NCBI GenBank assembly: GCA_024276995.1
Contig: JAJRWB010000077.1
Span: forward strand, 1-59,280
DNA from: Candidatus Eiseniibacteriota bacterium
GTDB taxonomy: Bacteria > Orphanbacterota > Orphanbacteria > Orphanbacterales > Orphanbacteraceae
Length of the DNA stretch: 59,280 nucleotides
Reading direction: 5' to 3'
The first letter of the stretch is position 1. The number at the start of each line of letters is the position of its first letter. Made by a program: the position numbers and the translations under genes. The notes beneath the pieces are model-generated. The model worked only from the letters and a program-made list of their open reading frames with translations. It did not search any database and was not told the origin of the DNA. Positions 1-59,280 of the stretch are shown one piece after another.

Positions 1-1542
1 CGCCACCCACTCCTCACGGGAGTGCTCTTCCTCCCGATCATCGTGGCGCTCACCGTCGGGGCGGCGAAGCTCACCGGCTTCGGCCCGGCGGACGACGACG
101 ACACGACCGGTATGAAGCAGAACAACCTCTACGTCCGCCTCTACTTCATCGACAACACGAACGTGTACGGCGTACGCGATTACGTCGACCGCGTGGAGGA
201 GTTCCTCCTTCCCCGTATCGATTCGCTCGGCATCGAATCGCTTTACACGTTCTACCAGGATAACACCGCCGCATTCGGTCTGTTCTTCAAGGAACCGGGA
301 GAGATGAGCGACAGGAAGATTCTCGACCTGAGAAAGTGGCTCCGTGCGAATCTTCCCGTCCTCGCCGGCGCGAAGTATCGCTTCGGAAACGACGATGATT
401 CGGGACGGGGCGCGAAGAATCTTTCGCTCACCCTCTTCGGCGAGGACAGCGCGCTGCTCGGCGAAATCGCCGCCGAAACGCGCCGGCGCCTCTCGCTGAT
501 GGGCGGCGTGGAGGATATACGGGACGACTCCCGCGCCGGGAAGGACGAGATCCGCGTCACCCTCGACAGGAGCCGTGCGGCGCGGTTCGGCATCGACTCG
601 CGCACCGTTTCGCAGGTTCTCGGACTCACGTTCCGCGGTATTCCCTTGGGCGAGTTTCAAGGAAAGGAGCGCGAAATCGAACTCGGCATCGTGCTCGAGC
701 CGTCGGACAGACGGAACATCGAGAACCTGAAGCAGCTTCCCCTCAGTTACCGGGACGGGGCGCCCGTGCGTCTCGCCCAGGTGGCGGATTTCGGCTTCGG
801 CAAGGGTCCGCGGACGATCGAGAGGGAAGGGCAGAAGACAGCGATCACCGTGCGGGGAAGCTACGAAGGTGAGGATTTCACGAGATTCACGAAGCGCGTG
901 GAGAGGATGATGAACTCCCTCGATCTGCCCGCCGGATACGGATGGTCGTTCGGAAAGGAGCTGCGCCGGCAAAGAGAGGAGAGAAGCGACCTGGGAATCA
1001 ACGCGCTCCTCGCCGTTTGCTGCGTCTACTTCGTCATGGCCGCCCTGTTCGAGTCGTTCCTCCATCCCCTGGTGATCATGCTCTGCATCCCCTTCGCCGG
1101 GCTCGGCGTGGTGTGGACCATGATGATCACCCGGACGCCGTTCAATATCATGGCGATGATCGGCATCGTCATCCTCATCGGCATCGTGGTGAATAACGGG
1201 ATCGTCCTTCTCGCCCACATCAACATGCTGCGCCGGAAGGGAAGACCGCGCACCGCCGCCATCACGGAAGGGTGCGCCGACCGTTTCCGTCCCATCGTGA
1301 TGACGGCGTCGACGACGATCCTCGGCCTCCTCCCGCTCGCCGTGGGCCGCGCGGCGGTGGCGGGCGGCTACTACTACCCCCTCGCCCGCGCGGTGATGGG
1401 CGGTCTCGCGGTGAGCACGCTTCTCACGCTGGTGGTGCTTCCCACGTTCTACGTTCTCGCCGAGATGTCGGTGGAACGGTTGAAGAAGACGTACCGGTGG
1501 GGCGTGAAGGGCGCTCCCCTCCCATGGCGGGAGGAAGGGTGA
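1..1542 (+). CDS. RND-family efflux transporter, C-terminal half (5'-truncated by window edge)
   Basis: The frame is open from base 1, so the GTG at 22 is internal and the gene starts outside the window. The visible 513 residues match the second half of an AcrB/HAE1-type proton-driven inner-membrane exporter. One transmembrane stretch is followed by a large periplasmic porter region (roughly residues 30-310). A run of membrane helices comes next, including a GIVVNNGIVLLAH helix and a PIVMTASTTILGLLPLA helix, both characteristic of RND pumps. The family is normally about 1,040 residues. Neither the membrane-fusion partner nor an outer-membrane factor is visible here. It converges on the phosphofructokinase gene with 39 bp between stops and no clear terminator. 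Substrate cannot be told from sequence. Confidence 0.9.
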   Translation, partial: RHPLLTGVLFLPIIVALTVGAAKLTGFGPADDDDTTGMKQNNLYVRLYFIDNTNVYGVRDYVDRVEEFLLPRIDSLGIESLYTFYQDNTAAFGLFFKEPGEMSDRKILDLRKWLRANLPVLAGAKYRFGNDDDSGRGAKNLSLTLFGEDSALLGEIAAETRRRLSLMGGVEDIRDDSRAGKDEIRVTLDRSRAARFGIDSRTVSQVLGLTFRGIPLGEFQGKEREIELGIVLEPSDRRNIENLKQLPLSYRDGAPVRLAQVADFGFGKGPRTIEREGQKTAITVRGSYEGEDFTRFTKRVERMMNSLDLPAGYGWSFGKELRRQREERSDLGINALLAVCCVYFVMAALFESFLHPLVIMLCIPFAGLGVVWTMMITRTPFNIMAMIGIVILIGIVVNNGIVLLAHINMLRRKGRPRTAAITEGCADRFRPIVMTASTTILGLLPLAVGRAAVAGGYYYPLARAVMGGLAVSTLLTLVVLPTFYVLAEMSVERLKKTYRWGVKGAPLPWREEG

Positions 1543-1581
1543 CACTTTCCGCGCGACGCCGCTTCTTCCAGATGGGGACGC

Positions 1582-2862
<1,281 letters not shown>

Positions 2863-2908
2863 CGCATCTCTCCTCCCACCGGTTCTTTTCGTCATGTCCG
2901 GTTTCCGT

Positions 2909-2921
2909 ACTATACTATAAA
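2909..2921. promoter_or_regulatory. AT-rich divergent promoter region between pfk and the E1 gene
   Basis: The only AT-rich island between the two divergent starts reads TATACTATAAA (2911-2921) on plus. This gives overlapping -10 candidates for the E1 gene, and the reverse complement gives TATAGT (2914-2919) for pfk. No convincing -35 hexamer lies at 16-18 bp on either strand. I therefore mark it as the likely shared promoter zone rather than a defined promoter. Confidence 0.3.
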
Positions 2922-2991
2922 GAGTGTTCGCCACCAGGAACGGAGAAAAACCGGCCCCGCCGGCATGGCCGCGGGCCTTGCGGAGCATTCC

Positions 2992-5440
<2,449 letters not shown>

Positions 5441-5485
5441 CTCCCCGATTCGAAGCGCCACGTGAGACCCGGGAACGGGCCGGTG

Positions 5486-7756
5486 TCAGGGAAGATAGGC
5501 CGTGCTCTTCAGGTAGATCCGCGCCGTCGAAGCCGGAAGGGTCACCCGGAGAGAACCGCCCTCCACCGCCACCTCATTCGCGCTCCCCTCTTCCGGGTCG
5601 AAGAGATACCACGTTCCCGGCGCGGGAAACGGGACATCCAGCTCGTGGGTATCGTGATCGAAGTTCATCGCCACGACGATATCGGCACCGCTTTCCGACG
5701 CGGTACGATAACGCCAAAAAGCGATCGTCTTATCCTGCTGGCTCGGCCCGGTGTTCACCTCCCACTGGTCGCCGAAAAACGCGATCCCGCCCGACGCGAG
5801 CGTCGGGTGCGCCAGGCGAAGGCGGATCAGGTTCGCATAAACCGCCCGCAGGCCCTCGTCGCCGGCCGCCCAGTCGATCTTGTTCGGCGTCGGATCCTGG
5901 GGAATGTAGTTGCCGGCGCCGATCTCCTCGCCCATGTAGATCATCGGGATCCCGGTGGCGGTGAGAAGCGCCGCGGCGCCGAGTTTTCCCTTCGCCGCAC
6001 CGCCGATGAGCGCCGCCTCCGGCGAACCGGCCTGCTCCACCTCCCACGTCAGGCGCCTCTCGTCGTGGCTCACGATGTACTTCACCTCGTTCAGATACGA
6101 AGGATAGCCGGCCGTCGGCTCTATCACGTTGGCGAACGCCCACATCGGGTTGTCCGCCGCGTCGAACGAGCCGAGGGGCGGACCACCGAAGCGCCCCTCA
6201 TACGTATCCTCCTCGAGAAGGGCCATGACGATTTGCTGGAAGTTGTTCGCCGTCCCCCCCCAATCGTCGGTGTGTTGCCCGCCCCACTGCGCATCGAGTC
6301 CGGCGGCGGTAACACTGTTCGACGGCGGGAAGCGGAAGTCTTCACCGATAACGAAGAAGTCGGGATGGCGCCGGCGCACCTCGGCCCGCCACCAGGCGTA
6401 GCCGGCGTAGTCGTCGGCGTCGACGAGATCCATGCGGAAGCCGTCGATGCCGTACCGCTCGATCCAGAAGAGGGTGCAGTCGAGAAAGAACGCGCGCATC
6501 CGATCGGAATACCAGTTGAGCTGCTTCATGCCGAACACGTCGCCCTGGTCGTGATTGATGAAAACGCCCCGTTCGCCCCTCTCGTCGATCCTTTCGAGAG
6601 GCGCTCCCCTGCCGACGTGGTTGAACACCATGTCGAGGATCACCGCGATCCCGTTCGCATGGGCTTCCGCAACGAGGGAAGCGAACTGTTCGGGTGATCC
6701 GTAATCAGGTTCGGGGGCGAAGTAGAACTGGGGCTCGTATCCCCAGTTGAAGTCATCGGGCCTCACTCCCGTCACCGGAAGGAGCTCGATCGCGTTGATC
6801 CCCAAGGCGGCGAGATTCTGAGCGCCACCGGTGAGAGCCGTTCGGATCGCCTCGAAATCTCCCGCCGGACTGAAGTCCCACGTGAACAGCTCATAGATCA
6901 CCAGCTTCGTCCGGTCGACCCCGCCCGCCAGGGGCGTCACCGGCGCGGGGAGCGGCGTCCCCGCCACCGAGTTGTAGCCGCCGAAGCCGTCGGGCGAAAG
7001 CCGCGTCGCACGGGGGTCGCCGATCCACTCTTTACGCCCCGAACCGGGATCGCGGAGGATGAACTTGTACTTCACGGCGCCGGCGGCTTGAATCATCAGG
7101 CCGAGATCCCCCCCGCCCGGCGCGGTGAAGAGCCTGTATTCATCCGCCGACGGCGCCCAGTTATTGAAGCTCCCCGAAACGAAGACTTCCGGAACACCGG
7201 GCGCAACGAGAGTGAAATCGATCCCGTCGTTTCCGATCGTTTCGACCGGCGACGGCACGGGAATCCGAAGGTGAGGCGGAGCGGTCGAATCGACCGGGGC
7301 GGCTCGGAACGTCACCGCCGCGGCGGGATCGACGATCCAACCGTCCGGGTAGAAGCGCGGCGCCGTGAAGAGGAGACCGACGTCGGCCGAGTCGCCCGGC
7401 GCGAGATCGAAGCCGCCGTCGGCGGCGGGCACGGACTTCCCTGCGCGATGAATCACCGCCGTTTCTCCCACCTCGACGAAACGATCGGGAACCGCGAACT
7501 CGACGGCGACCTCCCTCGCGGCGCCGTCCCCGTCGTTGGCGATGCCGATCTGGATGAGAATCGTGTCGCCCGCCGTCGCTTCGGTGCCGTCCGGTGCCGA
7601 AAGAGCGGCCGCCACGCGCAGATCGGGCGCGCCGTCGCCGTTCCCATTATCGTCGCCGCCGTCGCCGCCCGACGCGGGGGCGATCGTGTCGTCACCGCAG
7701 GACGAAAGGACGAAGAGGAAAACGGCGATGAACATTGTCCGGGCGAAAAGATTCAC
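5486..7756 (-). CDS. GH13 alpha-amylase-family lipoprotein with N-terminal accessory domains
   Basis: A 756-residue exported glycoside hydrolase acting on alpha-glucans. The signal peptide ends in a lipobox (VLSSC, Cys20), so it is probably membrane-anchored. A CARDB-like beta domain (about 45-155) is followed by a CBM48/E-set-like domain (about 175-265, with VFVSGSFNNW) and a GH13 barrel from about 285. All GH13 regions are present: DMVFNH (375-380), GFRMD with nucleophile Asp443, IGED with acid Glu472, and SHDE with Asp565. The barrel resembles branching/debranching-type enzymes, but exact specificity is unclear. The GTG start at 7756 has AAGGAA eight bases upstream; an internal ATG at 7735 lacks one. 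It converges on the E1 gene. Confidence 0.88.
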   Translation of the reverse strand: MNLFARTMFIAVFLFVLSSCGDDTIAPASGGDGGDDNGNGDGAPDLRVAAALSAPDGTEATAGDTILIQIGIANDGDGAAREVAVEFAVPDRFVEVGETAVIHRAGKSVPAADGGFDLAPGDSADVGLLFTAPRFYPDGWIVDPAAAVTFRAAPVDSTAPPHLRIPVPSPVETIGNDGIDFTLVAPGVPEVFVSGSFNNWAPSADEYRLFTAPGGGDLGLMIQAAGAVKYKFILRDPGSGRKEWIGDPRATRLSPDGFGGYNSVAGTPLPAPVTPLAGGVDRTKLVIYELFTWDFSPAGDFEAIRTALTGGAQNLAALGINAIELLPVTGVRPDDFNWGYEPQFYFAPEPDYGSPEQFASLVAEAHANGIAVILDMVFNHVGRGAPLERIDERGERGVFINHDQGDVFGMKQLNWYSDRMRAFFLDCTLFWIERYGIDGFRMDLVDADDYAGYAWWRAEVRRRHPDFFVIGEDFRFPPSNSVTAAGLDAQWGGQHTDDWGGTANNFQQIVMALLEEDTYEGRFGGPPLGSFDAADNPMWAFANVIEPTAGYPSYLNEVKYIVSHDERRLTWEVEQAGSPEAALIGGAAKGKLGAAALLTATGIPMIYMGEEIGAGNYIPQDPTPNKIDWAAGDEGLRAVYANLIRLRLAHPTLASGGIAFFGDQWEVNTGPSQQDKTIAFWRYRTASESGADIVVAMNFDHDTHELDVPFPAPGTWYLFDPEEGSANEVAVEGGSLRVTLPASTARIYLKSTAYLP

Positions 7757-7799
7757 TCTATTTCCTTGAAATACGAATCGAACCGGGATCGGCCGGCGT

Positions 7800-8489
7800 C
7801 TACATCTCGCCTTCCACGCCCACGGAGAGGGAAACGCGATGAATCCCTTCGATGGAAGAGAGTTCGGTCACCACGTCGGCGCACCGCGCCGGCTCCTTCA
7901 GGATCACGCCGTATCTGTGGCGCATCACTTCGCCGGAGCGCGCCGAGCGGAGCGCCATGAGACTCTGCCGGCGGAAATGCTTCCGGAAGACCGCCTTGTA
8001 CTCTTCCGCGTCGAGGTCGGCGTCGGCCGCAAGCGTGTCGAACGTGAGGATGAAGGCGTGCCGCGTCGATACGCCGTGACCGGCGAGGTGCAGGATCACG
8101 ATGAAAAGCCCGATCAGAAGCGTCCCGATCCAGGCGAGGGGGAGGTTCCCCGTGCCCGCCGCCATGCCCGCGCCGAGGGAGTAGAAGACGAACGCCGTGT
8201 CGCGCGTATCTTTCACCGCCGTGCGGAAGCGGATGATCGACATGGCGCCGGCGAGACCGAACGCCCGGGCGATGTTGTTGTCGATCACCATGATCACCAT
8301 GCCCATAATCATCGACACGAGCACCAAGGTGTTCACGAACGAGTACGACCAGGTGAGCTGGCAATGGGTTCTCCTGTAGATCCACGAAACGAAAAGACCG
8401 AGGAGGAAGGCGCTGCCGCAGTTCGCCGCGATCTGCGCCGCGTTCCACGACTCGCCCGGACGGACGATGGTTTTCAGGAATTCATCCAT
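7800..8489 (-). CDS. DUF4956 membrane protein
   Basis: A 229-residue protein with four predicted helices in its first half (for example FLLGLFVSWIY, a long VLVSMIMGMVIMVI helix and LIGLFIVILHLAG), the conserved GAMSIIRFRTAVKDTRDTAF block, and a soluble C-terminal domain. This matches the DUF4956 family. Family members commonly sit beside a VTC-type polyphosphate polymerase. Here the upstream overlapping reading frame carries only the first residues of such a domain. The ATG at 8489 overlaps the preceding stop by one base (TGATG) and has GGAGGGG upstream, indicating translational coupling. Function is unknown; a role with a polyphosphate or CotH-like system is inferred only from family context. 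Confidence 0.8.
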   Translation of the reverse strand: MDEFLKTIVRPGESWNAAQIAANCGSAFLLGLFVSWIYRRTHCQLTWSYSFVNTLVLVSMIMGMVIMVIDNNIARAFGLAGAMSIIRFRTAVKDTRDTAFVFYSLGAGMAAGTGNLPLAWIGTLLIGLFIVILHLAGHGVSTRHAFILTFDTLAADADLDAEEYKAVFRKHFRRQSLMALRSARSGEVMRHRYGVILKEPARCADVVTELSSIEGIHRVSLSVGVEGEM

Positions 8490-8665
8490 CACCCCTCCCC
8501 GTGAGGGTCGATCCGCAAATGGAGATCGATCCATTCCCGGATAAGGGCGATCGAATCGGCGGGAACGGGAAACTTCCGTTCGTATCGGGCGACACGCGAC
8601 GCCGCCGACACGGCGAATAAAAGCCATCCGGCGGCGGCGGTCGGGACGATGACGGACGAAGCCAT
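8489..8665 (-). pseudogene. N-terminal fragment of a VTC-type polyphosphate polymerase domain
   Basis: A 58-codon frame ends in TGA overlapping the DUF4956 start codon. After a hydrophobic N-terminus it reads RVARYERKFPVP...REWIDLHL. This matches the conserved opening of VTC-domain polymerases (RYERKF followed by a helix ending near WLxxH), whose intact domain is about 230-250 residues. VTC polymerase followed by DUF4956 is a common gene pair. The simplest reading is that most of the VTC gene was deleted while coupling to DUF4956 survived. ATG 8665 is the longest start; the GTG at 8611 is also possible. The assignment rests on a short segment and is moderate. Confidence 0.5.
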
Positions 8666-8705
8666 TCGTCGCTCACCTCGAAAAGGGTGTCGTGCGCCAC
8701 TCCGA

Positions 8706-9662
8706 TCAGCCGAGCATTGCGTCCACTTCGGCGCACGTGGAGCGCACCGCTTCGACGCTCCTGTCGAGCGCCTCCTTCTCCGACGCCGTGAGATCGACCT
8801 CGATCACCTTCTCGAGACCGCCGGCACCGAGCACGCCGGGCACACCGACGAAAAGACCGTCCACGCCGTACTCCCCCTCGAGGCGAGCGCACACGGGCAT
8901 CACTTTCTTCCGGTCGTACGCCACCGCGCCGGCCATTTCGAGGGCCGCCCACGCGGGCGAGACGAACGCGGAACCGGTGCCGAGCATGCCGACCACTTCC
9001 GCGCCCGCCTTGCGGGTGCGCGTCTCGATCTTTTCGAGTTCGTCGGCGGCGATGAATTTCTCCACAGACATACCGGCGATCCGGCAGCAGCTTCTCACCG
9101 GCACCATCGTATCGCCGTGTCCGCCGAGCACGAGGGCCTCCACGTTATCGACCGATACGCCGGCCGCCCGGGCGACGAAGAGACGGTATCGCGCGGAATC
9201 GAGCACCCCCGCCATACCGAAAAGGCGGTTCTTCGACGGATTCATCTTCTTGTGAAGCGTGTAGACGATCGCGTCGAGCGGGTTGGCGATCGAGATGACG
9301 ATCGCTTCCGGCGCGTTTTCCATGATCCCCGCCGCCACCTTGCTCGTGATGGCGAGGTTCGTCTTCAGCAGTTCTTCTCTCGTGGGGATCGTCCCGTCGG
9401 GCCGTTTCTTCCGCGGCACGCCGGCGGTGTTGATGATCAGGTCCGCCCCGGCGAGCACGTCGTAATCCTTGCCGCCGGTGAGAGTGATATCGACGCCGAT
9501 GATCGGCGTTCCCTCGGAAATGTCGAGACATTTGCCCGCCGCGAAATCGGGCGGGAGGATGTCCATGAGAGCCACTTCCCGGGCGAGCTTCCTGCGGGTG
9601 ATCTCCTGAATCAGGACCCCACCGATATTGCCGCCGCCGACGACCCCAATCTTCTTCAACAT
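8706..9662 (-). CDS. mdh: Malate dehydrogenase (LDH-like family, NAD-dependent)
   Basis: A 318-residue TCA-cycle enzyme oxidising malate to oxaloacetate in the cytoplasm. GGGNIGG is the dinucleotide-binding loop, and an Asp in ALMDI ends beta-2, which favours NAD over NADP. GGHGDTMVP carries the catalytic histidine. The active-site loop reads GVPRKKRPDGTIPTREEL. The arginine after GVP is the malate-specifying residue where lactate enzymes have Gln, and the loop carries a few extra residues (KKRPDGTIP) compared with common versions. The ATG at 9662 follows AGGG; the upstream in-frame ATG at 9725 would add 21 unconserved residues. Lactate dehydrogenase is the less likely alternative. Confidence 0.92.
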   Translation of the reverse strand: MLKKIGVVGGGNIGGVLIQEITRRKLAREVALMDILPPDFAAGKCLDISEGTPIIGVDITLTGGKDYDVLAGADLIINTAGVPRKKRPDGTIPTREELLKTNLAITSKVAAGIMENAPEAIVISIANPLDAIVYTLHKKMNPSKNRLFGMAGVLDSARYRLFVARAAGVSVDNVEALVLGGHGDTMVPVRSCCRIAGMSVEKFIAADELEKIETRTRKAGAEVVGMLGTGSAFVSPAWAALEMAGAVAYDRKKVMPVCARLEGEYGVDGLFVGVPGVLGAGGLEKVIEVDLTASEKEALDRSVEAVRSTCAEVDAMLG

Positions 9663-9886
9663 GACACAAGACCCTTTCTGCTTTGATCGAAACGCCTCGG
9701 GCTCGGCGGAATGCGTTTCCGCCATCCGGGACCCGCTGAACCGGTGATCCGGACCGGGCGCGCCGCCCCGGGACGGCGGTCACCCGTATCAGATGGTAGG
9801 CCCGGCAAGGCGGGAGATCAACCGAAAGGGAAAACATGCGCAAAAGCGATCGCTTCCCCGTTTTCTCGGCGATCCACTTTTCTCCA

Positions 9887-9915
9887 TTTGCGTCCCCTCG
9901 CCCGGGGGATAGAAT
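9887..9915 (+). promoter_or_regulatory. Candidate promoter for a leaderless transcript (serine hydrolase gene)
   Basis: TAGAAT at 9910-9915 lies five bases before the ATG at 9921, and TTTGCG (9887-9892) sits 17 bp upstream. Transcription starting six or seven bases after the -10 element would begin at or beside the start codon. The only purine-rich match, GAGG, is one base from the ATG and so unsuitable as a ribosome binding site. Confidence 0.45.
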
Positions 9916-9920
9916 GAGGC

Positions 9921-11081
9921 ATGGTCGATCGAGGACGGACCGGCGGACTCGTCGCGACTCCGCGCGGGCGGCCGGCATTCACGAACAGGGCGTGGAAAGC
10001 GGTGTGCGCAGGGCTGCTCATCGCGTTTTCCTCGTGCGGGCCGTCCGGAACGGATCCGGCCGGCGAGAACGGGGAAGAGTGCCGCTCAACGCTGGAAGAC
10101 CGGATGTCCGCGGTTCTCTCGCAGATCGAAACGGACAGGGATTTCACGCTCTACATCGAGGCGGAGGACGGTGGCTCGTACACATACAGCCGGGGAAGAT
10201 CCACGCTCCGGACATCGTACAAGTCGGCGTCGACCTCCAAGTGGGTGACGGCGACGATCATCCTGCGGCTGGTCGACCGGGGAGTGCTCTCCCTCGCCGA
10301 TCGCCCGAAGGATCTGATTCCCGACTGGCCGATTCCCGACTCGGACTCTCTTTCCGAAATCACCCTCGCCGACCTGTTGAGCTTCACATCGGGCCTGACC
10401 GACGAGCCTTTATGTGTCAATTTACCGGGCGATAATTATGCAGCCTGTGTCAGGCGGATCGCGGAAATCAATCGTGGAAACGGCAAGATCCCCGGGACAG
10501 AATTCCATTACGGGTCCGCCCATCTGCAGGTCGCCGGGTTGATGGCGATCGAGGCGACCCGAGCCGCTTCGTGGGGCGATCTCTTCGAGGCCTTTCAACA
10601 GGAAACCGGCCTCTTTTCCAACGGTGCCTACGACCTTCCCTCTTCCGATAATCCACGGCTCGCCGGCGGGATGCACTGGCAGGCGAAGGAATATGCCGAT
10701 TTCATCCGGGCATTCTATTTCGGCGATCTACTGAAAGGGGAAACAAAGGAGAAGATGCTGGCCGATCAGATCACCGGGGCGACGATCGGCGACTCCCCGG
10801 CTCTCGATGGGGTCGGCGAAGACTGGCACTACGGTTTCGGCATCTGGCTGCAATGCCCCGGCGCCGTGTTCGACTGCGACAGTACGACCTACTACTCCAG
10901 TCCCGGCGCCTACGGCGCCTACCCGTTCATGAACACCCGGCAGCGCTTCTTCGGAATCGTGGCAAGACAAGGGGCGCTCGGTACGTTCCCGAAGGGAAAA
11001 GCGGTCTACGACGCCGTTGCGGACCTGGCAGAGCGATGGGCCGGAGCGGCGGCATGCGACCGAGTCCGCCGCGGGGAGTAA
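9921..11081 (+). CDS. Beta-lactamase-like serine hydrolase lipoprotein
   Basis: A 386-residue exported protein of the class C beta-lactamase/DD-peptidase (Beta-lactamase PF00144) superfamily. A signal helix ends in FSSCG, a plausible lipobox. The catalytic SxxK motif is STSK within SASTSKWVTA. A YxS-type second motif appears as YGSAHL, and LADLLSFTSGL is the usual family segment after the active-site helix. Four cysteines (for example CVNLPG and CVRRI) suggest disulphides. The third motif is not obvious. Substrate is unknown; esterase or peptidase activity is more likely than antibiotic resistance given the weak second motif. It probably heads a transcript with the barrel lipoprotein downstream. 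Confidence 0.75.
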   Translation: MVDRGRTGGLVATPRGRPAFTNRAWKAVCAGLLIAFSSCGPSGTDPAGENGEECRSTLEDRMSAVLSQIETDRDFTLYIEAEDGGSYTYSRGRSTLRTSYKSASTSKWVTATIILRLVDRGVLSLADRPKDLIPDWPIPDSDSLSEITLADLLSFTSGLTDEPLCVNLPGDNYAACVRRIAEINRGNGKIPGTEFHYGSAHLQVAGLMAIEATRAASWGDLFEAFQQETGLFSNGAYDLPSSDNPRLAGGMHWQAKEYADFIRAFYFGDLLKGETKEKMLADQITGATIGDSPALDGVGEDWHYGFGIWLQCPGAVFDCDSTTYYSSPGAYGAYPFMNTRQRFFGIVARQGALGTFPKGKAVYDAVADLAERWAGAAACDRVRRGE

Positions 11082-11149
11082 GGCCGGGAAGGAAATCTGC
11101 CGATGGAAAGAAGAGGAAAATCGATCTTCTGAAGGAGTCCCGGGAGGAG

Positions 11150-11950
11150 ATGAAGCTGCTCGAGGCCGTCACGGCACCACGTTTCGCCGCACTTCTCATC
11201 ATCATGTTCCTTTCCGGCTGCATGACGCCGCGCACCACCCTTCTCCCCCGGGGGAGCCGTCTCGGCATCGCCGGCGACGTGGCGGTGAGCGCCCAGGGGG
11301 AGAAGGCGACCGCCGCATCGACCGCCGAGGATCTCGGCCTCTCGGCGGAACGGATCTTCTTGCCCCGCATCGACTTCGACTGGGATCGCTTCCATGCGTC
11401 GGCCGAACTCTTTCACACCGACTACACCGGCCTCGGACGGGCGAAGGGCGATCTCTCTTTCGGCAACGCCGAAGTGGCGCCGTCGGTGCCCCTCGAAACG
11501 GAAGCGTCGTTCGATTATGTGATCGGCTCGATGCTCTACGACTTCTACGTGAACGGGACGTTCCGTCTCGGCGCCGGTATCGGCGCCGGGATGACCGCCT
11601 ACGATCTCTACTTCAAGCAGATCACGCCGCCCCCGCTCGAACTCGCCCTCGACGACCGCCTCCCCTTCGGCTACCTCACGGTGAGAGCCTACCGGGACTT
11701 CGGCTTCGCCGATCTTCTCGCCACGGCGAGCGGCCTCGCCTACTCGAGCCAAACATCGGACATCGACTACCTCGAGTTCGAGGGGCGGGCGGGCATTCCC
11801 CTCTTCGACGGCGGGAAGTGGGGCGCCGGCAGCGCTCTCGTCGGCTACCGCTATCACCAGCTCAAGTTCATCTGGACCCCTCCTGAAGGCACTCTCGACC
11901 TCGATCTCGACCTGTACGGTCCCTACGTCGGCCTCGGATACACCTTCTGA
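11150..11950 (+). CDS. Outer-membrane beta-barrel-like lipoprotein
   Basis: I do not recognise a named family. The 266-residue protein starts with a signal helix and lipobox (FLSGC). It then alternates short amphipathic strands with aromatic ends (FDYVIGSMLYDFYVNGTF, FGYLTVRAYRDFGF, GYRYHQLKFIW) and finishes in YVGLGYTF, a terminal aromatic strand typical of outer-membrane barrels. About eight to ten strands fit the length. The ATG at 11150 sits in GGGAGGAGATG with GAAGGAG further upstream, and the longer open frame upstream overlaps the hydrolase gene. It starts 68 bp after the serine hydrolase stop and could be cotranscribed. Confidence 0.6.
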   Translation: MKLLEAVTAPRFAALLIIMFLSGCMTPRTTLLPRGSRLGIAGDVAVSAQGEKATAASTAEDLGLSAERIFLPRIDFDWDRFHASAELFHTDYTGLGRAKGDLSFGNAEVAPSVPLETEASFDYVIGSMLYDFYVNGTFRLGAGIGAGMTAYDLYFKQITPPPLELALDDRLPFGYLTVRAYRDFGFADLLATASGLAYSSQTSDIDYLEFEGRAGIPLFDGGKWGAGSALVGYRYHQLKFIWTPPEGTLDLDLDLYGPYVGLGYTF

Positions 11951-12016
11951 CACACCGTTTCACCGCCCATTCATGAAGGAGAGCGAAAGTGCCGATTCTC
12001 CGACCGGGGAACGCCT

Positions 12017-13300
12017 ATGAACGACTCCGAAAACGCCATGAAGGTGCTCGTTGTCGATGACGACACGACGATGCGGACCATTCTGATCGATACGGTCAGC
12101 CGTCTCGGCTACCGGTGCGTCGGCGCGCGCGACGGCGTGGAGGCGTGGGATCTCTTCCGCGCCGATACCTATCCCCTGGTGATCACCGACTGGATGATGC
12201 CGGGAATGGACGGCCTCGACCTTTGCCGGCGGATCCGGGGGGCGAACCGCCCTCACTATGTCTATATCATCATTCTCACCGCCAACCATGATCGGGGCGA
12301 TTCGGTGACCGGTCTCGAGAGCGGTGCCGACGATTACGTGATCAAGCCGTACGATCCTTCGGAACTCGCCGCCCGGATCGGCGTGGGTCGTAGGATCACG
12401 CACCTCGAGGACGAACGGCGCCGGGACCAGTTGAAACTCCTCCAGGCGCAGAAGATGGCTTCCGTCGGGCGGCTCGCTGCGGGCGTGGCCCACGAGATCA
12501 ACAACCCGATCGGCTTCGTGGCGAGCAACCTTCGCACCCTCGGCGAGAACCACGGCGAGCTTCGGAATCTCGTCGGGGAATACCGGTCGGTGGTCTCGGC
12601 GGTTCGCGCGAGCGACGCCGCCCGGGGCGACCGTTCGCTCTCGGAGAAGATGAAGAGAATCGCCGATCTCGAATCGAATCTCGATGTCGACTTCCTGCTC
12701 GACGACATGTCGGAAATGATCGAAGAGTGCCGCTCGGGCGCCGCGAGAGTCGGGGAGATCGTCCACAACCTGACCGATTTCTCCCGACCCGCGGAAGGCT
12801 ACGACCAGGATGTCGATCTGAACGATTGCATCGCAGCGACGCTCAAGGTGATCGGCGGCGACCTCGCGCCCGGCGTGGTTATCCGGCACGTTCCCGGCGA
12901 GATCCGCAGCGTCACCGCATCTCCCGGCCACATCAACATCGCTCTGTTGAACATACTGACCAACGCGATCCAGGCGATCGGGCCGACAGGCGAAATCCGC
13001 ATCGAGACGATGCAGATCGGCGAGTGGGTCACCGTGGTCATCAGCGACGACGGGCCGGGCATGGCGTCCGACCTCGTATCGCGCATTTTCGACCCCTTCT
13101 TTACGACACGGCAGGTCGGGTCGGGTACCGGCCTGGGACTCAACGTGGCGTACCAGATCATCGAACAGCACGGGGGCATGGTGGACGTGCAGAGCGAGCC
13201 GGGCGAGGGCACGACATTCACCCTGCGCATACCGGCGCGGCGCGAATCGCATGTCGCGGAAGGGGCGCTGTCGCGGGAGGCGAATCATGACGGAAAGTGA
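12017..13300 (+). CDS. Response-regulator/histidine-kinase hybrid
   Basis: A 427-residue cytoplasmic signalling protein. An N-terminal receiver domain (about 8-125) has VVDDD, phospho-acceptor Asp58 in VITDWMMPGMDG, and Lys110 in IKPYDP. A coiled linker leads to an HWE/HisKA-type kinase with the phospho-accepting His159 in GVAHEINNPIGF. The HATPase domain has N-box NILTNAIQAI, DDGPGM, and GTGLGL. It has no membrane segment, so it takes input from another kinase or from the adjacent regulator. The downstream HD-GYP gene overlaps it by 14 bp, indicating a coupled pair. The start has GGGGAA upstream. REC-HK proteins of this type often feed c-di-GMP or surface-behaviour circuits. Confidence 0.9.
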   Translation: MNDSENAMKVLVVDDDTTMRTILIDTVSRLGYRCVGARDGVEAWDLFRADTYPLVITDWMMPGMDGLDLCRRIRGANRPHYVYIIILTANHDRGDSVTGLESGADDYVIKPYDPSELAARIGVGRRITHLEDERRRDQLKLLQAQKMASVGRLAAGVAHEINNPIGFVASNLRTLGENHGELRNLVGEYRSVVSAVRASDAARGDRSLSEKMKRIADLESNLDVDFLLDDMSEMIEECRSGAARVGEIVHNLTDFSRPAEGYDQDVDLNDCIAATLKVIGGDLAPGVVIRHVPGEIRSVTASPGHINIALLNILTNAIQAIGPTGEIRIETMQIGEWVTVVISDDGPGMASDLVSRIFDPFFTTRQVGSGTGLGLNVAYQIIEQHGGMVDVQSEPGEGTTFTLRIPARRESHVAEGALSREANHDGK

Positions 13301-14753
13301 CGGAATCCGCGGAAACGGCGAGGGCCACCCCGCCGGCGGAAACGAAACGGGCACGACATTGCTCGAGTCGGGCGGGGAACTGAAATACCACCACACGGTG
13401 CTCGTGGTCGACGACGAAGAGTTCATCACCCGCGCCATGAAGCGGCTCTTTCGCAAGGACGGATACACGGTGCTCACCGCCTGCTCCGGCGAGGAGGCGC
13501 TCGACCAACTCCGCGAGGGGGGCGATTCGATCTCCCTCGTCATCTCCGACCAGAGGATGCCGGGAATGAGCGGTTCGGAACTGCTCGAGAAAGTGCGCAC
13601 CCTCAGACCCGAAACGGCACGCTTCCTCCTGACGGGCTACTCCGACATGGACGCCATCGTCGATGCCGTCAACCGCGGCGGGATCCACCGGTACATGAGC
13701 AAGCCGTGGGACGACGACGAACTGCGCCGGTTGGCGCGCGAGTTCCTCCACCGCCTCGAACTGGCCCGCGAGAACCGGCGCCTCCACGAGCTGACGGACC
13801 GGCAGAACCGTGAACTCATCGAGCTGAACCGGTCCCTCGAAGCGAAGGTGGAAGAGAGAACCGAGGAGATACGGCGGAAGAACGAGGAACTCCATGGGTT
13901 GAATGTACGGCTTGAAAGCAGTTTCCTCGAGGCGGTCCGCCTCCTTTCGGCGTACGTGGAAACGCGAAACCCCCGGCTCGGCCGCCACATGAGAAAAGTG
14001 GCCCGCCTGGCGCGCGAGACGGCCGCCGATGTCGGAATCAGCGGCGCCGACCTCGACGACATCGAGATCGCCGGCATGTACCACGACATCGCCTTCATCG
14101 GCCTCCCCGAGAAATTATGGCTCGCCGAGCCGGACGAGGTGCGGGGTGTGGACTCGAAGTCGATCCGTGAACATCCGGTGATCGCATCGATGGCCCTCCA
14201 GTCGGTCGACCGGCTGCAGAAGGCGGCCGGCATCGTTCTGCACCATCACGAGCGGCTCGACGGCGGCGGTTTCCCCGAAGGCATCAAGGGGGGCGCCGTT
14301 CCTCCGGGCGCATCGATCGTCGGGGCGGCGGCCGACTACTGCAAGGTGATCGAAACAGGGCCGAGAAACCCGAATCGAATCATTACGATGGCGGGGCGCC
14401 TCCTCGGCACCGACGCCGTCGGCATCGCCGTCGGCGAACCGGAAGAGATGCTCCACCAGGTGGCGGAGCGCCTCCTCCTCCGGCGCGCCCACAAGTGGTA
14501 CGGCATCAAGGTGGTGGCGAAACTGCTCGAGCGGGTGCGGGCGCGCTCGTGTGAAGACGCCGCCGACGAGGGGAAGGAGCAGATGGTGATCGATCTCGAC
14601 CGGCTCGAACCGGGCATGACCCTCGCCCGCGACCTTCGTCTCTCCGACGGACGGCTTCTCCTGCTCGGCGGCACCGAGCTTTCCGAGGAACGGATCCGGT
14701 CGATTCAAAACCTGGGACGAAGCCAGCTGATCAAGGCGCACGTGTTCGTCTGA
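13287..14753 (+). CDS. Receiver-HD-GYP domain c-di-GMP phosphodiesterase-type regulator
   Basis: A 488-residue protein. A receiver domain (VVDDEEF, phospho-acceptor Asp in ISDQRMPGMSG, Lys in MSKPWDDDE) is followed by a long charged coiled coil and an HD-GYP domain. The metal-binding HD lies in MYHDIAFIGLPE, and HHHERLDGGGFPEGIKG is the GYP-type motif with Phe replacing Tyr. HD-GYP enzymes hydrolyse cyclic di-GMP. The C-terminal EPGMTLARDL segment resembles the tail of other HD-GYP regulators. The ATG at 13287 has GGGAGG seven bases upstream and overlaps the kinase gene, so the kinase is the probable phosphodonor. The upstream in-frame start at 13251 lies within the kinase coding end. Confidence 0.88.
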   Translation: MTESDGIRGNGEGHPAGGNETGTTLLESGGELKYHHTVLVVDDEEFITRAMKRLFRKDGYTVLTACSGEEALDQLREGGDSISLVISDQRMPGMSGSELLEKVRTLRPETARFLLTGYSDMDAIVDAVNRGGIHRYMSKPWDDDELRRLAREFLHRLELARENRRLHELTDRQNRELIELNRSLEAKVEERTEEIRRKNEELHGLNVRLESSFLEAVRLLSAYVETRNPRLGRHMRKVARLARETAADVGISGADLDDIEIAGMYHDIAFIGLPEKLWLAEPDEVRGVDSKSIREHPVIASMALQSVDRLQKAAGIVLHHHERLDGGGFPEGIKGGAVPPGASIVGAAADYCKVIETGPRNPNRIITMAGRLLGTDAVGIAVGEPEEMLHQVAERLLLRRAHKWYGIKVVAKLLERVRARSCEDAADEGKEQMVIDLDRLEPGMTLARDLRLSDGRLLLLGGTELSEERIRSIQNLGRSQLIKAHVFV

Positions 14754-14781
14754 CGCCCGGTCACAATCACGGGAAAGGAAG

Positions 14782-14813
14782 ACGGGCGCCTCCGCGATGG
14801 GGGCGCCCGTTTC
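14782..14813. terminator. Intrinsic terminator between convergent genes
   Basis: A 9-bp perfect stem, ACGGGCGCC (14782-14790) pairing with GGCGCCCGT (14802-14810), is followed by TTTC on plus and flanked by purines that give pyrimidines on minus. It lies between the HD-GYP and FKBP stops and could serve both. Confidence 0.7.
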
Positions 14814-14833
14814 GATGAACGGCCCGTCTTCCC

Positions 14834-15394
14834 TTACTTCACGATGTCGAGAAGCTGCACGTCGAACACGAGCGTCGCGTTCGGCGGGATCACGCCGCCC
14901 GCCCCCCGCGGGCCGTAGCCGAGTTCCGGCGGGATGAAGAGAAGGCGCTTTTCGCCCACCTTCATGTCGGTGAACGCCATGTCCCAACCCTTGATCACCC
15001 GCCCCACGCCGATCGGCGTCTGGAACGGCTGCCCGCGATCGACGCTCGAATCGAACTTCGTACCGTCGAGAAGGTAACCGGTGTAGTGGGCGCTGATCGT
15101 CTGCCCCTTCGTCGGAACGTCGCCCGTTCCCTCCTCGCGGACGATCCACTTCAGACCGTTTTCGCCCTCCACAAGGTTGTCGAGGTCGACGCCGAGCTGT
15201 TCGGCGATCTTCTCCCATCCCTGTTCACCCGTCATATTCTGCGTGCCGCCTTTCGTCGTCTCTTCCGGGGCGCTCTGAGGCTTCTTCGCCGCCGTGTCCC
15301 CCGCCTTGTCGTCGCTCTGTCCACCGCAGCCGGATAGAGACACCACCGACAGGCCGGCGATGAATGCGGTCGCTATCCGCAGTCTCGTTTTCAT
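14834..15394 (-). CDS. FKBP-type peptidyl-prolyl isomerase lipoprotein
   Basis: A 186-residue exported folding catalyst. The signal peptide ends at lipobox SLSGC (Cys23). A low-complexity, Lys/Glu-rich linker then leads to one FKBP domain (about 85-186). Typical motifs are HYTGYLLDGTKFDSS, VIKGWD, MKVGEKRLLFIPPELGYG and PNATLVFDVQLL. FKBP enzymes isomerise Xaa-Pro bonds, and this one should act at the periplasmic face of a membrane. An AAAGGAG site precedes the ATG. It is monocistronic with the terminator on its 3' side. Confidence 0.92.
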   Translation of the reverse strand: MKTRLRIATAFIAGLSVVSLSGCGGQSDDKAGDTAAKKPQSAPEETTKGGTQNMTGEQGWEKIAEQLGVDLDNLVEGENGLKWIVREEGTGDVPTKGQTISAHYTGYLLDGTKFDSSVDRGQPFQTPIGVGRVIKGWDMAFTDMKVGEKRLLFIPPELGYGPRGAGGVIPPNATLVFDVQLLDIVK

Positions 15395-15558
15395 GCTGGA
15401 AACGCTCCTTTCCCGTTGACCCTTCCGATTCAGGACGGTTCATCTTAACCCGCACGCCCCCCGATGGCCACCACCATCAGCCGAAGCCGCTCGCCCGGCG
15501 GGGGCGGTGTCCTGTATGATCCTTATTCGGGACGATCACGAGGAGTTGTCATCACGCG

Positions 15559-16647
15559 ATGAGCGTCACCATCCATCCGTTCGATCGGCGGCACGGCGTC
15601 GCGCTTTTCGTTGCGTTCGCCGCGCTGCTCCTGTCGCACGGCGATGCCATCGCCCTCGATCCGGGGGCGGCGCGGGTGTGGAATCACTCTTCGGCGGGCG
15701 ATCTCGAGGGGTGGGCAACGCCCACCGGATCGCTTTTCGTCCGAGACGGTATGTTGCGCCTCGACGTCGCCGCCCGGTCGTTGTCGCTCCTCGGCCCGGA
15801 ACACATCGCCGTGGACGCCGCGTCGCTCACGAGACTCGAAATCGACCTTTCCATCGATCCGCCCGACCGGAGGGTCGGTCTCTACTGGACCGACGACGCG
15901 AAGAGGGGATTCCGGCGGGAATGGAGCGTCCCCGTCGCGACCGGAAGATCGACGCTCGACCTCTCGCCGCTGCCCGGGTGGCGCGGGACGATCGACCGGT
16001 TGTTCATCGTTCCCGAGAAGGGAGTGCGGCGCGTGGAAGTGCGGTCGATCGCCCTCCTTCCGAAAAGAAGCGCCGCCGGCAAGCTTGGCGAGACGTGGAA
16101 CGACTTCTTCCGTATCGAAACGCGCGCCGGATACACGGTGAACACTTTCCACGGCGCCCACGTGGGGCCGGTGCCGTTCACCCTGATCCTCGGCGGCGGG
16201 GCGATCCTCCTTTTCATCGCCGGCCGTCTCGTCGGCAGGCGGCGCGAAGGGAGCGGCGCGAAGAGAGCACGCGCCCTCCTCGTGGGGGCGGCGCTCCTCT
16301 TCGCCGCGAGGGGTGCTCTCGACCAGGTGCGCGTCGCCGCGCAGGACGAGAAGTACTTCCGCGGAAGAACGACCGCCGAGAAGATCGCCATGCTCAACCC
16401 ACCCGGTTTCTTCCCCCTCCTGGAGGAAGGAAACCGGCTCATCCCGCCCGGGGAGGGTGTCGAGCTGAGGGCAAAAAAGCCCTTCCCATGGGAGAAGGGA
16501 GGATACTACCTCTACCCGCGCAAGGTGGAAGAGAAGGCGCGCTGGGTGATCTCGTACCGCACCGCCGCGCCCGCCGATTCCGTATCGATGGAACTCCTCT
16601 TCCGCCGCAAGGGAATCGGATCGATCTACGGGAGGGGCGCGCCGTGA
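15559..16647 (+). CDS. Membrane protein of unknown function, paired with a GT-C-like protein
   Basis: I do not recognise a family. The 362-residue protein has an N-terminal signal helix and a beta-rich extracytoplasmic domain of about 170 residues resembling a carbohydrate-binding jelly roll (RLEIDLSIDPPDRRVGLYW). Two membrane helices follow (LILGGGAILLFIAGRLV, ALLVGAALLFAA), then a second soluble domain of about 100 residues with a PPGFFPLLEEGNRLIPPG segment. Its TGA overlaps the next gene's GTG by four bases, so the two are translated as a pair. It is probably a helper or substrate-presenting partner for the GT-C protein. GAGGAG lies about 13 bases before the ATG, a slightly long spacing. 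Confidence 0.6.
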   Translation: MSVTIHPFDRRHGVALFVAFAALLLSHGDAIALDPGAARVWNHSSAGDLEGWATPTGSLFVRDGMLRLDVAARSLSLLGPEHIAVDAASLTRLEIDLSIDPPDRRVGLYWTDDAKRGFRREWSVPVATGRSTLDLSPLPGWRGTIDRLFIVPEKGVRRVEVRSIALLPKRSAAGKLGETWNDFFRIETRAGYTVNTFHGAHVGPVPFTLILGGGAILLFIAGRLVGRRREGSGAKRARALLVGAALLFAARGALDQVRVAAQDEKYFRGRTTAEKIAMLNPPGFFPLLEEGNRLIPPGEGVELRAKKPFPWEKGGYYLYPRKVEEKARWVISYRTAAPADSVSMELLFRRKGIGSIYGRGAP

Positions 16648-17993
16648 GAATGTGGGCGGAAGTCTTCGCGGCGGCGCTCCTGATCCTAGCGGCGGGCGAC
16701 GGACTCCTCGCGATCCTCGGGGCGCGACCGCGCGGCGCCGACCGGACGGCCGCCGTCGCTTCCTCCTTCGGGGCGGGCGTCGCCCTCATCGCCACGTGGT
16801 CTCTCCTTCTCGCCCTCGCCGGGGTGCGGGCATCGTTCCTCCTCCTCGCGTCGCCGGCGCTCCTCCTTGCCGCCGGGCGGATCCGCCGGCGGCGCGTCGA
16901 AACGGAAGGGGCGGATGCGCCCGGGACGAACGGCGAAACGGCAACACGCCGAGCCGGGACGCTTCTGTTCTGCGCGGCGGCGGCGGTCGTCCTCTTCCAG
17001 CTCCTCTACGTCTTCCATTTCGCCCTACTTCGTCCGGTCCACGGCTGGGACGCGTGGCGGATCTGGTCGTTCAAGGCAAAAGTGATTTTCCTTGAACACG
17101 GCTTCCCGGACGATTTCTTCACCGGCCACTGGGCGGGGTTCGCCGGCTACCCCCTCGGCATCCCCTTCGTCGAGTCGTTCCTCGCCCGCGCCGCGACGAC
17201 ATGGGATGACACGGCGATCAAGCTTCTCTTCCCCCTCTTCTACGCCGGCACACTTATCCTTTTCGCGCGGCTCCTCCACGAGACGGGCCGTGCCCGCGCC
17301 GTCCCCCTGGGGCTCCTCCTCCTCGCCCCGGCACCCCTCCTCGTTCACCACGGCGCGGTGGCGTACATGGACCTCCCCCTCGCCTTCTTCCTCCTCGGCG
17401 CGGTGACATGGCTCACGCGGTGGGAACGGAAGGGCGATCCGCCGGCGCTCTCCCTCGCCGCGCTTTTCGCCGGCTTCCTCCCGCAGATCAAGAACGAGGG
17501 GCTTCCGCTTTTTCTCCTTCTCACGGCGCTCTTCTTCCATCTCGCCCGCCGGCGGGGCGATGTCCGAAAGAACGCGATCCGCTGGTTCGCCCTGTCGCTC
17601 CCCTTCTGCCTGCCGTGGCTCTTGTTCAAGTACGGCGCCGCCGTGCCCGACTCGCCCTATCATCACTTCGCCTTCCCGGGCGCGGCGGGTGCGGCCGTTC
17701 GCGCGATCGAGTTCGCGCGCCTCACGGCGACGAGCCTCTTCCTCTCCGGATCGTGGGGAATCGCCTGGTACCCCCTTCTCCTCTTCCCTTTCTTCCGGAG
17801 AAGGAAACTCCCCGCGCCGCTTCTTCTCACCCTCGCCGGAGGCTTCCTCCTCTTCGCGTCGGCGTACGCCTTCACCGACAGCTACACGTTTCTCGAAAAC
17901 GGCACGGCGCTGGGACGGAACCTGCTCGTGCTCCTTCCCCTGGGAACGGCGTGCGGGATGTGTCTACTTTGGGACGATAAGCGGAGCGGGTGA
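16644..17993 (+). CDS. Polytopic GT-C-fold glycosyltransferase-like membrane protein
   Basis: A 449-residue integral membrane protein with about ten hydrophobic helices. The lumenal loop after the third helix reads RPVHGWDAWRIWSFKAK, resembling the acidic first loop of GT-C transferases (ArnT, PMT and dolichyl-phosphate-sugar-like families), in which an Asp is catalytic. A TTWDDTAIKLLFPL loop and an HHGAVAYMDLPLAFFLLG helix also fit. GTG 16644 overlaps the upstream stop (GTGA); an ATG lies two codons inside. GT-C enzymes move a sugar from a polyprenyl carrier to lipid, glycan or protein. The acceptor here is unknown. The tight pairing with the previous gene suggests one complex. Confidence 0.7.
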   Translation: MRMWAEVFAAALLILAAGDGLLAILGARPRGADRTAAVASSFGAGVALIATWSLLLALAGVRASFLLLASPALLLAAGRIRRRRVETEGADAPGTNGETATRRAGTLLFCAAAAVVLFQLLYVFHFALLRPVHGWDAWRIWSFKAKVIFLEHGFPDDFFTGHWAGFAGYPLGIPFVESFLARAATTWDDTAIKLLFPLFYAGTLILFARLLHETGRARAVPLGLLLLAPAPLLVHHGAVAYMDLPLAFFLLGAVTWLTRWERKGDPPALSLAALFAGFLPQIKNEGLPLFLLLTALFFHLARRRGDVRKNAIRWFALSLPFCLPWLLFKYGAAVPDSPYHHFAFPGAAGAAVRAIEFARLTATSLFLSGSWGIAWYPLLLFPFFRRRKLPAPLLLTLAGGFLLFASAYAFTDSYTFLENGTALGRNLLVLLPLGTACGMCLLWDDKRSG

Positions 17994-18029
17994 AGCGGCG
18001 GGCGGAGTGACCGGCCCGGACGGACACAT

Positions 18030-18932
18030 TCAAAGCTCGAATACCATACCTTCTTCGGCGAGGCAAAATCCTTCCGATTCCACACGGCGGCGCTCTTCAC
18101 TTTCTCGATCGAGCGCCTTGTTCGTATGGTTGATATGGATAAAGTAAACCTTTGAGCGATCGGCGGCGCCGAGCGACGCGAAGCGTTTCATCGAGTGCGT
18201 GATCGTCGGATGGGGAATCGCCGAACGGTCGCGACCGGGAAGCTCTGCGTCGTCATAAAATGTTCCGTCGAGAAAGGCGACGTCCACCCGGGCGATCATC
18301 TCCTCTACCCGGACGCCCTCCTCCTCCCACAGTTCCCAACTGTCGATGTCGGGAAGAAAGAGCGCCGTACGGTGCGGTCCTTCGATCCGGAACGCGGCGG
18401 TCTCCGAATACTCCTGCCTGTGGGGTACGGTGAACGGCGTGACGCGAAGCGACCGGTTCAGTTCGATCTCCTCCCCACCCTCCATGCCGCGCAGGTCGAT
18501 GTTGCCGCACCGCGCGAGCTGCTCCCACGGAGCGTTCGTCTCGAGGAACCGGCGGAGGCGCGGCAGCGCATATACGGGAACATCCTTCGCGTTCATCGAT
18601 TCTCTGCCGAGGAAGATCAGCCCCGCGTAGTGGCCGATATGGGCGTGGCTGAGAAATAGGCCGTCGATGCCGGGAAGCGGTTCGACCGGCATCGCCCGAT
18701 CGAGCGCGGCGAGCTGCCAGCGGAAATCGGGAGTCGCCTCGAAGAGCCAGCGCCCGCCGCCCGGTCGGTCGACCAGGGCGAGAGACGCGGCGTAGCGCGA
18801 GACCGACGGATCGGTCCACCGGTCGGCGCGCTTCTCACCCGCCTGCGGTACGCCGCCGTCCTGCGCCACGCCGAGAATGACGATGGCGGGCCCATTTCGC
18901 AGACCGCTCTTCCCGGTTTCCTTCGTCGCCAT
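18030..18932 (-). CDS. Metallo-beta-lactamase-fold hydrolase, PqqB-like
   Basis: A 300-residue cytoplasmic MBL-fold protein. It begins with ILGVAQDGGVPQ, close to the PqqB opening but without the CxCxxC cysteines that follow in true PqqB. The metal-binding motif is SHAHIGHYAGL. Further ligand candidates are VPHRQEY, the Asp in LFLPDID and the His in FIHINHTN. No other PQQ biosynthesis gene is nearby, so I would not assign a PQQ role. It starts nine bases after the nucleotidyltransferase stop with AAGGGGGG upstream and is therefore the third gene of the toxin-antitoxin-like operon. Confidence 0.8.
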   Translation of the reverse strand: MATKETGKSGLRNGPAIVILGVAQDGGVPQAGEKRADRWTDPSVSRYAASLALVDRPGGGRWLFEATPDFRWQLAALDRAMPVEPLPGIDGLFLSHAHIGHYAGLIFLGRESMNAKDVPVYALPRLRRFLETNAPWEQLARCGNIDLRGMEGGEEIELNRSLRVTPFTVPHRQEYSETAAFRIEGPHRTALFLPDIDSWELWEEEGVRVEEMIARVDVAFLDGTFYDDAELPGRDRSAIPHPTITHSMKRFASLGAADRSKVYFIHINHTNKALDRESEERRRVESEGFCLAEEGMVFEL

Positions 18933-18941
18933 CGACCCCCC

Positions 18942-19820
18942 TTACGGTTCGACCTTTCGCTCGAAGAACGATTCGAGCCGGGAACGTTCCTCGCCCGAAT
19001 CGAAAAGCGATCGGTTGTCTGCGAATCTCGGCAGGACACCCCCCTCCACCCCTCGGTGCGGGATCGCCTCCTCCCCGGGCGCAGGCGCGAAGAAGAGGCC
19101 GGTCTCCGGGCGGCGGTAGAGGCAACCGGCCTGATCGGCGGGCCGGGCGGCGATCCACTCCCGCCCCCCTTCGAGCGCACTCCGATACAGGGGGATCTCC
19201 CTGCCGGGATCGAATTCGAACGCCAGGTCGAGCCGATTGAACGCCTCCCGGCCGTGTCCGCCCCTCCGGGCGAGCTGCTCGATCAGCATGAGCGGATTCC
19301 ATCCCGGATCCTTGCCGCACGCCGCCCAGCAGAGGGCGCCGAGAGGAAGAACCTTCCTGTGAAGATAAAGAATATCGACCAGGTCGCGCGGTTCGTCCCG
19401 ACCCGCAAGGGCGAGCACCTTGTTCACCGACAGGTCGACCGGGTGTAGGACATATCCGACACCCTCCAGTTTCACCGTCGGGAGGAACCGCCACGCGGAA
19501 TCGTGCGCCCAGTCGATCCGGACCGATTCACCGCCCGCACGCGAGACAACGCCCCTGATGAATCCCACCTGAGAGAATTCGATGACGAGATCGAACCCAC
19601 CGGCCCGGAGGGTCTCCCTGTCTCTCGCGAACGCCTCGGCGACCGCCCGCTCCCTGTCGTGAAACAGGTCGATATCGACGCTTCGCCTGGGCGATGCGGA
19701 GGCGAGGTGGATTCCCGCCTCACCGGCAAGGTAGCTCTCCTCCGCCCGGTTGCCGGCGAGCGCCGTGAGAATCGCCGCCTGTAACGATGTCAGCGGCACA
19801 GCTTCATTGCCGCCATCCAT
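18942..19820 (-). CDS. AbiEii-type nucleotidyltransferase (toxin-like)
   Basis: A 292-residue protein of the AbiEii/AbiGii nucleotidyltransferase family. The core motif SPRRSVDIDLF supplies the paired aspartates that bind metal and nucleotide. The family's later motifs KVLALAGR and RDLVDILYL are also present. Characterised AbiEii/MenT-type toxins transfer nucleotides to tRNA ends and block translation. I chose ATG 19820 because GGAGGGATGGAAGG lies just before it and the frame upstream is antitoxin-coding in another frame. It overlaps the antitoxin-like gene by 31 bp, the usual coupling of such pairs. A housekeeping nucleotidyltransferase is the alternative. Confidence 0.78.
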   Translation of the reverse strand: MDGGNEAVPLTSLQAAILTALAGNRAEESYLAGEAGIHLASASPRRSVDIDLFHDRERAVAEAFARDRETLRAGGFDLVIEFSQVGFIRGVVSRAGGESVRIDWAHDSAWRFLPTVKLEGVGYVLHPVDLSVNKVLALAGRDEPRDLVDILYLHRKVLPLGALCWAACGKDPGWNPLMLIEQLARRGGHGREAFNRLDLAFEFDPGREIPLYRSALEGGREWIAARPADQAGCLYRRPETGLFFAPAPGEEAIPHRGVEGGVLPRFADNRSLFDSGEERSRLESFFERKVEP

Positions 19821-20068
19821 CCTTCCATCCCTCCATGCTTGCGGAGCTGCTGCGCCACCCACCCGATGTCGTCTTCCCCGATCACGAGGTCGGCCGGGCT
19901 GCTCCAGAAACAACGCACCCGAAACCGGCGAAAGGCGCGCCTCGCCTCCCGCACGGCGACCATGCGACGGGCGTCTTCGGCGGATAATTTTCTCCGGCTT
20001 CGCCTCCCCCCCTTGCTGCCGATGGTCGCCATATATCTTCGGACCTCGGGATGCAGGAATTCGCCCAT
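19790..20068 (-). CDS. Antitoxin-like small protein paired with the AbiEii-type gene
   Basis: A 92-residue basic protein. An N-terminal VRRYMATIGSKGGRRSRRKLS segment is rich in Arg/Lys and could contact DNA. It is followed by EARRAFRRFRVRCFWSSPADL and DDIGWVAQQLRKHGG. The pattern CFWS...DLxI..DDIxWVxxQLRxHG recurs, to my knowledge, in small proteins encoded directly upstream of AbiEii-like nucleotidyltransferases, so an antitoxin and autorepressor role is inferred. There is no ribosome binding site before the ATG. Instead a near-consensus promoter ends six bases upstream, suggesting a leaderless mRNA. Confidence 0.72.
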   Translation of the reverse strand: MGEFLHPEVRRYMATIGSKGGRRSRRKLSAEDARRMVAVREARRAFRRFRVRCFWSSPADLVIGEDDIGWVAQQLRKHGGMEGWMAAMKLCR

Positions 20069-20074
20069 GACATC

Positions 20075-20103
20075 ATTATAAGCAGCTTATGTTCTATCTG
20101 CAA
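20075..20103 (-). promoter_or_regulatory. Near-consensus sigma70 promoter with palindromic operator, leaderless start
   Basis: On minus, TTGCAG (20103-20098), a 17-bp spacer and a perfect TATAAT (20080-20075) are followed by six bases and then the antitoxin ATG at 20068. A start seven bases after the -10 would be the A of that ATG. The palindrome ATAAGC-A-GCTTAT (20078-20090 on plus) overlaps the -10 and spacer and is the natural candidate operator for antitoxin autoregulation. Confidence 0.75.
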
Positions 20104-20240
20104 CTCTTTTTGTGAAATAGCGCCCCGAAGCCTCCTCCGCACCCGGCCGGGCGCCTCGCCCCCGTTCGGTGCCCGTGCGACAGGCGTCTTCGGCGGACAG
20201 CTCTCTCCCGCTCCGGTATACTCACCCGGCGGGAGGTTTC

Positions 20241-21470
20241 ATGCTGAACTACATCTGGGCCGGGTTTTTCATCGTCGGGTTCCTGGCGGCGTGCGTGCAG
20301 GCGATCTTCTTCGGCCACGTGGAAGTGTTCCGCGACGTGGTGGCGTCGACGTTCGACATGGCGAAGACCGGTTTCGAGATCGCCCTCGGTCTCACCGGGG
20401 TGATGTGCCTCTGGCTCGGCATCCTCAAGCTCGGCGAGGCGGGGGGCGCCGTCGATCGGCTCACCAGGCTCTTCCGCCCCCTCTTCCGGCGGCTCTTTCC
20501 CTCGATCCCCGACGGCCACCCGGCGGAAGGGTCGATTCTGATGAACATGGCGGCGAACATGCTCGGCCTCGATAACGCCGCCACGCCGATCGGTCTCAAG
20601 GCGATGAGGGAGATGCAGGAGCTGAACGACAGAAAAGAGCGCGCCACCGATGACATGATCCTCTTCCTGGTAATCAACACGTCGTCGGTGACGATCCTGC
20701 CGGTGACGATCTTCACCTACCGCGCACAGATGGGCGCCGCCGACCCGACCGACGTCTTCCTCCCCATACTGATCGCCACGTTCTGCAGCACGATCACCGG
20801 GCTCGTCGTCACGTCGATCGTGCAGAAACGGAATCTCCTCGACCCGGTGATCGCGCTCTACGTGGGCGCCATGACGCTCGTCATCGCAGGGCTGATCGCC
20901 TACTTCACCCGTCTCGACCGCGAGGCGATGGAGGCGCAGTCGGCGCTGTTGGCGAACGTGACGATCCTCCTCGTGATCGTCCTTTTCATCGCCGCCGCGC
21001 TGGCGAGGCGCGTCGCGGTGTACGAGGTGTTCGTCGAGGGAGCGAAGGAGGGGTTCGCCGTGGCGGTGGGGATCATTCCGTATCTCGTGGCGATGCTCGT
21101 GGCGATCGGCGTCTTCCGCGCGAGCGGCGCGCTCGACCTTTTCCTCGACGGCGTCCGCGCGGCGGCAGGCGTGGCGCACCTCGACACCGCCTGGGTCGAG
21201 GCGCTCCCCACGGCACTGATGAAGCCGCTCTCGGGAAGCGGCGCCCGCGGCATGCTCATCGAGACGATGAAAACGTACGGCGCCGACTCGTTCGCCGGCC
21301 GCGTGGCGAGCGTCGTCCAGGGGAGCACCGAGACGACCTTCTATGTGCTCGCCGTCTACTTCGGTTCGGTGGGCATTCGCAAGACCCGTCACGCCGTCGG
21401 GTGCGGCCTCGCGGCGGACGCCGCCGGCGTCATCGCCGCGATCCTCGTGTGCTACCTCTTCTTCCGGTGA
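20241..21470 (+). CDS. Fused SpmA-SpmB nucleoside-recognition-domain membrane protein
   Basis: A 409-residue polytopic membrane protein containing two Gate (nucleoside recognition) domains. The first half matches SpmA (GEAGGAVDRLTRLFRPLFRRLFP and NMAANMLGLDNAATPIGLKAM). The second half matches SpmB (ALPTALMKPLSGSGARG and STETTFYVLAVYFGSVG). In Bacillus the two are separate spore-maturation genes; fused versions occur in non-sporulating bacteria, where the role is unknown. ATG 20241 has GGGAGG five bases upstream, and TATACT (20217-20222) gives a plausible -10. The long upstream frame is not conserved. No sporulation genes are in the window. Confidence 0.88.
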   Translation: MLNYIWAGFFIVGFLAACVQAIFFGHVEVFRDVVASTFDMAKTGFEIALGLTGVMCLWLGILKLGEAGGAVDRLTRLFRPLFRRLFPSIPDGHPAEGSILMNMAANMLGLDNAATPIGLKAMREMQELNDRKERATDDMILFLVINTSSVTILPVTIFTYRAQMGAADPTDVFLPILIATFCSTITGLVVTSIVQKRNLLDPVIALYVGAMTLVIAGLIAYFTRLDREAMEAQSALLANVTILLVIVLFIAAALARRVAVYEVFVEGAKEGFAVAVGIIPYLVAMLVAIGVFRASGALDLFLDGVRAAAGVAHLDTAWVEALPTALMKPLSGSGARGMLIETMKTYGADSFAGRVASVVQGSTETTFYVLAVYFGSVGIRKTRHAVGCGLAADAAGVIAAILVCYLFFR

Positions 21471-21503
21471 AACGGACGCGCAGGAAAAGCCGCCCCGCCG
21501 CGC

Positions 21504-21953
21504 TCACCGGATCGACGCGCCGCTTCCGATCGGCCCGTCCACGGTGACGAGGCGGAGGGTGTCTCCCTCCGACGCGGCGAGGAGCATCCCGTTCGACTTC
21601 ACGCCCCTCAGTTTCACCGGCTTCAGGTTCGCCACGATGACGATCGTCTTTCCCACCAGGTCGGCGCATTCGTAATGCTCGGCGATGCCCGCGACGATCT
21701 GCCGCCGCTCCTCGCCGAGCGCGAGCTGCAGGCAGACGAGCTTATCGGTCCCCTCCACCCTTTCCGCCTCGAGAATCTCGGCGGTCTTCAGCTCGACTTT
21801 CGCGAAGTGGTCGTACTTGATCCGCGCCACCCCCTCGACCGCTACTTCTTTCCCCGGCGCTTTCGCTTCCCCTTCGGCGGGCTCGGTCCGCATCTTGTCG
21901 TTCTTCTCCGGTTCGCCTCTCACCGATCCGCCGTTCGTCGCTTCTTCGGTCAC
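21504..21953 (-). CDS. Stand-alone tRNA-binding (EMAP-II/Trbp111-like) protein
   Basis: A 149-residue protein whose last ~105 residues form the OB-fold tRNA-binding domain found at the C-terminus of methionyl-tRNA synthetase (FAKVELKTAEILEAERVEGTDKL, RQIVAGIAEHY, GKTIVIVANLKPVKLRGVKSNGMLLAA). The first ~40 residues are charged and low-complexity. It is either the separate beta subunit of a split MetRS or a Trbp111-type chaperone-like tRNA binder. The MetRS catalytic gene is not in the window. The GTG at 21953 has AGGAGG eight bases upstream; the longer frame to 22244 overlaps the TetR promoter and is not used. Confidence 0.87.
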   Translation of the reverse strand: MTEEATNGGSVRGEPEKNDKMRTEPAEGEAKAPGKEVAVEGVARIKYDHFAKVELKTAEILEAERVEGTDKLVCLQLALGEERRQIVAGIAEHYECADLVGKTIVIVANLKPVKLRGVKSNGMLLAASEGDTLRLVTVDGPIGSGASIR

Positions 21954-22123
21954 CGTCGATCCTCCTGTCGCAGGTTTTCGAACCGTACAGCATCTTCTTC
22001 TCCAGGAGAGTATCTCACGGCGACAAACGACGCCACATCGATGGGTACGATCGCCCGGGCGATCCGCCGGCTCCGCGAAGCTCTCCCCGGCCCTGTCGTG
22101 CCCGAAAAAAACGCCTCCCATGG

Positions 22124-22152
22124 TTGACTCTGCGCTCCATTTCTGGTAAAAC
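22124..22152 (+). promoter_or_regulatory. Promoter of the TetR-benzoyl-CoA-reductase-like operon
   Basis: TTGACT (22124-22129), a 17-bp spacer and TAAAAC (22147-22152) form a good sigma70 match 68 bp upstream of the TetR start. The -10 hexamer overlaps the palindromic operator at 22149-22174. Confidence 0.65.
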
Positions 22153-22174
22153 ATACCTACCGGTCGGTTTGTTT
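22149..22174 (+). promoter_or_regulatory. TetR-type palindromic operator
   Basis: Two 13-base arms, AAACATACCTACC and GGTCGGTTTGTTT, are inverted repeats with 11 of 13 matching positions and no spacer. The shape and the central ACCGGT resemble TetR-family operators. It covers the -10 and the expected transcription start, so a bound repressor would block the whole downstream operon. The nearest regulator gene is the TetR that this promoter drives. Confidence 0.7.
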
Positions 22175-22219
22175 CGCGCAAAGACAGCCGCGACGCCGTC
22201 CCGGCACCCCGGGGGACCG

Positions 22220-22828
22220 ATGCAGACAAAGTCAGAAATAACAATCAGTAACATCCTCTCGGCGGCGGAAGGGCTTTTCCTCGCCCGGCAGTACGCGGAC
22301 GTGACGATGGAGCAGATCGCCGCGGCATGCGACGTCACCAAAGGGGCGATCTACTATCACTTCCCGAGCAAGGAGAAGCTCTATCTCGCCATGCTGCACG
22401 CCGATCTCGACGAGAAGCGCGCCCTCCTCGGCGAGGCGATCGCCTCCCGGGCCGACTGCGCCGAGCGGCTCAGGAGACTGACGCGCCGCTTCTTCGACCT
22501 TCCCGCCGAGAAAAGAGAGCTCATCCGGCTGATCCGCCGGGATATCAACGTCTTCGAAGGCGCCGCGCGCGACGACTTGGTGCGCACCTACCAGGCGTCG
22601 CTCCCCGAACTGGTGGAGGAAGTGATCCGCGACGGCATCGCGGCCGGCGAACTCGCCCCCGGCGATCCGCGGCTCCTCTCGTGGCATTTCGTCGCCCTGG
22701 TGGAGGTGGTGCTCGCCGACTACGCCGCGTCGGTGATCCCCGGCGCGGAATCGAAGATCGAATATGTGCTGAACCTCTTTTTGAACGGCGCCGGAAACCA
22801 GAGAAACGGAGAGTGTCCATGCCCATGA
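22220..22828 (+). CDS. TetR-family transcriptional regulator
   Basis: A 202-residue repressor-type protein. The N-terminal helix-turn-helix (about 8-55) includes [42 protein letters not shown], the standard TetR recognition helix and its following motif. The C-terminal ligand-binding domain is helical and has no recognisable effector signature. It is the first gene of the operon and overlaps the next gene by ten bases. An acyl-CoA or aromatic-CoA effector is a reasonable inference from context. The ATG at 22220 has GGGGGA upstream; the longer frame to 22124 runs through the operator. Confidence 0.9.
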
Positions 22829-23991
22829 ACGAACCGGTTTTCCAGGAGTGGCGCGATCAGCCGCTCGACGAGATCCTTTATGTCTGCCGTGAACTGGTGG
22901 AAGATGCCCGGTTCCCGACTGTCGCGAAGTGGCGCGAGAACGGCGGCAAGGTGGCGGGCCACTTCCAGGTCTACTTCCCCGAAGAGATCGCCCACGCGGC
23001 GGGAATGCTCCCGGTGAAGATGCGCGGCGCGCCGGTGGAGCCGACACGGGCGGACTCCCATTTCGGTTCGTACCTCTGCTCGATCCTGAAGACCTCACTC
23101 GAAGTCGCGGTGACGGGCGTGGTGGAACTCGACCTGTTCATCTCCCACCCGATCTGCGACGCGGCGCGGAACCTCGCGGCGATCTGGGGACGGAATTTCG
23201 ATTACCCGTGCCAGATTCTCTATCTCCCGCAGAACCCGAACTCCGCTCACAGCGCCGAGTATCTCGCCGGCGAGTACGGAAGACTCGCCCGCGTCGTCGA
23301 GGAAGTGGCCGGAAGGAAGATCACCGACGACGCCCTTTGCGCATCGATCGCGCTGTTCAACGAGAACCGCCGTCTCATGCGCGAGCTCTACGACATGAAG
23401 CGGGAGACGCCGTGGCTCGTCAGCGCGGACGAAGCGTACGCCCTCGTCTCGGTGGGCGGCATGATTCCACGGGAGGAGCACAACGAGATCCTGCGCACCG
23501 TGCTCCCCATGCTGCGCGAACGGAAACAGAAGAAGCAAGACCGGATCCGCATCGTCTTCGAGGGCGCGTTCTGCGAGCAGCCCCCCCTCGACCTGGTGCG
23601 CATGCTCGGCCGCACATGCTACGTGGTGGACGACGATTTTCTCATCGGCATGCGCTACCTCGTCGATGACGTGCCGGCCGGCGGCGATCCGTTCCTCAAC
23701 CTGGCGGAGTCGTACATCGACCATTCCACGTACAGCCCGGTGCAACACGACAACCGGAAGCCGAAGGAGAAGATGCTCCTCGAGCGGGTGAAACGCGCCC
23801 GGGCGGACGCGGTGATCGTCACGGCGGCGAAGATGTGCGAACCGGGCCTCGAGGAGCAGGTGGCGTATACCCACGCACTCGACGAGAAGGGGATCCCCTA
23901 CTTCGTGAGTGAGTTCGAGGAGAATATGACCTCCTTCGACCACCTGGAGCTTCAGGTCGAAACATTCCTCGAAAAACTGCTATTCGCATGA
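22819..23991 (+). CDS. Benzoyl-CoA reductase / 2-hydroxyacyl-CoA dehydratase-like subunit (BcrC/BzdN type)
   Basis: A 390-residue protein of the HgdB/BcrC family. The early [21 protein letters not shown] segment is the usual family signature. Many cysteines ([27 protein letters not shown]) are candidates for the active-site [4Fe-4S] cluster. The length fits the C/N subunit of class I benzoyl-CoA reductases. The order C-B-ATPase-ATPase downstream matches bcrCBAD and bzdNOPQ. These enzymes reduce the aromatic ring of benzoyl-CoA, coupled to ATP hydrolysis. A 2-hydroxyacyl-CoA dehydratase is the alternative, though that enzyme usually has a single activator gene. GGAG precedes the ATG. Confidence 0.78.
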
Positions 23992-24008
23992 CGGGAGGAG
24001 ACGGACGG

Positions 24009-25319
24009 ATGACGAAGAAGACGATGACGGAAGAAGAGGGGATCGTCGGCCGCGGGAACCGCGACGGCGCCCGCCTCTTCCGCGAATGGTTCGGCGAGTT
24101 GACCGACACGGCGGAAAACGGCGGCGCGGCGGCGTACGTGTTCGTCATGGGAAGTCTGAACGAGATCCTGAAGAGTTTCGACCTGCCGGTGGTCTTTCCC
24201 GAGATCAACTCGCTCCAGACCGCGGTGCGCCACGCGGCGCACGACTACCTGAACGAGGCGGAAGACTACGGCTACTCCCCTGATATCTGCGGCTACGTCA
24301 AGGCGGACGTGGCGATGCAGCTGCGCGACGGCGACCATCCGATGGGAAGACTCCCGAAGCCGACACTCGCCGTGCTGACGAACGCGTGCAACACGTACAT
24401 CAAATGGGCGGAGATCTGGGAGCGGATGTACTCGATCCCCGTGTTCACCATCGACATCCCCGGATCGCGCGAGGCGGGGGGGCAGACGTGGAAGGGGAAC
24501 CGCGATTTCGAGAACGATCGCCGTTACGTGGAGGCGCAGCTTCGCGAGCTGATCGAAGGGCTGGAAAGGGTGACGAAGAAAAAGTTCGACATCGACCGGT
24601 TGCGCGAAGTGCTCGGGTACGCCAACGAGATGAGCGCCGGCTGGCAAAGGGTGCTCGAGCTGAACCGGAGCCGGCCGTCGCTCTTCAACGCCCTCACCGA
24701 CGGCACGATCTACCTCGGCGTGGCGAACGGATTCCGCGGCACCGAGGAGGGAAGCCGCTACTTCAAGGAACTCGTCGAGGAGATGGAGCACAAGGCGGCG
24801 GGAGGAATCGGGACGCTCACGAACGAGGAGTACCGCCTCACGTTCATCGGCGTTCCATGCTACCCGATCTTCCGGCGGTTCAACGAGCTGTTCACCGAGT
24901 GGGGGGGAACGTTCGTCCACTCGACGTACCTCTACTTCGCCTCGGGGGGGACGAACCTCGGCTTCCAGTACGATCTCGCGCACCCGATCGAAAGCCTCGC
25001 CGAGGGGGTGCTGATCAGCGTGCGCGACGCCATGGACAGCATGTTCCACCAAGAGAGGATGCTTGAGCGGATGATCGACGAGTACGCCCTCGACGGTATC
25101 ATCTACCACCCGATCAAGAGCTGCCGCACCGTCTCGACGGGGCTCGCCGACAGCCGGCGCTACCTCTCCGATCGAAGGGATGTTCCGAGCCTCTTCCTCG
25201 AGTCGGACATGATGGACCGGAGAGTCGTTTCGGAAGCGCAGATGAAGAACAGGATCGACGCCTTCTTCGAAGGGCTCGCATCACGGCGCCGGCGGGCGGC
25301 GGCGCCGGGGAAGGAGTAG
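24009..25319 (+). CDS. Benzoyl-CoA reductase / 2-hydroxyacyl-CoA dehydratase-like subunit (BcrB/BzdO type)
   Basis: A 436-residue HgdA/BcrB-family protein, the partner of the preceding subunit. [43 protein letters not shown] and the C-terminal [15 protein letters not shown] block are family features and supply the cysteines expected to bind a [4Fe-4S] cluster. The length matches BcrB/BzdO (about 440). I prefer ATG 24009, with GGGAGGAG eight bases upstream. The frame extends to an ATG at 23988 that overlaps the previous stop (ATGA) but lacks its own site. Together the two subunits form the ring-reducing half of the complex. Confidence 0.78.
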
Positions 25320-25323
25320 AGCG

Positions 25324-26145
25324 ATGGCATATGCGGCGGGCGTCGACGTGGGATCGACGCAGACGAAGGCGATCGTCATCGACGAGAATCGGAAAATCGT
25401 CGGGCGGGCGCTCATCGACACGGGGGCGAACGTCGTCCAGGCGGCGGAGAACGCCTTCGAAAAGGCGCTCGAGAACGCCGGCATCCGGGAAGAAGAAATG
25501 GAGTACATCATCGGCACCGGTTACGGCCGTTACCGCGTGACCTTCGGCAACACCCAGGTGACGGAGATCAGCTGTCACGCGCGCGGCGCGGTCGAAATGT
25601 TCCCCGGCACCCGGACGGTGGTCGACATGGGCGGTCAAGACACGAAGGCGATCCGCGTGAACGAAACGGGCGAGGTGATCGATTTTTGTATGAACGATAA
25701 GTGCGCCGCCGGCACGGGGCGGTTTCTCGGCGCCGCGGCGGTCGCCCTCGATATCCCCCTCGGTGATCTCGGCGCGACGGCGCTGAGACACCAGCGGATG
25801 GTGCGGATCAGCACGACGTGCACCGTGTTCGCCGAGTCGGAAGTGCTCTCGTGGCTCGGCAAGGGGAAGAAGATCGAGGACATCCTCTGGGGGGTGCACT
25901 ACTCGATCGCCTCCCGCTCGGCGGGACTCCTCCGCCGGGTGGGCGTCGAGAGCGAGGTGACCTTCACCGGAGGGGTGACGAGAAATATCGCCATGATCAA
26001 GGCGCTCGAGGAGCGGCTCGGCATGAAACTGAACGTGAGCGACGAATCCCATTACATCGGAGCCCTCGGCGCGGCGCTCTTCGCGCTCGATCACATTCTC
26101 GCGAGCCGCGCGCCGCGACCGGAAGCGACGGAGACGAAACCATGA
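25324..26145 (+). CDS. BadF/BadG/BcrA/BcrD-family ATPase subunit (first)
   Basis: A 273-residue ASKHA-fold ATPase. [13 protein letters not shown] is the phosphate-binding loop. [12 protein letters not shown] and [11 protein letters not shown] each carry a cysteine at the position that bridges a [4Fe-4S] cluster between two ATPase subunits in this family. FTGGVTRN and [10 protein letters not shown] complete the adenosine site. These subunits accept electrons from ferredoxin and use ATP to push them to the reductase half. It starts four bases after the preceding stop. The short length resembles the Bzd subtype rather than the longer BcrA/BadF. Activator proteins of dehydratases are the close alternative. 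Confidence 0.82.
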
Positions 26146-26960
26146 GCATCACCGCGGGAATCGATATCGGATCGACGTACACGAAGGCGATCGTGCTCGA
26201 CGGCGAAAACAACATCCTCGCCCGCGACCTGAGGCCGACCGGTTTCAAGCTTGCAGAGGTCTCCCGCGCCGCCTACGAAGCGTGTCTCGCCGCCGGCGGC
26301 ATCGACGAGAAAGACGTCGACTACGTGGTGGCCACCGGAATCGGAAGGCACCAGGCGCAGTTCAAAGACCTCCACGTCACCGACCTGACCGCCAGTGCGC
26401 GGGGCGCGAGTTTCCTCTTCCCGGGAACACGGACGATTCTCGACGTCGGCGGGCAGACGATGAAGGCGACCCGACTCAACGACGCGTCGCAGGTCCACTC
26501 GTTCCGGCTCAACGACAAGTGTGCCGCAGGCACCGGTGCGTTCCTCGAGAAGACGGCACGCTACATGGGCTTCGACACGACTGAGATCGGTCCGCTCATG
26601 TCGACGTCGAAATCGCCCGTCCCGATTTCGGGGGTGTGCGCCGTGTTCGCCGAGTCGGAGGTGATCAACCATCTCTCGCAGGGAACGGCGCCCTCCGACA
26701 TCATGCAAGGGGCGATCGAGTCGCTCGTCGGACGGTCGGTGCAGCTGATGCGCCGCGCGAAAGGCGCGCCGGAGTACACCCTCGTGGGAGGCATCCTCCG
26801 CTTCGAATCGATGGCGCGCTGCGTGCGCGAGCATCTCGACAGCGAGGTGAACGTCCCCGACAGCGAGACGGTGCAGTTCGTCGCCGCCCTCGGCAGTGCG
26901 ATTCTCGGCGGCGTGAGACTCCGCAAGATCCGGGATGAGGCCGTTTCGGGAGCGAAGTGA
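26142..26960 (+). CDS. BadF/BadG/BcrA/BcrD-family ATPase subunit (second)
   Basis: A 272-residue paralogue of the preceding ATPase with the same motifs: [35 protein letters not shown] and LVGGILRF. The ATG overlaps the upstream TGA (ATGA). Having two different ATPase subunits is what separates class I benzoyl-CoA reductases from 2-hydroxyacyl-CoA dehydratases, whose activator is a homodimer. It is therefore the best argument here for the reductase assignment. No ferredoxin, ferredoxin reductase or CoA-ligase gene is next to it. Ring-opening enzymes of the anaerobic lower pathway (dch/had/oah) are also absent from the window. Confidence 0.82.
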
Positions 26961-26985
26961 CCGGCGTGACGAAGGAGGCGGCGCC

Positions 26986-27261
26986 GTGAAGGCCGAAGAC
27001 GACCGGTGCGTGCGAAGCGAGGACGCCCGCGCCGGCGAAGAAGAGATCCCGGCCGATCCCGCCCTCACGGCGAAGGGGTGGGTTCGCCGTTTCGTAGCTG
27101 GCGAGGATCGCGTCGACGAGGCGGTGGAACTCTACCGTTCGATGGGGTTGGAAGTGAGAGTGGAGAAACTTTCGCCGGCGGATTTCGCTTCCGCCTGCGC
27201 CGATTGCGCCCTCGCGTCATGCCGCGCATACGTGATGATCTACACGAGGAAACGGCCTTAG
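26986..27261 (+). CDS. Small cysteine-containing protein at the end of the reductase operon
   Basis: I cannot name a family with certainty. The GTG at 26986 has GGAGG eight bases upstream and gives 91 residues. The C-terminal half reads EAVELYRSMGLEVRVEKLSPADF and then CADCALASC, with three cysteines spaced CxxCx4C, ending in YVMIYTRKRP. Similar small proteins with a CxxC near a terminal IYTRK occur, to my recollection, beside redox enzymes, but I cannot confirm this. It follows the second ATPase by 25 bp and is probably cotranscribed. A metal-binding or cluster-handling accessory role is inference. Confidence 0.6.
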   Translation: MKAEDDRCVRSEDARAGEEEIPADPALTAKGWVRRFVAGEDRVDEAVELYRSMGLEVRVEKLSPADFASACADCALASCRAYVMIYTRKRP

Positions 27262-27374
27262 AGCACAACCAATTTAATACCAACGTGTTAAGCCGGTCGG
27301 ATGCCCGCGGTCCCGCCGGTGGACGCGTTTCGCGCGGTCCGGATTTTTGCCCGGCAAAGGCGTATTTTTCCTAG

Positions 27375-28832
<1,458 letters not shown>

Positions 28833-28861
28833 TCCGAAGTCTATGGAATCGAATCGATCGG

Positions 28862-28889
28862 GCGGGGCGGCGAAGAGTCGCCCCGCTTT
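28862..28889. terminator. Terminator between gdhA and the PEP-synthase-like gene
   Basis: GCGGGGCGG (28862-28870) pairs with TCGCCCCGC (28878-28886) across a seven-base loop, with one G-T pair, and is followed by TTTC. It lies between convergent stops and can act on gdhA. Confidence 0.65.
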
Positions 28890-28914
28890 CACGTCTCGTC
28901 CTTTTCGCAGGGCG

Positions 28915-30438
28915 CTACGGCTTCAGAATGACGCCGTTCCCCGCGGCGCCGTCGATGCGAATCGAGAGATCCTCGTCGAAAGAAAGGTGCCGGAGGAAGG
29001 TCGCCCCCGGCGCCGTCGGGAAGTTCTCGAGGTACTCCCAGTCGATGAAATCGCCCTCCTTCTCGAGACTGACGTGCAAAGCGCCCACCTCGTGATAGGT
29101 CAGCTCACGGAAGAAGTGGGTTCCCCGCGACGACTCGACGTTGAACTCGTCGAGTCCCGCCTCCACCTGGATCTTCGTCCCCGACACCTGGCTCCACGAC
29201 ACGGGAATGCCGAGGGAGCGGTCGGTCGACCCCCACCGGCCCGAACCGACCAGAACGTACGGCCGGCCCGCCTCGGAGAGGCGGTCGTTCCATTCGCCCA
29301 CCTCGGCGGCGATCTCGACGGAACGGGAGAGGTCGAGCGTGTCGGGACAAAGGGCGATCACGTCCCGGACCCCTTCGACCACACCGCCGCCGAGGGCGGA
29401 GACGGACGTGCAGATCGCCCGGGGGGCGAGACGGGTGAGATCCGAAACATCGAGGGGCCTTGCGGAAGGAGCGGCGCTGGCGACGATCCTCTCGACGAAG
29501 AAGGACGCCCCCACGCCGCTCGCTCTTTTTTCGGCGGCGGGGATGGCGGAGAACTCGAGTGTGGCGGCGCAGCGGGGGAAGATCTCGTGGAGGAGCGCCA
29601 CGAGACGCTTCAAGATCGGCGCGAGGGGGAAGAGCCCCCCCCGCAAGATCGGCGCGAAGGTCACCACCGGGATCCCTTCGCGGAAGACGCCAGGATAGAT
29701 CATCTCGTTTTCCCGCGAGTAGATCCCCCCCACGGCAACGAGGGTGCCGTCGTTTCGTCCGGCGTCGAGGGGGTGCTCGCGGGGCTCATCATCTCCCGCG
29801 CCGAGGGCGAGAAACGTTCTTTGCGAGTTCTTCACGATATCGGCGGGAAGGGAGAAGTCGGGCATCAGCTCGGGATAGGCCGGGGAGAAGCGCACCGCTT
29901 CCATGGGAGGGCGCCCCGCCCGCGAGAGCCCGAAGAGGATCGACGCCACCCCTTCGGAAGGTTTCATGTACGACACGGGATAGTGGTTCTCGGAGAGGAG
30001 AACGCCCGCCACCACCGGGTAGTGGCGGCCGTGACGGGTCAGGCCCGGGATCTCCTGGAGAAGGAGAATCTCCCCGGCAAAGCGGTCGGAGGAAAACGCG
30101 GTCACGGCGGCGATGAGCCTCTCGGCGCGCGAGCGCGCATCGCCGGCGGTGATGAAGCGCTCGGCGCCCGCGCCGGTGAGTCTCAAGGGAGGATCGAGCG
30201 CCTCCGCGAGACGGACGGCTTCTTCCGGCGAAGGGGGACGATACAGGGCGACCGTGCGGGGGAGGTCGAAGCGGACGCCGGGAAACTCCCGGCGAAACGG
30301 CCCGCCGGAAAGACGCTCTTCGACGAGGGCGAGGATCGCTACGGCATCCCGGTCGTCCCCGCTTTTCCCGTCGCCGCCGAGACGGGCGAGTCGCGACGGT
30401 CCGTCACGAAATGTCGCGCTGAATTCTCCGATCGACAC
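28915..30438 (-). CDS. PEP synthase / pyruvate phosphate dikinase-like protein, short form
   Basis: A 507-residue protein similar to the second half of large PEP/pyruvate-binding-domain proteins of Bacteroidetes and relatives. VVAGVLLSENHYPVSYMKPSEGVASI and the C-terminal SGRWGSTDRSLGIPVSWSQ, RGTHFFRELTYHEVG and DWEYL are the recognisable blocks. The usual proteins are near 1,000 residues with an N-terminal receiver or sensor region, which is absent here. It lacks the phosphohistidine and PEP-barrel domains of true PEP synthase, so it is not a complete enzyme and its role is unknown. GTG 30438 has GGGAGG five bases upstream, so the short form seems genuinely translated. Confidence 0.65.
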   Translation of the reverse strand: MSIGEFSATFRDGPSRLARLGGDGKSGDDRDAVAILALVEERLSGGPFRREFPGVRFDLPRTVALYRPPSPEEAVRLAEALDPPLRLTGAGAERFITAGDARSRAERLIAAVTAFSSDRFAGEILLLQEIPGLTRHGRHYPVVAGVLLSENHYPVSYMKPSEGVASILFGLSRAGRPPMEAVRFSPAYPELMPDFSLPADIVKNSQRTFLALGAGDDEPREHPLDAGRNDGTLVAVGGIYSRENEMIYPGVFREGIPVVTFAPILRGGLFPLAPILKRLVALLHEIFPRCAATLEFSAIPAAEKRASGVGASFFVERIVASAAPSARPLDVSDLTRLAPRAICTSVSALGGGVVEGVRDVIALCPDTLDLSRSVEIAAEVGEWNDRLSEAGRPYVLVGSGRWGSTDRSLGIPVSWSQVSGTKIQVEAGLDEFNVESSRGTHFFRELTYHEVGALHVSLEKEGDFIDWEYLENFPTAPGATFLRHLSFDEDLSIRIDGAAGNGVILKP

Positions 30439-30585
30439 GATGCCTCCCGCGGATCGTGGGCTTCGTCGGCTTCACAGGGTTGGTGTCCGCCTCGCCCCGT
30501 CTCCGGCGAGAGATTGACACGTCCGGAGAGGGATGACAAGAACCGCCGGCGCAACCGGTTCGGTTTCATCGGGCGAGGGAAGCAT

Positions 30586-30614
30586 TTCGACGCCTTCCGC
30601 CGGTCTGGTAGAAT
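30586..30614 (+). promoter_or_regulatory. Candidate leaderless promoter of the MalT/SARP-like regulator
   Basis: TAGAAT (30609-30614) ends six bases before the ATG at 30621, and a weak TTCGAC (30586-30591) lies 17 bp upstream. No ribosome binding site precedes the ATG. Transcription from this -10 would begin at the A of the start codon. Confidence 0.4.
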
Positions 30615-30620
30615 CGACTC

Positions 30621-33600
30621 ATGCTGATCCCGCTGATCCGAACGAAGATCACCGTACCCGCGCCGCCCTCGTCCTATCTCCCGAGGCCGCGGCTCGATGC
30701 GCTCGCCGACGCGTGGCGTGGGAAACGGCTCGTCCTCGTCGCCGCCGGGGCGGGATTCGGCAAGACGTCGTTCCTCGCGGCGCGGGCGCGTGATTCGAAA
30801 GAGGCGGTGTCGTGGTTCACCCTCGACGAGATCGACACTGATTTCGACTCCTTCGAAACGCATCTGAGAACGGCGGTTTGTGGCGGGGAAGCGAACCGCC
30901 CGGCCGGCGGCAACGTGGAGAGCGGCGATGCTCCAAGGCGCCTTCTCGCCGACATCGTTCATTCCCTCCGGGGTACGGGGCGCATTCTCATTCTCGACGA
31001 TGTTCATCTCGTATCGGGAAGCGTCGAGGTTCTCGACTTCCTCCACGCCTTGATCCGCTACCTGCCGGACGGCTGCACCCTCGTCCTCTCATCAAGGGAA
31101 CACCTCGACCGTTCGGTGACGAGACTTCGCACCGGCGGCCTGGCGGCATCCCTCGAATCGGCCGATCTCGCGTTCACCGCCGAGTAGCTGACCGCTCTCT
31201 TCCGGCGCCGCTTCCCCCGATTCGAACTCGAGCGGGAACATGCCGAGAAGATCATCGCGCTCACCGAAGGGTGGGCGGCGGGCATCGAGATCTTCCTCCA
31301 GGTTCTCGACGGAGGATCGGCGGACCTGGTGGCCGGCGCTCTTGAAAGAGTGCGCTCCGCCGGGGCCGGATGGTTCCCTTATTTCGCCGAAGAGGTGATC
31401 GCCCGGCTCGACCCGGAATTGCGCGATTTCCTCCGTCGATCATCGGTGCTCCCCCTTCTCAGCGGATCGCTGTGCGACGAAGTGCTCCGGATCTCGCGTA
31501 GCTCCGCGATTCTGAAGAAGCTGGTGAGGCGGAATCTCTTCACTTTTCCCGCGGGCGACGGGAAATCGTTTCGCTATCACCATCTCTTCCGCGACTTCCT
31601 TCAGGAAGGACTCGAACAGTCGATGCCGGAAAGGAAGATTCGCGCCCTCCGGCGGCGGGGTGCATCGGCGCTGAAGAAGAGAAGGCTGTGGAGCGACGCC
31701 ACGGCGGCCTACGCCGAGGCGGGCGACGCGGAATCGACGCTCCGCCTGTTCGAACAGATGGGAGAGGCTCTTCTCGCCAACGGCCGCTACGGCGTTCTTC
31801 GCCGGGCGCTCGATATCATTCCGCCGCGCCTGCTGAACCGGAGCGCCCCGGCGCTTTTCGTGCTCGGCCGGGTTCACGAGATCCAGGGTCGATGGAAAGA
31901 GGCGGAAAAGGCGTACCGGAGCGCACTGCACCTCTCTCCCCCGGGTCCGAAGCGCGCCGAACTGATGAGCCACCTCGCCCAGCACAAGGTGCGGAAAGGG
32001 GATTACCGGAGCTCGCTTCGCCTGTGCAACCGCGCCCTTGCCGAACCGGGAAGGATGAGTCCCGTCGTGCGCGGCAGGATCCTCGTGATAAGAGGCGTTT
32101 CGTCGTGCGATGTCGGGCGGCTCGACGAGGGGGAGAAATACCTGCAAGAGGCGCTCTCCCATGCCCGGAAACGGGACGACATCTACGAGGAAGGCAGAAC
32201 GCTTTACATGCTCGCGGCGAATGTCCACGGCCACAGGGGGGAGTTTTCCGCCGCACGGGATGCGGCGCGCCGGTCGCTCGCCATCTTCCGGAAACGGAAG
32301 GATCCGAGGCGGATCTGCCACAGCATGGGGGTCCTCGCCTGGGTCACCACGGCGGGGGGGGCGGTTCGCACCGGACGGGAACTGACCCGGGAGGCGCTCC
32401 GGCTCTCGGAGAACCTCGGTTACACCATGATGACCGCGGTGTCCCGCTACACGCTCGGCTGCTGCGATCTGGCCGATCGCGATCTCGACGGCGCGGGGAG
32501 GCATTTCGAAGCGGCGAGGCGGATGGGGGAAGAGCTGGGAGAGGCGGAAATGAGAGCGAGCCCCCACATCGGTCTCGGCAGAACCGCCCTCGCGTCGGGG
32601 AACAGGCAGCTCGCGCGCCGCCACACCCTTCACGCCCTCGAGGTGGCCCACGCCATGAAGGCGGAAATGCTCGAGGCGGAGTGTCGCGTTCTCCTCGGGC
32701 TCACGTGGGCCGGCACGCGGAGGACACGCGCGGCGAAGGAATACGATGCGGCGGAGAAGATCTTCCGCTCCACGGGCGCCGCGTTCCATCTTCACAGGCT
32801 GTTGCTGATCCGGCTCGACACGGAGCGGGCGAAAAAGGGCGGGGCGGCCGCGCCGATTCTTACCGAACTGCTCGAGGGTGCGGCGCGCATGGAGCACGAC
32901 CCCCTCTTTCTCACACTCGAACCGGAAAGAGCGGCGCGCGTTCTTCCAATGGCGATCGAAGCGGGCATCGCCGTCGACTACGCCTCGGCGCTCCTCGTCC
33001 GGCTCGATCGCATCGCCGCGCCGGGACTCGCCGCGCTCTCGCGAAGCGAATCGGAATCCGTGCGTTTGCGTGCGGTCGAAATTCTCGCCCGGATCGGCGG
33101 GGACGAGGCGCGTCGCACCCTCGCCCGCGCCGCGGACGGAAAAACGGAAGCCGGAAGATCCGCCGGGAAAGCGGCGCGCGAACTCGCCGATCTGCCGGTC
33201 GTCCCTCTCGAGATCAAGGCACTCGGTCCCCTTCGCGTTACCATCGGCAAGCGGGAGATCCGCTTCGGCGGGTGGAAATCGAAACGCGCTCTCCGACTCT
33301 TCCAGTTCCTCTTGGTGCAGCGCTTCCGCTGGGTTCAGCAGGAAGTGATCGTCGATTCGTTCTGGCCCGATTCCGACATGAAGAAAGGGGGGAACAGCCT
33401 TCGCCAGAGCGTCTTCCTTCTCCGGAAGATCCTCGAACCGGGAGCTTCCAACGGGGGCGCGGCGGGTTATGTAAGGCACCGAAACGAGGCGTACCGTCTC
33501 GAACCGGGAGAACGGCGACGATACGATGTGGCCGAATTCGAGGATCTCCTCCGGAAGGGGGATGTCGCGTGGAATGCCGGGGAAAAGGACAAGGCGCGCA

Positions 33601-33977
33601 AGCTGCTCGAAAGGGCGATCGGCCTGTACGAGGGAGATTTCCTCGCGGAGAGTCCGTATGAAGAGTTCGCCGTGGTGGAAAGGGAACAGCTGCGCGACCG
33701 CTTTCTCCGTGCCGTGCGAAGGGTTGTCTCGCTCTTCTCGGAGAACGGAAGGTGGGAGCGAGTCGTTCCGCTCGCCCGGCGAGGTCTGAGCTTCGACCCG
33801 TACGGCGAGGAATTGTATCGCCGCCTGGTGGTCGCCCATTGCGAAATGGGAAACCGGCGCGAGGCGCTCGCCGATTATCACAGGTACGAAGAGATGATGA
33901 GCCGGGAGATGGATCTCCTCCCCTCGCCGGCGATGAAGAAGCTCGCGGAAAAGGCGGCCGCTCTCGGCGGAAAATGA
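30621..33977 (+). pseudogene. MalT-type STAND ATPase / SARP (BTAD) regulator interrupted by an in-frame TAG
   Basis: One continuous frame of 1,118 codons has a TAG at 31185-31187 (codon 189). Before it lie a MalT-like N-terminus (PRPRLDAL), Walker A AGAGFGKTS (about 42-50) and Walker B ILILDDVH. Directly after it the MalT sequence continues without a shift (ALFRRRFP, ALTEGWAAGIEIF). Tetratricopeptide-like repeats fill about 250-800. The C-terminus is an OmpR-like winged helix (GGWKSKRALRLFQFLL) plus a bacterial transcriptional activator domain (LYEGDFLAESPY). A downstream product starting near 31329 would lack the ATPase core. A nonsense mutation, an assembly error or readthrough are all possible. 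The coding pattern after the TAG shows no further decay. Confidence 0.8.
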
Positions 33978-34020
33978 TCCACCGGTCCGCTCGGCGGCGA
34001 CGGCCGCGCGCGACCGCGCC

Positions 34021-34947
34021 CTATCCGCACCCGCCACGCATGCGGACGAATCGGTCGATCAGCACGCCGTGCCTCAATCCCCGGTCGCTCACGAGAATCG
34101 AATCGGCGCCGAGCTTTCCCATGATCGTACTCACGATCACCACCCCGGCGAGAATCACGTCGGCCCTCGCCGGTAGGAGCCCGACGATCCCTTTGCGCTC
34201 TTCCACCGTGGCGCCGGCGTAGAGCTTCACCTGGCGGTCGGCCTCGTCGCGCGGGAGAAGAGAACCCTGGATCGAAGCGGGGTCGTACTCCTCCAGTCCG
34301 AGCATGACCGACGCGAGACTCGTCACCGTCCCGCCGATGCCGACCACCGTCGCGGCGCCGCCCGGCGGATCGCCGAGTTCGCGGTTCACCCGGGAGACGA
34401 GATCCGCCAGCTCACCCGGCGAGACCGGATCGGTTTTCAGCATCTCCTCGGTGAGCCGCCGTACGCCCACGGGAAGGCTGTATCTCCTCTCGATCTCACC
34501 GGCGGAAACGAAAATGAACTCCGTCGAGCCGCCGCCGGCGTCGAAGAGGCACGCTTTCCCCGGTGGGAGATCCAATCCCGAAAGGGCGCCGGCAGAGGAG
34601 AGCCTCGCCTCCTCGTCACCGGCGAGGATCTCGACGTTCACACCGAAACGGTCACGCGCCACGGAAGTGAATTCGACACGGTTCGACGCGCTTCGAAGCG
34701 CCATGGTGCCGACCACGGCGACCGGTGAGGCACCCATTTCGCGCGCCGTGTCGAGGAAGACGCCGAGAAGATCGAGATTCCGGTCGATCGCCCCGCCGTC
34801 GAGGCGGCCCGTCCGGTGAAGCCGTTCGCCCAGGCGCGAGACGCGCGTCGTGTCGGCCGCCACGGCGAACGAACCATCGTCGCCGACATCCGCCACGAGG
34901 AGCTTCATCGAGTTGCTTCCCACGTCGATGACCGCGCACCGGTTCAT
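34021..34947 (-). CDS. ppx: Exopolyphosphatase / pppGpp phosphohydrolase (Ppx/GppA family)
   Basis: A 308-residue ASKHA-fold hydrolase with AVIDVGSNSMKLLVADV at the N-terminus, ATVVGIGGTVTSLASVMLGL in the second half, FDAGGGSTEFIF in the middle and LGADSILVSDRGLRHG at the C-terminus. This is the short, two-domain form without the helical C-terminal extension of E. coli Ppx (about 510). It hydrolyses polyphosphate or pppGpp. The ATG at 34947 overlaps the stop of the upstream CYTH-like gene (ATGA). The longer in-frame extension overlaps that gene and is not used. Its neighbours point to phosphate storage and retrieval. Confidence 0.9.
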   Translation of the reverse strand: MNRCAVIDVGSNSMKLLVADVGDDGSFAVAADTTRVSRLGERLHRTGRLDGGAIDRNLDLLGVFLDTAREMGASPVAVVGTMALRSASNRVEFTSVARDRFGVNVEILAGDEEARLSSAGALSGLDLPPGKACLFDAGGGSTEFIFVSAGEIERRYSLPVGVRRLTEEMLKTDPVSPGELADLVSRVNRELGDPPGGAATVVGIGGTVTSLASVMLGLEEYDPASIQGSLLPRDEADRQVKLYAGATVEERKGIVGLLPARADVILAGVVIVSTIMGKLGADSILVSDRGLRHGVLIDRFVRMRGGCG

Positions 34948-35546
34948 CTCGACCGCCGCCCGAAGTTCAAGCGCTTCAGCAGGGCCACATAGCTCGTATT
35001 CTCGAATTCGATGAAACCGAACTCCTTCACCAAAGAGAGAACGATGCCGGCATCCGCGTGTTCGACGCATACGGTCTTCACCACGCCCCCCGCCACGTCG
35101 AGTTCGGCTCTCTCGAGGATGGCGCCTTTATACAGATAACCCCATCGTCGTTTCGACACGGGAACGACTCTGAACGGTCCCGCCGCGCCGGTCATACCGG
35201 AGAGGAACGCCTCTTCGTCGTACACCGCATCACGGAACGGCCGGGGCGGAAGGGAAAGAGCTTGAAAGAGCGCATCGACCACGCCGGCGGCGAGGGGGAA
35301 AGGTTCTTTCATCACGGGGCTCCACCGCTCGAGCCGGTCGGCGTTCACCTCGCGGAGAATCTTGACGTCGAGCGCACCGCCGCGGATCTTGACGTTCCCG
35401 TCGCTTAGCGGGGAGAGAAGATACACCTCCGAGCTCTCCACGAAACGGCTGCAATCGAGGGCGGTGAGTTTCTCCTCCCCTTCGCCGAAGGAATCGCCGA
35501 AGGCGCGCCACTCCCAGCGGGGAACGATTCCATCGATGGCGCCCAC
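34944..35546 (-). CDS. CYTH-like protein of the phosphate cluster (family uncertain)
   Basis: A 200-residue protein lying between the Na/Pi transporter and Ppx genes, six bases after one and overlapping the other. It starts with a WEWRAFG motif and has alternating charged strands (VYLLSPLSDGNVKIRGGALDVKIL, ERAELDVAGGVVKTVCVE) reminiscent of CYTH/triphosphate-tunnel folds that bind polyphosphate or triphosphate. I do not see a clean ExExK signature, so the assignment is tentative. The start is a GTG immediately after GGGGGAG, an unusually short spacing. A slightly downstream start is possible. A polyphosphate-related role is inferred from context. Confidence 0.5.
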   Translation of the reverse strand: MGAIDGIVPRWEWRAFGDSFGEGEEKLTALDCSRFVESSEVYLLSPLSDGNVKIRGGALDVKILREVNADRLERWSPVMKEPFPLAAGVVDALFQALSLPPRPFRDAVYDEEAFLSGMTGAAGPFRVVPVSKRRWGYLYKGAILERAELDVAGGVVKTVCVEHADAGIVLSLVKEFGFIEFENTSYVALLKRLNFGRRSR

Positions 35547-35552
35547 CTCCCC

Positions 35553-37721
35553 CTAACGCGGTGCGTGCGGCTTGGCGCCGCCGTACGTGCCGGTATGCAG
35601 ATCATGGTCGTGCTGGGCGATGATCGCCCGCGCCACGTTCGCCGTGTAGCTGTTCATGCGGCGGAGAATATCCATCAGCTCGAGATGGATCTCGCTGGTG
35701 GCCACCGATTCCTGCACCGCGTTCCGCACCCTCTCGAAGTGCGCCTGCCGGTACGCTCCCTCGAGGGCGACGTACTTCGCCTGCTTCACCGTCATCTTCT
35801 TCGCCTTCTCGAGGCTCACGTCGCGAAAAGCGATGAGCGCACGGCTCACCTGCTTCATCATCTTGAGATGGTATGCCCGCACCTCTGTTTTTCCCGATTC
35901 GGAAAAGTCCTCGTTCAGGGCGATCATCTTCCTCGCCAGCGGCCTGAGATCTTTGTCCACGATATCGGCGAACTGCTCGAACTGGCTGTTCACGTGCATC
36001 ATGAGGTACACCTCCCGCGCCTGGTCCTCGCTGATATCCTGCTGCGTGATCGCCAGGAGATACTTGCTGATCTGCTGCTCGAGCTCGTCCACCTCCTGTT
36101 CGAGTTCATGAAGCTCGTCGAGCACCTCGATGTTTCTTTCGAGAAACGGTTCGAGGCACAGCTGCGCCATGCGGCGGACCTTCTTCCCGAGACCGAGAAT
36201 CTCCACCTTCGCCAGGTTGAGGGCGAGGGCGGGGGCGTTCAGCAGCTCGCGATCGAGATGCCGCGGCTTGAAGCGGTATTCCTCCACCTCCTCCCTGTCG
36301 GGAAAGATCCGGGTGATCGCCGCCGCGAACAGCCCGGTGAATGGAAGGAGGATCATGGCGGTGGCCACGTTGAAGAACGTGTGGGCGTTCGCGATCTGGC
36401 GGGGAATCACCTTCCCCATGATCGCCGGGTCGTTTGCGATCACGCCGTGGCCGGGGGAGACGGCGCGCACCAAGTCGGCGAAGTGGGGAATCCATCCGAC
36501 GAAGATCAGCACGCCGACCACCTTGATCGCCGTGTGGGCGATTGCCACTCTCTTCGCCTCCCGCCCTGCGCCGATGCTCGCCAGGATGGCGGTGATGCAT
36601 GTTCCGATGTTGGCGCCGAAGATCAGCGGAATGCCGGCGGTCAGCGTGAGCAGACCCTGCTGCGCCAAGACGATGATGATCCCCGCGAAGGCGCCGCTGC
36701 TCTGGATCAGCGCGGTGAACGCCGTGCCGACCAGTATGCCGAGGAGCGGGTTTTCCAGCTCGATCAGGATCGAGAGGAACGGCTTGTAGCTCCTCAAGGG
36801 ATACATCGCCTCGGACATGACGTGCATGCCGAAGAAGAGGATGCCGAAACCGAGAATCGCCTCTCCGATGTCGCGGACCCGGGCGTGACGCGAGAGAAAC
36901 TTCAGACCAAAACCGATGGCGATCATGAGGAGCGCATAGTCGGTGAGCTTGAAGGCGATCAGCTGGGCGGTGGCGGTGGTACCGATGTCGGCGCCGAGGA
37001 TCACGCCGAGAGTGCGGGCGAAACTCATCAGTTCCGCCTCGACGAAACTGACGAGCATCACCGTGGTGGCGCTCGAACTCTGGATCATGATCGTCACGAT
37101 CGCGCCGACGATGACGGCGACGACACGGTTCTTGGTGAGCGCCCCGAGAATGGCGCGCATCCTTCCTCCGGCGGTGCGCTGCAGGGAAGAGCTGAGCATT
37201 TCCATGCCATAAAGGAAAAGACCGAGCCCGCCGCCGAGACCGAAGACGATGAAAAGCACCCAGTTCGATTTGCGGATCGGGATGTGGTAGACGAGCTGCG
37301 TATCCTCTTCGCCGGTTCCTTCAATGCGGGCGGTCACCGTGTAGACCGCGGCGTCCTCGCCGGCGGTGAGATCGATCGATGCGATTCCATCCTCTCCGGA
37401 GACCACTTCACCCAGGTTCCGCGGCTCGGGGGCGACGAGGTCGAAGAAGACCGTCACCCCCTCCACCGGCTCACCTTCACCGTCGAGCACGAGCGCGCGG
37501 AGCGGTTCGGACAGCTTCTTTCCCACCAGGCCGCTCTGGCCGTCGCCCGATGCGATCCTGCCCGTCCCGGCATCGGTGGGAGGAACGAGACGAAGCGCAC
37601 CGGTCGAGCCGGCGAACACCGGAAAGGCGAAAAGGAACAGGGCGATGACGACCGATCTCCCCGCCGAGATTCGCCGACGGCCCGAAGCGAAGAATGAAGG
37701 AATCGCCTGTGGAAGAAACAC
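35553..37721 (-). CDS. Na+/phosphate cotransporter (NptA/PNaS family) with PhoU-like tail and N-terminal Ig-like domain
   Basis: A 722-residue membrane protein. A signal helix (VVIALFLFAFPVFA) precedes a ~120-residue Big-1-like Ig domain (GEPVEGVTVFFDLVAPEPRN ... DGIASIDLT), an unusual addition. The transporter core has two Na_Pi_cotrans repeats with the QSS motifs MIQSSSATTVM and LIQSSGAFAGI. The last ~210 residues are helical and PhoU-like (LELEQEVDELEQQI, MMHVNSQFEQFADIVDKDL). I chose GTG 37721, with GGAGAG six bases upstream. The frame is open to 37844 but without family sequence. It imports phosphate with sodium and is the first gene of a cluster with the CYTH-like and Ppx genes. Confidence 0.85.
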   Translation of the reverse strand: MFLPQAIPSFFASGRRRISAGRSVVIALFLFAFPVFAGSTGALRLVPPTDAGTGRIASGDGQSGLVGKKLSEPLRALVLDGEGEPVEGVTVFFDLVAPEPRNLGEVVSGEDGIASIDLTAGEDAAVYTVTARIEGTGEEDTQLVYHIPIRKSNWVLFIVFGLGGGLGLFLYGMEMLSSSLQRTAGGRMRAILGALTKNRVVAVIVGAIVTIMIQSSSATTVMLVSFVEAELMSFARTLGVILGADIGTTATAQLIAFKLTDYALLMIAIGFGLKFLSRHARVRDIGEAILGFGILFFGMHVMSEAMYPLRSYKPFLSILIELENPLLGILVGTAFTALIQSSGAFAGIIIVLAQQGLLTLTAGIPLIFGANIGTCITAILASIGAGREAKRVAIAHTAIKVVGVLIFVGWIPHFADLVRAVSPGHGVIANDPAIMGKVIPRQIANAHTFFNVATAMILLPFTGLFAAAITRIFPDREEVEEYRFKPRHLDRELLNAPALALNLAKVEILGLGKKVRRMAQLCLEPFLERNIEVLDELHELEQEVDELEQQISKYLLAITQQDISEDQAREVYLMMHVNSQFEQFADIVDKDLRPLARKMIALNEDFSESGKTEVRAYHLKMMKQVSRALIAFRDVSLEKAKKMTVKQAKYVALEGAYRQAHFERVRNAVQESVATSEIHLELMDILRRMNSYTANVARAIIAQHDHDLHTGTYGGAKPHAPR

Positions 37722-37884
37722 CGCTCTCTCCAGGATGAAAAAACGGGCGAACCCGCGAATCCGACGACAATCAGGCCCTTTATGGTAACGGATCGGGGGG
37801 CGCCTCGTCACGACTCTCTTTTCGTCCCCTCCCTTTCGCTCCACGAGGATCGACCGGCGGGCGGACCGGTTGCAGCAATCCGCT

Positions 37885-37914
37885 TTGCGGCTTCGACCGG
37901 TGTCGTGCCATAAT
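37885..37914 (+). promoter_or_regulatory. Candidate promoter for the PAP2 transcript
   Basis: TTGCGG (37885-37890), an 18-bp spacer and CATAAT (37909-37914) end six bases before the ATG of an 11-codon minicistron at 37921. The predicted transcription start would coincide with that ATG. Confidence 0.4.
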
Positions 37915-37920
37915 CACCCG

Positions 37921-37956
37921 ATGGAAACGAACCCTACCGGGGAAAAGATCCGATGA
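37921..37956 (+). CDS. 11-codon leader ORF coupled to PAP2
   Basis: ATG at 37921 opens a minicistron, MetGluThrAsnProThrGlyGluLysIleArg, whose TGA overlaps the PAP2 ATG (ATGA at 37953-37956). A -10-like CATAAT lies six bases upstream, and no ribosome binding site is present. The second gene has GGGGAAAAG before its ATG, so the minicistron could couple or modulate its translation. It may also be fortuitous. Confidence 0.35.
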   Translation: METNPTGEKIR

Positions 37957-38696
37957 CGGGCGGCGCGCGCCTCGCGGTGCTCGCGCTCCTCGCGGTGGCA
38001 CCCGTCGTGCCGGCGGCGAACGGACCCTCCCCCCATGCGCGGGAAGCCTCTCCCCCCCTCTTCCGCGAGACGGCGCGGTATCTCGGAAGCAAGCTGGGCG
38101 ACCTCGCCTCGCGGGAGACACTCCTGTGGACCGTGGCCGGCGCATCGTTGACGGTGCTCGCCCACCAGGTGGAAGACCCCGATGGGACGGCCGACTTCCT
38201 CGAAAAGAACCCCCTGGAGAACGCCTTCGATGCGGGGAACTATTACGGCCACGCGCTCTTCGCGACGGGGGCGACGGCCGCCGTCTGGATCACAGGACGT
38301 GCCGCCGGCAAACCGCACATCGAGGAGACCGCCATCGACCTGGGCACATCGTTCCTGATCGCCGGCTCGGTGACGGCGGCGCTCAAGTTCTCCATCGACC
38401 GGACCCGTCCGAACGGCGATTCCTATTCCTTCCCGTCGGGTCACGCCGCGATGGCGTTCACCGCGGCGCCGGTGTTGCAGAGGCGCTACGGACTCGGTGC
38501 CGGGATCCCCGCCTATGCCATGGCGTTCGTCACCGCCGCCGCCCGCATGGAAGACAGGAAGCACTACCTTTCCGACGTGGTCGCCGGCGCGGCGATCGGC
38601 ATGGTGGCGGGGAAGTTGGCGGTACCGGTGGAAGAAGAGCGCCGGCCGGCGCTGTTCATCGACGGCGAGGGCGCGGGAGTTCGGATGACCTTTTAA
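37953..38696 (+). CDS. PAP2-family (type 2 phosphatidic acid) phosphatase
   Basis: A 247-residue exported or membrane-associated phosphatase. The three PAP2 motifs are present in order: KFSIDRTRP (KxxxxxxRP form), SFPSGHAAMAF (PSGH), and ARMEDRKHYLSDVVAG (R...HxxxD, the nucleophile-activating block). A signal-like helix begins the protein, and several hydrophobic stretches follow. Members dephosphorylate lipid phosphates such as undecaprenyl pyrophosphate or phosphatidic acid. It is divergent from the phosphate transporter gene, but no shared regulatory site was recognised. The stop lies three bases from the ruin of the 3-hydroxyacyl-CoA dehydrogenase on the opposite strand. Confidence 0.87.
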   Translation: MTGGARLAVLALLAVAPVVPAANGPSPHAREASPPLFRETARYLGSKLGDLASRETLLWTVAGASLTVLAHQVEDPDGTADFLEKNPLENAFDAGNYYGHALFATGATAAVWITGRAAGKPHIEETAIDLGTSFLIAGSVTAALKFSIDRTRPNGDSYSFPSGHAAMAFTAAPVLQRRYGLGAGIPAYAMAFVTAAARMEDRKHYLSDVVAGAAIGMVAGKLAVPVEEERRPALFIDGEGAGVRMTF

Positions 38697-38857
38697 GGCG
38701 TCCCCCGAGGGGGAGGACGCGTTGGTGGCGAGAACGGCGTGAGCGGGCGCGGATCGGTGAGAACCACATCGTAACCCGCCATGGCGGCCACCTGGGCGAT
38801 GCCGTGGCCCATGACGCCGGCACCGACGACCGCGATCCTTTCGACTTCCCTTTTCAC
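38693..38857 (-). pseudogene. Remnant of a 3-hydroxyacyl-CoA dehydrogenase gene
   Basis: Reading minus from a GTG at 38857 (GGAG about 11 bases upstream), the first ~35 codons give VERIAVVGAGVMGHGIAQ and then AGYDVVLTD. This is the NAD-binding N-terminus of FadB/PaaH-type 3-hydroxyacyl-CoA dehydrogenases. Immediately afterwards another frame reads HAVLATNASS, the family's conserved segment normally about 65-70 residues further on. The two pieces are juxtaposed out of frame, so an internal deletion is the simplest explanation. Nothing of the remaining ~180 residues survives before the PAP2 gene. It follows the aldehyde dehydrogenase by 24 bp, in the position of a fourth box-operon gene. Confidence 0.7.
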
Positions 38858-38881
38858 AAACGTTTCCGCTCCCGCGCCGGT

Positions 38882-40318
38882 CTATCCGAGGTTGACCCAG
38901 ACCGTCTTGTTCTCCAGGTAACCGCCGAGCGCTTCGCCGCCGAGATCCCGTCCGAAACCGGACGCCTTGAAACCGCCGAATGGAGCCGCGGGATCGTACA
39001 GGTTGTACGTGTTGATCCACACCGTGCCGGCGCGGATCGACGCCGCGACACGGTGCGCCTTTCCGACCTCCCGCGTCCAGACTCCCGCGGCGAGGCCGTA
39101 GTCGGTCTCGTTCGCCAAGCGGACCGCCGCCTCCTCCCCATCGAAGGGGAGTACTGCGAGAACGGGACCGAAGATCTCTTCGCGCGCGATCGACATTTCG
39201 GGCGTTACCCGGTCGAAGACGGTGGCCTCCACGAAGTATCCCTTCCCGTTCCACGTGGCGCGCTTTCCCCCGGCGACGAGCCGGGCGCCTTCGCGCACGC
39301 CCCGTTCGATGTAGGCCATTACATTCTCGAGCTGCCCTTTCGAAACGAGCGCACCCATGCGGGTGCTCTTCTCGAGAGGATCGCCCGGCGTCAGTTTCGC
39401 CGCCCGGCCGGCGAGCTTCTCCACCACTTCGTCGTGCACGCTCTGATCGACGAGGAGACGCGAACCGGCGGCACACACCTCCCCCTTGCCGTAGAAGATC
39501 CCCGTCAGCGCGCCGCGAACCGCTGCGTCGATATCGGCGTCGGAGAAGATGATGTTCGGGCTTTTCCCTCCCAGCTCGAGGGAGATCCTCCGGTTCGCGG
39601 CGGCGGCCTCCGCCATGATCCGCCGGCCAACCTCGGTGGAACCGGTGAAGGCGATCTTATCGACGCCGGAAGAGCGGACGAGCGCCGCCCCCGCCGTCGA
39701 GCCGCCCCCGGTGAGCACGTTGAACGCGCCGTCGGGCAAGCCCGCCTCCCGCGTGAGTTCGGCGAAGGCGAGCGCCGTGAGGGGCGTCTCCGACGCGGGC
39801 TTGAGGATCACCGAGCACCCCGCCGCGAGAGCGGGCGCGAACTTCCACGCCGCCAGGTTGAGCGGGAAGTTCCACGGCACGATCGCCGCCACGACGCCCA
39901 CCGGCTCGCGCCTCGTATAGACGAGGTTCGGCCCGCCCACCGGCACGGTTCTCCCCTCGACCTTGTCCGCCCAACCGGCGTAGTAACGGAGCACCGAAGC
40001 GCTCATCGATACCTCGATTTTCGCCTCGAAAAGGGTCTTCCCGTTGTGGGCCGATTCGAGACGTGCGAACTCGTCGAGACGCGATTCGAGAAGAGTGGCG
40101 CACCGATGGAGGAGCCGCCCCCGCTTCGTCGCGGCCATGCCGGACCACGAGCCGCCGTCGAAGCAGCTGCGGGCGGCTTCCACCGCGAGATCCGCGTCCT
40201 CGGCCGACGCGGAGGCCACGCGGGCGATCACTTTCTCGGTGGCCGGGTTGATCACGTCGAACGTCTCTCCCGACGACGCGGCGCGCCACCGGTTCCCAAT
40301 AAACAGGTCCGTTTTCAT
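38882..40318 (-). CDS. Aldehyde dehydrogenase of the box operon
   Basis: A 478-residue NAD(P)-dependent aldehyde dehydrogenase of the betaine/phenylacetaldehyde-type superfamily. VPWNFPLNLAAWK binds cofactor, and AFTGSTEVGR is the Rossmann loop. LELGGKSPN carries the general-base Glu, and GEVCAAGSR carries the nucleophilic Cys. EEIFGPVLAV and FGGFKASGFGRDLG complete the family set. It starts four bases after boxB with GAGGAA upstream. The pathway needs a dehydrogenase for 3,4-dehydroadipyl-CoA semialdehyde. This protein is not the PaaZ-like BoxD of Azoarcus, so it may be a functional replacement or act on another aldehyde. The longer frame to 40480 overlaps boxB. Confidence 0.9.
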   Translation of the reverse strand: MKTDLFIGNRWRAASSGETFDVINPATEKVIARVASASAEDADLAVEAARSCFDGGSWSGMAATKRGRLLHRCATLLESRLDEFARLESAHNGKTLFEAKIEVSMSASVLRYYAGWADKVEGRTVPVGGPNLVYTRREPVGVVAAIVPWNFPLNLAAWKFAPALAAGCSVILKPASETPLTALAFAELTREAGLPDGAFNVLTGGGSTAGAALVRSSGVDKIAFTGSTEVGRRIMAEAAAANRRISLELGGKSPNIIFSDADIDAAVRGALTGIFYGKGEVCAAGSRLLVDQSVHDEVVEKLAGRAAKLTPGDPLEKSTRMGALVSKGQLENVMAYIERGVREGARLVAGGKRATWNGKGYFVEATVFDRVTPEMSIAREEIFGPVLAVLPFDGEEAAVRLANETDYGLAAGVWTREVGKAHRVAASIRAGTVWINTYNLYDPAAPFGGFKASGFGRDLGGEALGGYLENKTVWVNLG

Positions 40319-40322
40319 CAGC

Positions 40323-41744
40323 TTATTCCTCGACACGGACGTATTCGAAATCGATCGGCCTGCCGTTGATTCCCCGCCGGGGCGGACCGATCCAGTTCGC
40401 CATCCTGCCCGGTTCGAACACCGCCTCCACCTGGAGACTGTTGATATATTTCCTGTCCGACTCCGACGGGAGCCACTCATCCGACCGCGCCTTCCAATCG
40501 TCGTCGGTGAGAAGCTTTCCCCACGGATCGAAAGGATGTTCGGCGTATAGGCCGGTCTGACGGTTGAACCGGCGGTGGGGCAGGTAGAGCCTGTCGGAGA
40601 AGCCGTGCTTCTCGAGCACCCGGTTCCACCGGGCGAGCCCCTTTTCGCAATCGCCGATATACGCGTCCCTGTGGACCTCGTTCAGCGCGTTGCGCATCGG
40701 CACCTCCTCCGACACGACCCGCCCGTCGCGGACCTGTTCCATCGAGTAGACGCTGTCCGTCTCCTTGTGGTCGTCATACTTCTCCTCCTTCACGCGCCCT
40801 TTCAGCCCGTTGGCGAAGTAGTTCGCCGCGTTGGACGAGACCTCCCCCCCGAACAGGTCGAGCGAGAGGGAAAACCACCGGTTCAGGTACTTTTGAATCG
40901 TCGGAAGGTCGATTCCCCCTTTCGAACGGACATCCTCCGAGACGCCGTCCATCTCCTTGAGCATTTCACATGTTCTCGACACGATGCGGGCGATCCCCGT
41001 TTCGCCGACGAACATGTGATGCGCTTCCTCGGTGAGCATGAAGCGTGTGGTGCGCGACAACGGGTCGAAGGCGCTCTCGGCGAGGGCGAGGAGCTGGTAC
41101 TTCCCGTCCCGGTCGGTGAACATGGTAAACATGTAGAAGTCGAGCCAGTTCGTCACCGGCTCGTTGAACGTCGTGAGGATCCGCGGCTTGTCCTCGTTGC
41201 CGCTTCTTCGCTCGAGGAGGGCGTCCCCCTCGTCCCGCCCGTCGCGGCCGAAATAGCTGTGCAGGAGGTAGACCATCGCCCAGAGATGGCGCCCCTCCTC
41301 GACGTTCACCTGGAAGAGATTCCGCAGATCGTACATACTCGGACAGCTCGAACCGAGGAGCCGCTGCTGCTCCACGCTCGCCGGCTCGGTGTCCCCCTGG
41401 GTGACGATGAGCCGTCTCAGCGGGTTCCTGAACTCGCCGGGCACCTCCTGCCAGACCTCGTCGCCCTCGAAATCGCCGAAGCCGATCGTCCGGTCCTTTT
41501 CCGGTTCGGCGAGAAAAATGCCCCACCTGTACTCCGGCATCCGGACGTAGTCGAAATGGGCCCACCCTTTCGAATCGGCACCGATCGCGGTGCGCAGATA
41601 GACACGGTGGGTATCCTGGAACCCCGCGGGGCCCATCTCCTTCCACCAGTCGACGAAACGGGGCTGCCACCGCTCGAGGGCGCGCTGCAGCCGCCGATCG
41701 CTCTTCAGGTTCACATTGTTCGGGATCTTCTCCGAGGAGATCAT
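40323..41744 (-). CDS. boxB: Benzoyl-CoA 2,3-epoxidase, oxygenase subunit
   Basis: A 473-residue diiron enzyme that epoxidises benzoyl-CoA with O2. Length and sequence blocks match BoxB. Iron ligands fit NVEEGRHLWAM (ExxH) and LTEEAHHMFVGE (ExxHH). FNEPVTNWLDFYMFTMFTDRDGK and the C-terminal PFDPWGKLLTDDDW region are characteristic. The ATG at 41744 shares its A with the boxC stop (TGATG), so the two are translationally coupled. The reductase BoxA, which supplies electrons from NADPH, is not in the window. Neither is a benzoate-CoA ligase. This enzyme requires oxygen. Confidence 0.9.
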   Translation of the reverse strand: MISSEKIPNNVNLKSDRRLQRALERWQPRFVDWWKEMGPAGFQDTHRVYLRTAIGADSKGWAHFDYVRMPEYRWGIFLAEPEKDRTIGFGDFEGDEVWQEVPGEFRNPLRRLIVTQGDTEPASVEQQRLLGSSCPSMYDLRNLFQVNVEEGRHLWAMVYLLHSYFGRDGRDEGDALLERRSGNEDKPRILTTFNEPVTNWLDFYMFTMFTDRDGKYQLLALAESAFDPLSRTTRFMLTEEAHHMFVGETGIARIVSRTCEMLKEMDGVSEDVRSKGGIDLPTIQKYLNRWFSLSLDLFGGEVSSNAANYFANGLKGRVKEEKYDDHKETDSVYSMEQVRDGRVVSEEVPMRNALNEVHRDAYIGDCEKGLARWNRVLEKHGFSDRLYLPHRRFNRQTGLYAEHPFDPWGKLLTDDDWKARSDEWLPSESDRKYINSLQVEAVFEPGRMANWIGPPRRGINGRPIDFEYVRVEE

Positions 41745-43384
41745 CAGGTGCGCCTCCAGTCGAATCGAGGTCTCTTCCCCGCCCGGCCGTAAACCTTGAG
41801 CGCTCCCCTTTCGCCCACGGCGTTCGGGCGCTGGAAGATCCAGTTCTGCCAGGCGGTGAGCCTGCCGAAGATCTTCGTTTCCATCGTTTCCGGTCCCGCG
41901 AAACGGAGGTTCGCCTCCATCCCCGTCAGCGCGTCGGGCGATAGGGCGATCCGCTCCTCCACGGCGAGGCGGAGATCGTCTTCCCAGTCGATGTCGTCGG
42001 GTGCGAAAGTGACGAGACCTGTCTCCTCCGCACTCACCGGGTCGAACGGCCCTTTCTCGTCGAGAAGGCGCGACACCTTCTCCCCCTCGCCGAGGAACCT
42101 CGTCTCGAGCCGGCTCAACCCGTTGCTCATCGGGTACGCCCCGCCGTTCATCGCCGAGAGCCGGACCGTGTTCGGCCGGCCGGGGTCGTCGAGCATGTAC
42201 GAGCGGTCCGCCGCGAGGGCGAGTTCGAAGAGGGTGCCGGCGAAACAAGAACCCGGTTCGATTACCGCGAAAACGCTCCTGGCGGTGAGGTCGAGCCGCT
42301 TGAGGGTTCTCTTGATATAGAGGACGATCTCCCGGACAAGCCAGTGATCGGCGTGGGCGTGAAGAACGTCGTCCACGGCGATCACCGCGGCGGGATCTCC
42401 CTCGGTGCGAAGAAGGAGCGTCCCGATTTCCGGCTCGTTCAGTCGCAGATCGAGAAGGCAGTCGTTCAGTTCGCGAAACGCGCGAAACGGCCAGTACGCC
42501 GCGCCGGCGAAGAGAATCGCCTCCGGCGTGCCCGGCTGATCGGACTCGGGACCGCTTACGGTGATCGTCGCGTTTCGCGCCGGACGATCGATTTCGCACG
42601 TCACGGCGCTGTAGCGGACGCCCGTTTCATGGCGCTCCGCGCCGAGAGTCGTCCACTCGATTCCAACGCCTTCGCCCGGCCGGTCGGAGAGCGCCGCGAG
42701 TTCCTTCATCCGCGAACCGATTACCTCGTCGAACCGGCTCCTCGGGTAGAGCGCGTCCACGAGGCCCCACTCCACCGCCTTCCTTCCCTTGATCCCCTCG
42801 GCGACGGTGCTGAAGACATCCGCCCGGTCGCGGCGCACCTTGCGCTTGTCCACCAACCGGGTAAGCCCTCCCGTTCCGGGAAGGACGCCGAGTAGAGGAA
42901 CCTCGGGCAGGCTCACCGTCGAGTTGCCGTCGTCCACGAGGTCGATTTCATCGCACGCGAGGGCGAGTTCGTATCCACCCCCCGCGCAGATCCCGTTGAT
43001 CGCGGCGAGAAACTTCAGGCCCGAATGCGCGCTCGCGTCTTCGATGGCGAGCCTCGTTTCATTCGTAAACTTGCAGAAATTCACCTTGAAAGCGTGGTCC
43101 GACAGGCCGAGCATGAAGATATTCGCCCCCGCGCAGAAGACGCGGTCGAGAAGACTGGTGATCAGCACGGCGCGTACTTCCGGGTGTTCGAATCGGATCC
43201 GCTCGATCGCGTCGGCGAGTTCGATATCGACACCGAGGTCGTACGAATTCAGCTTCAGCCGATACCCTTCCCTCAACCCTCCATCCTCGGCGACCGCCAG
43301 GTCGAGCCTGGCGACGGCGCCGTCGAAACTCAGCTTCCAATGCTTGTATCGATCCGGGTGCGTCTCAAATCGGACGACGTCCAT
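41744..43384 (-). CDS. boxC: Benzoyl-CoA-dihydrodiol lyase (2,3-epoxybenzoyl-CoA ring cleavage)
   Basis: A 546-residue crotonase-superfamily enzyme that opens the epoxide ring of 2,3-epoxybenzoyl-CoA to 3,4-dehydroadipyl-CoA semialdehyde plus formate. The length, about twice a normal crotonase, is typical of BoxC. The crotonase oxyanion-hole segment is NGICAGGGYELALACDEI, followed by SLPEVPLLGVLPGTGGL, whose glutamates fit the catalytic positions. A second degenerate crotonase-like region occupies the C-terminal half and ends NWIFQRPNAVGERGALKVYG, another BoxC hallmark. The ATG has GGAGGAAG upstream. It is the first gene of the boxC-boxB-aldehyde dehydrogenase operon. Confidence 0.92.
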   Translation of the reverse strand: MDVVRFETHPDRYKHWKLSFDGAVARLDLAVAEDGGLREGYRLKLNSYDLGVDIELADAIERIRFEHPEVRAVLITSLLDRVFCAGANIFMLGLSDHAFKVNFCKFTNETRLAIEDASAHSGLKFLAAINGICAGGGYELALACDEIDLVDDGNSTVSLPEVPLLGVLPGTGGLTRLVDKRKVRRDRADVFSTVAEGIKGRKAVEWGLVDALYPRSRFDEVIGSRMKELAALSDRPGEGVGIEWTTLGAERHETGVRYSAVTCEIDRPARNATITVSGPESDQPGTPEAILFAGAAYWPFRAFRELNDCLLDLRLNEPEIGTLLLRTEGDPAAVIAVDDVLHAHADHWLVREIVLYIKRTLKRLDLTARSVFAVIEPGSCFAGTLFELALAADRSYMLDDPGRPNTVRLSAMNGGAYPMSNGLSRLETRFLGEGEKVSRLLDEKGPFDPVSAEETGLVTFAPDDIDWEDDLRLAVEERIALSPDALTGMEANLRFAGPETMETKIFGRLTAWQNWIFQRPNAVGERGALKVYGRAGKRPRFDWRRT

Positions 43385-43413
43385 TCCACTTCCTCCAGAA
43401 CGGGTTCTTCCTA

Positions 43414-43420
43414 TTTATAA
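43414..43420 (-). promoter_or_regulatory. Candidate -10 of the box operon
   Basis: On minus, TTATAAA (43420-43414) lies about 30 bases before the boxC ATG, with TTCACC 18-19 bases upstream as a weak -35. The rest of the 253-bp gap to the next gene holds another AT-rich patch at 43510-43545 but no recognisable gene or clear operator. Confidence 0.35.
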
Positions 43421-43637
43421 TGCAGAATCGCCCCGCACGGTGAACTTGTAAGATACGTGCCGAAAACGCACCCTTCCCGCAACCCTACCGTAACCGCTCG
43501 TCCGTTCGATGCATAAGTATAGTAAAGTATTGAGCTGTATCAGAATAGCGCGCGACACGGCTTCGGGAAGGTGCAGAATCGACGGCCGACATCGCGCCTT
43601 GCACATCCCTCCGGGATGCCGCCGCGCGTCGAAGACC

Positions 43638-45488
43638 TTATCGGATGAGGATCATCTTGGTGGTCTGCTCGAACCTACCGAGGGTGAAGCGGGAGAAATA
43701 GACGCCCGGCGCGACATCCGATCCGTCGAAGAGAACCTCGTGATCGCCCGTGGGCATTTCTCCATCCACGAGGGTGGCCACCTCGCGTCCGATCACATCG
43801 TACACGAGGATCCGCACACGCCCGGGGGCGTCGAGAGTGTAGTGGATCGTCGTCTCGCCGTTGAATGGATTCGGCACGTTGCGCCCGACCACGAAAGTGA
43901 GCACCGGGCAGGCCGAGTCGCGGAGCGCGCCGACAACGAACTCGCCGAATGAATCGAAGCTCGCCTCAACGAAGGGAGCACCCGCCTCGCACGACGATCC
44001 GAGCTTCTCGAACGTGCCCTCTCCCTCTTTCGCCCGCCGGTAGAGCGCCACCGCCATGCCCGAATCGGCCTCGGCCGGGAGGGCCGCCAGATCGATCCGG
44101 ACCGTTCCGGCGGGCGGCGTCTCGCCGCCCCGGATCACCCATCGCCACGGAAAGATCGTGTCGGGCTCCGATCCCGCCGGGAACTCCGCATCGTGCGGAG
44201 CGTACCGGTGACGTTCCACGGTGATCGAATCGGCGGAGCCGGTGGAGTCGATATCGAGAGTAAGCGCCGTCCGGTAGGTCGAATCGTCGAAGGCGTAGGA
44301 ACCCGGCGCGACGATACTCCGGGTCACGGCGTCCATGAGATAAATGAAGCGGAACGCGCGATAGCTGACGATGTCTTCGGCAAAGGTCATTTCGTAAACC
44401 ACGCTGCCCGCCGAATCGATCTCCGTTACCGCCGGCCCCGGTTCGTTTCCTCCCCACCCGATGAGCGTGTTTCCGTTCTCCAGGCGCTGAGCGAATCCCA
44501 TTTCGGAAGAGTAGATCTCGGGCGTGTGCCTGTACTCCCACACCTTTCGCGCAGTGAGCGCCTCCTCGTCGAGCTCGTACTCGACGATGCGGGTGTATTG
44601 AGGCGATTTCAGGTTTCCATTATCGAAGAGAATGAGATTGCCGTTCGGCAGACGCCTCACGCCGTGCTGGTGCGAGAAACCGACATACACGCCGCCGCCG
44701 TCCTGAGGCTGGTCGTCGTCGATGAAGGTGAACTGGTTGTTCGCGCAGTTCGATCCGCCCAGCCGCCAGATGATGTCGCCCGTGACGCGGTCGATCTTGG
44801 TGATCTCGTCGAGATGGCGGCTCGACAAGAGCAGGTTCCCGTCGGTATCGATATCGAGGGCATTGCTGTGGACCCAGTCGATATACTTCTTCGTGAGCGG
44901 AATATCCGGCGTGGTGTCATCGATATCGAAGTGGTCCGCCATCTTCCACTCCCAGTACAGGTTTCCCTCCCGATCGACTTCCTGGATCGCCATGTCCTGG
45001 AGCAGGGCGTTCGCCCGCCCGCCGTAGGCGGTCATATCCGCCGTGCGGAGCTTCCACGCGAGGATGAGGGCGTGACCGTTCTCGAGCACCCTGCATTCGT
45101 GGCCGTCGGCGGTGAAACTGTCCGCCCCCGAATAGGTTCCGATTTCCGAAAGCGTCGAATCGAGGACCACGAAATCGACGCCGTTGTGAAAAGTGGGAAA
45201 GCCGTCCGGCTGAAGGATCAAGTCGAGATTGATCGGCGCCTCTACTTCTTTCGCGACCACGGGGTAGCCGCTGTTGTCGAGCACCATGAGGAACGGCACA
45301 TTCTCACGCATTTGGGTGAACGAGAAGTTGCTGAGAAACAAATAGCCGGGAGATGGGTGGTCGTCCACCGTTACCGTCACGTCGGGAAATCCGGTGGGGA
45401 GATCATCGGCGGGGGTGTACGTCGCCGTAAAAAGGAGGATAAGCGCGCCGGAAAACCTCGAAATGCGCAATATTTTTCGATTCTTCAT
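43638..45488 (-). CDS. Arylsulfotransferase-like secreted protein with FlgD-type C-terminal domain
   Basis: A 616-residue exported protein. After a signal helix comes a beta-propeller of the arylsulfotransferase (ASST) superfamily: WKMADHFDIDD, DWVHSNALDIDTDGNLLLSSRH, KIDRVTGDIIWRLGG, HQHGVRRLPNGN and QRLENGNTLIGWGG. ASST enzymes move sulfate between phenolic compounds; active-site histidines would be those in WVHSN and HQHG. A linker domain is followed by a FlgD Ig-like module (VPNPFNGETTIHY, VRILVYDVIGREV, GVYFSRF) that in FCB bacteria marks cell-surface secretion. Signal peptide and tail indicate an outer location. Sulfate transfer is not proven; the propeller could be regulatory or binding. 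Confidence 0.78.
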   Translation of the reverse strand: MKNRKILRISRFSGALILLFTATYTPADDLPTGFPDVTVTVDDHPSPGYLFLSNFSFTQMRENVPFLMVLDNSGYPVVAKEVEAPINLDLILQPDGFPTFHNGVDFVVLDSTLSEIGTYSGADSFTADGHECRVLENGHALILAWKLRTADMTAYGGRANALLQDMAIQEVDREGNLYWEWKMADHFDIDDTTPDIPLTKKYIDWVHSNALDIDTDGNLLLSSRHLDEITKIDRVTGDIIWRLGGSNCANNQFTFIDDDQPQDGGGVYVGFSHQHGVRRLPNGNLILFDNGNLKSPQYTRIVEYELDEEALTARKVWEYRHTPEIYSSEMGFAQRLENGNTLIGWGGNEPGPAVTEIDSAGSVVYEMTFAEDIVSYRAFRFIYLMDAVTRSIVAPGSYAFDDSTYRTALTLDIDSTGSADSITVERHRYAPHDAEFPAGSEPDTIFPWRWVIRGGETPPAGTVRIDLAALPAEADSGMAVALYRRAKEGEGTFEKLGSSCEAGAPFVEASFDSFGEFVVGALRDSACPVLTFVVGRNVPNPFNGETTIHYTLDAPGRVRILVYDVIGREVATLVDGEMPTGDHEVLFDGSDVAPGVYFSRFTLGRFEQTTKMILIR

Positions 45489-45919
45489 CTTTCATTCACC
45501 CGCAATTCCGGTCGATGCCGCCACACACCTCTTTTCGGCGCTTTCGGCCCCGACCTTCAGGGGGAAACGGGTTCGGCGGGGAATCGGCGGGGCCGGGCGG
45601 GAGGGGGAGATGGGAAGAACCGGCGGCGGGAGCCGTTCTCCCGGATCCGGACGGCGTAGACCGCGCCATAAGGCCCGACAGGAGGCACGCTGTCGGCCGG
45701 AATCCGGGCGACATCCACGCCGCCGGAACGATATAACATGTTCTAGTTCAGGAGGTTATGCAATAATTCCGACAGAACTCCCCCTCTCCGGTCCCTCCCG
45801 GCAATCGATAGAAGGAGGGGCCCTCGGGCAATGTCTGGGGAAGTCGGGAAAATGATCCGCCCGTCAAAACGGTGACCGGATCGGCGTTCCACCGGGAACG
45901 GAACGCCGTAAGAGCACTG

Positions 45920-45978
45920 AAAAAACCGGCAGGCCTTACCGGGAGTAAGGCCGTGCCGGGAGCATTGCGCCATCCACC
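45920..45978 (-). ncRNA. Candidate ~60-nt small RNA or attenuator
   Basis: Transcription from the adjacent promoter would begin near 45977. After about 19 bases comes a 14-bp stem with a single-base bulge (CCGGCA-GGCCTTAC / GTAAGGCC-G-TGCCGG, 45926-45959), and T6 follows (45925-45920). The result is a ~60-nt RNA that is almost all terminator. It may be a small RNA or a constitutive attenuator in front of the arylsulfotransferase gene, which lies 430 bp further on. Confidence 0.45.
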
Positions 45979-45983
45979 CGTGG

Positions 45984-46012
45984 ATAATAGCAGCTACATG
46001 ATTACAGGTCAA
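45984..46012 (-). promoter_or_regulatory. Strong sigma70-like promoter without an adjacent gene
   Basis: On minus, TTGACC (46012-46007), a 17-bp spacer and TATTAT (45989-45984) match the consensus well. It lies just past the stop of the NrfJ-like gene and directs transcription into the hairpin-T6 element, not into a coding region within 430 bp. Confidence 0.65.
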
Positions 46013-46032
46013 GTCTCATTCGAGGGCGGTCT

Positions 46033-46842
46033 CTATTCGACGGCGACGTCCCCGTTCTCGATGATCACGGCATAGCGGTACCCGCCGCCGAAATCGCGGT
46101 TCACCGTGAGATTTCCGCGTACGAGAATCGTGTCACCCACCTTGACGAGCGCCTTCGACGTGACGGTGAGATCATTCGATCCCGGCTCGCCGGTACCGTC
46201 TTGGATGTGGATCCAGTTCGTACCCATGATGTTGGGCGTGAACTTCACCACTTTTCCCCGAACGGCGATCGGTTTACCGGTTAGGTCGGCGCTCCCGGCG
46301 AAGATATCGGCCACCGTTACGCCCCCTTCCGCTTTCGCGATACCGGTGAAATCGATCTGCGGCGGAGCCACCGCCTTCGCGTGTTCCTCGCCGCCGCCGC
46401 CGATAGCCGGGTGGCCCGGGGGCATCGTCCCGGACACGGCGCCCGCCCCTTGCGCGCCCGCCACGTTGATCGCCGATACGAAGTAGATCACGTCGAACGT
46501 GCGGTCGAGAGTTTCACTCTTGAAGCCGGGCATCGGACTCCCCGGAGGAAGGGTCACCTCGTCGCCAACGGTGACCTCGCTTTGCGGTCCCGCCGCCCAG
46601 ATCGCCCCCTCGCCGGTATCGACGAGCACATACGTATACCCGCCGCTGTCCATCGTCTCGGTCACCTTGCCGTGGATCGTTCCCTCGGGCAAATCGGCCG
46701 GGAGAGCGGCACGAGGCGCCTCGCCGCCGGACGCTTGGTCCCCCTTTGCCCCGTCGTCCGCCGCCCCCCGGCAACCGGGCGCCACGAAACCGAGCGAGAG
46801 CGCCCCCGCCACGAGGACCGCCGCCAGCCGTATGGAATACAT
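46033..46842 (-). CDS. NrfJ-like OB-fold lipoprotein
   Basis: A 269-residue exported protein with a lipobox (FVAPGC). The first domain (GTIHGKVTETMDSGGYTYVLVDTGEGAIWAAGP...) and its DRTFDVIYFVSAI end match the NrfJ/DNA-binding-protein-like family associated with nitrite-reductase gene clusters. The C-terminal domain (GKPIAVRGKVVKFTPNIMGTNWIHIQDGTG) is a second OB-fold also known from such proteins. No nrf genes are present here, and biochemical function is unknown. The ATG at 46842 has AAGGAG seven bases upstream; the longer frame to 47397 overlaps the DUF3015 gene on the other strand. Confidence 0.75.
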   Translation of the reverse strand: MYSIRLAAVLVAGALSLGFVAPGCRGAADDGAKGDQASGGEAPRAALPADLPEGTIHGKVTETMDSGGYTYVLVDTGEGAIWAAGPQSEVTVGDEVTLPPGSPMPGFKSETLDRTFDVIYFVSAINVAGAQGAGAVSGTMPPGHPAIGGGGEEHAKAVAPPQIDFTGIAKAEGGVTVADIFAGSADLTGKPIAVRGKVVKFTPNIMGTNWIHIQDGTGEPGSNDLTVTSKALVKVGDTILVRGNLTVNRDFGGGYRYAVIIENGDVAVE

Positions 46843-47077
46843 ATCGTTCTCCTTCCGTTCGATTCGCATGAGCCTCGCCATACAATACGGAAAAGGGCCT
46901 CCCCATGCCACCGGCGACGCGCCCTCTTTTTTCCTTGAAGCTCCCGGGCCGCTCCTCCATATTTCGACCTGTCCTTCGAGAATCGATCGGGCTTTGTCCG
47001 TCACGCGATTGAGTTTCGAACGATGCCGGCCGGGGAGGCCGGCGCCCGCCGAACCTGAACAGGGAGGGAGAGATTCT

Positions 47078-47545
47078 ATGAGGAAACTCGGTGTCCTGGC
47101 CGCCGCCGCGTGCTTCGGACTCGCGTTCGCGAGCGTCGCCTCGGCCGACAAATCGAACGTGGGCTGCGGAATCGGCACGCTGATCTTCGAGGGGAAGGAC
47201 GGCCTGGTCTCCCAGGTCTTCGCCGCCACAACGAACGCTTCATTCGGAAACCAGACGTTCGGCATCACGTCGGGGACGCTGGAGTGCCAGAAAGCTCCGA
47301 CACTCATGTCGTATGAACGGCTGAACCGGTTCGTCGGCGACAACATGGACAACCTGGCGATGGACATCTCCCGCGGACAAGGGGAGTATCTCGCCACGCT
47401 CGCGGTGCTTCTCGACGTGCCCGTGCCGGAGCGCCCCGCGCTCTACAGTCGTCTCCAGGAGAACTTCGCGAGAATCTACACTTCCGATGACGTCACCCAG
47501 ATCGACGTGATCCGGAATATCGAAACCGTTCTATCGGCAGGCTGA
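47078..47545 (+). CDS. DUF3015-family exported protein
   Basis: A 155-residue protein with a signal peptide ending ASVASA. It matches DUF3015: NVGCGIGTLIFEGKDGLVSQVFAATTNASFGNQTFGITSGTLEC. The helical C-terminus has MDISRGQGEYLATLAVLL. Two cysteines (GCG, LEC) could form a disulphide. Function is unknown. DUF3015 genes are often directly upstream of a DUF4105 gene, as here. GGGAGGGAG lies before the ATG. The gap upstream holds a GC-rich inverted repeat (GCCGGC...GCCGGC near 47024-47042) and is divergent from the NrfJ-like gene. Confidence 0.88.
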   Translation: MRKLGVLAAAACFGLAFASVASADKSNVGCGIGTLIFEGKDGLVSQVFAATTNASFGNQTFGITSGTLECQKAPTLMSYERLNRFVGDNMDNLAMDISRGQGEYLATLAVLLDVPVPERPALYSRLQENFARIYTSDDVTQIDVIRNIETVLSAG

Positions 47546-47579
47546 GAGCCGATTGAACCGCAAGGAAGGGGGCGTTCGG

Positions 47580-49472
47580 ATGGGCTGCCTGATCCGTGCG
47601 CTCCCTTTTCTTCTTCTACCGAACATCGGCCCGGCCGCGGCGGCGGACACCGCCGATTCCTACGTCGACTCCCTTGTCGAGCGGGCGGCCGCGGAGGGTC
47701 TTTCCCGCGATCCCTACTGGCGCACCCTCCTTCATTACAAGGGGGGAATCTTCGGCGTGAAAAGCCTTATCGATGATCGTCGTTTCTTCCTTTCCCCCGG
47801 GGGAAACGATGATCCCGAAGAAGAGATGGAAGCGACGATCCGCGGTTTCTTCACACCCCTCGAAGAGGGCGTGCGACATCCGGTCTGCCGGTTCGCCGCC
47901 CGGTTCGCGTGGCTAAAGGAGAGACTCGACATCGACGAGAGCCGCCTTCCCGTCCCCCGGTGCGACGCCTACGATACGCTGATCGATCAGATCGCCCCCG
48001 AATCGATCACCCTCATCTTTCCGACGTCCCACATGAACTCTCCCGCCTCGATGTACGGTCATACGCTTCTCACGATCCGGGGGGGCGATGGGAGCGATCT
48101 CCTTTCATACGCGGTGAACTACGCCGCCGTCACCGACGAAACGTTCGGACCGCTCTACATCGTCAAGGGACTCTTCGGTCTATACAGCGGCTTCTTCTCG
48201 ATCCTCCCGTACTACGCGAAACTTCAGGAATATAGCGATGTGAACGATCGCGACATCTGGGAGTACCCGATCGACCTTTCGCCGGAGGAGATCGACCGTC
48301 TCATGAGACACATCTACGAACTCCAGGACATCTCGTCGGACTACTATTTCTTCAGCGAAAACTGTTCGTACGATCTCCTGTTTCTACTCGATGCGGCACG
48401 GCCGGGACTCGACCTGACCGATCGCTGCGGCTGGTGGGTGATCCCCCTCGACACGGTGCGGCTCATCCGCCGGAGTGGCCTCGCATCGAAGGCGGTGTTC
48501 AGACCGTCGAAGTCGACGAAGATCCGCCATCTCGCGTCGCTCTTGTCGCACCGTGAAAAGAAGCTGGCGAGAAGCGTCGCTCTGGGCGAGAAGGAAGTCT
48601 CCGCGATCACCGGGGTGCTCGAGCCGACGGAGGTGAAGGCGGTGATCGCCGACCTCGCCGGGGAGTATCTCCAGTACCGGTATGCGAAGAAGGAAATGCC
48701 GAAAGAGGAATACGCAGGACGATTCCTCGCGGTGCTGAAGGCACGGAGCGAGCTGGGAGGCGCGGACTCGGAGCGCACGCCGATCCGCCCCCCGCCCCGG
48801 CCCGACGCCGGACATAAGTCGAACCGGATCAGTATCGGGCACGGCTTCGCCGAGGATCGGCCCTTCGAGGAGATCCGCCTTCGCCCGGCGTATCATTCTC
48901 TCGTGGACAACTCCGCCGGCTACAAGGAAGGCTCTCAGATCGTCTTCCTCGACATGGCGCTCCGCTACCGAACGATCGAGAAGAAGCTGGAGATCGAGCG
49001 TGTCGATCTGATCGACATCATCTCCCTCGCGCCGCGGGATCTCTTCTTCCAACAGACATCGTGGAAGGTGAGCACCGGTTTTCTCCACCGGACGATGAAG
49101 GACGGGAAGAGGCGGATGGTCTATAGGCTCAACTCCGGTTTCGGATACGCCTGGAAGACGCGCTTCACGGGAATCTGGTACTTCATGGTCGAATCGGATC
49201 TCAACGTCGGCGCCGTGCTCGACCACGGGTACTCCTTCGGCGGCGGGGGGAGCAGCGGCATGCTGCGGAGCATCGGGAGACGCTGGAGGCTCCACGTCTA
49301 CGCGCGCGACGTGTACCACGGCGCGGGCGACACCGACAACCTCTTCACGGCGGTGCTCGAACAGAACTTCGAAATCAGCGCGAACACGAGCGTCGCCGTC
49401 GAACTGAAGACCTCGGGCGAACGGGATCGGTGGGAACAGGAAGGGACGCTGAGATGGAATACGTTTTTCTGA
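47580..49472 (+). CDS. DUF4105 (Lnb-type N-terminal periplasmic domain) protein with C-terminal barrel-like region
   Basis: A 630-residue exported protein. After the signal peptide and a helical region, the DUF4105 domain shows FPTSHMNSPASMYGHTLLTIRGG, GLFGLYSGFFSILPYY, REWEYP-type DRDIWEYPIDL, and YYFFSENCSYDLLFLLDAARP. The His and Cys in these blocks resemble a papain-like or NlpC/P60-like catalytic pair. The last ~200 residues are strand-rich with aromatic ends (FFQQTSWKVSTGF, TLRWNTFF), suggesting an outer-membrane barrel. I chose ATG 47580, with GGAAGGGGG upstream; a TTG at 47553 is the longer option. Function is unknown; membership in the lacto-N-biosidase/Lnb-like group does not show activity. 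Confidence 0.85.
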   Translation: MGCLIRALPFLLLPNIGPAAAADTADSYVDSLVERAAAEGLSRDPYWRTLLHYKGGIFGVKSLIDDRRFFLSPGGNDDPEEEMEATIRGFFTPLEEGVRHPVCRFAARFAWLKERLDIDESRLPVPRCDAYDTLIDQIAPESITLIFPTSHMNSPASMYGHTLLTIRGGDGSDLLSYAVNYAAVTDETFGPLYIVKGLFGLYSGFFSILPYYAKLQEYSDVNDRDIWEYPIDLSPEEIDRLMRHIYELQDISSDYYFFSENCSYDLLFLLDAARPGLDLTDRCGWWVIPLDTVRLIRRSGLASKAVFRPSKSTKIRHLASLLSHREKKLARSVALGEKEVSAITGVLEPTEVKAVIADLAGEYLQYRYAKKEMPKEEYAGRFLAVLKARSELGGADSERTPIRPPPRPDAGHKSNRISIGHGFAEDRPFEEIRLRPAYHSLVDNSAGYKEGSQIVFLDMALRYRTIEKKLEIERVDLIDIISLAPRDLFFQQTSWKVSTGFLHRTMKDGKRRMVYRLNSGFGYAWKTRFTGIWYFMVESDLNVGAVLDHGYSFGGGGSSGMLRSIGRRWRLHVYARDVYHGAGDTDNLFTAVLEQNFEISANTSVAVELKTSGERDRWEQEGTLRWNTFF

Positions 49473-50089
49473 GAATCGCGCGGCAGACGCTTCCCGCTCT
49501 CGTTCTGCTTCTCGCAGGCTGTACCGCGTCGAGGGGGGGCACCGCGCAGAATCCGCCCGGCGCGACGCGGAACGAGACCGCGCCGGCGAGCAACCTCTCC
49601 ACCTCCCCCGCACGTTCCCCTTCCCGCCTGCCGGACGACGCCTTCGCTCTTCTCGCCGAAAGCGCGGCGGAATCGTGCGCCGTGTGCGCCCGCGATCTGA
49701 AGCGGGAGGCGTTCGCTGTCCTCGAAGAAACGCTTGTTCCCGGCGTACGGCTGGGAACCGATTCGACGGCGCACTTCACGCGCGCGGCGAAAAGCGAGGA
49801 CGAACTCGAGTTCGTGCCGTCGCCCGACGGGGGGACACGCCTTTCGCTCCGCTTCCACACCGGACCCGATCATCTCGTGGGAATCGCGGAGCGAGACTAC
49901 ACCGAACCGCGCCTCGCCGCGCGGGTCGCGTCCGCGCCGGCGGGAACTCTCTTCCGGGGAACGGTGGAAATCGTTCCCTTCGCCTACGGCGACGGCGCCG
50001 CTTGGCTCTACTTCGAGAAGGAGAATCACGTGCAGGTGCAATGCAGAATCATCGAGATCGAAGTGGAAGGGGCTCGGGCCGCCGAATAG
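49454..50089 (+). CDS. Small lipoprotein of the DUF3015-DUF4105 operon
   Basis: A 211-residue exported protein with lipobox LLAGC. A Ser/Pro/Thr-rich linker (about 35-65) is followed by a domain with CAVCARDLKREAF, a strand-rich region (ELEFVPSPDGGTRLSLRFHTGPDHLVG) and ENHVQVQCRIIEIEVEG at the end. Three cysteines in the mature domain could make disulphides. I recognise no family. It overlaps the DUF4105 stop by 19 bp and so is translated with it, and a strong terminator follows. It probably assists the DUF4105 protein at the outer membrane. Confidence 0.65.
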   Translation: MEYVFLRIARQTLPALVLLLAGCTASRGGTAQNPPGATRNETAPASNLSTSPARSPSRLPDDAFALLAESAAESCAVCARDLKREAFAVLEETLVPGVRLGTDSTAHFTRAAKSEDELEFVPSPDGGTRLSLRFHTGPDHLVGIAERDYTEPRLAARVASAPAGTLFRGTVEIVPFAYGDGAAWLYFEKENHVQVQCRIIEIEVEGARAAE

Positions 50090-50093
50090 GAAA

Positions 50094-50117
50094 CCCCGCC
50101 CTCATGCGAGGGCGGGG
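50094..50117. terminator. Bidirectional terminator hairpin
   Basis: A perfect 10-bp stem, CCCCGCCCTC (50094-50103) and GAGGGCGGGG (50108-50117), with an ATGC loop. On minus it is followed by TTT. It separates the convergent lipoprotein and peroxiredoxin genes. Confidence 0.75.
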
Positions 50118-50173
50118 CCGTCGTTTCATTCCATCCGGCCGGCGATAGGATCACCGGTTCAACACGGATCGCG

Positions 50174-50641
50174 TCAGACGAGCGATTTCACCTTTTCAAG
50201 AAGCTCCATCGGCTGGCGGGCGCCGTCGGGCCCGACCGACTCCGACCAGAGAACTTTCCCTTCCTTGTCGATGAGCACCGTCGCGCGGTCCGAGATGCCC
50301 GCGTCTTCGAGCCAGAGACCATACTTCTTCGCCACTTCGCCCTTGGGGTGGAAATCGGCCATCAGGGGGAAATTGATCCCGCTGAATCCGGCGGACCACG
50401 CCCGGTGGCAGAACTTCGAGTCCACGCTGAGTCCCAGGACCTGGGTCTCCACCGCGTCGAACTGCTCGAGAAGAGCGTTCAGACCCGGTATCTCGATGCT
50501 TCAGGTGGGGGTGAAATCGAGAGGATACGATACGAGAAGCACATTCTTCGAACCGCGAAAATCGGACAGCGACACCATCTCGTCCTTGTGGGTGTCGAGC
50601 TTGAAGTCCGGTGCCGTGGCTCCGGCAGCGATCAACGCCAT
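50174..50641 (-). CDS. Selenocysteine-containing peroxiredoxin (in-frame UGA at codon 47)
   Basis: A thiol-peroxidase-fold protein of 155 residues if UGA is read as selenocysteine. The N-terminal part, GATAPDFKLDTHKDEMVSLSDFRG then VLLVSYPLDFTPT, leads to TGA (50501-50503) exactly where Cys-type relatives have their peroxidatic cysteine (FTPxCxxEIPG). The frame then continues with SIEIPGLNALLEQF, VLGLSVDSKFCHRAW, and the end of the family. A second Cys (SKFCHRAW) could act as the resolving residue. The ATG at 50641 has GGAGG eight bases upstream, and a strong promoter lies beyond it. Conventional calling would keep only residues 64-155. A stop mutation of a Cys codon is the alternative. Confidence 0.85.
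50464..50499 (-). promoter_or_regulatory. Candidate bacterial SECIS element
   Basis: Just after the UGA the minus strand can fold. TCGAGA pairs with TCTCGA, extended by GC/GC with a bulged A. An inner CG/CG pair closes an apical loop GGTCTGAA. The GGTCTG begins 16 bases after the UGA; in E. coli fdhF mRNA an identical GGUCUG begins 19 bases after it. Bacterial SelB recognises a G-U in such a loop. The bases also encode the conserved Gly-Leu, so part of the match may be coincidental. Confidence 0.6.
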
Positions 50642-50710
50642 GAAAACTACCTCCGATTCAAAAGTTGCAAGGAACCGCGTGCGGCCGTGGACACGGCCGC
50701 GACCACCCGA

Positions 50711-50740
50711 AATATAGTCGAACTTTCATATTGCGGTCAA
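50711..50740 (-). promoter_or_regulatory. Promoter of the selenoprotein-type peroxiredoxin gene
   Basis: On minus, TTGACC (50740-50735), an 18-bp spacer and TATATT (50716-50711) precede the peroxiredoxin ATG by about 70 bases, leaving a short untranslated leader of roughly 63 bases. It supports the full-length frame rather than the truncated downstream ORF. Confidence 0.65.
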
Positions 50741-50810
50741 GGGAAGACTCCCGGACGCCTCGCTGCTCACCCTCCGGCGCCTCCCGGAAACGCGGCAATC
50801 CGGCGGCGCC

Positions 50811-50993
50811 TTACCGGCCGCTCCTTTTCTTCGCATCGATCAGCTCTTTCCGAAAAGTGCGCGCATCCTGCTCCAGGTCGTTGTCTTCCGTGTTGTGGAT
50901 CACCTCCCCGAGCAGCTGGATCGCCTGGTCGAGCTTTCGCCCGTTCGCCAGGCGAACCGCTTCGTTGTACATGTCGATCATCTCTTGACGTTT
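50811..50993 (-). other. In-frame continuation of the TPR protein beyond an amber stop
   Basis: Directly after the TAG, the same frame encodes 60 more residues ending in TAA: KRQEMIDMYNEAVRLANG, LDQAIQLLGEVI and a basic end. This reads as one more TPR-like helix pair, the usual closing repeat of such proteins. It may belong to a 601-codon gene broken by a nonsense change. Alternatively it is a separate 56-codon ORF starting at ATG 50981, where GGGAGGGAT lies about 14 bases upstream, rather far for a ribosome binding site. Confidence 0.5.
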
Positions 50994-52616
50994 CTATCCC
51001 TCCCGGATCCTCACCGCCCAGTCCCTGTAGCCGGTTCTGATCTCGGGATCGGCGGCCGCGGCGGCGAGCCGATCGATGATGACGAGGGCGGAATCGACTT
51101 CTCCCGCTTCGATCAGCCGATCGGCCCGATCGCCGTCGAAGTTGTCGATCGCTCGATTCACGTTCTTCAGGTAGTCCGGATCGTTCAGCGGTACAAAAAA
51201 CGAATCCCTGAGCGTTGCCGCGCCCGGCCTGTCGCCGGATGCGAGATCGAGAAGGAGGAGAGCGTACGCCGCTTCCGCGCTTCGAGGGAGAAGCTCGTGC
51301 GCCCTGGTGAGCGCCTCGATGCCCGGCCCAAGGTCGTCATCGCCGGAACGATAGGTCGAGGCAAGACCGATGCAGGCGGGGGCAAAGGCATCGTTCCGCT
51401 CGATGGAACGACGGTACTCCGACCGGGCGAGATCTCTCCTTCGAAGTGCGAGGCCGGCCGACGAACCGTCCGACTCTTCCCACGTGCGTCGATAGATCTC
51501 TCCGAGATAGTAATGGGCCAGAAAATCACCCTCGTCCGCCTCGACGGCGCGGCCGAGATGATCGAGAGCGGCGGAAAAGTCTTTCTTTTCGATTTCCATC
51601 GCCGCGAGACCGACGAGGGCGCCCGTGTGGGCCGGCTCCATCTCGAGGAGCTTCTCGAAATGCGCACGCGCCTCTTCCTCCCCCCCCGTCCTGTGAGCAA
51701 GCAGATCTCCCAACCGGAACACCGTCTCCGGGTAGTCAAGCCGCCGGGTCCGTACGTCCTTGTCGATTTCGAATTCCTCGAACCGATACTCCACGTAGTC
51801 AAAAGCTTCGTCTTTCAAAAATTTCTTCAGCTGTTCCGTCAAGACGGCCGCATCGCTCCCGAAGGCGAGAGGGACGGCCTCGCGGGATGTCTTCCCCGCG
51901 GCGAGCACTTCGATGTACCGGTTCAATCTCTCGATGCTGTTCTCCTCGGACATGAGCATGTGAACCGTCGCCCACGATTCTCCGCAAAGAAACTCCTTTT
52001 CGCTCCCCCCTCCCAGATAAACTTTCGAGTCCCATCCCGTTCGAAAGAGCCGATTCAGCGGTATGAGCCTGTATTCCTTCAGCCGATCGATGAACAGGTC
52101 GATCGGATAGCCGATTCGCACCTTATCGCCCTTGAGCTGCAAGGTGCTGTAGTAGTTCGCCAACCCGAGATCGAGCCAAAGAGGAAGCCGCCGGCTGACG
52201 TTGTTCTCCAAGAAGTGATGAACGTATCCCCAGTAGATCGTACTCGACGGATTCTTGCGGCTGTCCGATCGGATCGCTACGTAGTCGGCGTCCCTTCCGG
52301 GCATGTAGTAGCCCACGGTGATGCTCTCGGAATTCCCGGGCGCCATGTACCGTTCGAACGACTTCTCGCTCCGAAAGATATAGGAGCGGAAAGGGACGGG
52401 CGTATCGACGGTGAAAGACGACATGAGCCTTTGAAGAACCACCCGCAAACGCTCCAGGCTCAGGGCGATATTCTTCGTCTCCCCTTCACCGGCGTCCGAG
52501 TAGAGAACGAAATTCTCCGTCCTTACTTCGATCCACTTTTCTCGTTTTCCGGGGATCGCATGGGCGGTGTGCGAAAAAAGCACGATGAGGACAAAGACTA
52601 CAGGAAACCGTTTCAT
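50994..52616 (-). CDS. TPR protein with an inactivated gluzincin-like peptidase domain
   Basis: A 540-residue exported protein with a signal peptide (first ~20 residues). A domain of about 230 residues resembles the DUF1570/peptidase-MA-like fold that usually carries HExxH. Here the metal-binding motif reads WGYVHH (129-134), with the first His and the catalytic Glu replaced. The usual NEGLAE reads LDLGLAN (148-154). It is thus predicted to be inactive. The rest is tetratricopeptide-like repeats (FEKLLEMEPAHTGALVGLAAME, AHYYLGEIYRR). The frame ends at TAG (50996-50994), but the TPR pattern continues in frame past it (see next entry). GGAGGG precedes the ATG. Confidence 0.75.
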   Translation of the reverse strand: MKRFPVVFVLIVLFSHTAHAIPGKREKWIEVRTENFVLYSDAGEGETKNIALSLERLRVVLQRLMSSFTVDTPVPFRSYIFRSEKSFERYMAPGNSESITVGYYMPGRDADYVAIRSDSRKNPSSTIYWGYVHHFLENNVSRRLPLWLDLGLANYYSTLQLKGDKVRIGYPIDLFIDRLKEYRLIPLNRLFRTGWDSKVYLGGGSEKEFLCGESWATVHMLMSEENSIERLNRYIEVLAAGKTSREAVPLAFGSDAAVLTEQLKKFLKDEAFDYVEYRFEEFEIDKDVRTRRLDYPETVFRLGDLLAHRTGGEEEARAHFEKLLEMEPAHTGALVGLAAMEIEKKDFSAALDHLGRAVEADEGDFLAHYYLGEIYRRTWEESDGSSAGLALRRRDLARSEYRRSIERNDAFAPACIGLASTYRSGDDDLGPGIEALTRAHELLPRSAEAAYALLLLDLASGDRPGAATLRDSFFVPLNDPDYLKNVNRAIDNFDGDRADRLIEAGEVDSALVIIDRLAAAAADPEIRTGYRDWAVRIREG

Positions 52617-52708
52617 TGCAGATCTCCCTCCTGAAATGAACGGAAGAAGATCGTGCCCGAATCCGGATCAACTGTCAACTATCAATCCAGTAATTGAAAC
52701 GCGAAACA

Positions 52709-52734
52709 GCCCGGGGAACGGCTGCTCCCCGGGC
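52709..52734 (-). terminator. Terminator of the secreted protease gene
   Basis: GCCCGGGGA (52709-52717) pairs with TCCCCGGGC (52726-52734) around an eight-base loop, and the minus strand continues TGTTTCG. It lies 26 bp beyond the stop of the fungalysin/thermolysin-like gene. Confidence 0.65.
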
Positions 52735-52759
52735 CGCACCTGTGCTGCAGCGATTCGCT

Positions 52760-55504
52760 CTACTTCAGGAAGGTCACCTTCCGTGTCTTCACGAACCCAT
52801 CCGATTTCAGGCGGTAGAAGTAGACGCCTGCGCTCACCTTTCGGCCCGAGTCGTTCGCGCCGTCCCACGTGACGGCGTACTCTCCGGACGAACGGAAGCC
52901 GCTTGCGAGCGTTTTCACATGGCGGCCGGTTACGTCGAACACGTCGAGCGCCACGTCGGAGCCATTCCCCGGAATCGCGAAGCGGATCGTGGTGGACGGA
53001 CGGAACGGGTTCGGGCGCGCCGCGCCGAGGGCGAAGCGGAGCGGGAAGCTCCCAGCGGCGGCGATGCCGGTGGCGATACTGTCGCAGGTGTAACCCGAAA
53101 CGTCGTTGATCCCCCAGCTGTTCAGCGTTCCGGTATCGGCGCCGGCATTATCGGAGACGATCATCGTCCAGACGCCGTCGATCGGATCGCCGATCATCGC
53201 CGAAAGCGACTGCGCCGGTGTCAGCGTCCCCGGGTAGTTCCCGATGATGTCGTTCGCGGAGCTACCGGTCTGGTTGTGCAGGATTACTTGCGTTCCCGCG
53301 GGCGACTGGAGCGTGACGATCAGGTCACCGATCCACGTGTGGGTGATGTTCAAATCGACATTCAGGTTCGCCGTCACCGTTGCGCCGGTGCCGCTCACCG
53401 TCATCTTGCTCGTAATTCCGACCGGATCGTTGTCGGGAATCGCCAGGCCCGGAGAGACCGACTGGCTTACGCCGACCACGACGCCGGTGCCCATCGTCGA
53501 GGGCTGGGTCGTTGAGTTGGGCGCGCCGTCGTCGTAACTGATCAGGAGGCTCAGATCGACAGGATCGCCGCACACGTGGCTCGCGGGAATTGTAATCGTG
53601 TAGTCGGTGGCGTTCGTCCCAGAAGCCCCCGCCCCCAGATCGGGATAGGCGGACGATCCTTGATCGACGATCACGCCGGGGGTCGACGAAGAGAGCACGG
53701 CGGAGACGGCCGTCACGCCGACCGAGCCGATATTCGTGATGTCGATCGTGAACGACACCGTCTCGCCCGGATCGGCGGCGTTGTTCGCGCCCGCCGAGGT
53801 GAACAAGGGGCTTCCGGCGACGAGCGAGGCGACCGGTGCGGTCACCGTGTAGCCGGTGGCGGTGAAGCCGTTGTAGATCGCCGTGATGTCGGACGAGGGG
53901 TAACCGAGGGCGGACGCGGCGTTCAGCACCGCCTGGGCGGCGTCGTTCTGGCTCGACGACGCATTCGTCATCGCCAGTCCCTCGTATACCGCGCGATCGA
54001 TTTGCTGGCGGCCGATCTGGTCGTAGATCCCCATGAGGGAGGTCGACCAGATCTGCCCATCGGTGTGGACCTGGCCGACGAGTCCGCCCGGATAGGTGGC
54101 GGAATAGTTGGTGATCCGTCCCGCCCAAAACGGGTTATGACCATCCCAGCTGTATACCCAGTTGTACTCGGGATCCGACGGCGCCCACTGGCCGAGGCTC
54201 CTGCTGTACGACTGCGCGATGTAATCGCCCGTTCCCTCGCTGAGACCGTCGACCTGCGAGAGGTTGCCGCCGGTCAGCCAGTCGTGGAGCGCGTGGCCGA
54301 GTTCGTGGGTGACCACGTCGGCATCCTCGGAATCGTCGACTCCTCCTTCTCCGAAAGCGATTTCACCGGTCGACGAGGTGTAGTGCGAATTGTCCGCGCC
54401 GCTGAGGCCGTGGGGATCGAAGCGCACGCCGCCGGAATACTGGATCGGCATGACCGAGACGCCGAGGGTCGTGTTGATGTATCGCATCGTCTGGTCGATC
54501 TGGTAGTAACAGAGCACCGCCTCGAAAGCGTCATCGAAACGATTGTAGTTGAACGTCGTGCTCCCCTGTGTGAACAGACCGTTGAAGGGCGACTCCGTGT
54601 CGGTGATCACCGCATACGGACCCGCGAGCTTGTAGGTGCCGCCGCCGATATCGGTGATATCGAGGAGCGTCACACTCGTCCGCGTCGCGTCGAGCGAGGC
54701 GTTCGTCGCGTCATTGTTGTCGACATAGTTGCCGCCGTACTGCGCGCCGGCGACGGACAGCGGATCGGGATCCGACGTGAGACCGCTTCCGTTGATATAG
54801 GCCGCCCGATCGAGGACCCGCACGATCACGCCCGTCTGCGCGTCGACGAGAACCTCCCAGTCCCCGTGCGGCGCGGTGCGCGGTGCGATCTTCACCTGGT
54901 AGACGAGCGACGACTGTCCAGCGGCGGGTAGGATCGACAGCGTGGTTTGGTCGAAGGCGAGCGGTCCGTCGGCGCCCAGGTAGTCGAGCGCGATCCGACG
55001 CGCCTCGGCGCCGGCAAGGGCGGGCGTGATAGAAGGAACGCTGATCTTCGATTCGAACCCGTTCATCGCGAAGATCACGTGATCCGACTTATCGATGGTG
55101 ACGGCGATGTCGTCGCCGAGAACCGGAAGTCCACGGTATTTCTGGTGGAAGCGGACCGTCGTCCCGGCGAGGCCTTCCCTGGTGAAGTAGTTCTCCAGGT
55201 CGGCGGGAGCCGCCTCCTGCATGTGGAGCAGTTCGGCGTTGTCCGAAAGGAAGCGGCGCGCCATCGTCTCGGCGTCGGCATGCGCCGCCGTGTAGTTCGG
55301 GCTGTACAGGGCGCGCGCGATCTTCGTGTCCGCCTCGAAGGCGATCCGGTCCCGCACGACCTTCGCTTTCGGCACCGTCCGTCCTATCTCGGCCGGAATC
55401 GCCGCGTTCCTTACGGGAGCGCGAACACCCGCAAGGAAGGGGACGGTCGCTGCCAGGACGGCGAGTTGCAGAATAAAACGACGTATTCCGGGGCGGTTCT
55501 TCAT
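52760..55504 (-). CDS. Secreted metalloprotease (FTP propeptide, gluzincin domain, P-domain, FlgD-type tail)
   Basis: A 914-residue exported protease. After a signal helix, an FTP propeptide-like region (residues ~60-250) includes RFHQKYRGLPVLGDDIAVTID, which blocks the enzyme until cleaved. The catalytic domain has VVTHELGHALHDWL (HExxH zinc site) and GLSEGTGDYIAQSYSR, whose Glu fits the third zinc ligand. A CARDB-like middle precedes a proprotein-convertase P domain (THTWIGDLIVTLQSPAGTQVIL, DPIDGVWTMIVSDNAGADTGTLNSWGI). A FlgD Ig-like C-terminus (ARPNPFRPSTTIRFAIP, KVSAGVYFYRLKSDG) closes it. ATG 55504 has GGAGGAG upstream; the frame is open to 55576. Fungalysin or thermolysin-like specificity is likely. 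Confidence 0.9.
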   Translation of the reverse strand: MKNRPGIRRFILQLAVLAATVPFLAGVRAPVRNAAIPAEIGRTVPKAKVVRDRIAFEADTKIARALYSPNYTAAHADAETMARRFLSDNAELLHMQEAAPADLENYFTREGLAGTTVRFHQKYRGLPVLGDDIAVTIDKSDHVIFAMNGFESKISVPSITPALAGAEARRIALDYLGADGPLAFDQTTLSILPAAGQSSLVYQVKIAPRTAPHGDWEVLVDAQTGVIVRVLDRAAYINGSGLTSDPDPLSVAGAQYGGNYVDNNDATNASLDATRTSVTLLDITDIGGGTYKLAGPYAVITDTESPFNGLFTQGSTTFNYNRFDDAFEAVLCYYQIDQTMRYINTTLGVSVMPIQYSGGVRFDPHGLSGADNSHYTSSTGEIAFGEGGVDDSEDADVVTHELGHALHDWLTGGNLSQVDGLSEGTGDYIAQSYSRSLGQWAPSDPEYNWVYSWDGHNPFWAGRITNYSATYPGGLVGQVHTDGQIWSTSLMGIYDQIGRQQIDRAVYEGLAMTNASSSQNDAAQAVLNAASALGYPSSDITAIYNGFTATGYTVTAPVASLVAGSPLFTSAGANNAADPGETVSFTIDITNIGSVGVTAVSAVLSSSTPGVIVDQGSSAYPDLGAGASGTNATDYTITIPASHVCGDPVDLSLLISYDDGAPNSTTQPSTMGTGVVVGVSQSVSPGLAIPDNDPVGITSKMTVSGTGATVTANLNVDLNITHTWIGDLIVTLQSPAGTQVILHNQTGSSANDIIGNYPGTLTPAQSLSAMIGDPIDGVWTMIVSDNAGADTGTLNSWGINDVSGYTCDSIATGIAAAGSFPLRFALGAARPNPFRPSTTIRFAIPGNGSDVALDVFDVTGRHVKTLASGFRSSGEYAVTWDGANDSGRKVSAGVYFYRLKSDGFVKTRKVTFLK

Positions 55505-55596
55505 TTTTCTCCTCCAGCGGCTGCGGTTCGGCTCTGGCGACGCGACGGGCGCGGCACACGACTTGGGGGGCGTCAAGACCGGTACGAAGCAACACC

Positions 55597-55602
55597 ATTA
55601 TA
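55597..55602 (-). promoter_or_regulatory. Candidate -10 (TATAAT) of the protease gene
   Basis: A perfect TATAAT on minus about 95 bp upstream of the protease ATG, inside the short gap after the SLC13 stop. No strong -35 lies at 17 bp, so it is a candidate only. Confidence 0.4.
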
Positions 55603-55633
55603 ACATGGAAGGGTCCCGAAACGCCAGAAGATC

Positions 55634-57400
55634 CTAGAAGCTCCAGAATCGCGGGATGAAGATAACCGACAAGATCCAGAAGAGGATACTCAAGGGCACG
55701 CCCGTGCGAAGGAAGTCGGTGTACTTGTAGCCTCCCGGGTTGTAGATCATCGTGTTCGTCTGGTAACCGACGGGGGTGGAGAAGCCGGTGGAAGCGGCGA
55801 AGGTGATCGCCATCAGGAAGGGCCGCGGATCGGCGCCGAGCTTCACCGCCGTCGAGATGGCGATCGGAGCGAGGAGCACCGCGGCCGCGTTGTTGCTCAT
55901 CGTGTCGGTCATGATCGATGTCATGAGATAGACCACCGCGAGCACGGCGACCGGCCCCATAGTGCCGACCATGCCGATCGCCTGCTCCGCGAGGAAGCCG
56001 GCCGCACCGCTCTTCTCCATGGCGATGCCCAGCGGCAGGATGCCGGCGAGCAGGAAGATCACCTGCCAGTTGATCGCGCGGTAGGCCTCCTCGAGGCGCA
56101 GGCAGCGGGTGAGCACCATCACCAGGCAGCCGAGAATCGCCGTGACCATGATCGGCAGGATCTTGAGCGCCGCGAGCCCGACCACCGCGGCGAGGATCGC
56201 GAGTACGAGGGGCGCCTTGTGCTGCATCACCAGGCCCGGCACTTCATCGAGAACGATGAAGTCGCTGTCGCTTCTGAGTTCCTCGATCTGAGGGGCGTGC
56301 GCCTGCACGAGGAGGGCGTCGCCGAGACCGAGCCGGATCGAGTTGAGCTTCTCGCGGATCGGCTCTCCCCGCCGCTGGATCGCGAGGACGAGTGCACGAT
56401 AGCGGCTGCGGAAATCGATCTCCTTGAGGGTGTGGCCGATGAGATCCGATCCGGGCGCGATGAGCGCCTGGACGAGTCTCATATCGCCCGTCTGGAGCGT
56501 AGCGTCGCGCAGTTTGAAGTTGACGTTGAGTTCAAGCCCGGCGGAAGACCTCAGTCGCATCAGCTCGGCGATCCGGCCGCGTACGAGGAGAACGTCCCCC
56601 CCCATGAGCGGCTGGCGGAGGGGCGCCCAGGTCGCCTCCTTCACGTGAAGCAGGCGAAGAATCGTGACGTCGTGTTCTTCGCCGAGACGACTCTCGAGCA
56701 CCGACTTCCCGATGAGCGGCGAATTCTCCCTCACGCGCATTTCGGTGATGTACTCGCCGAGCTGGTAGGCGACGGCGAGTTCCTGCGCCTTGCGCTCCGG
56801 CAGCAGCCATCGCCCGAATACGAGGAAGAAGAGCGTCCCCCCGGTGAAGAGGATCAGGCCCATGCGGGTGAACTCGAACATGGAAAACGCGCCGTACCCC
56901 GCCTGCTCGGAAATCGCGCTGACGAGAAGATTGGTCGACGTACCGATGAGCGTGCAGACGCCGCCGAACTGCGACGCGTACGACAGCGGAATGAGCAGCC
57001 TCGAGGCGGCGATCTTCCGCCTCTTCGCAATGACCATCACGAGGGGAATGAAAACGGCCACCGCCGCCGTGTTGTTGATGAACGCCGAGATCACCGTGAT
57101 GGTCAGCATGATGACCACCAGTGCGGTGAAGTAATTCCGCCCGAAGCGCACCATCAGCCGCCCGATCGCCGCCGTGGCGCCCGTCTTCTGCAGCCCGGCG
57201 CTCAGGATGAACATCGCCGCCACCGTCACCGTCGCCGGGTTGCTGAAGCCGGAGATCCCCTCCTGGGGGGTGACGAGCTTCAGCGCCAGCAGCACGCCGA
57301 GCACGAGGAGGCCTACGAAATCGATCGGGTATTTCTCGGAAACGAAGAGCGCCACCGCTCCGACGAGGATCGAGATCACCAGGATCGCATCGAGGGGCAT
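55634..57400 (-). CDS. SLC13/DASS-family transporter with two central TrkA-C-like domains
   Basis: A 588-residue polytopic membrane protein with about 11-12 helices. The two hairpin substrate motifs are SAFINNTAAVAVFIPLV with LIGTSTNLLVS, and TSIMTDTMSNNAAAVLLAPIAIS with STGFSTPVGYQTN. These are the SNT/SNN-like motifs of the DASS family. A cytoplasmic insert in the middle (about 215-390) contains two RCK/TrkA-C-like modules (YITEMRVRENSPLIGKSV, LVQALIAPGSDLIGHTL). This architecture is common for sulfate or dicarboxylate importers and sodium-coupled uptake. The substrate is unclear. AGGAGTG lies 12 bases before the ATG, a long spacing. The protease gene follows on the same strand with its own promoter candidate. 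Confidence 0.85.
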   Translation of the reverse strand: MPLDAILVISILVGAVALFVSEKYPIDFVGLLVLGVLLALKLVTPQEGISGFSNPATVTVAAMFILSAGLQKTGATAAIGRLMVRFGRNYFTALVVIMLTITVISAFINNTAAVAVFIPLVMVIAKRRKIAASRLLIPLSYASQFGGVCTLIGTSTNLLVSAISEQAGYGAFSMFEFTRMGLILFTGGTLFFLVFGRWLLPERKAQELAVAYQLGEYITEMRVRENSPLIGKSVLESRLGEEHDVTILRLLHVKEATWAPLRQPLMGGDVLLVRGRIAELMRLRSSAGLELNVNFKLRDATLQTGDMRLVQALIAPGSDLIGHTLKEIDFRSRYRALVLAIQRRGEPIREKLNSIRLGLGDALLVQAHAPQIEELRSDSDFIVLDEVPGLVMQHKAPLVLAILAAVVGLAALKILPIMVTAILGCLVMVLTRCLRLEEAYRAINWQVIFLLAGILPLGIAMEKSGAAGFLAEQAIGMVGTMGPVAVLAVVYLMTSIMTDTMSNNAAAVLLAPIAISTAVKLGADPRPFLMAITFAASTGFSTPVGYQTNTMIYNPGGYKYTDFLRTGVPLSILFWILSVIFIPRFWSF

Positions 57401-57902
57401 GGGCGGGAATCACTCCTGGCTGCGACGCAGCACGCCGGGTCGAATGCTCGGCTCTGGGAATCGAACGCAAGAGAAACGATAGCGTGCCCGTGTGCGAAGA
57501 ACAAGAGAGAAAGGGGGATGTGCCCTCGCTTCGCCTCGAATCGTGCAGCCACTTCGTGAGCCTCTTCTTCGTTCTCATCTTCCGTATCCTCTTCCTCCTC
57601 GTCGACAATTGTCCAAAGTGAGCAAAGTCGAATCGCCGAAGCACTGTCGGAATTCTCGAAACGTATTGATTCCGTGGTGGATATGGACGAGAAACCCTAA
57701 GGCGATCCCGACGGCGAGGATGAGCCGGAAACGATGGCCGACAGCGCGTGGCGGGCTGAAGAATGCCTTGGTCCCGACTCCGCGTAACCTTCGCGTAACA
57801 CCCTCACCCTAGATTGATGTTCGTCAAGCCAATCGGCTGATGAAACCCGGTGCTTCTGAGTACCGTGCCGCCGCGTATTCACAATCGAGAGGGGGAAACA
57901 TT
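57401..57902. other. 502-bp divergent intergenic region
   Basis: No gene is recognised. On minus a promoter (TTGTTC 57504-57499, 17-bp spacer, TATCGT 57481-57476) serves the SLC13 gene. On plus the OmpR-type repeat and -10 described separately serve the lectin gene. The middle (57545-57640) is Arg/Glu-coding-like on minus but has no conserved feature that I recognise. Confidence 0.5.
57781..57815 (+). promoter_or_regulatory. Direct-repeat operator and promoter of the C-type lectin gene
   Basis: CGCGTAAC occurs at 57781-57788 and again at 57792-57799, an 11-bp period typical of OmpR/PhoB-family head-to-tail sites. The second copy abuts the -35 position of a -10 TAGATT at 57810-57815. Activation of the downstream secreted-lectin gene by a two-component response regulator is inferred. 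The leader to its ATG is about 80 bases. Confidence 0.5.
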
Positions 57903-58733
57903 ATGAGATGGATCACGGCCTTGTTGCCCGCGTCGGTCATGTTGCTGACAATCACCGCCGCCGTCGAAGCCGAACTGGTTTGGTTCGCGGAGACGGGCCA
58001 TTACTATGAGGCGATGGCGGAGCCGGATGGAATTACCTGGGAAAACGCCCTGGCGGCCTGCGAAGCCCGGGGCGGATACCTGGCGACCATCGCTTCCGCC
58101 ACGGAGAATGCATTCGTGTTCAACCTCATCAACGACCCTGCTTTCTGGTTTATCGACGGGTACAACAACGCCATCGGTCCGTGGATCGGAGGGTTCCAGC
58201 CCGAAGGGTCGCCGGAACCGGGCGGCAACTGGCAGTGGTTGACCGGAGAGCCCTGGGTGTTCACGAACTGGGGACCCAACGAGCCGAATAACTTCGGCGG
58301 CGGCGAGGACGCGCTCTCCTACTTCGGCTGGGGAGGAAACATTGGCTCCCAGTGGAACGATCGAGGAAGGGCGACCGGCGCTGCGTACGGCTACGTATTC
58401 GAAACCGAAACGGCGACCGGTGTCCTCGACACCGGTGCGGAAAACGAGATGCCGCCGCGGCTTGAATTTCTCACGGCCCGCCCCAACCCGTTCAACCCGG
58501 TGACCGAGATACGATTCTCGATACAAGCGGAAGGCGCGGTGCAGCTTGCCCTCTACGATATCGGAGGTAGGTTGGTAGTGACTCTCGTGGACGAGCACAT
58601 GCCGGCCGGCGAACACACCTTCGTGTGGAATGGGCGAAGCCGCACCGGCACGGACGCGGCGTCGGGCAGCTACTTCGCGCGACTCGAGGTCGGGAGCGAG
58701 GTGCTCACACGGCGGATCACGCTGGTCCGGTGA
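57903..58733 (+). CDS. Secreted C-type lectin-domain protein with FlgD-type C-terminal domain
   Basis: A 276-residue exported protein. After the signal peptide (ITAAVEA) comes one C-type lectin fold: ITWENALAACEARGGYLATIASATEN, then WIGGFQP, GNWQWLTGEPWVFTNW, and GPNEPNN with WND. The EPN triplet and the WND are the classic calcium and sugar-contacting positions, mannose-type by analogy. A linker leads to a FlgD Ig-like domain (ARPNPFNPVTEIRFSI, VQLALYDIGGRLV, GSYFARLEVG), the third such tail in this window. Calcium-dependent carbohydrate binding at the cell surface is inferred. GAGGGGG precedes ATG 57903; the frame extends to 57840. Confidence 0.88.
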   Translation: MRWITALLPASVMLLTITAAVEAELVWFAETGHYYEAMAEPDGITWENALAACEARGGYLATIASATENAFVFNLINDPAFWFIDGYNNAIGPWIGGFQPEGSPEPGGNWQWLTGEPWVFTNWGPNEPNNFGGGEDALSYFGWGGNIGSQWNDRGRATGAAYGYVFETETATGVLDTGAENEMPPRLEFLTARPNPFNPVTEIRFSIQAEGAVQLALYDIGGRLVVTLVDEHMPAGEHTFVWNGRSRTGTDAASGSYFARLEVGSEVLTRRITLVR

Positions 58734-58774
58734 ACGAAAAGCTCGGGCAGCCGGGAATCGTCCCCCGAAAAAGA

Positions 58775-58803
58775 AGCCGCCGGAACTACCGGCGGCTCTT
58801 TTC
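58775..58803 (+). terminator. Intrinsic terminator of the lectin gene
   Basis: AGCCGCCGG (58775-58783) and CCGGCGGCT (58789-58797) form a perfect 9-bp stem around AACTA, followed by CTTTTC. Confidence 0.85.
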
Positions 58804-59280
58804 GGGTTGGTACAGCAAAAGGGCGTATATCGAACCCTGGAGGCGCTGATTTGGCTTGTGAACTCGCCTGAAGGCGAGCGGTTCGGCAGTGGACTCATAC
58901 TTTTTCATTCGCGGGGAGTTTTGGGATACAGGAATTCGTGCGGTGTGGTTCTTTCAGATTACAGAAAGTATTTTCTAGCTACATTTGTGCTATCGGCACA
59001 GATATTGCGAGAGTCAGAAACCATGAATGACGACAGCACACTCCGGAAATCGACGCCTGCGTTCTCCATGCCGGACCGCATGTGCGGCGAGGGCCCGACC
59101 GGCAGGATGCATTCATTTCAAATGAAGAGGCTTCGCCTCTATTGGTTCACTGTTGCCGCCCGCGTCATCCGTTCCGGACACAGGGTTACACTGGCACTGG
59201 CGCGCGGTCCAACGGCTGCCCTTCGCTTCGAACGCGCACAACTTGCCATTGCGCATATCTGAGCTTCGCCTCCTCTTTCC
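58804..59280. other. Low-information right edge of the window
   Basis: Base composition is visibly more AT-rich around 58880-59010 than in the rest of the window. It holds two short perfect hairpins (CTCGCC-TGAA-GGCGAG at 58863-58878; AGGC-TTC-GCCT near 59130). AGGCTTCGCCT-like sequence recurs in part at the right edge. Apart from the weak transposase-like ORF listed separately I recognise nothing. Confidence 0.5.
59023..59262 (+). pseudogene. Possible C-terminal relic of an IS1380-like transposase
   Basis: A 79-codon frame whose second half reads MKRLRLYWFTVAARVIRSGHRVTLALARG and then ALRFERAQLAI. That spacing of LRL...ARV.RS.RRV.L.L resembles the C-terminal tail of IS1380-group DDE transposases. 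No catalytic domain or terminal inverted repeat is visible here. No good ribosome binding site precedes the ATG. The match is short and from memory, so this is a weak call. Confidence 0.3.

Follow-up and report, generated by a model that had tools for sequence, protein, structure and literature searches.

An AhpE-like peroxiredoxin gene with an in-frame UGA at the peroxidatic codon: a probable selenoprotein from a thinly sampled bacterial phylum

Introduction

Peroxiredoxins with selenocysteine (Sec) are known from both environmental and genomic surveys, including a Sargasso Sea set with 43 Sec-peroxiredoxin genes (PMC1088965) and a 2006 survey of bacteria with 12 (PMC1794560), and their motif has been given as PxxxTxxU (PMC13188914). 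The published rule for the bacterial SECIS element (bSECIS) describes an apical loop of 3-9 bases that has a G at one of its first two positions and lies at a distance of 16-37 bases from the UGA, and a subset of selenoprotein genes lies outside this rule (PMC13188914).

Here we describe a peroxiredoxin gene, prx(Sec), from a contig stretch of 59,280 nucleotides (the window), and compare it with homologues across bacteria and archaea, the window's phylum being represented by only seven genomes. The gene very probably encodes a Sec-containing, AhpE-like one-Sec peroxiredoxin in which UGA-47 is decoded as Sec, a reading to which we give a probability of roughly 0.95 on comparative sequence evidence.

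Results and discussion

A peroxiredoxin frame with a single internal UGA

A first-pass annotation, made from the DNA letters alone, described a complete 155-residue peroxiredoxin frame with a single TGA at codon 47. Translation bears this out, with a start at ATG 50641, a terminal stop at TGA 50176-50174 and just one internal TGA, as does the match of the read-through product to the Pfam AhpC-TSA family (PF00578; 5e-34, residues 7-132). The features of the locus are as follows.

50641..50174, minus strand: prx(Sec), AhpE-like peroxiredoxin gene of 155 residues, with UGA-47 taken as selenocysteine and the stop TGA included
50503-50501, minus strand: TGA codon 47 at the peroxidatic position, in the motif P-L-D-F-T-P-T-U (PxxxTxxU)
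50650..50654, minus strand: Shine-Dalgarno GGAGG, 8 bases 5' of the prx(Sec) ATG
50740-50711, minus strand: sigma-70-like promoter TTGACC-18-TATATT, a consensus match only
50094..50111, minus strand: terminator-like hairpin 3' of prx(Sec), with a count of 1 versus 0.9 in shuffles and so not above them

The ribosome binding site that had been claimed for the long frame was located, as was a candidate for the promoter. The GAGG of the former is kept in all four close orthologues described below, and the number of promoter-like matches upstream of the gene was 1 versus 0.1 expected. Without read-through, the remaining open frame would comprise 92 residues from GTG 50452 and would miss the catalytic part. 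The neighbours of prx(Sec) were not found around the four orthologues and therefore provide no operon argument for the gene. A DUF7840/Lnb_N-type protein gene lies next but one to prx(Sec), at 47553-49472 on the plus strand.

Conservation of the UGA and selection on both sides of it

A homologue search in which each bacterial and archaeal species was represented by one genome returned four close orthologues of the window protein (L054-L057; 77-79% identity), each from a separately assembled genome. Two of these genomes are MAGs with the label Krumholzibacteriota, a third carries the label Acidobacteriota and the fourth is unclassified. Codon 47 is TGA in all four orthologues, and nine further homologues at 36-48% identity have TGA at this column. 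Across the whole column, TGA occurs in 14 homologues (window included) and TGC or TGT in 79, the latter including many near-identical Streptomyces genes. A search of a plasmid collection returned no close relative. The first-pass annotation had placed codon 47 on the catalytic cysteine of relatives and proposed an alignment with Cys-containing homologues as a check; the in-frame UGA indeed sits on their Cys column, and phmmer places it on the peroxidatic Cys of Mycobacterium tuberculosis AhpE (FTGIC / FTPT-U). In a tree built without column 47, the window protein and its four orthologues form one clade (support 100/99), and the distribution of Sec and Cys calls for at least five switches, two of them forced by well-supported branches.

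The window's genome (G000; 3.76 Mb, 96% complete) is a draft assembly of 81 contigs with a frameshift in selA, and a random nonsense TGA in a Cys peroxiredoxin gene, arising by pseudogenisation or sequencing error, would be in keeping with such a draft. However, four separately assembled genomes share this TGA at the identical codon, which means that it is not a read error, and only 7 other codons of the gene lie one step from TGA; the claim that its placement goes beyond chance thus holds. In addition, identity between the window protein and its orthologues is equally high before the TGA (78-83%) and behind it (75-80%), and downstream of the TGA dN is 0.10-0.23 against a dS of 0.57-1.58 (all pairs among the five orthologues), from which it follows that the second part is selected as protein. 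As judged from these alignments, purifying selection is equally strong on either side of UGA-47, and a chance TGA or pseudogene is untenable, with a probability that we consider very low.

Selenocysteine machinery

The first-pass annotation had singled out selB and selC as the genes on which its reading depended. The window's genome contains selA, selB, tRNA-Sec (selC) and selD, with selA frameshifted: tRNA-Sec scored 71 bits (ARAGORN call SeC tca), selB 359 bits versus a cut-off of 242, selD, which contains a single in-frame TGA, 380 bits, and selA 410 bits in two frames. The TGA of selD (C49:5158-6081; L020) lies inside a GU-AAK motif (AKAGU-AAKHP), which would make this protein a second selenoprotein. 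The six other AhpC-TSA matches in the window's genome contain no in-frame stop.

Among the orthologues, tRNA-Sec and selB are present in three of the four genomes (those of L054, L056 and L057), and the genome of L055 yielded only selA and a partial selB below the cut-off. tRNA-Sec and selB are both absent from the two Cys-type control genomes (L060 and L025). These genes also bear on a reading of UGA as Cys, Trp or Gly through a code change or suppression. Catalysis needs a Cys-like residue, and a UGA-decoding tRNA for Cys would serve too; against this, UGA terminates the same prx(Sec) frame, and the genome has selB, selD and a canonical tRNA-Sec with anticodon tca, leaving such a reading highly improbable.

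The break in selA (C12:38616-39982; L017) consists of one frameshift near C12:39040-39056. It allows a scenario in which prx(Sec) is a selenoprotein gene by descent and Sec decoding is decaying, so that mostly a 46-residue fragment is made, given that selA is intact in relatives where it was found (in one frame in four relatives of the window's family and in the genomes of L054-L057). Yet the two halves of the split gene are conserved to a similar degree (identity to L128 of 58% for the C-terminal and 63% for the N-terminal half), and a mistake in the draft contig is the simpler explanation of the split. Because the C-terminal half has not decayed and the selA genes of relatives are intact, the frameshift is probably an assembly error, though this is not proven; if it were real, Sec synthesis would be impaired. 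We therefore regard decaying decoding as unlikely, if somewhat less so than the two alternatives above. The conserved TGA, the selection and the Sec machinery instead support the selenoprotein reading of the first-pass annotation.

A candidate SECIS hairpin behind the UGA

A consensus hairpin was predicted by RNAalifold from the five close orthologues.

50452..50488, minus strand: candidate SECIS hairpin, CCG.GUC-(bulged U)-GAAC ... GUUC-GAC.CGG

Pairing begins 13 bases behind the UGA, at the 13th base. Covariation support among the five orthologues is weak, with a two-sided change in just one pair. A separate test gave stronger support: under synonymous-codon randomisation, the 14 Sec genes had a mean folding z of -1.99 (window -3.04) versus -0.56 for 29 thinned Cys homologues (Mann-Whitney p 2e-4, the related rows not being fully independent). 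Only this control separated the two groups, as plain minimum free energies were similar (Sec -20.7 versus Cys -19.1), and the window alone gave a folding z of -1.44 versus dinucleotide shuffles. Codons 48-56 are 85% identical at synonymous comparisons versus 55% gene-wide, a value reached by 0.0025 of random codon sets.

The predicted stem shifts by a few bases between the 14 Sec genes, and in most of the hairpins predicted for them one base, as a rule U, is left unpaired at position 22 or 23, where the U of UGA is position 1. The hairpin of E. coli fdhF has a bulged U17 that is needed by SelB, which we take as a lead only. Four of the five close orthologues fall outside the published bSECIS rule, and the window fits it only with a 14-base loop; an Rfam search of the region returned nothing convincing. 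The stem-loop that had been noted close behind the UGA is thus borne out for the Sec genes as a group under synonymous randomisation, but its description as an fdhF-like SECIS has to be revised, as GGTCTG lies in the 5' arm, together with the bulged U, rather than in the loop, and the classical loop rule does not hold. We infer that the hairpin acts as a SECIS. More tentatively, and with rather less than even confidence, the window's lineage, the Krumholzibacteriota and the Acidobacteriota-labelled MAG may share an AhpE-like one-Sec clade with a non-classical SECIS that has a bulged U and a loop not opening with G.

Fold, active site and proposed mechanism

The nearest solved sequences found by phmmer are M. 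tuberculosis AhpE (about 1e-28). Structure prediction with AlphaFold2 gave a pLDDT of 34.7 from the single sequence and 94.1 from a ten-sequence alignment, and the best PDB matches of the predicted fold are AhpE structures (TM 0.93, rmsd 1.5-1.6). P40, T44 and R119 are invariant, and the protein has the domain, the PxxxTxx(C/U) motif and the catalytic Arg of a peroxiredoxin. It is AhpE-like in its closest solved fold and in having neither a C-terminal 1-cysPrx_C domain nor a conserved resolving Cys. Cys78, the sole Cys of the window protein, was considered as a resolving residue and rejected, being Thr or Ser in L055 and L057. Because Cys78 is not conserved, a one-Sec mechanism with an external reductant seems most likely.

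In the mechanism we propose, UGA-47 would be decoded by SelB carrying Sec-tRNA-Sec, directed by the hairpin just behind the codon. By analogy with the family, the Sec47 selenolate, held by the PxxxT loop and Arg119, would attack the peroxide and turn into a selenenic acid, to be reduced by an external thiol; Sec insertion, peroxidase activity and the reductant are thus all part of the prediction.

Significance

Gene callers that treat UGA as stop alone would cut or miss prx(Sec), and its analysis documents Sec decoding, at the sequence level, in a thinly sampled bacterial phylum. A Sec counterpart of the well-studied 1-Cys AhpE would offer a way to compare catalysis by Sec with that by Cys, and the hairpin, if it is a non-classical SECIS, would help to broaden SECIS models.

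Comparison with known peroxiredoxins

The closest described relative is the 1-Cys peroxiredoxin AhpE of M. tuberculosis (Rv2238c), which shares the fold (TM 0.93, 35% identity), length and catalytic position of the window protein. Both have PxxxTxx(C/U) and the Arg, with no obligate resolving Cys. In contrast, AhpE has Cys where the window protein would have Sec, and the mycobacterial genes fall in another clade of the tree.

PrxU (NCBIfam NF040737; Eubacterium acidaminophilum) shares with the window protein Sec at the peroxidatic position, the AhpC-TSA domain and the TxxU motif. Assignment of the window protein to PrxU was rejected, with a score of 85 bits versus a cut-off of 270. In two genomes from the family to which the window belongs, G002 (C11:5772-6461; L132) and G006 (C126:7179-7871; L133), true PrxU with one TGA is encoded by a gene of its own, and no gene scored above the cut-off in the window's genome. 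Two further peroxiredoxin matches (G003 C30:20692-21231 and G006 C112:2237-2776) contain one in-frame TAG each, which may be the terminal stop inside the alignment.

The TxxU peroxiredoxin selenoproteins of earlier surveys (PMC1088965, PMC1794560, PMC13188914), filed under COG1225 or PF00578 and set beside the window protein by description only, share TxxU or PxxxTxxU and the replacement of Cys by Sec. Sec-peroxiredoxins with TxxU are therefore a known family, to which the window protein adds a member from a thinly sampled lineage, on an AhpE-like branch that is separate from PrxU.
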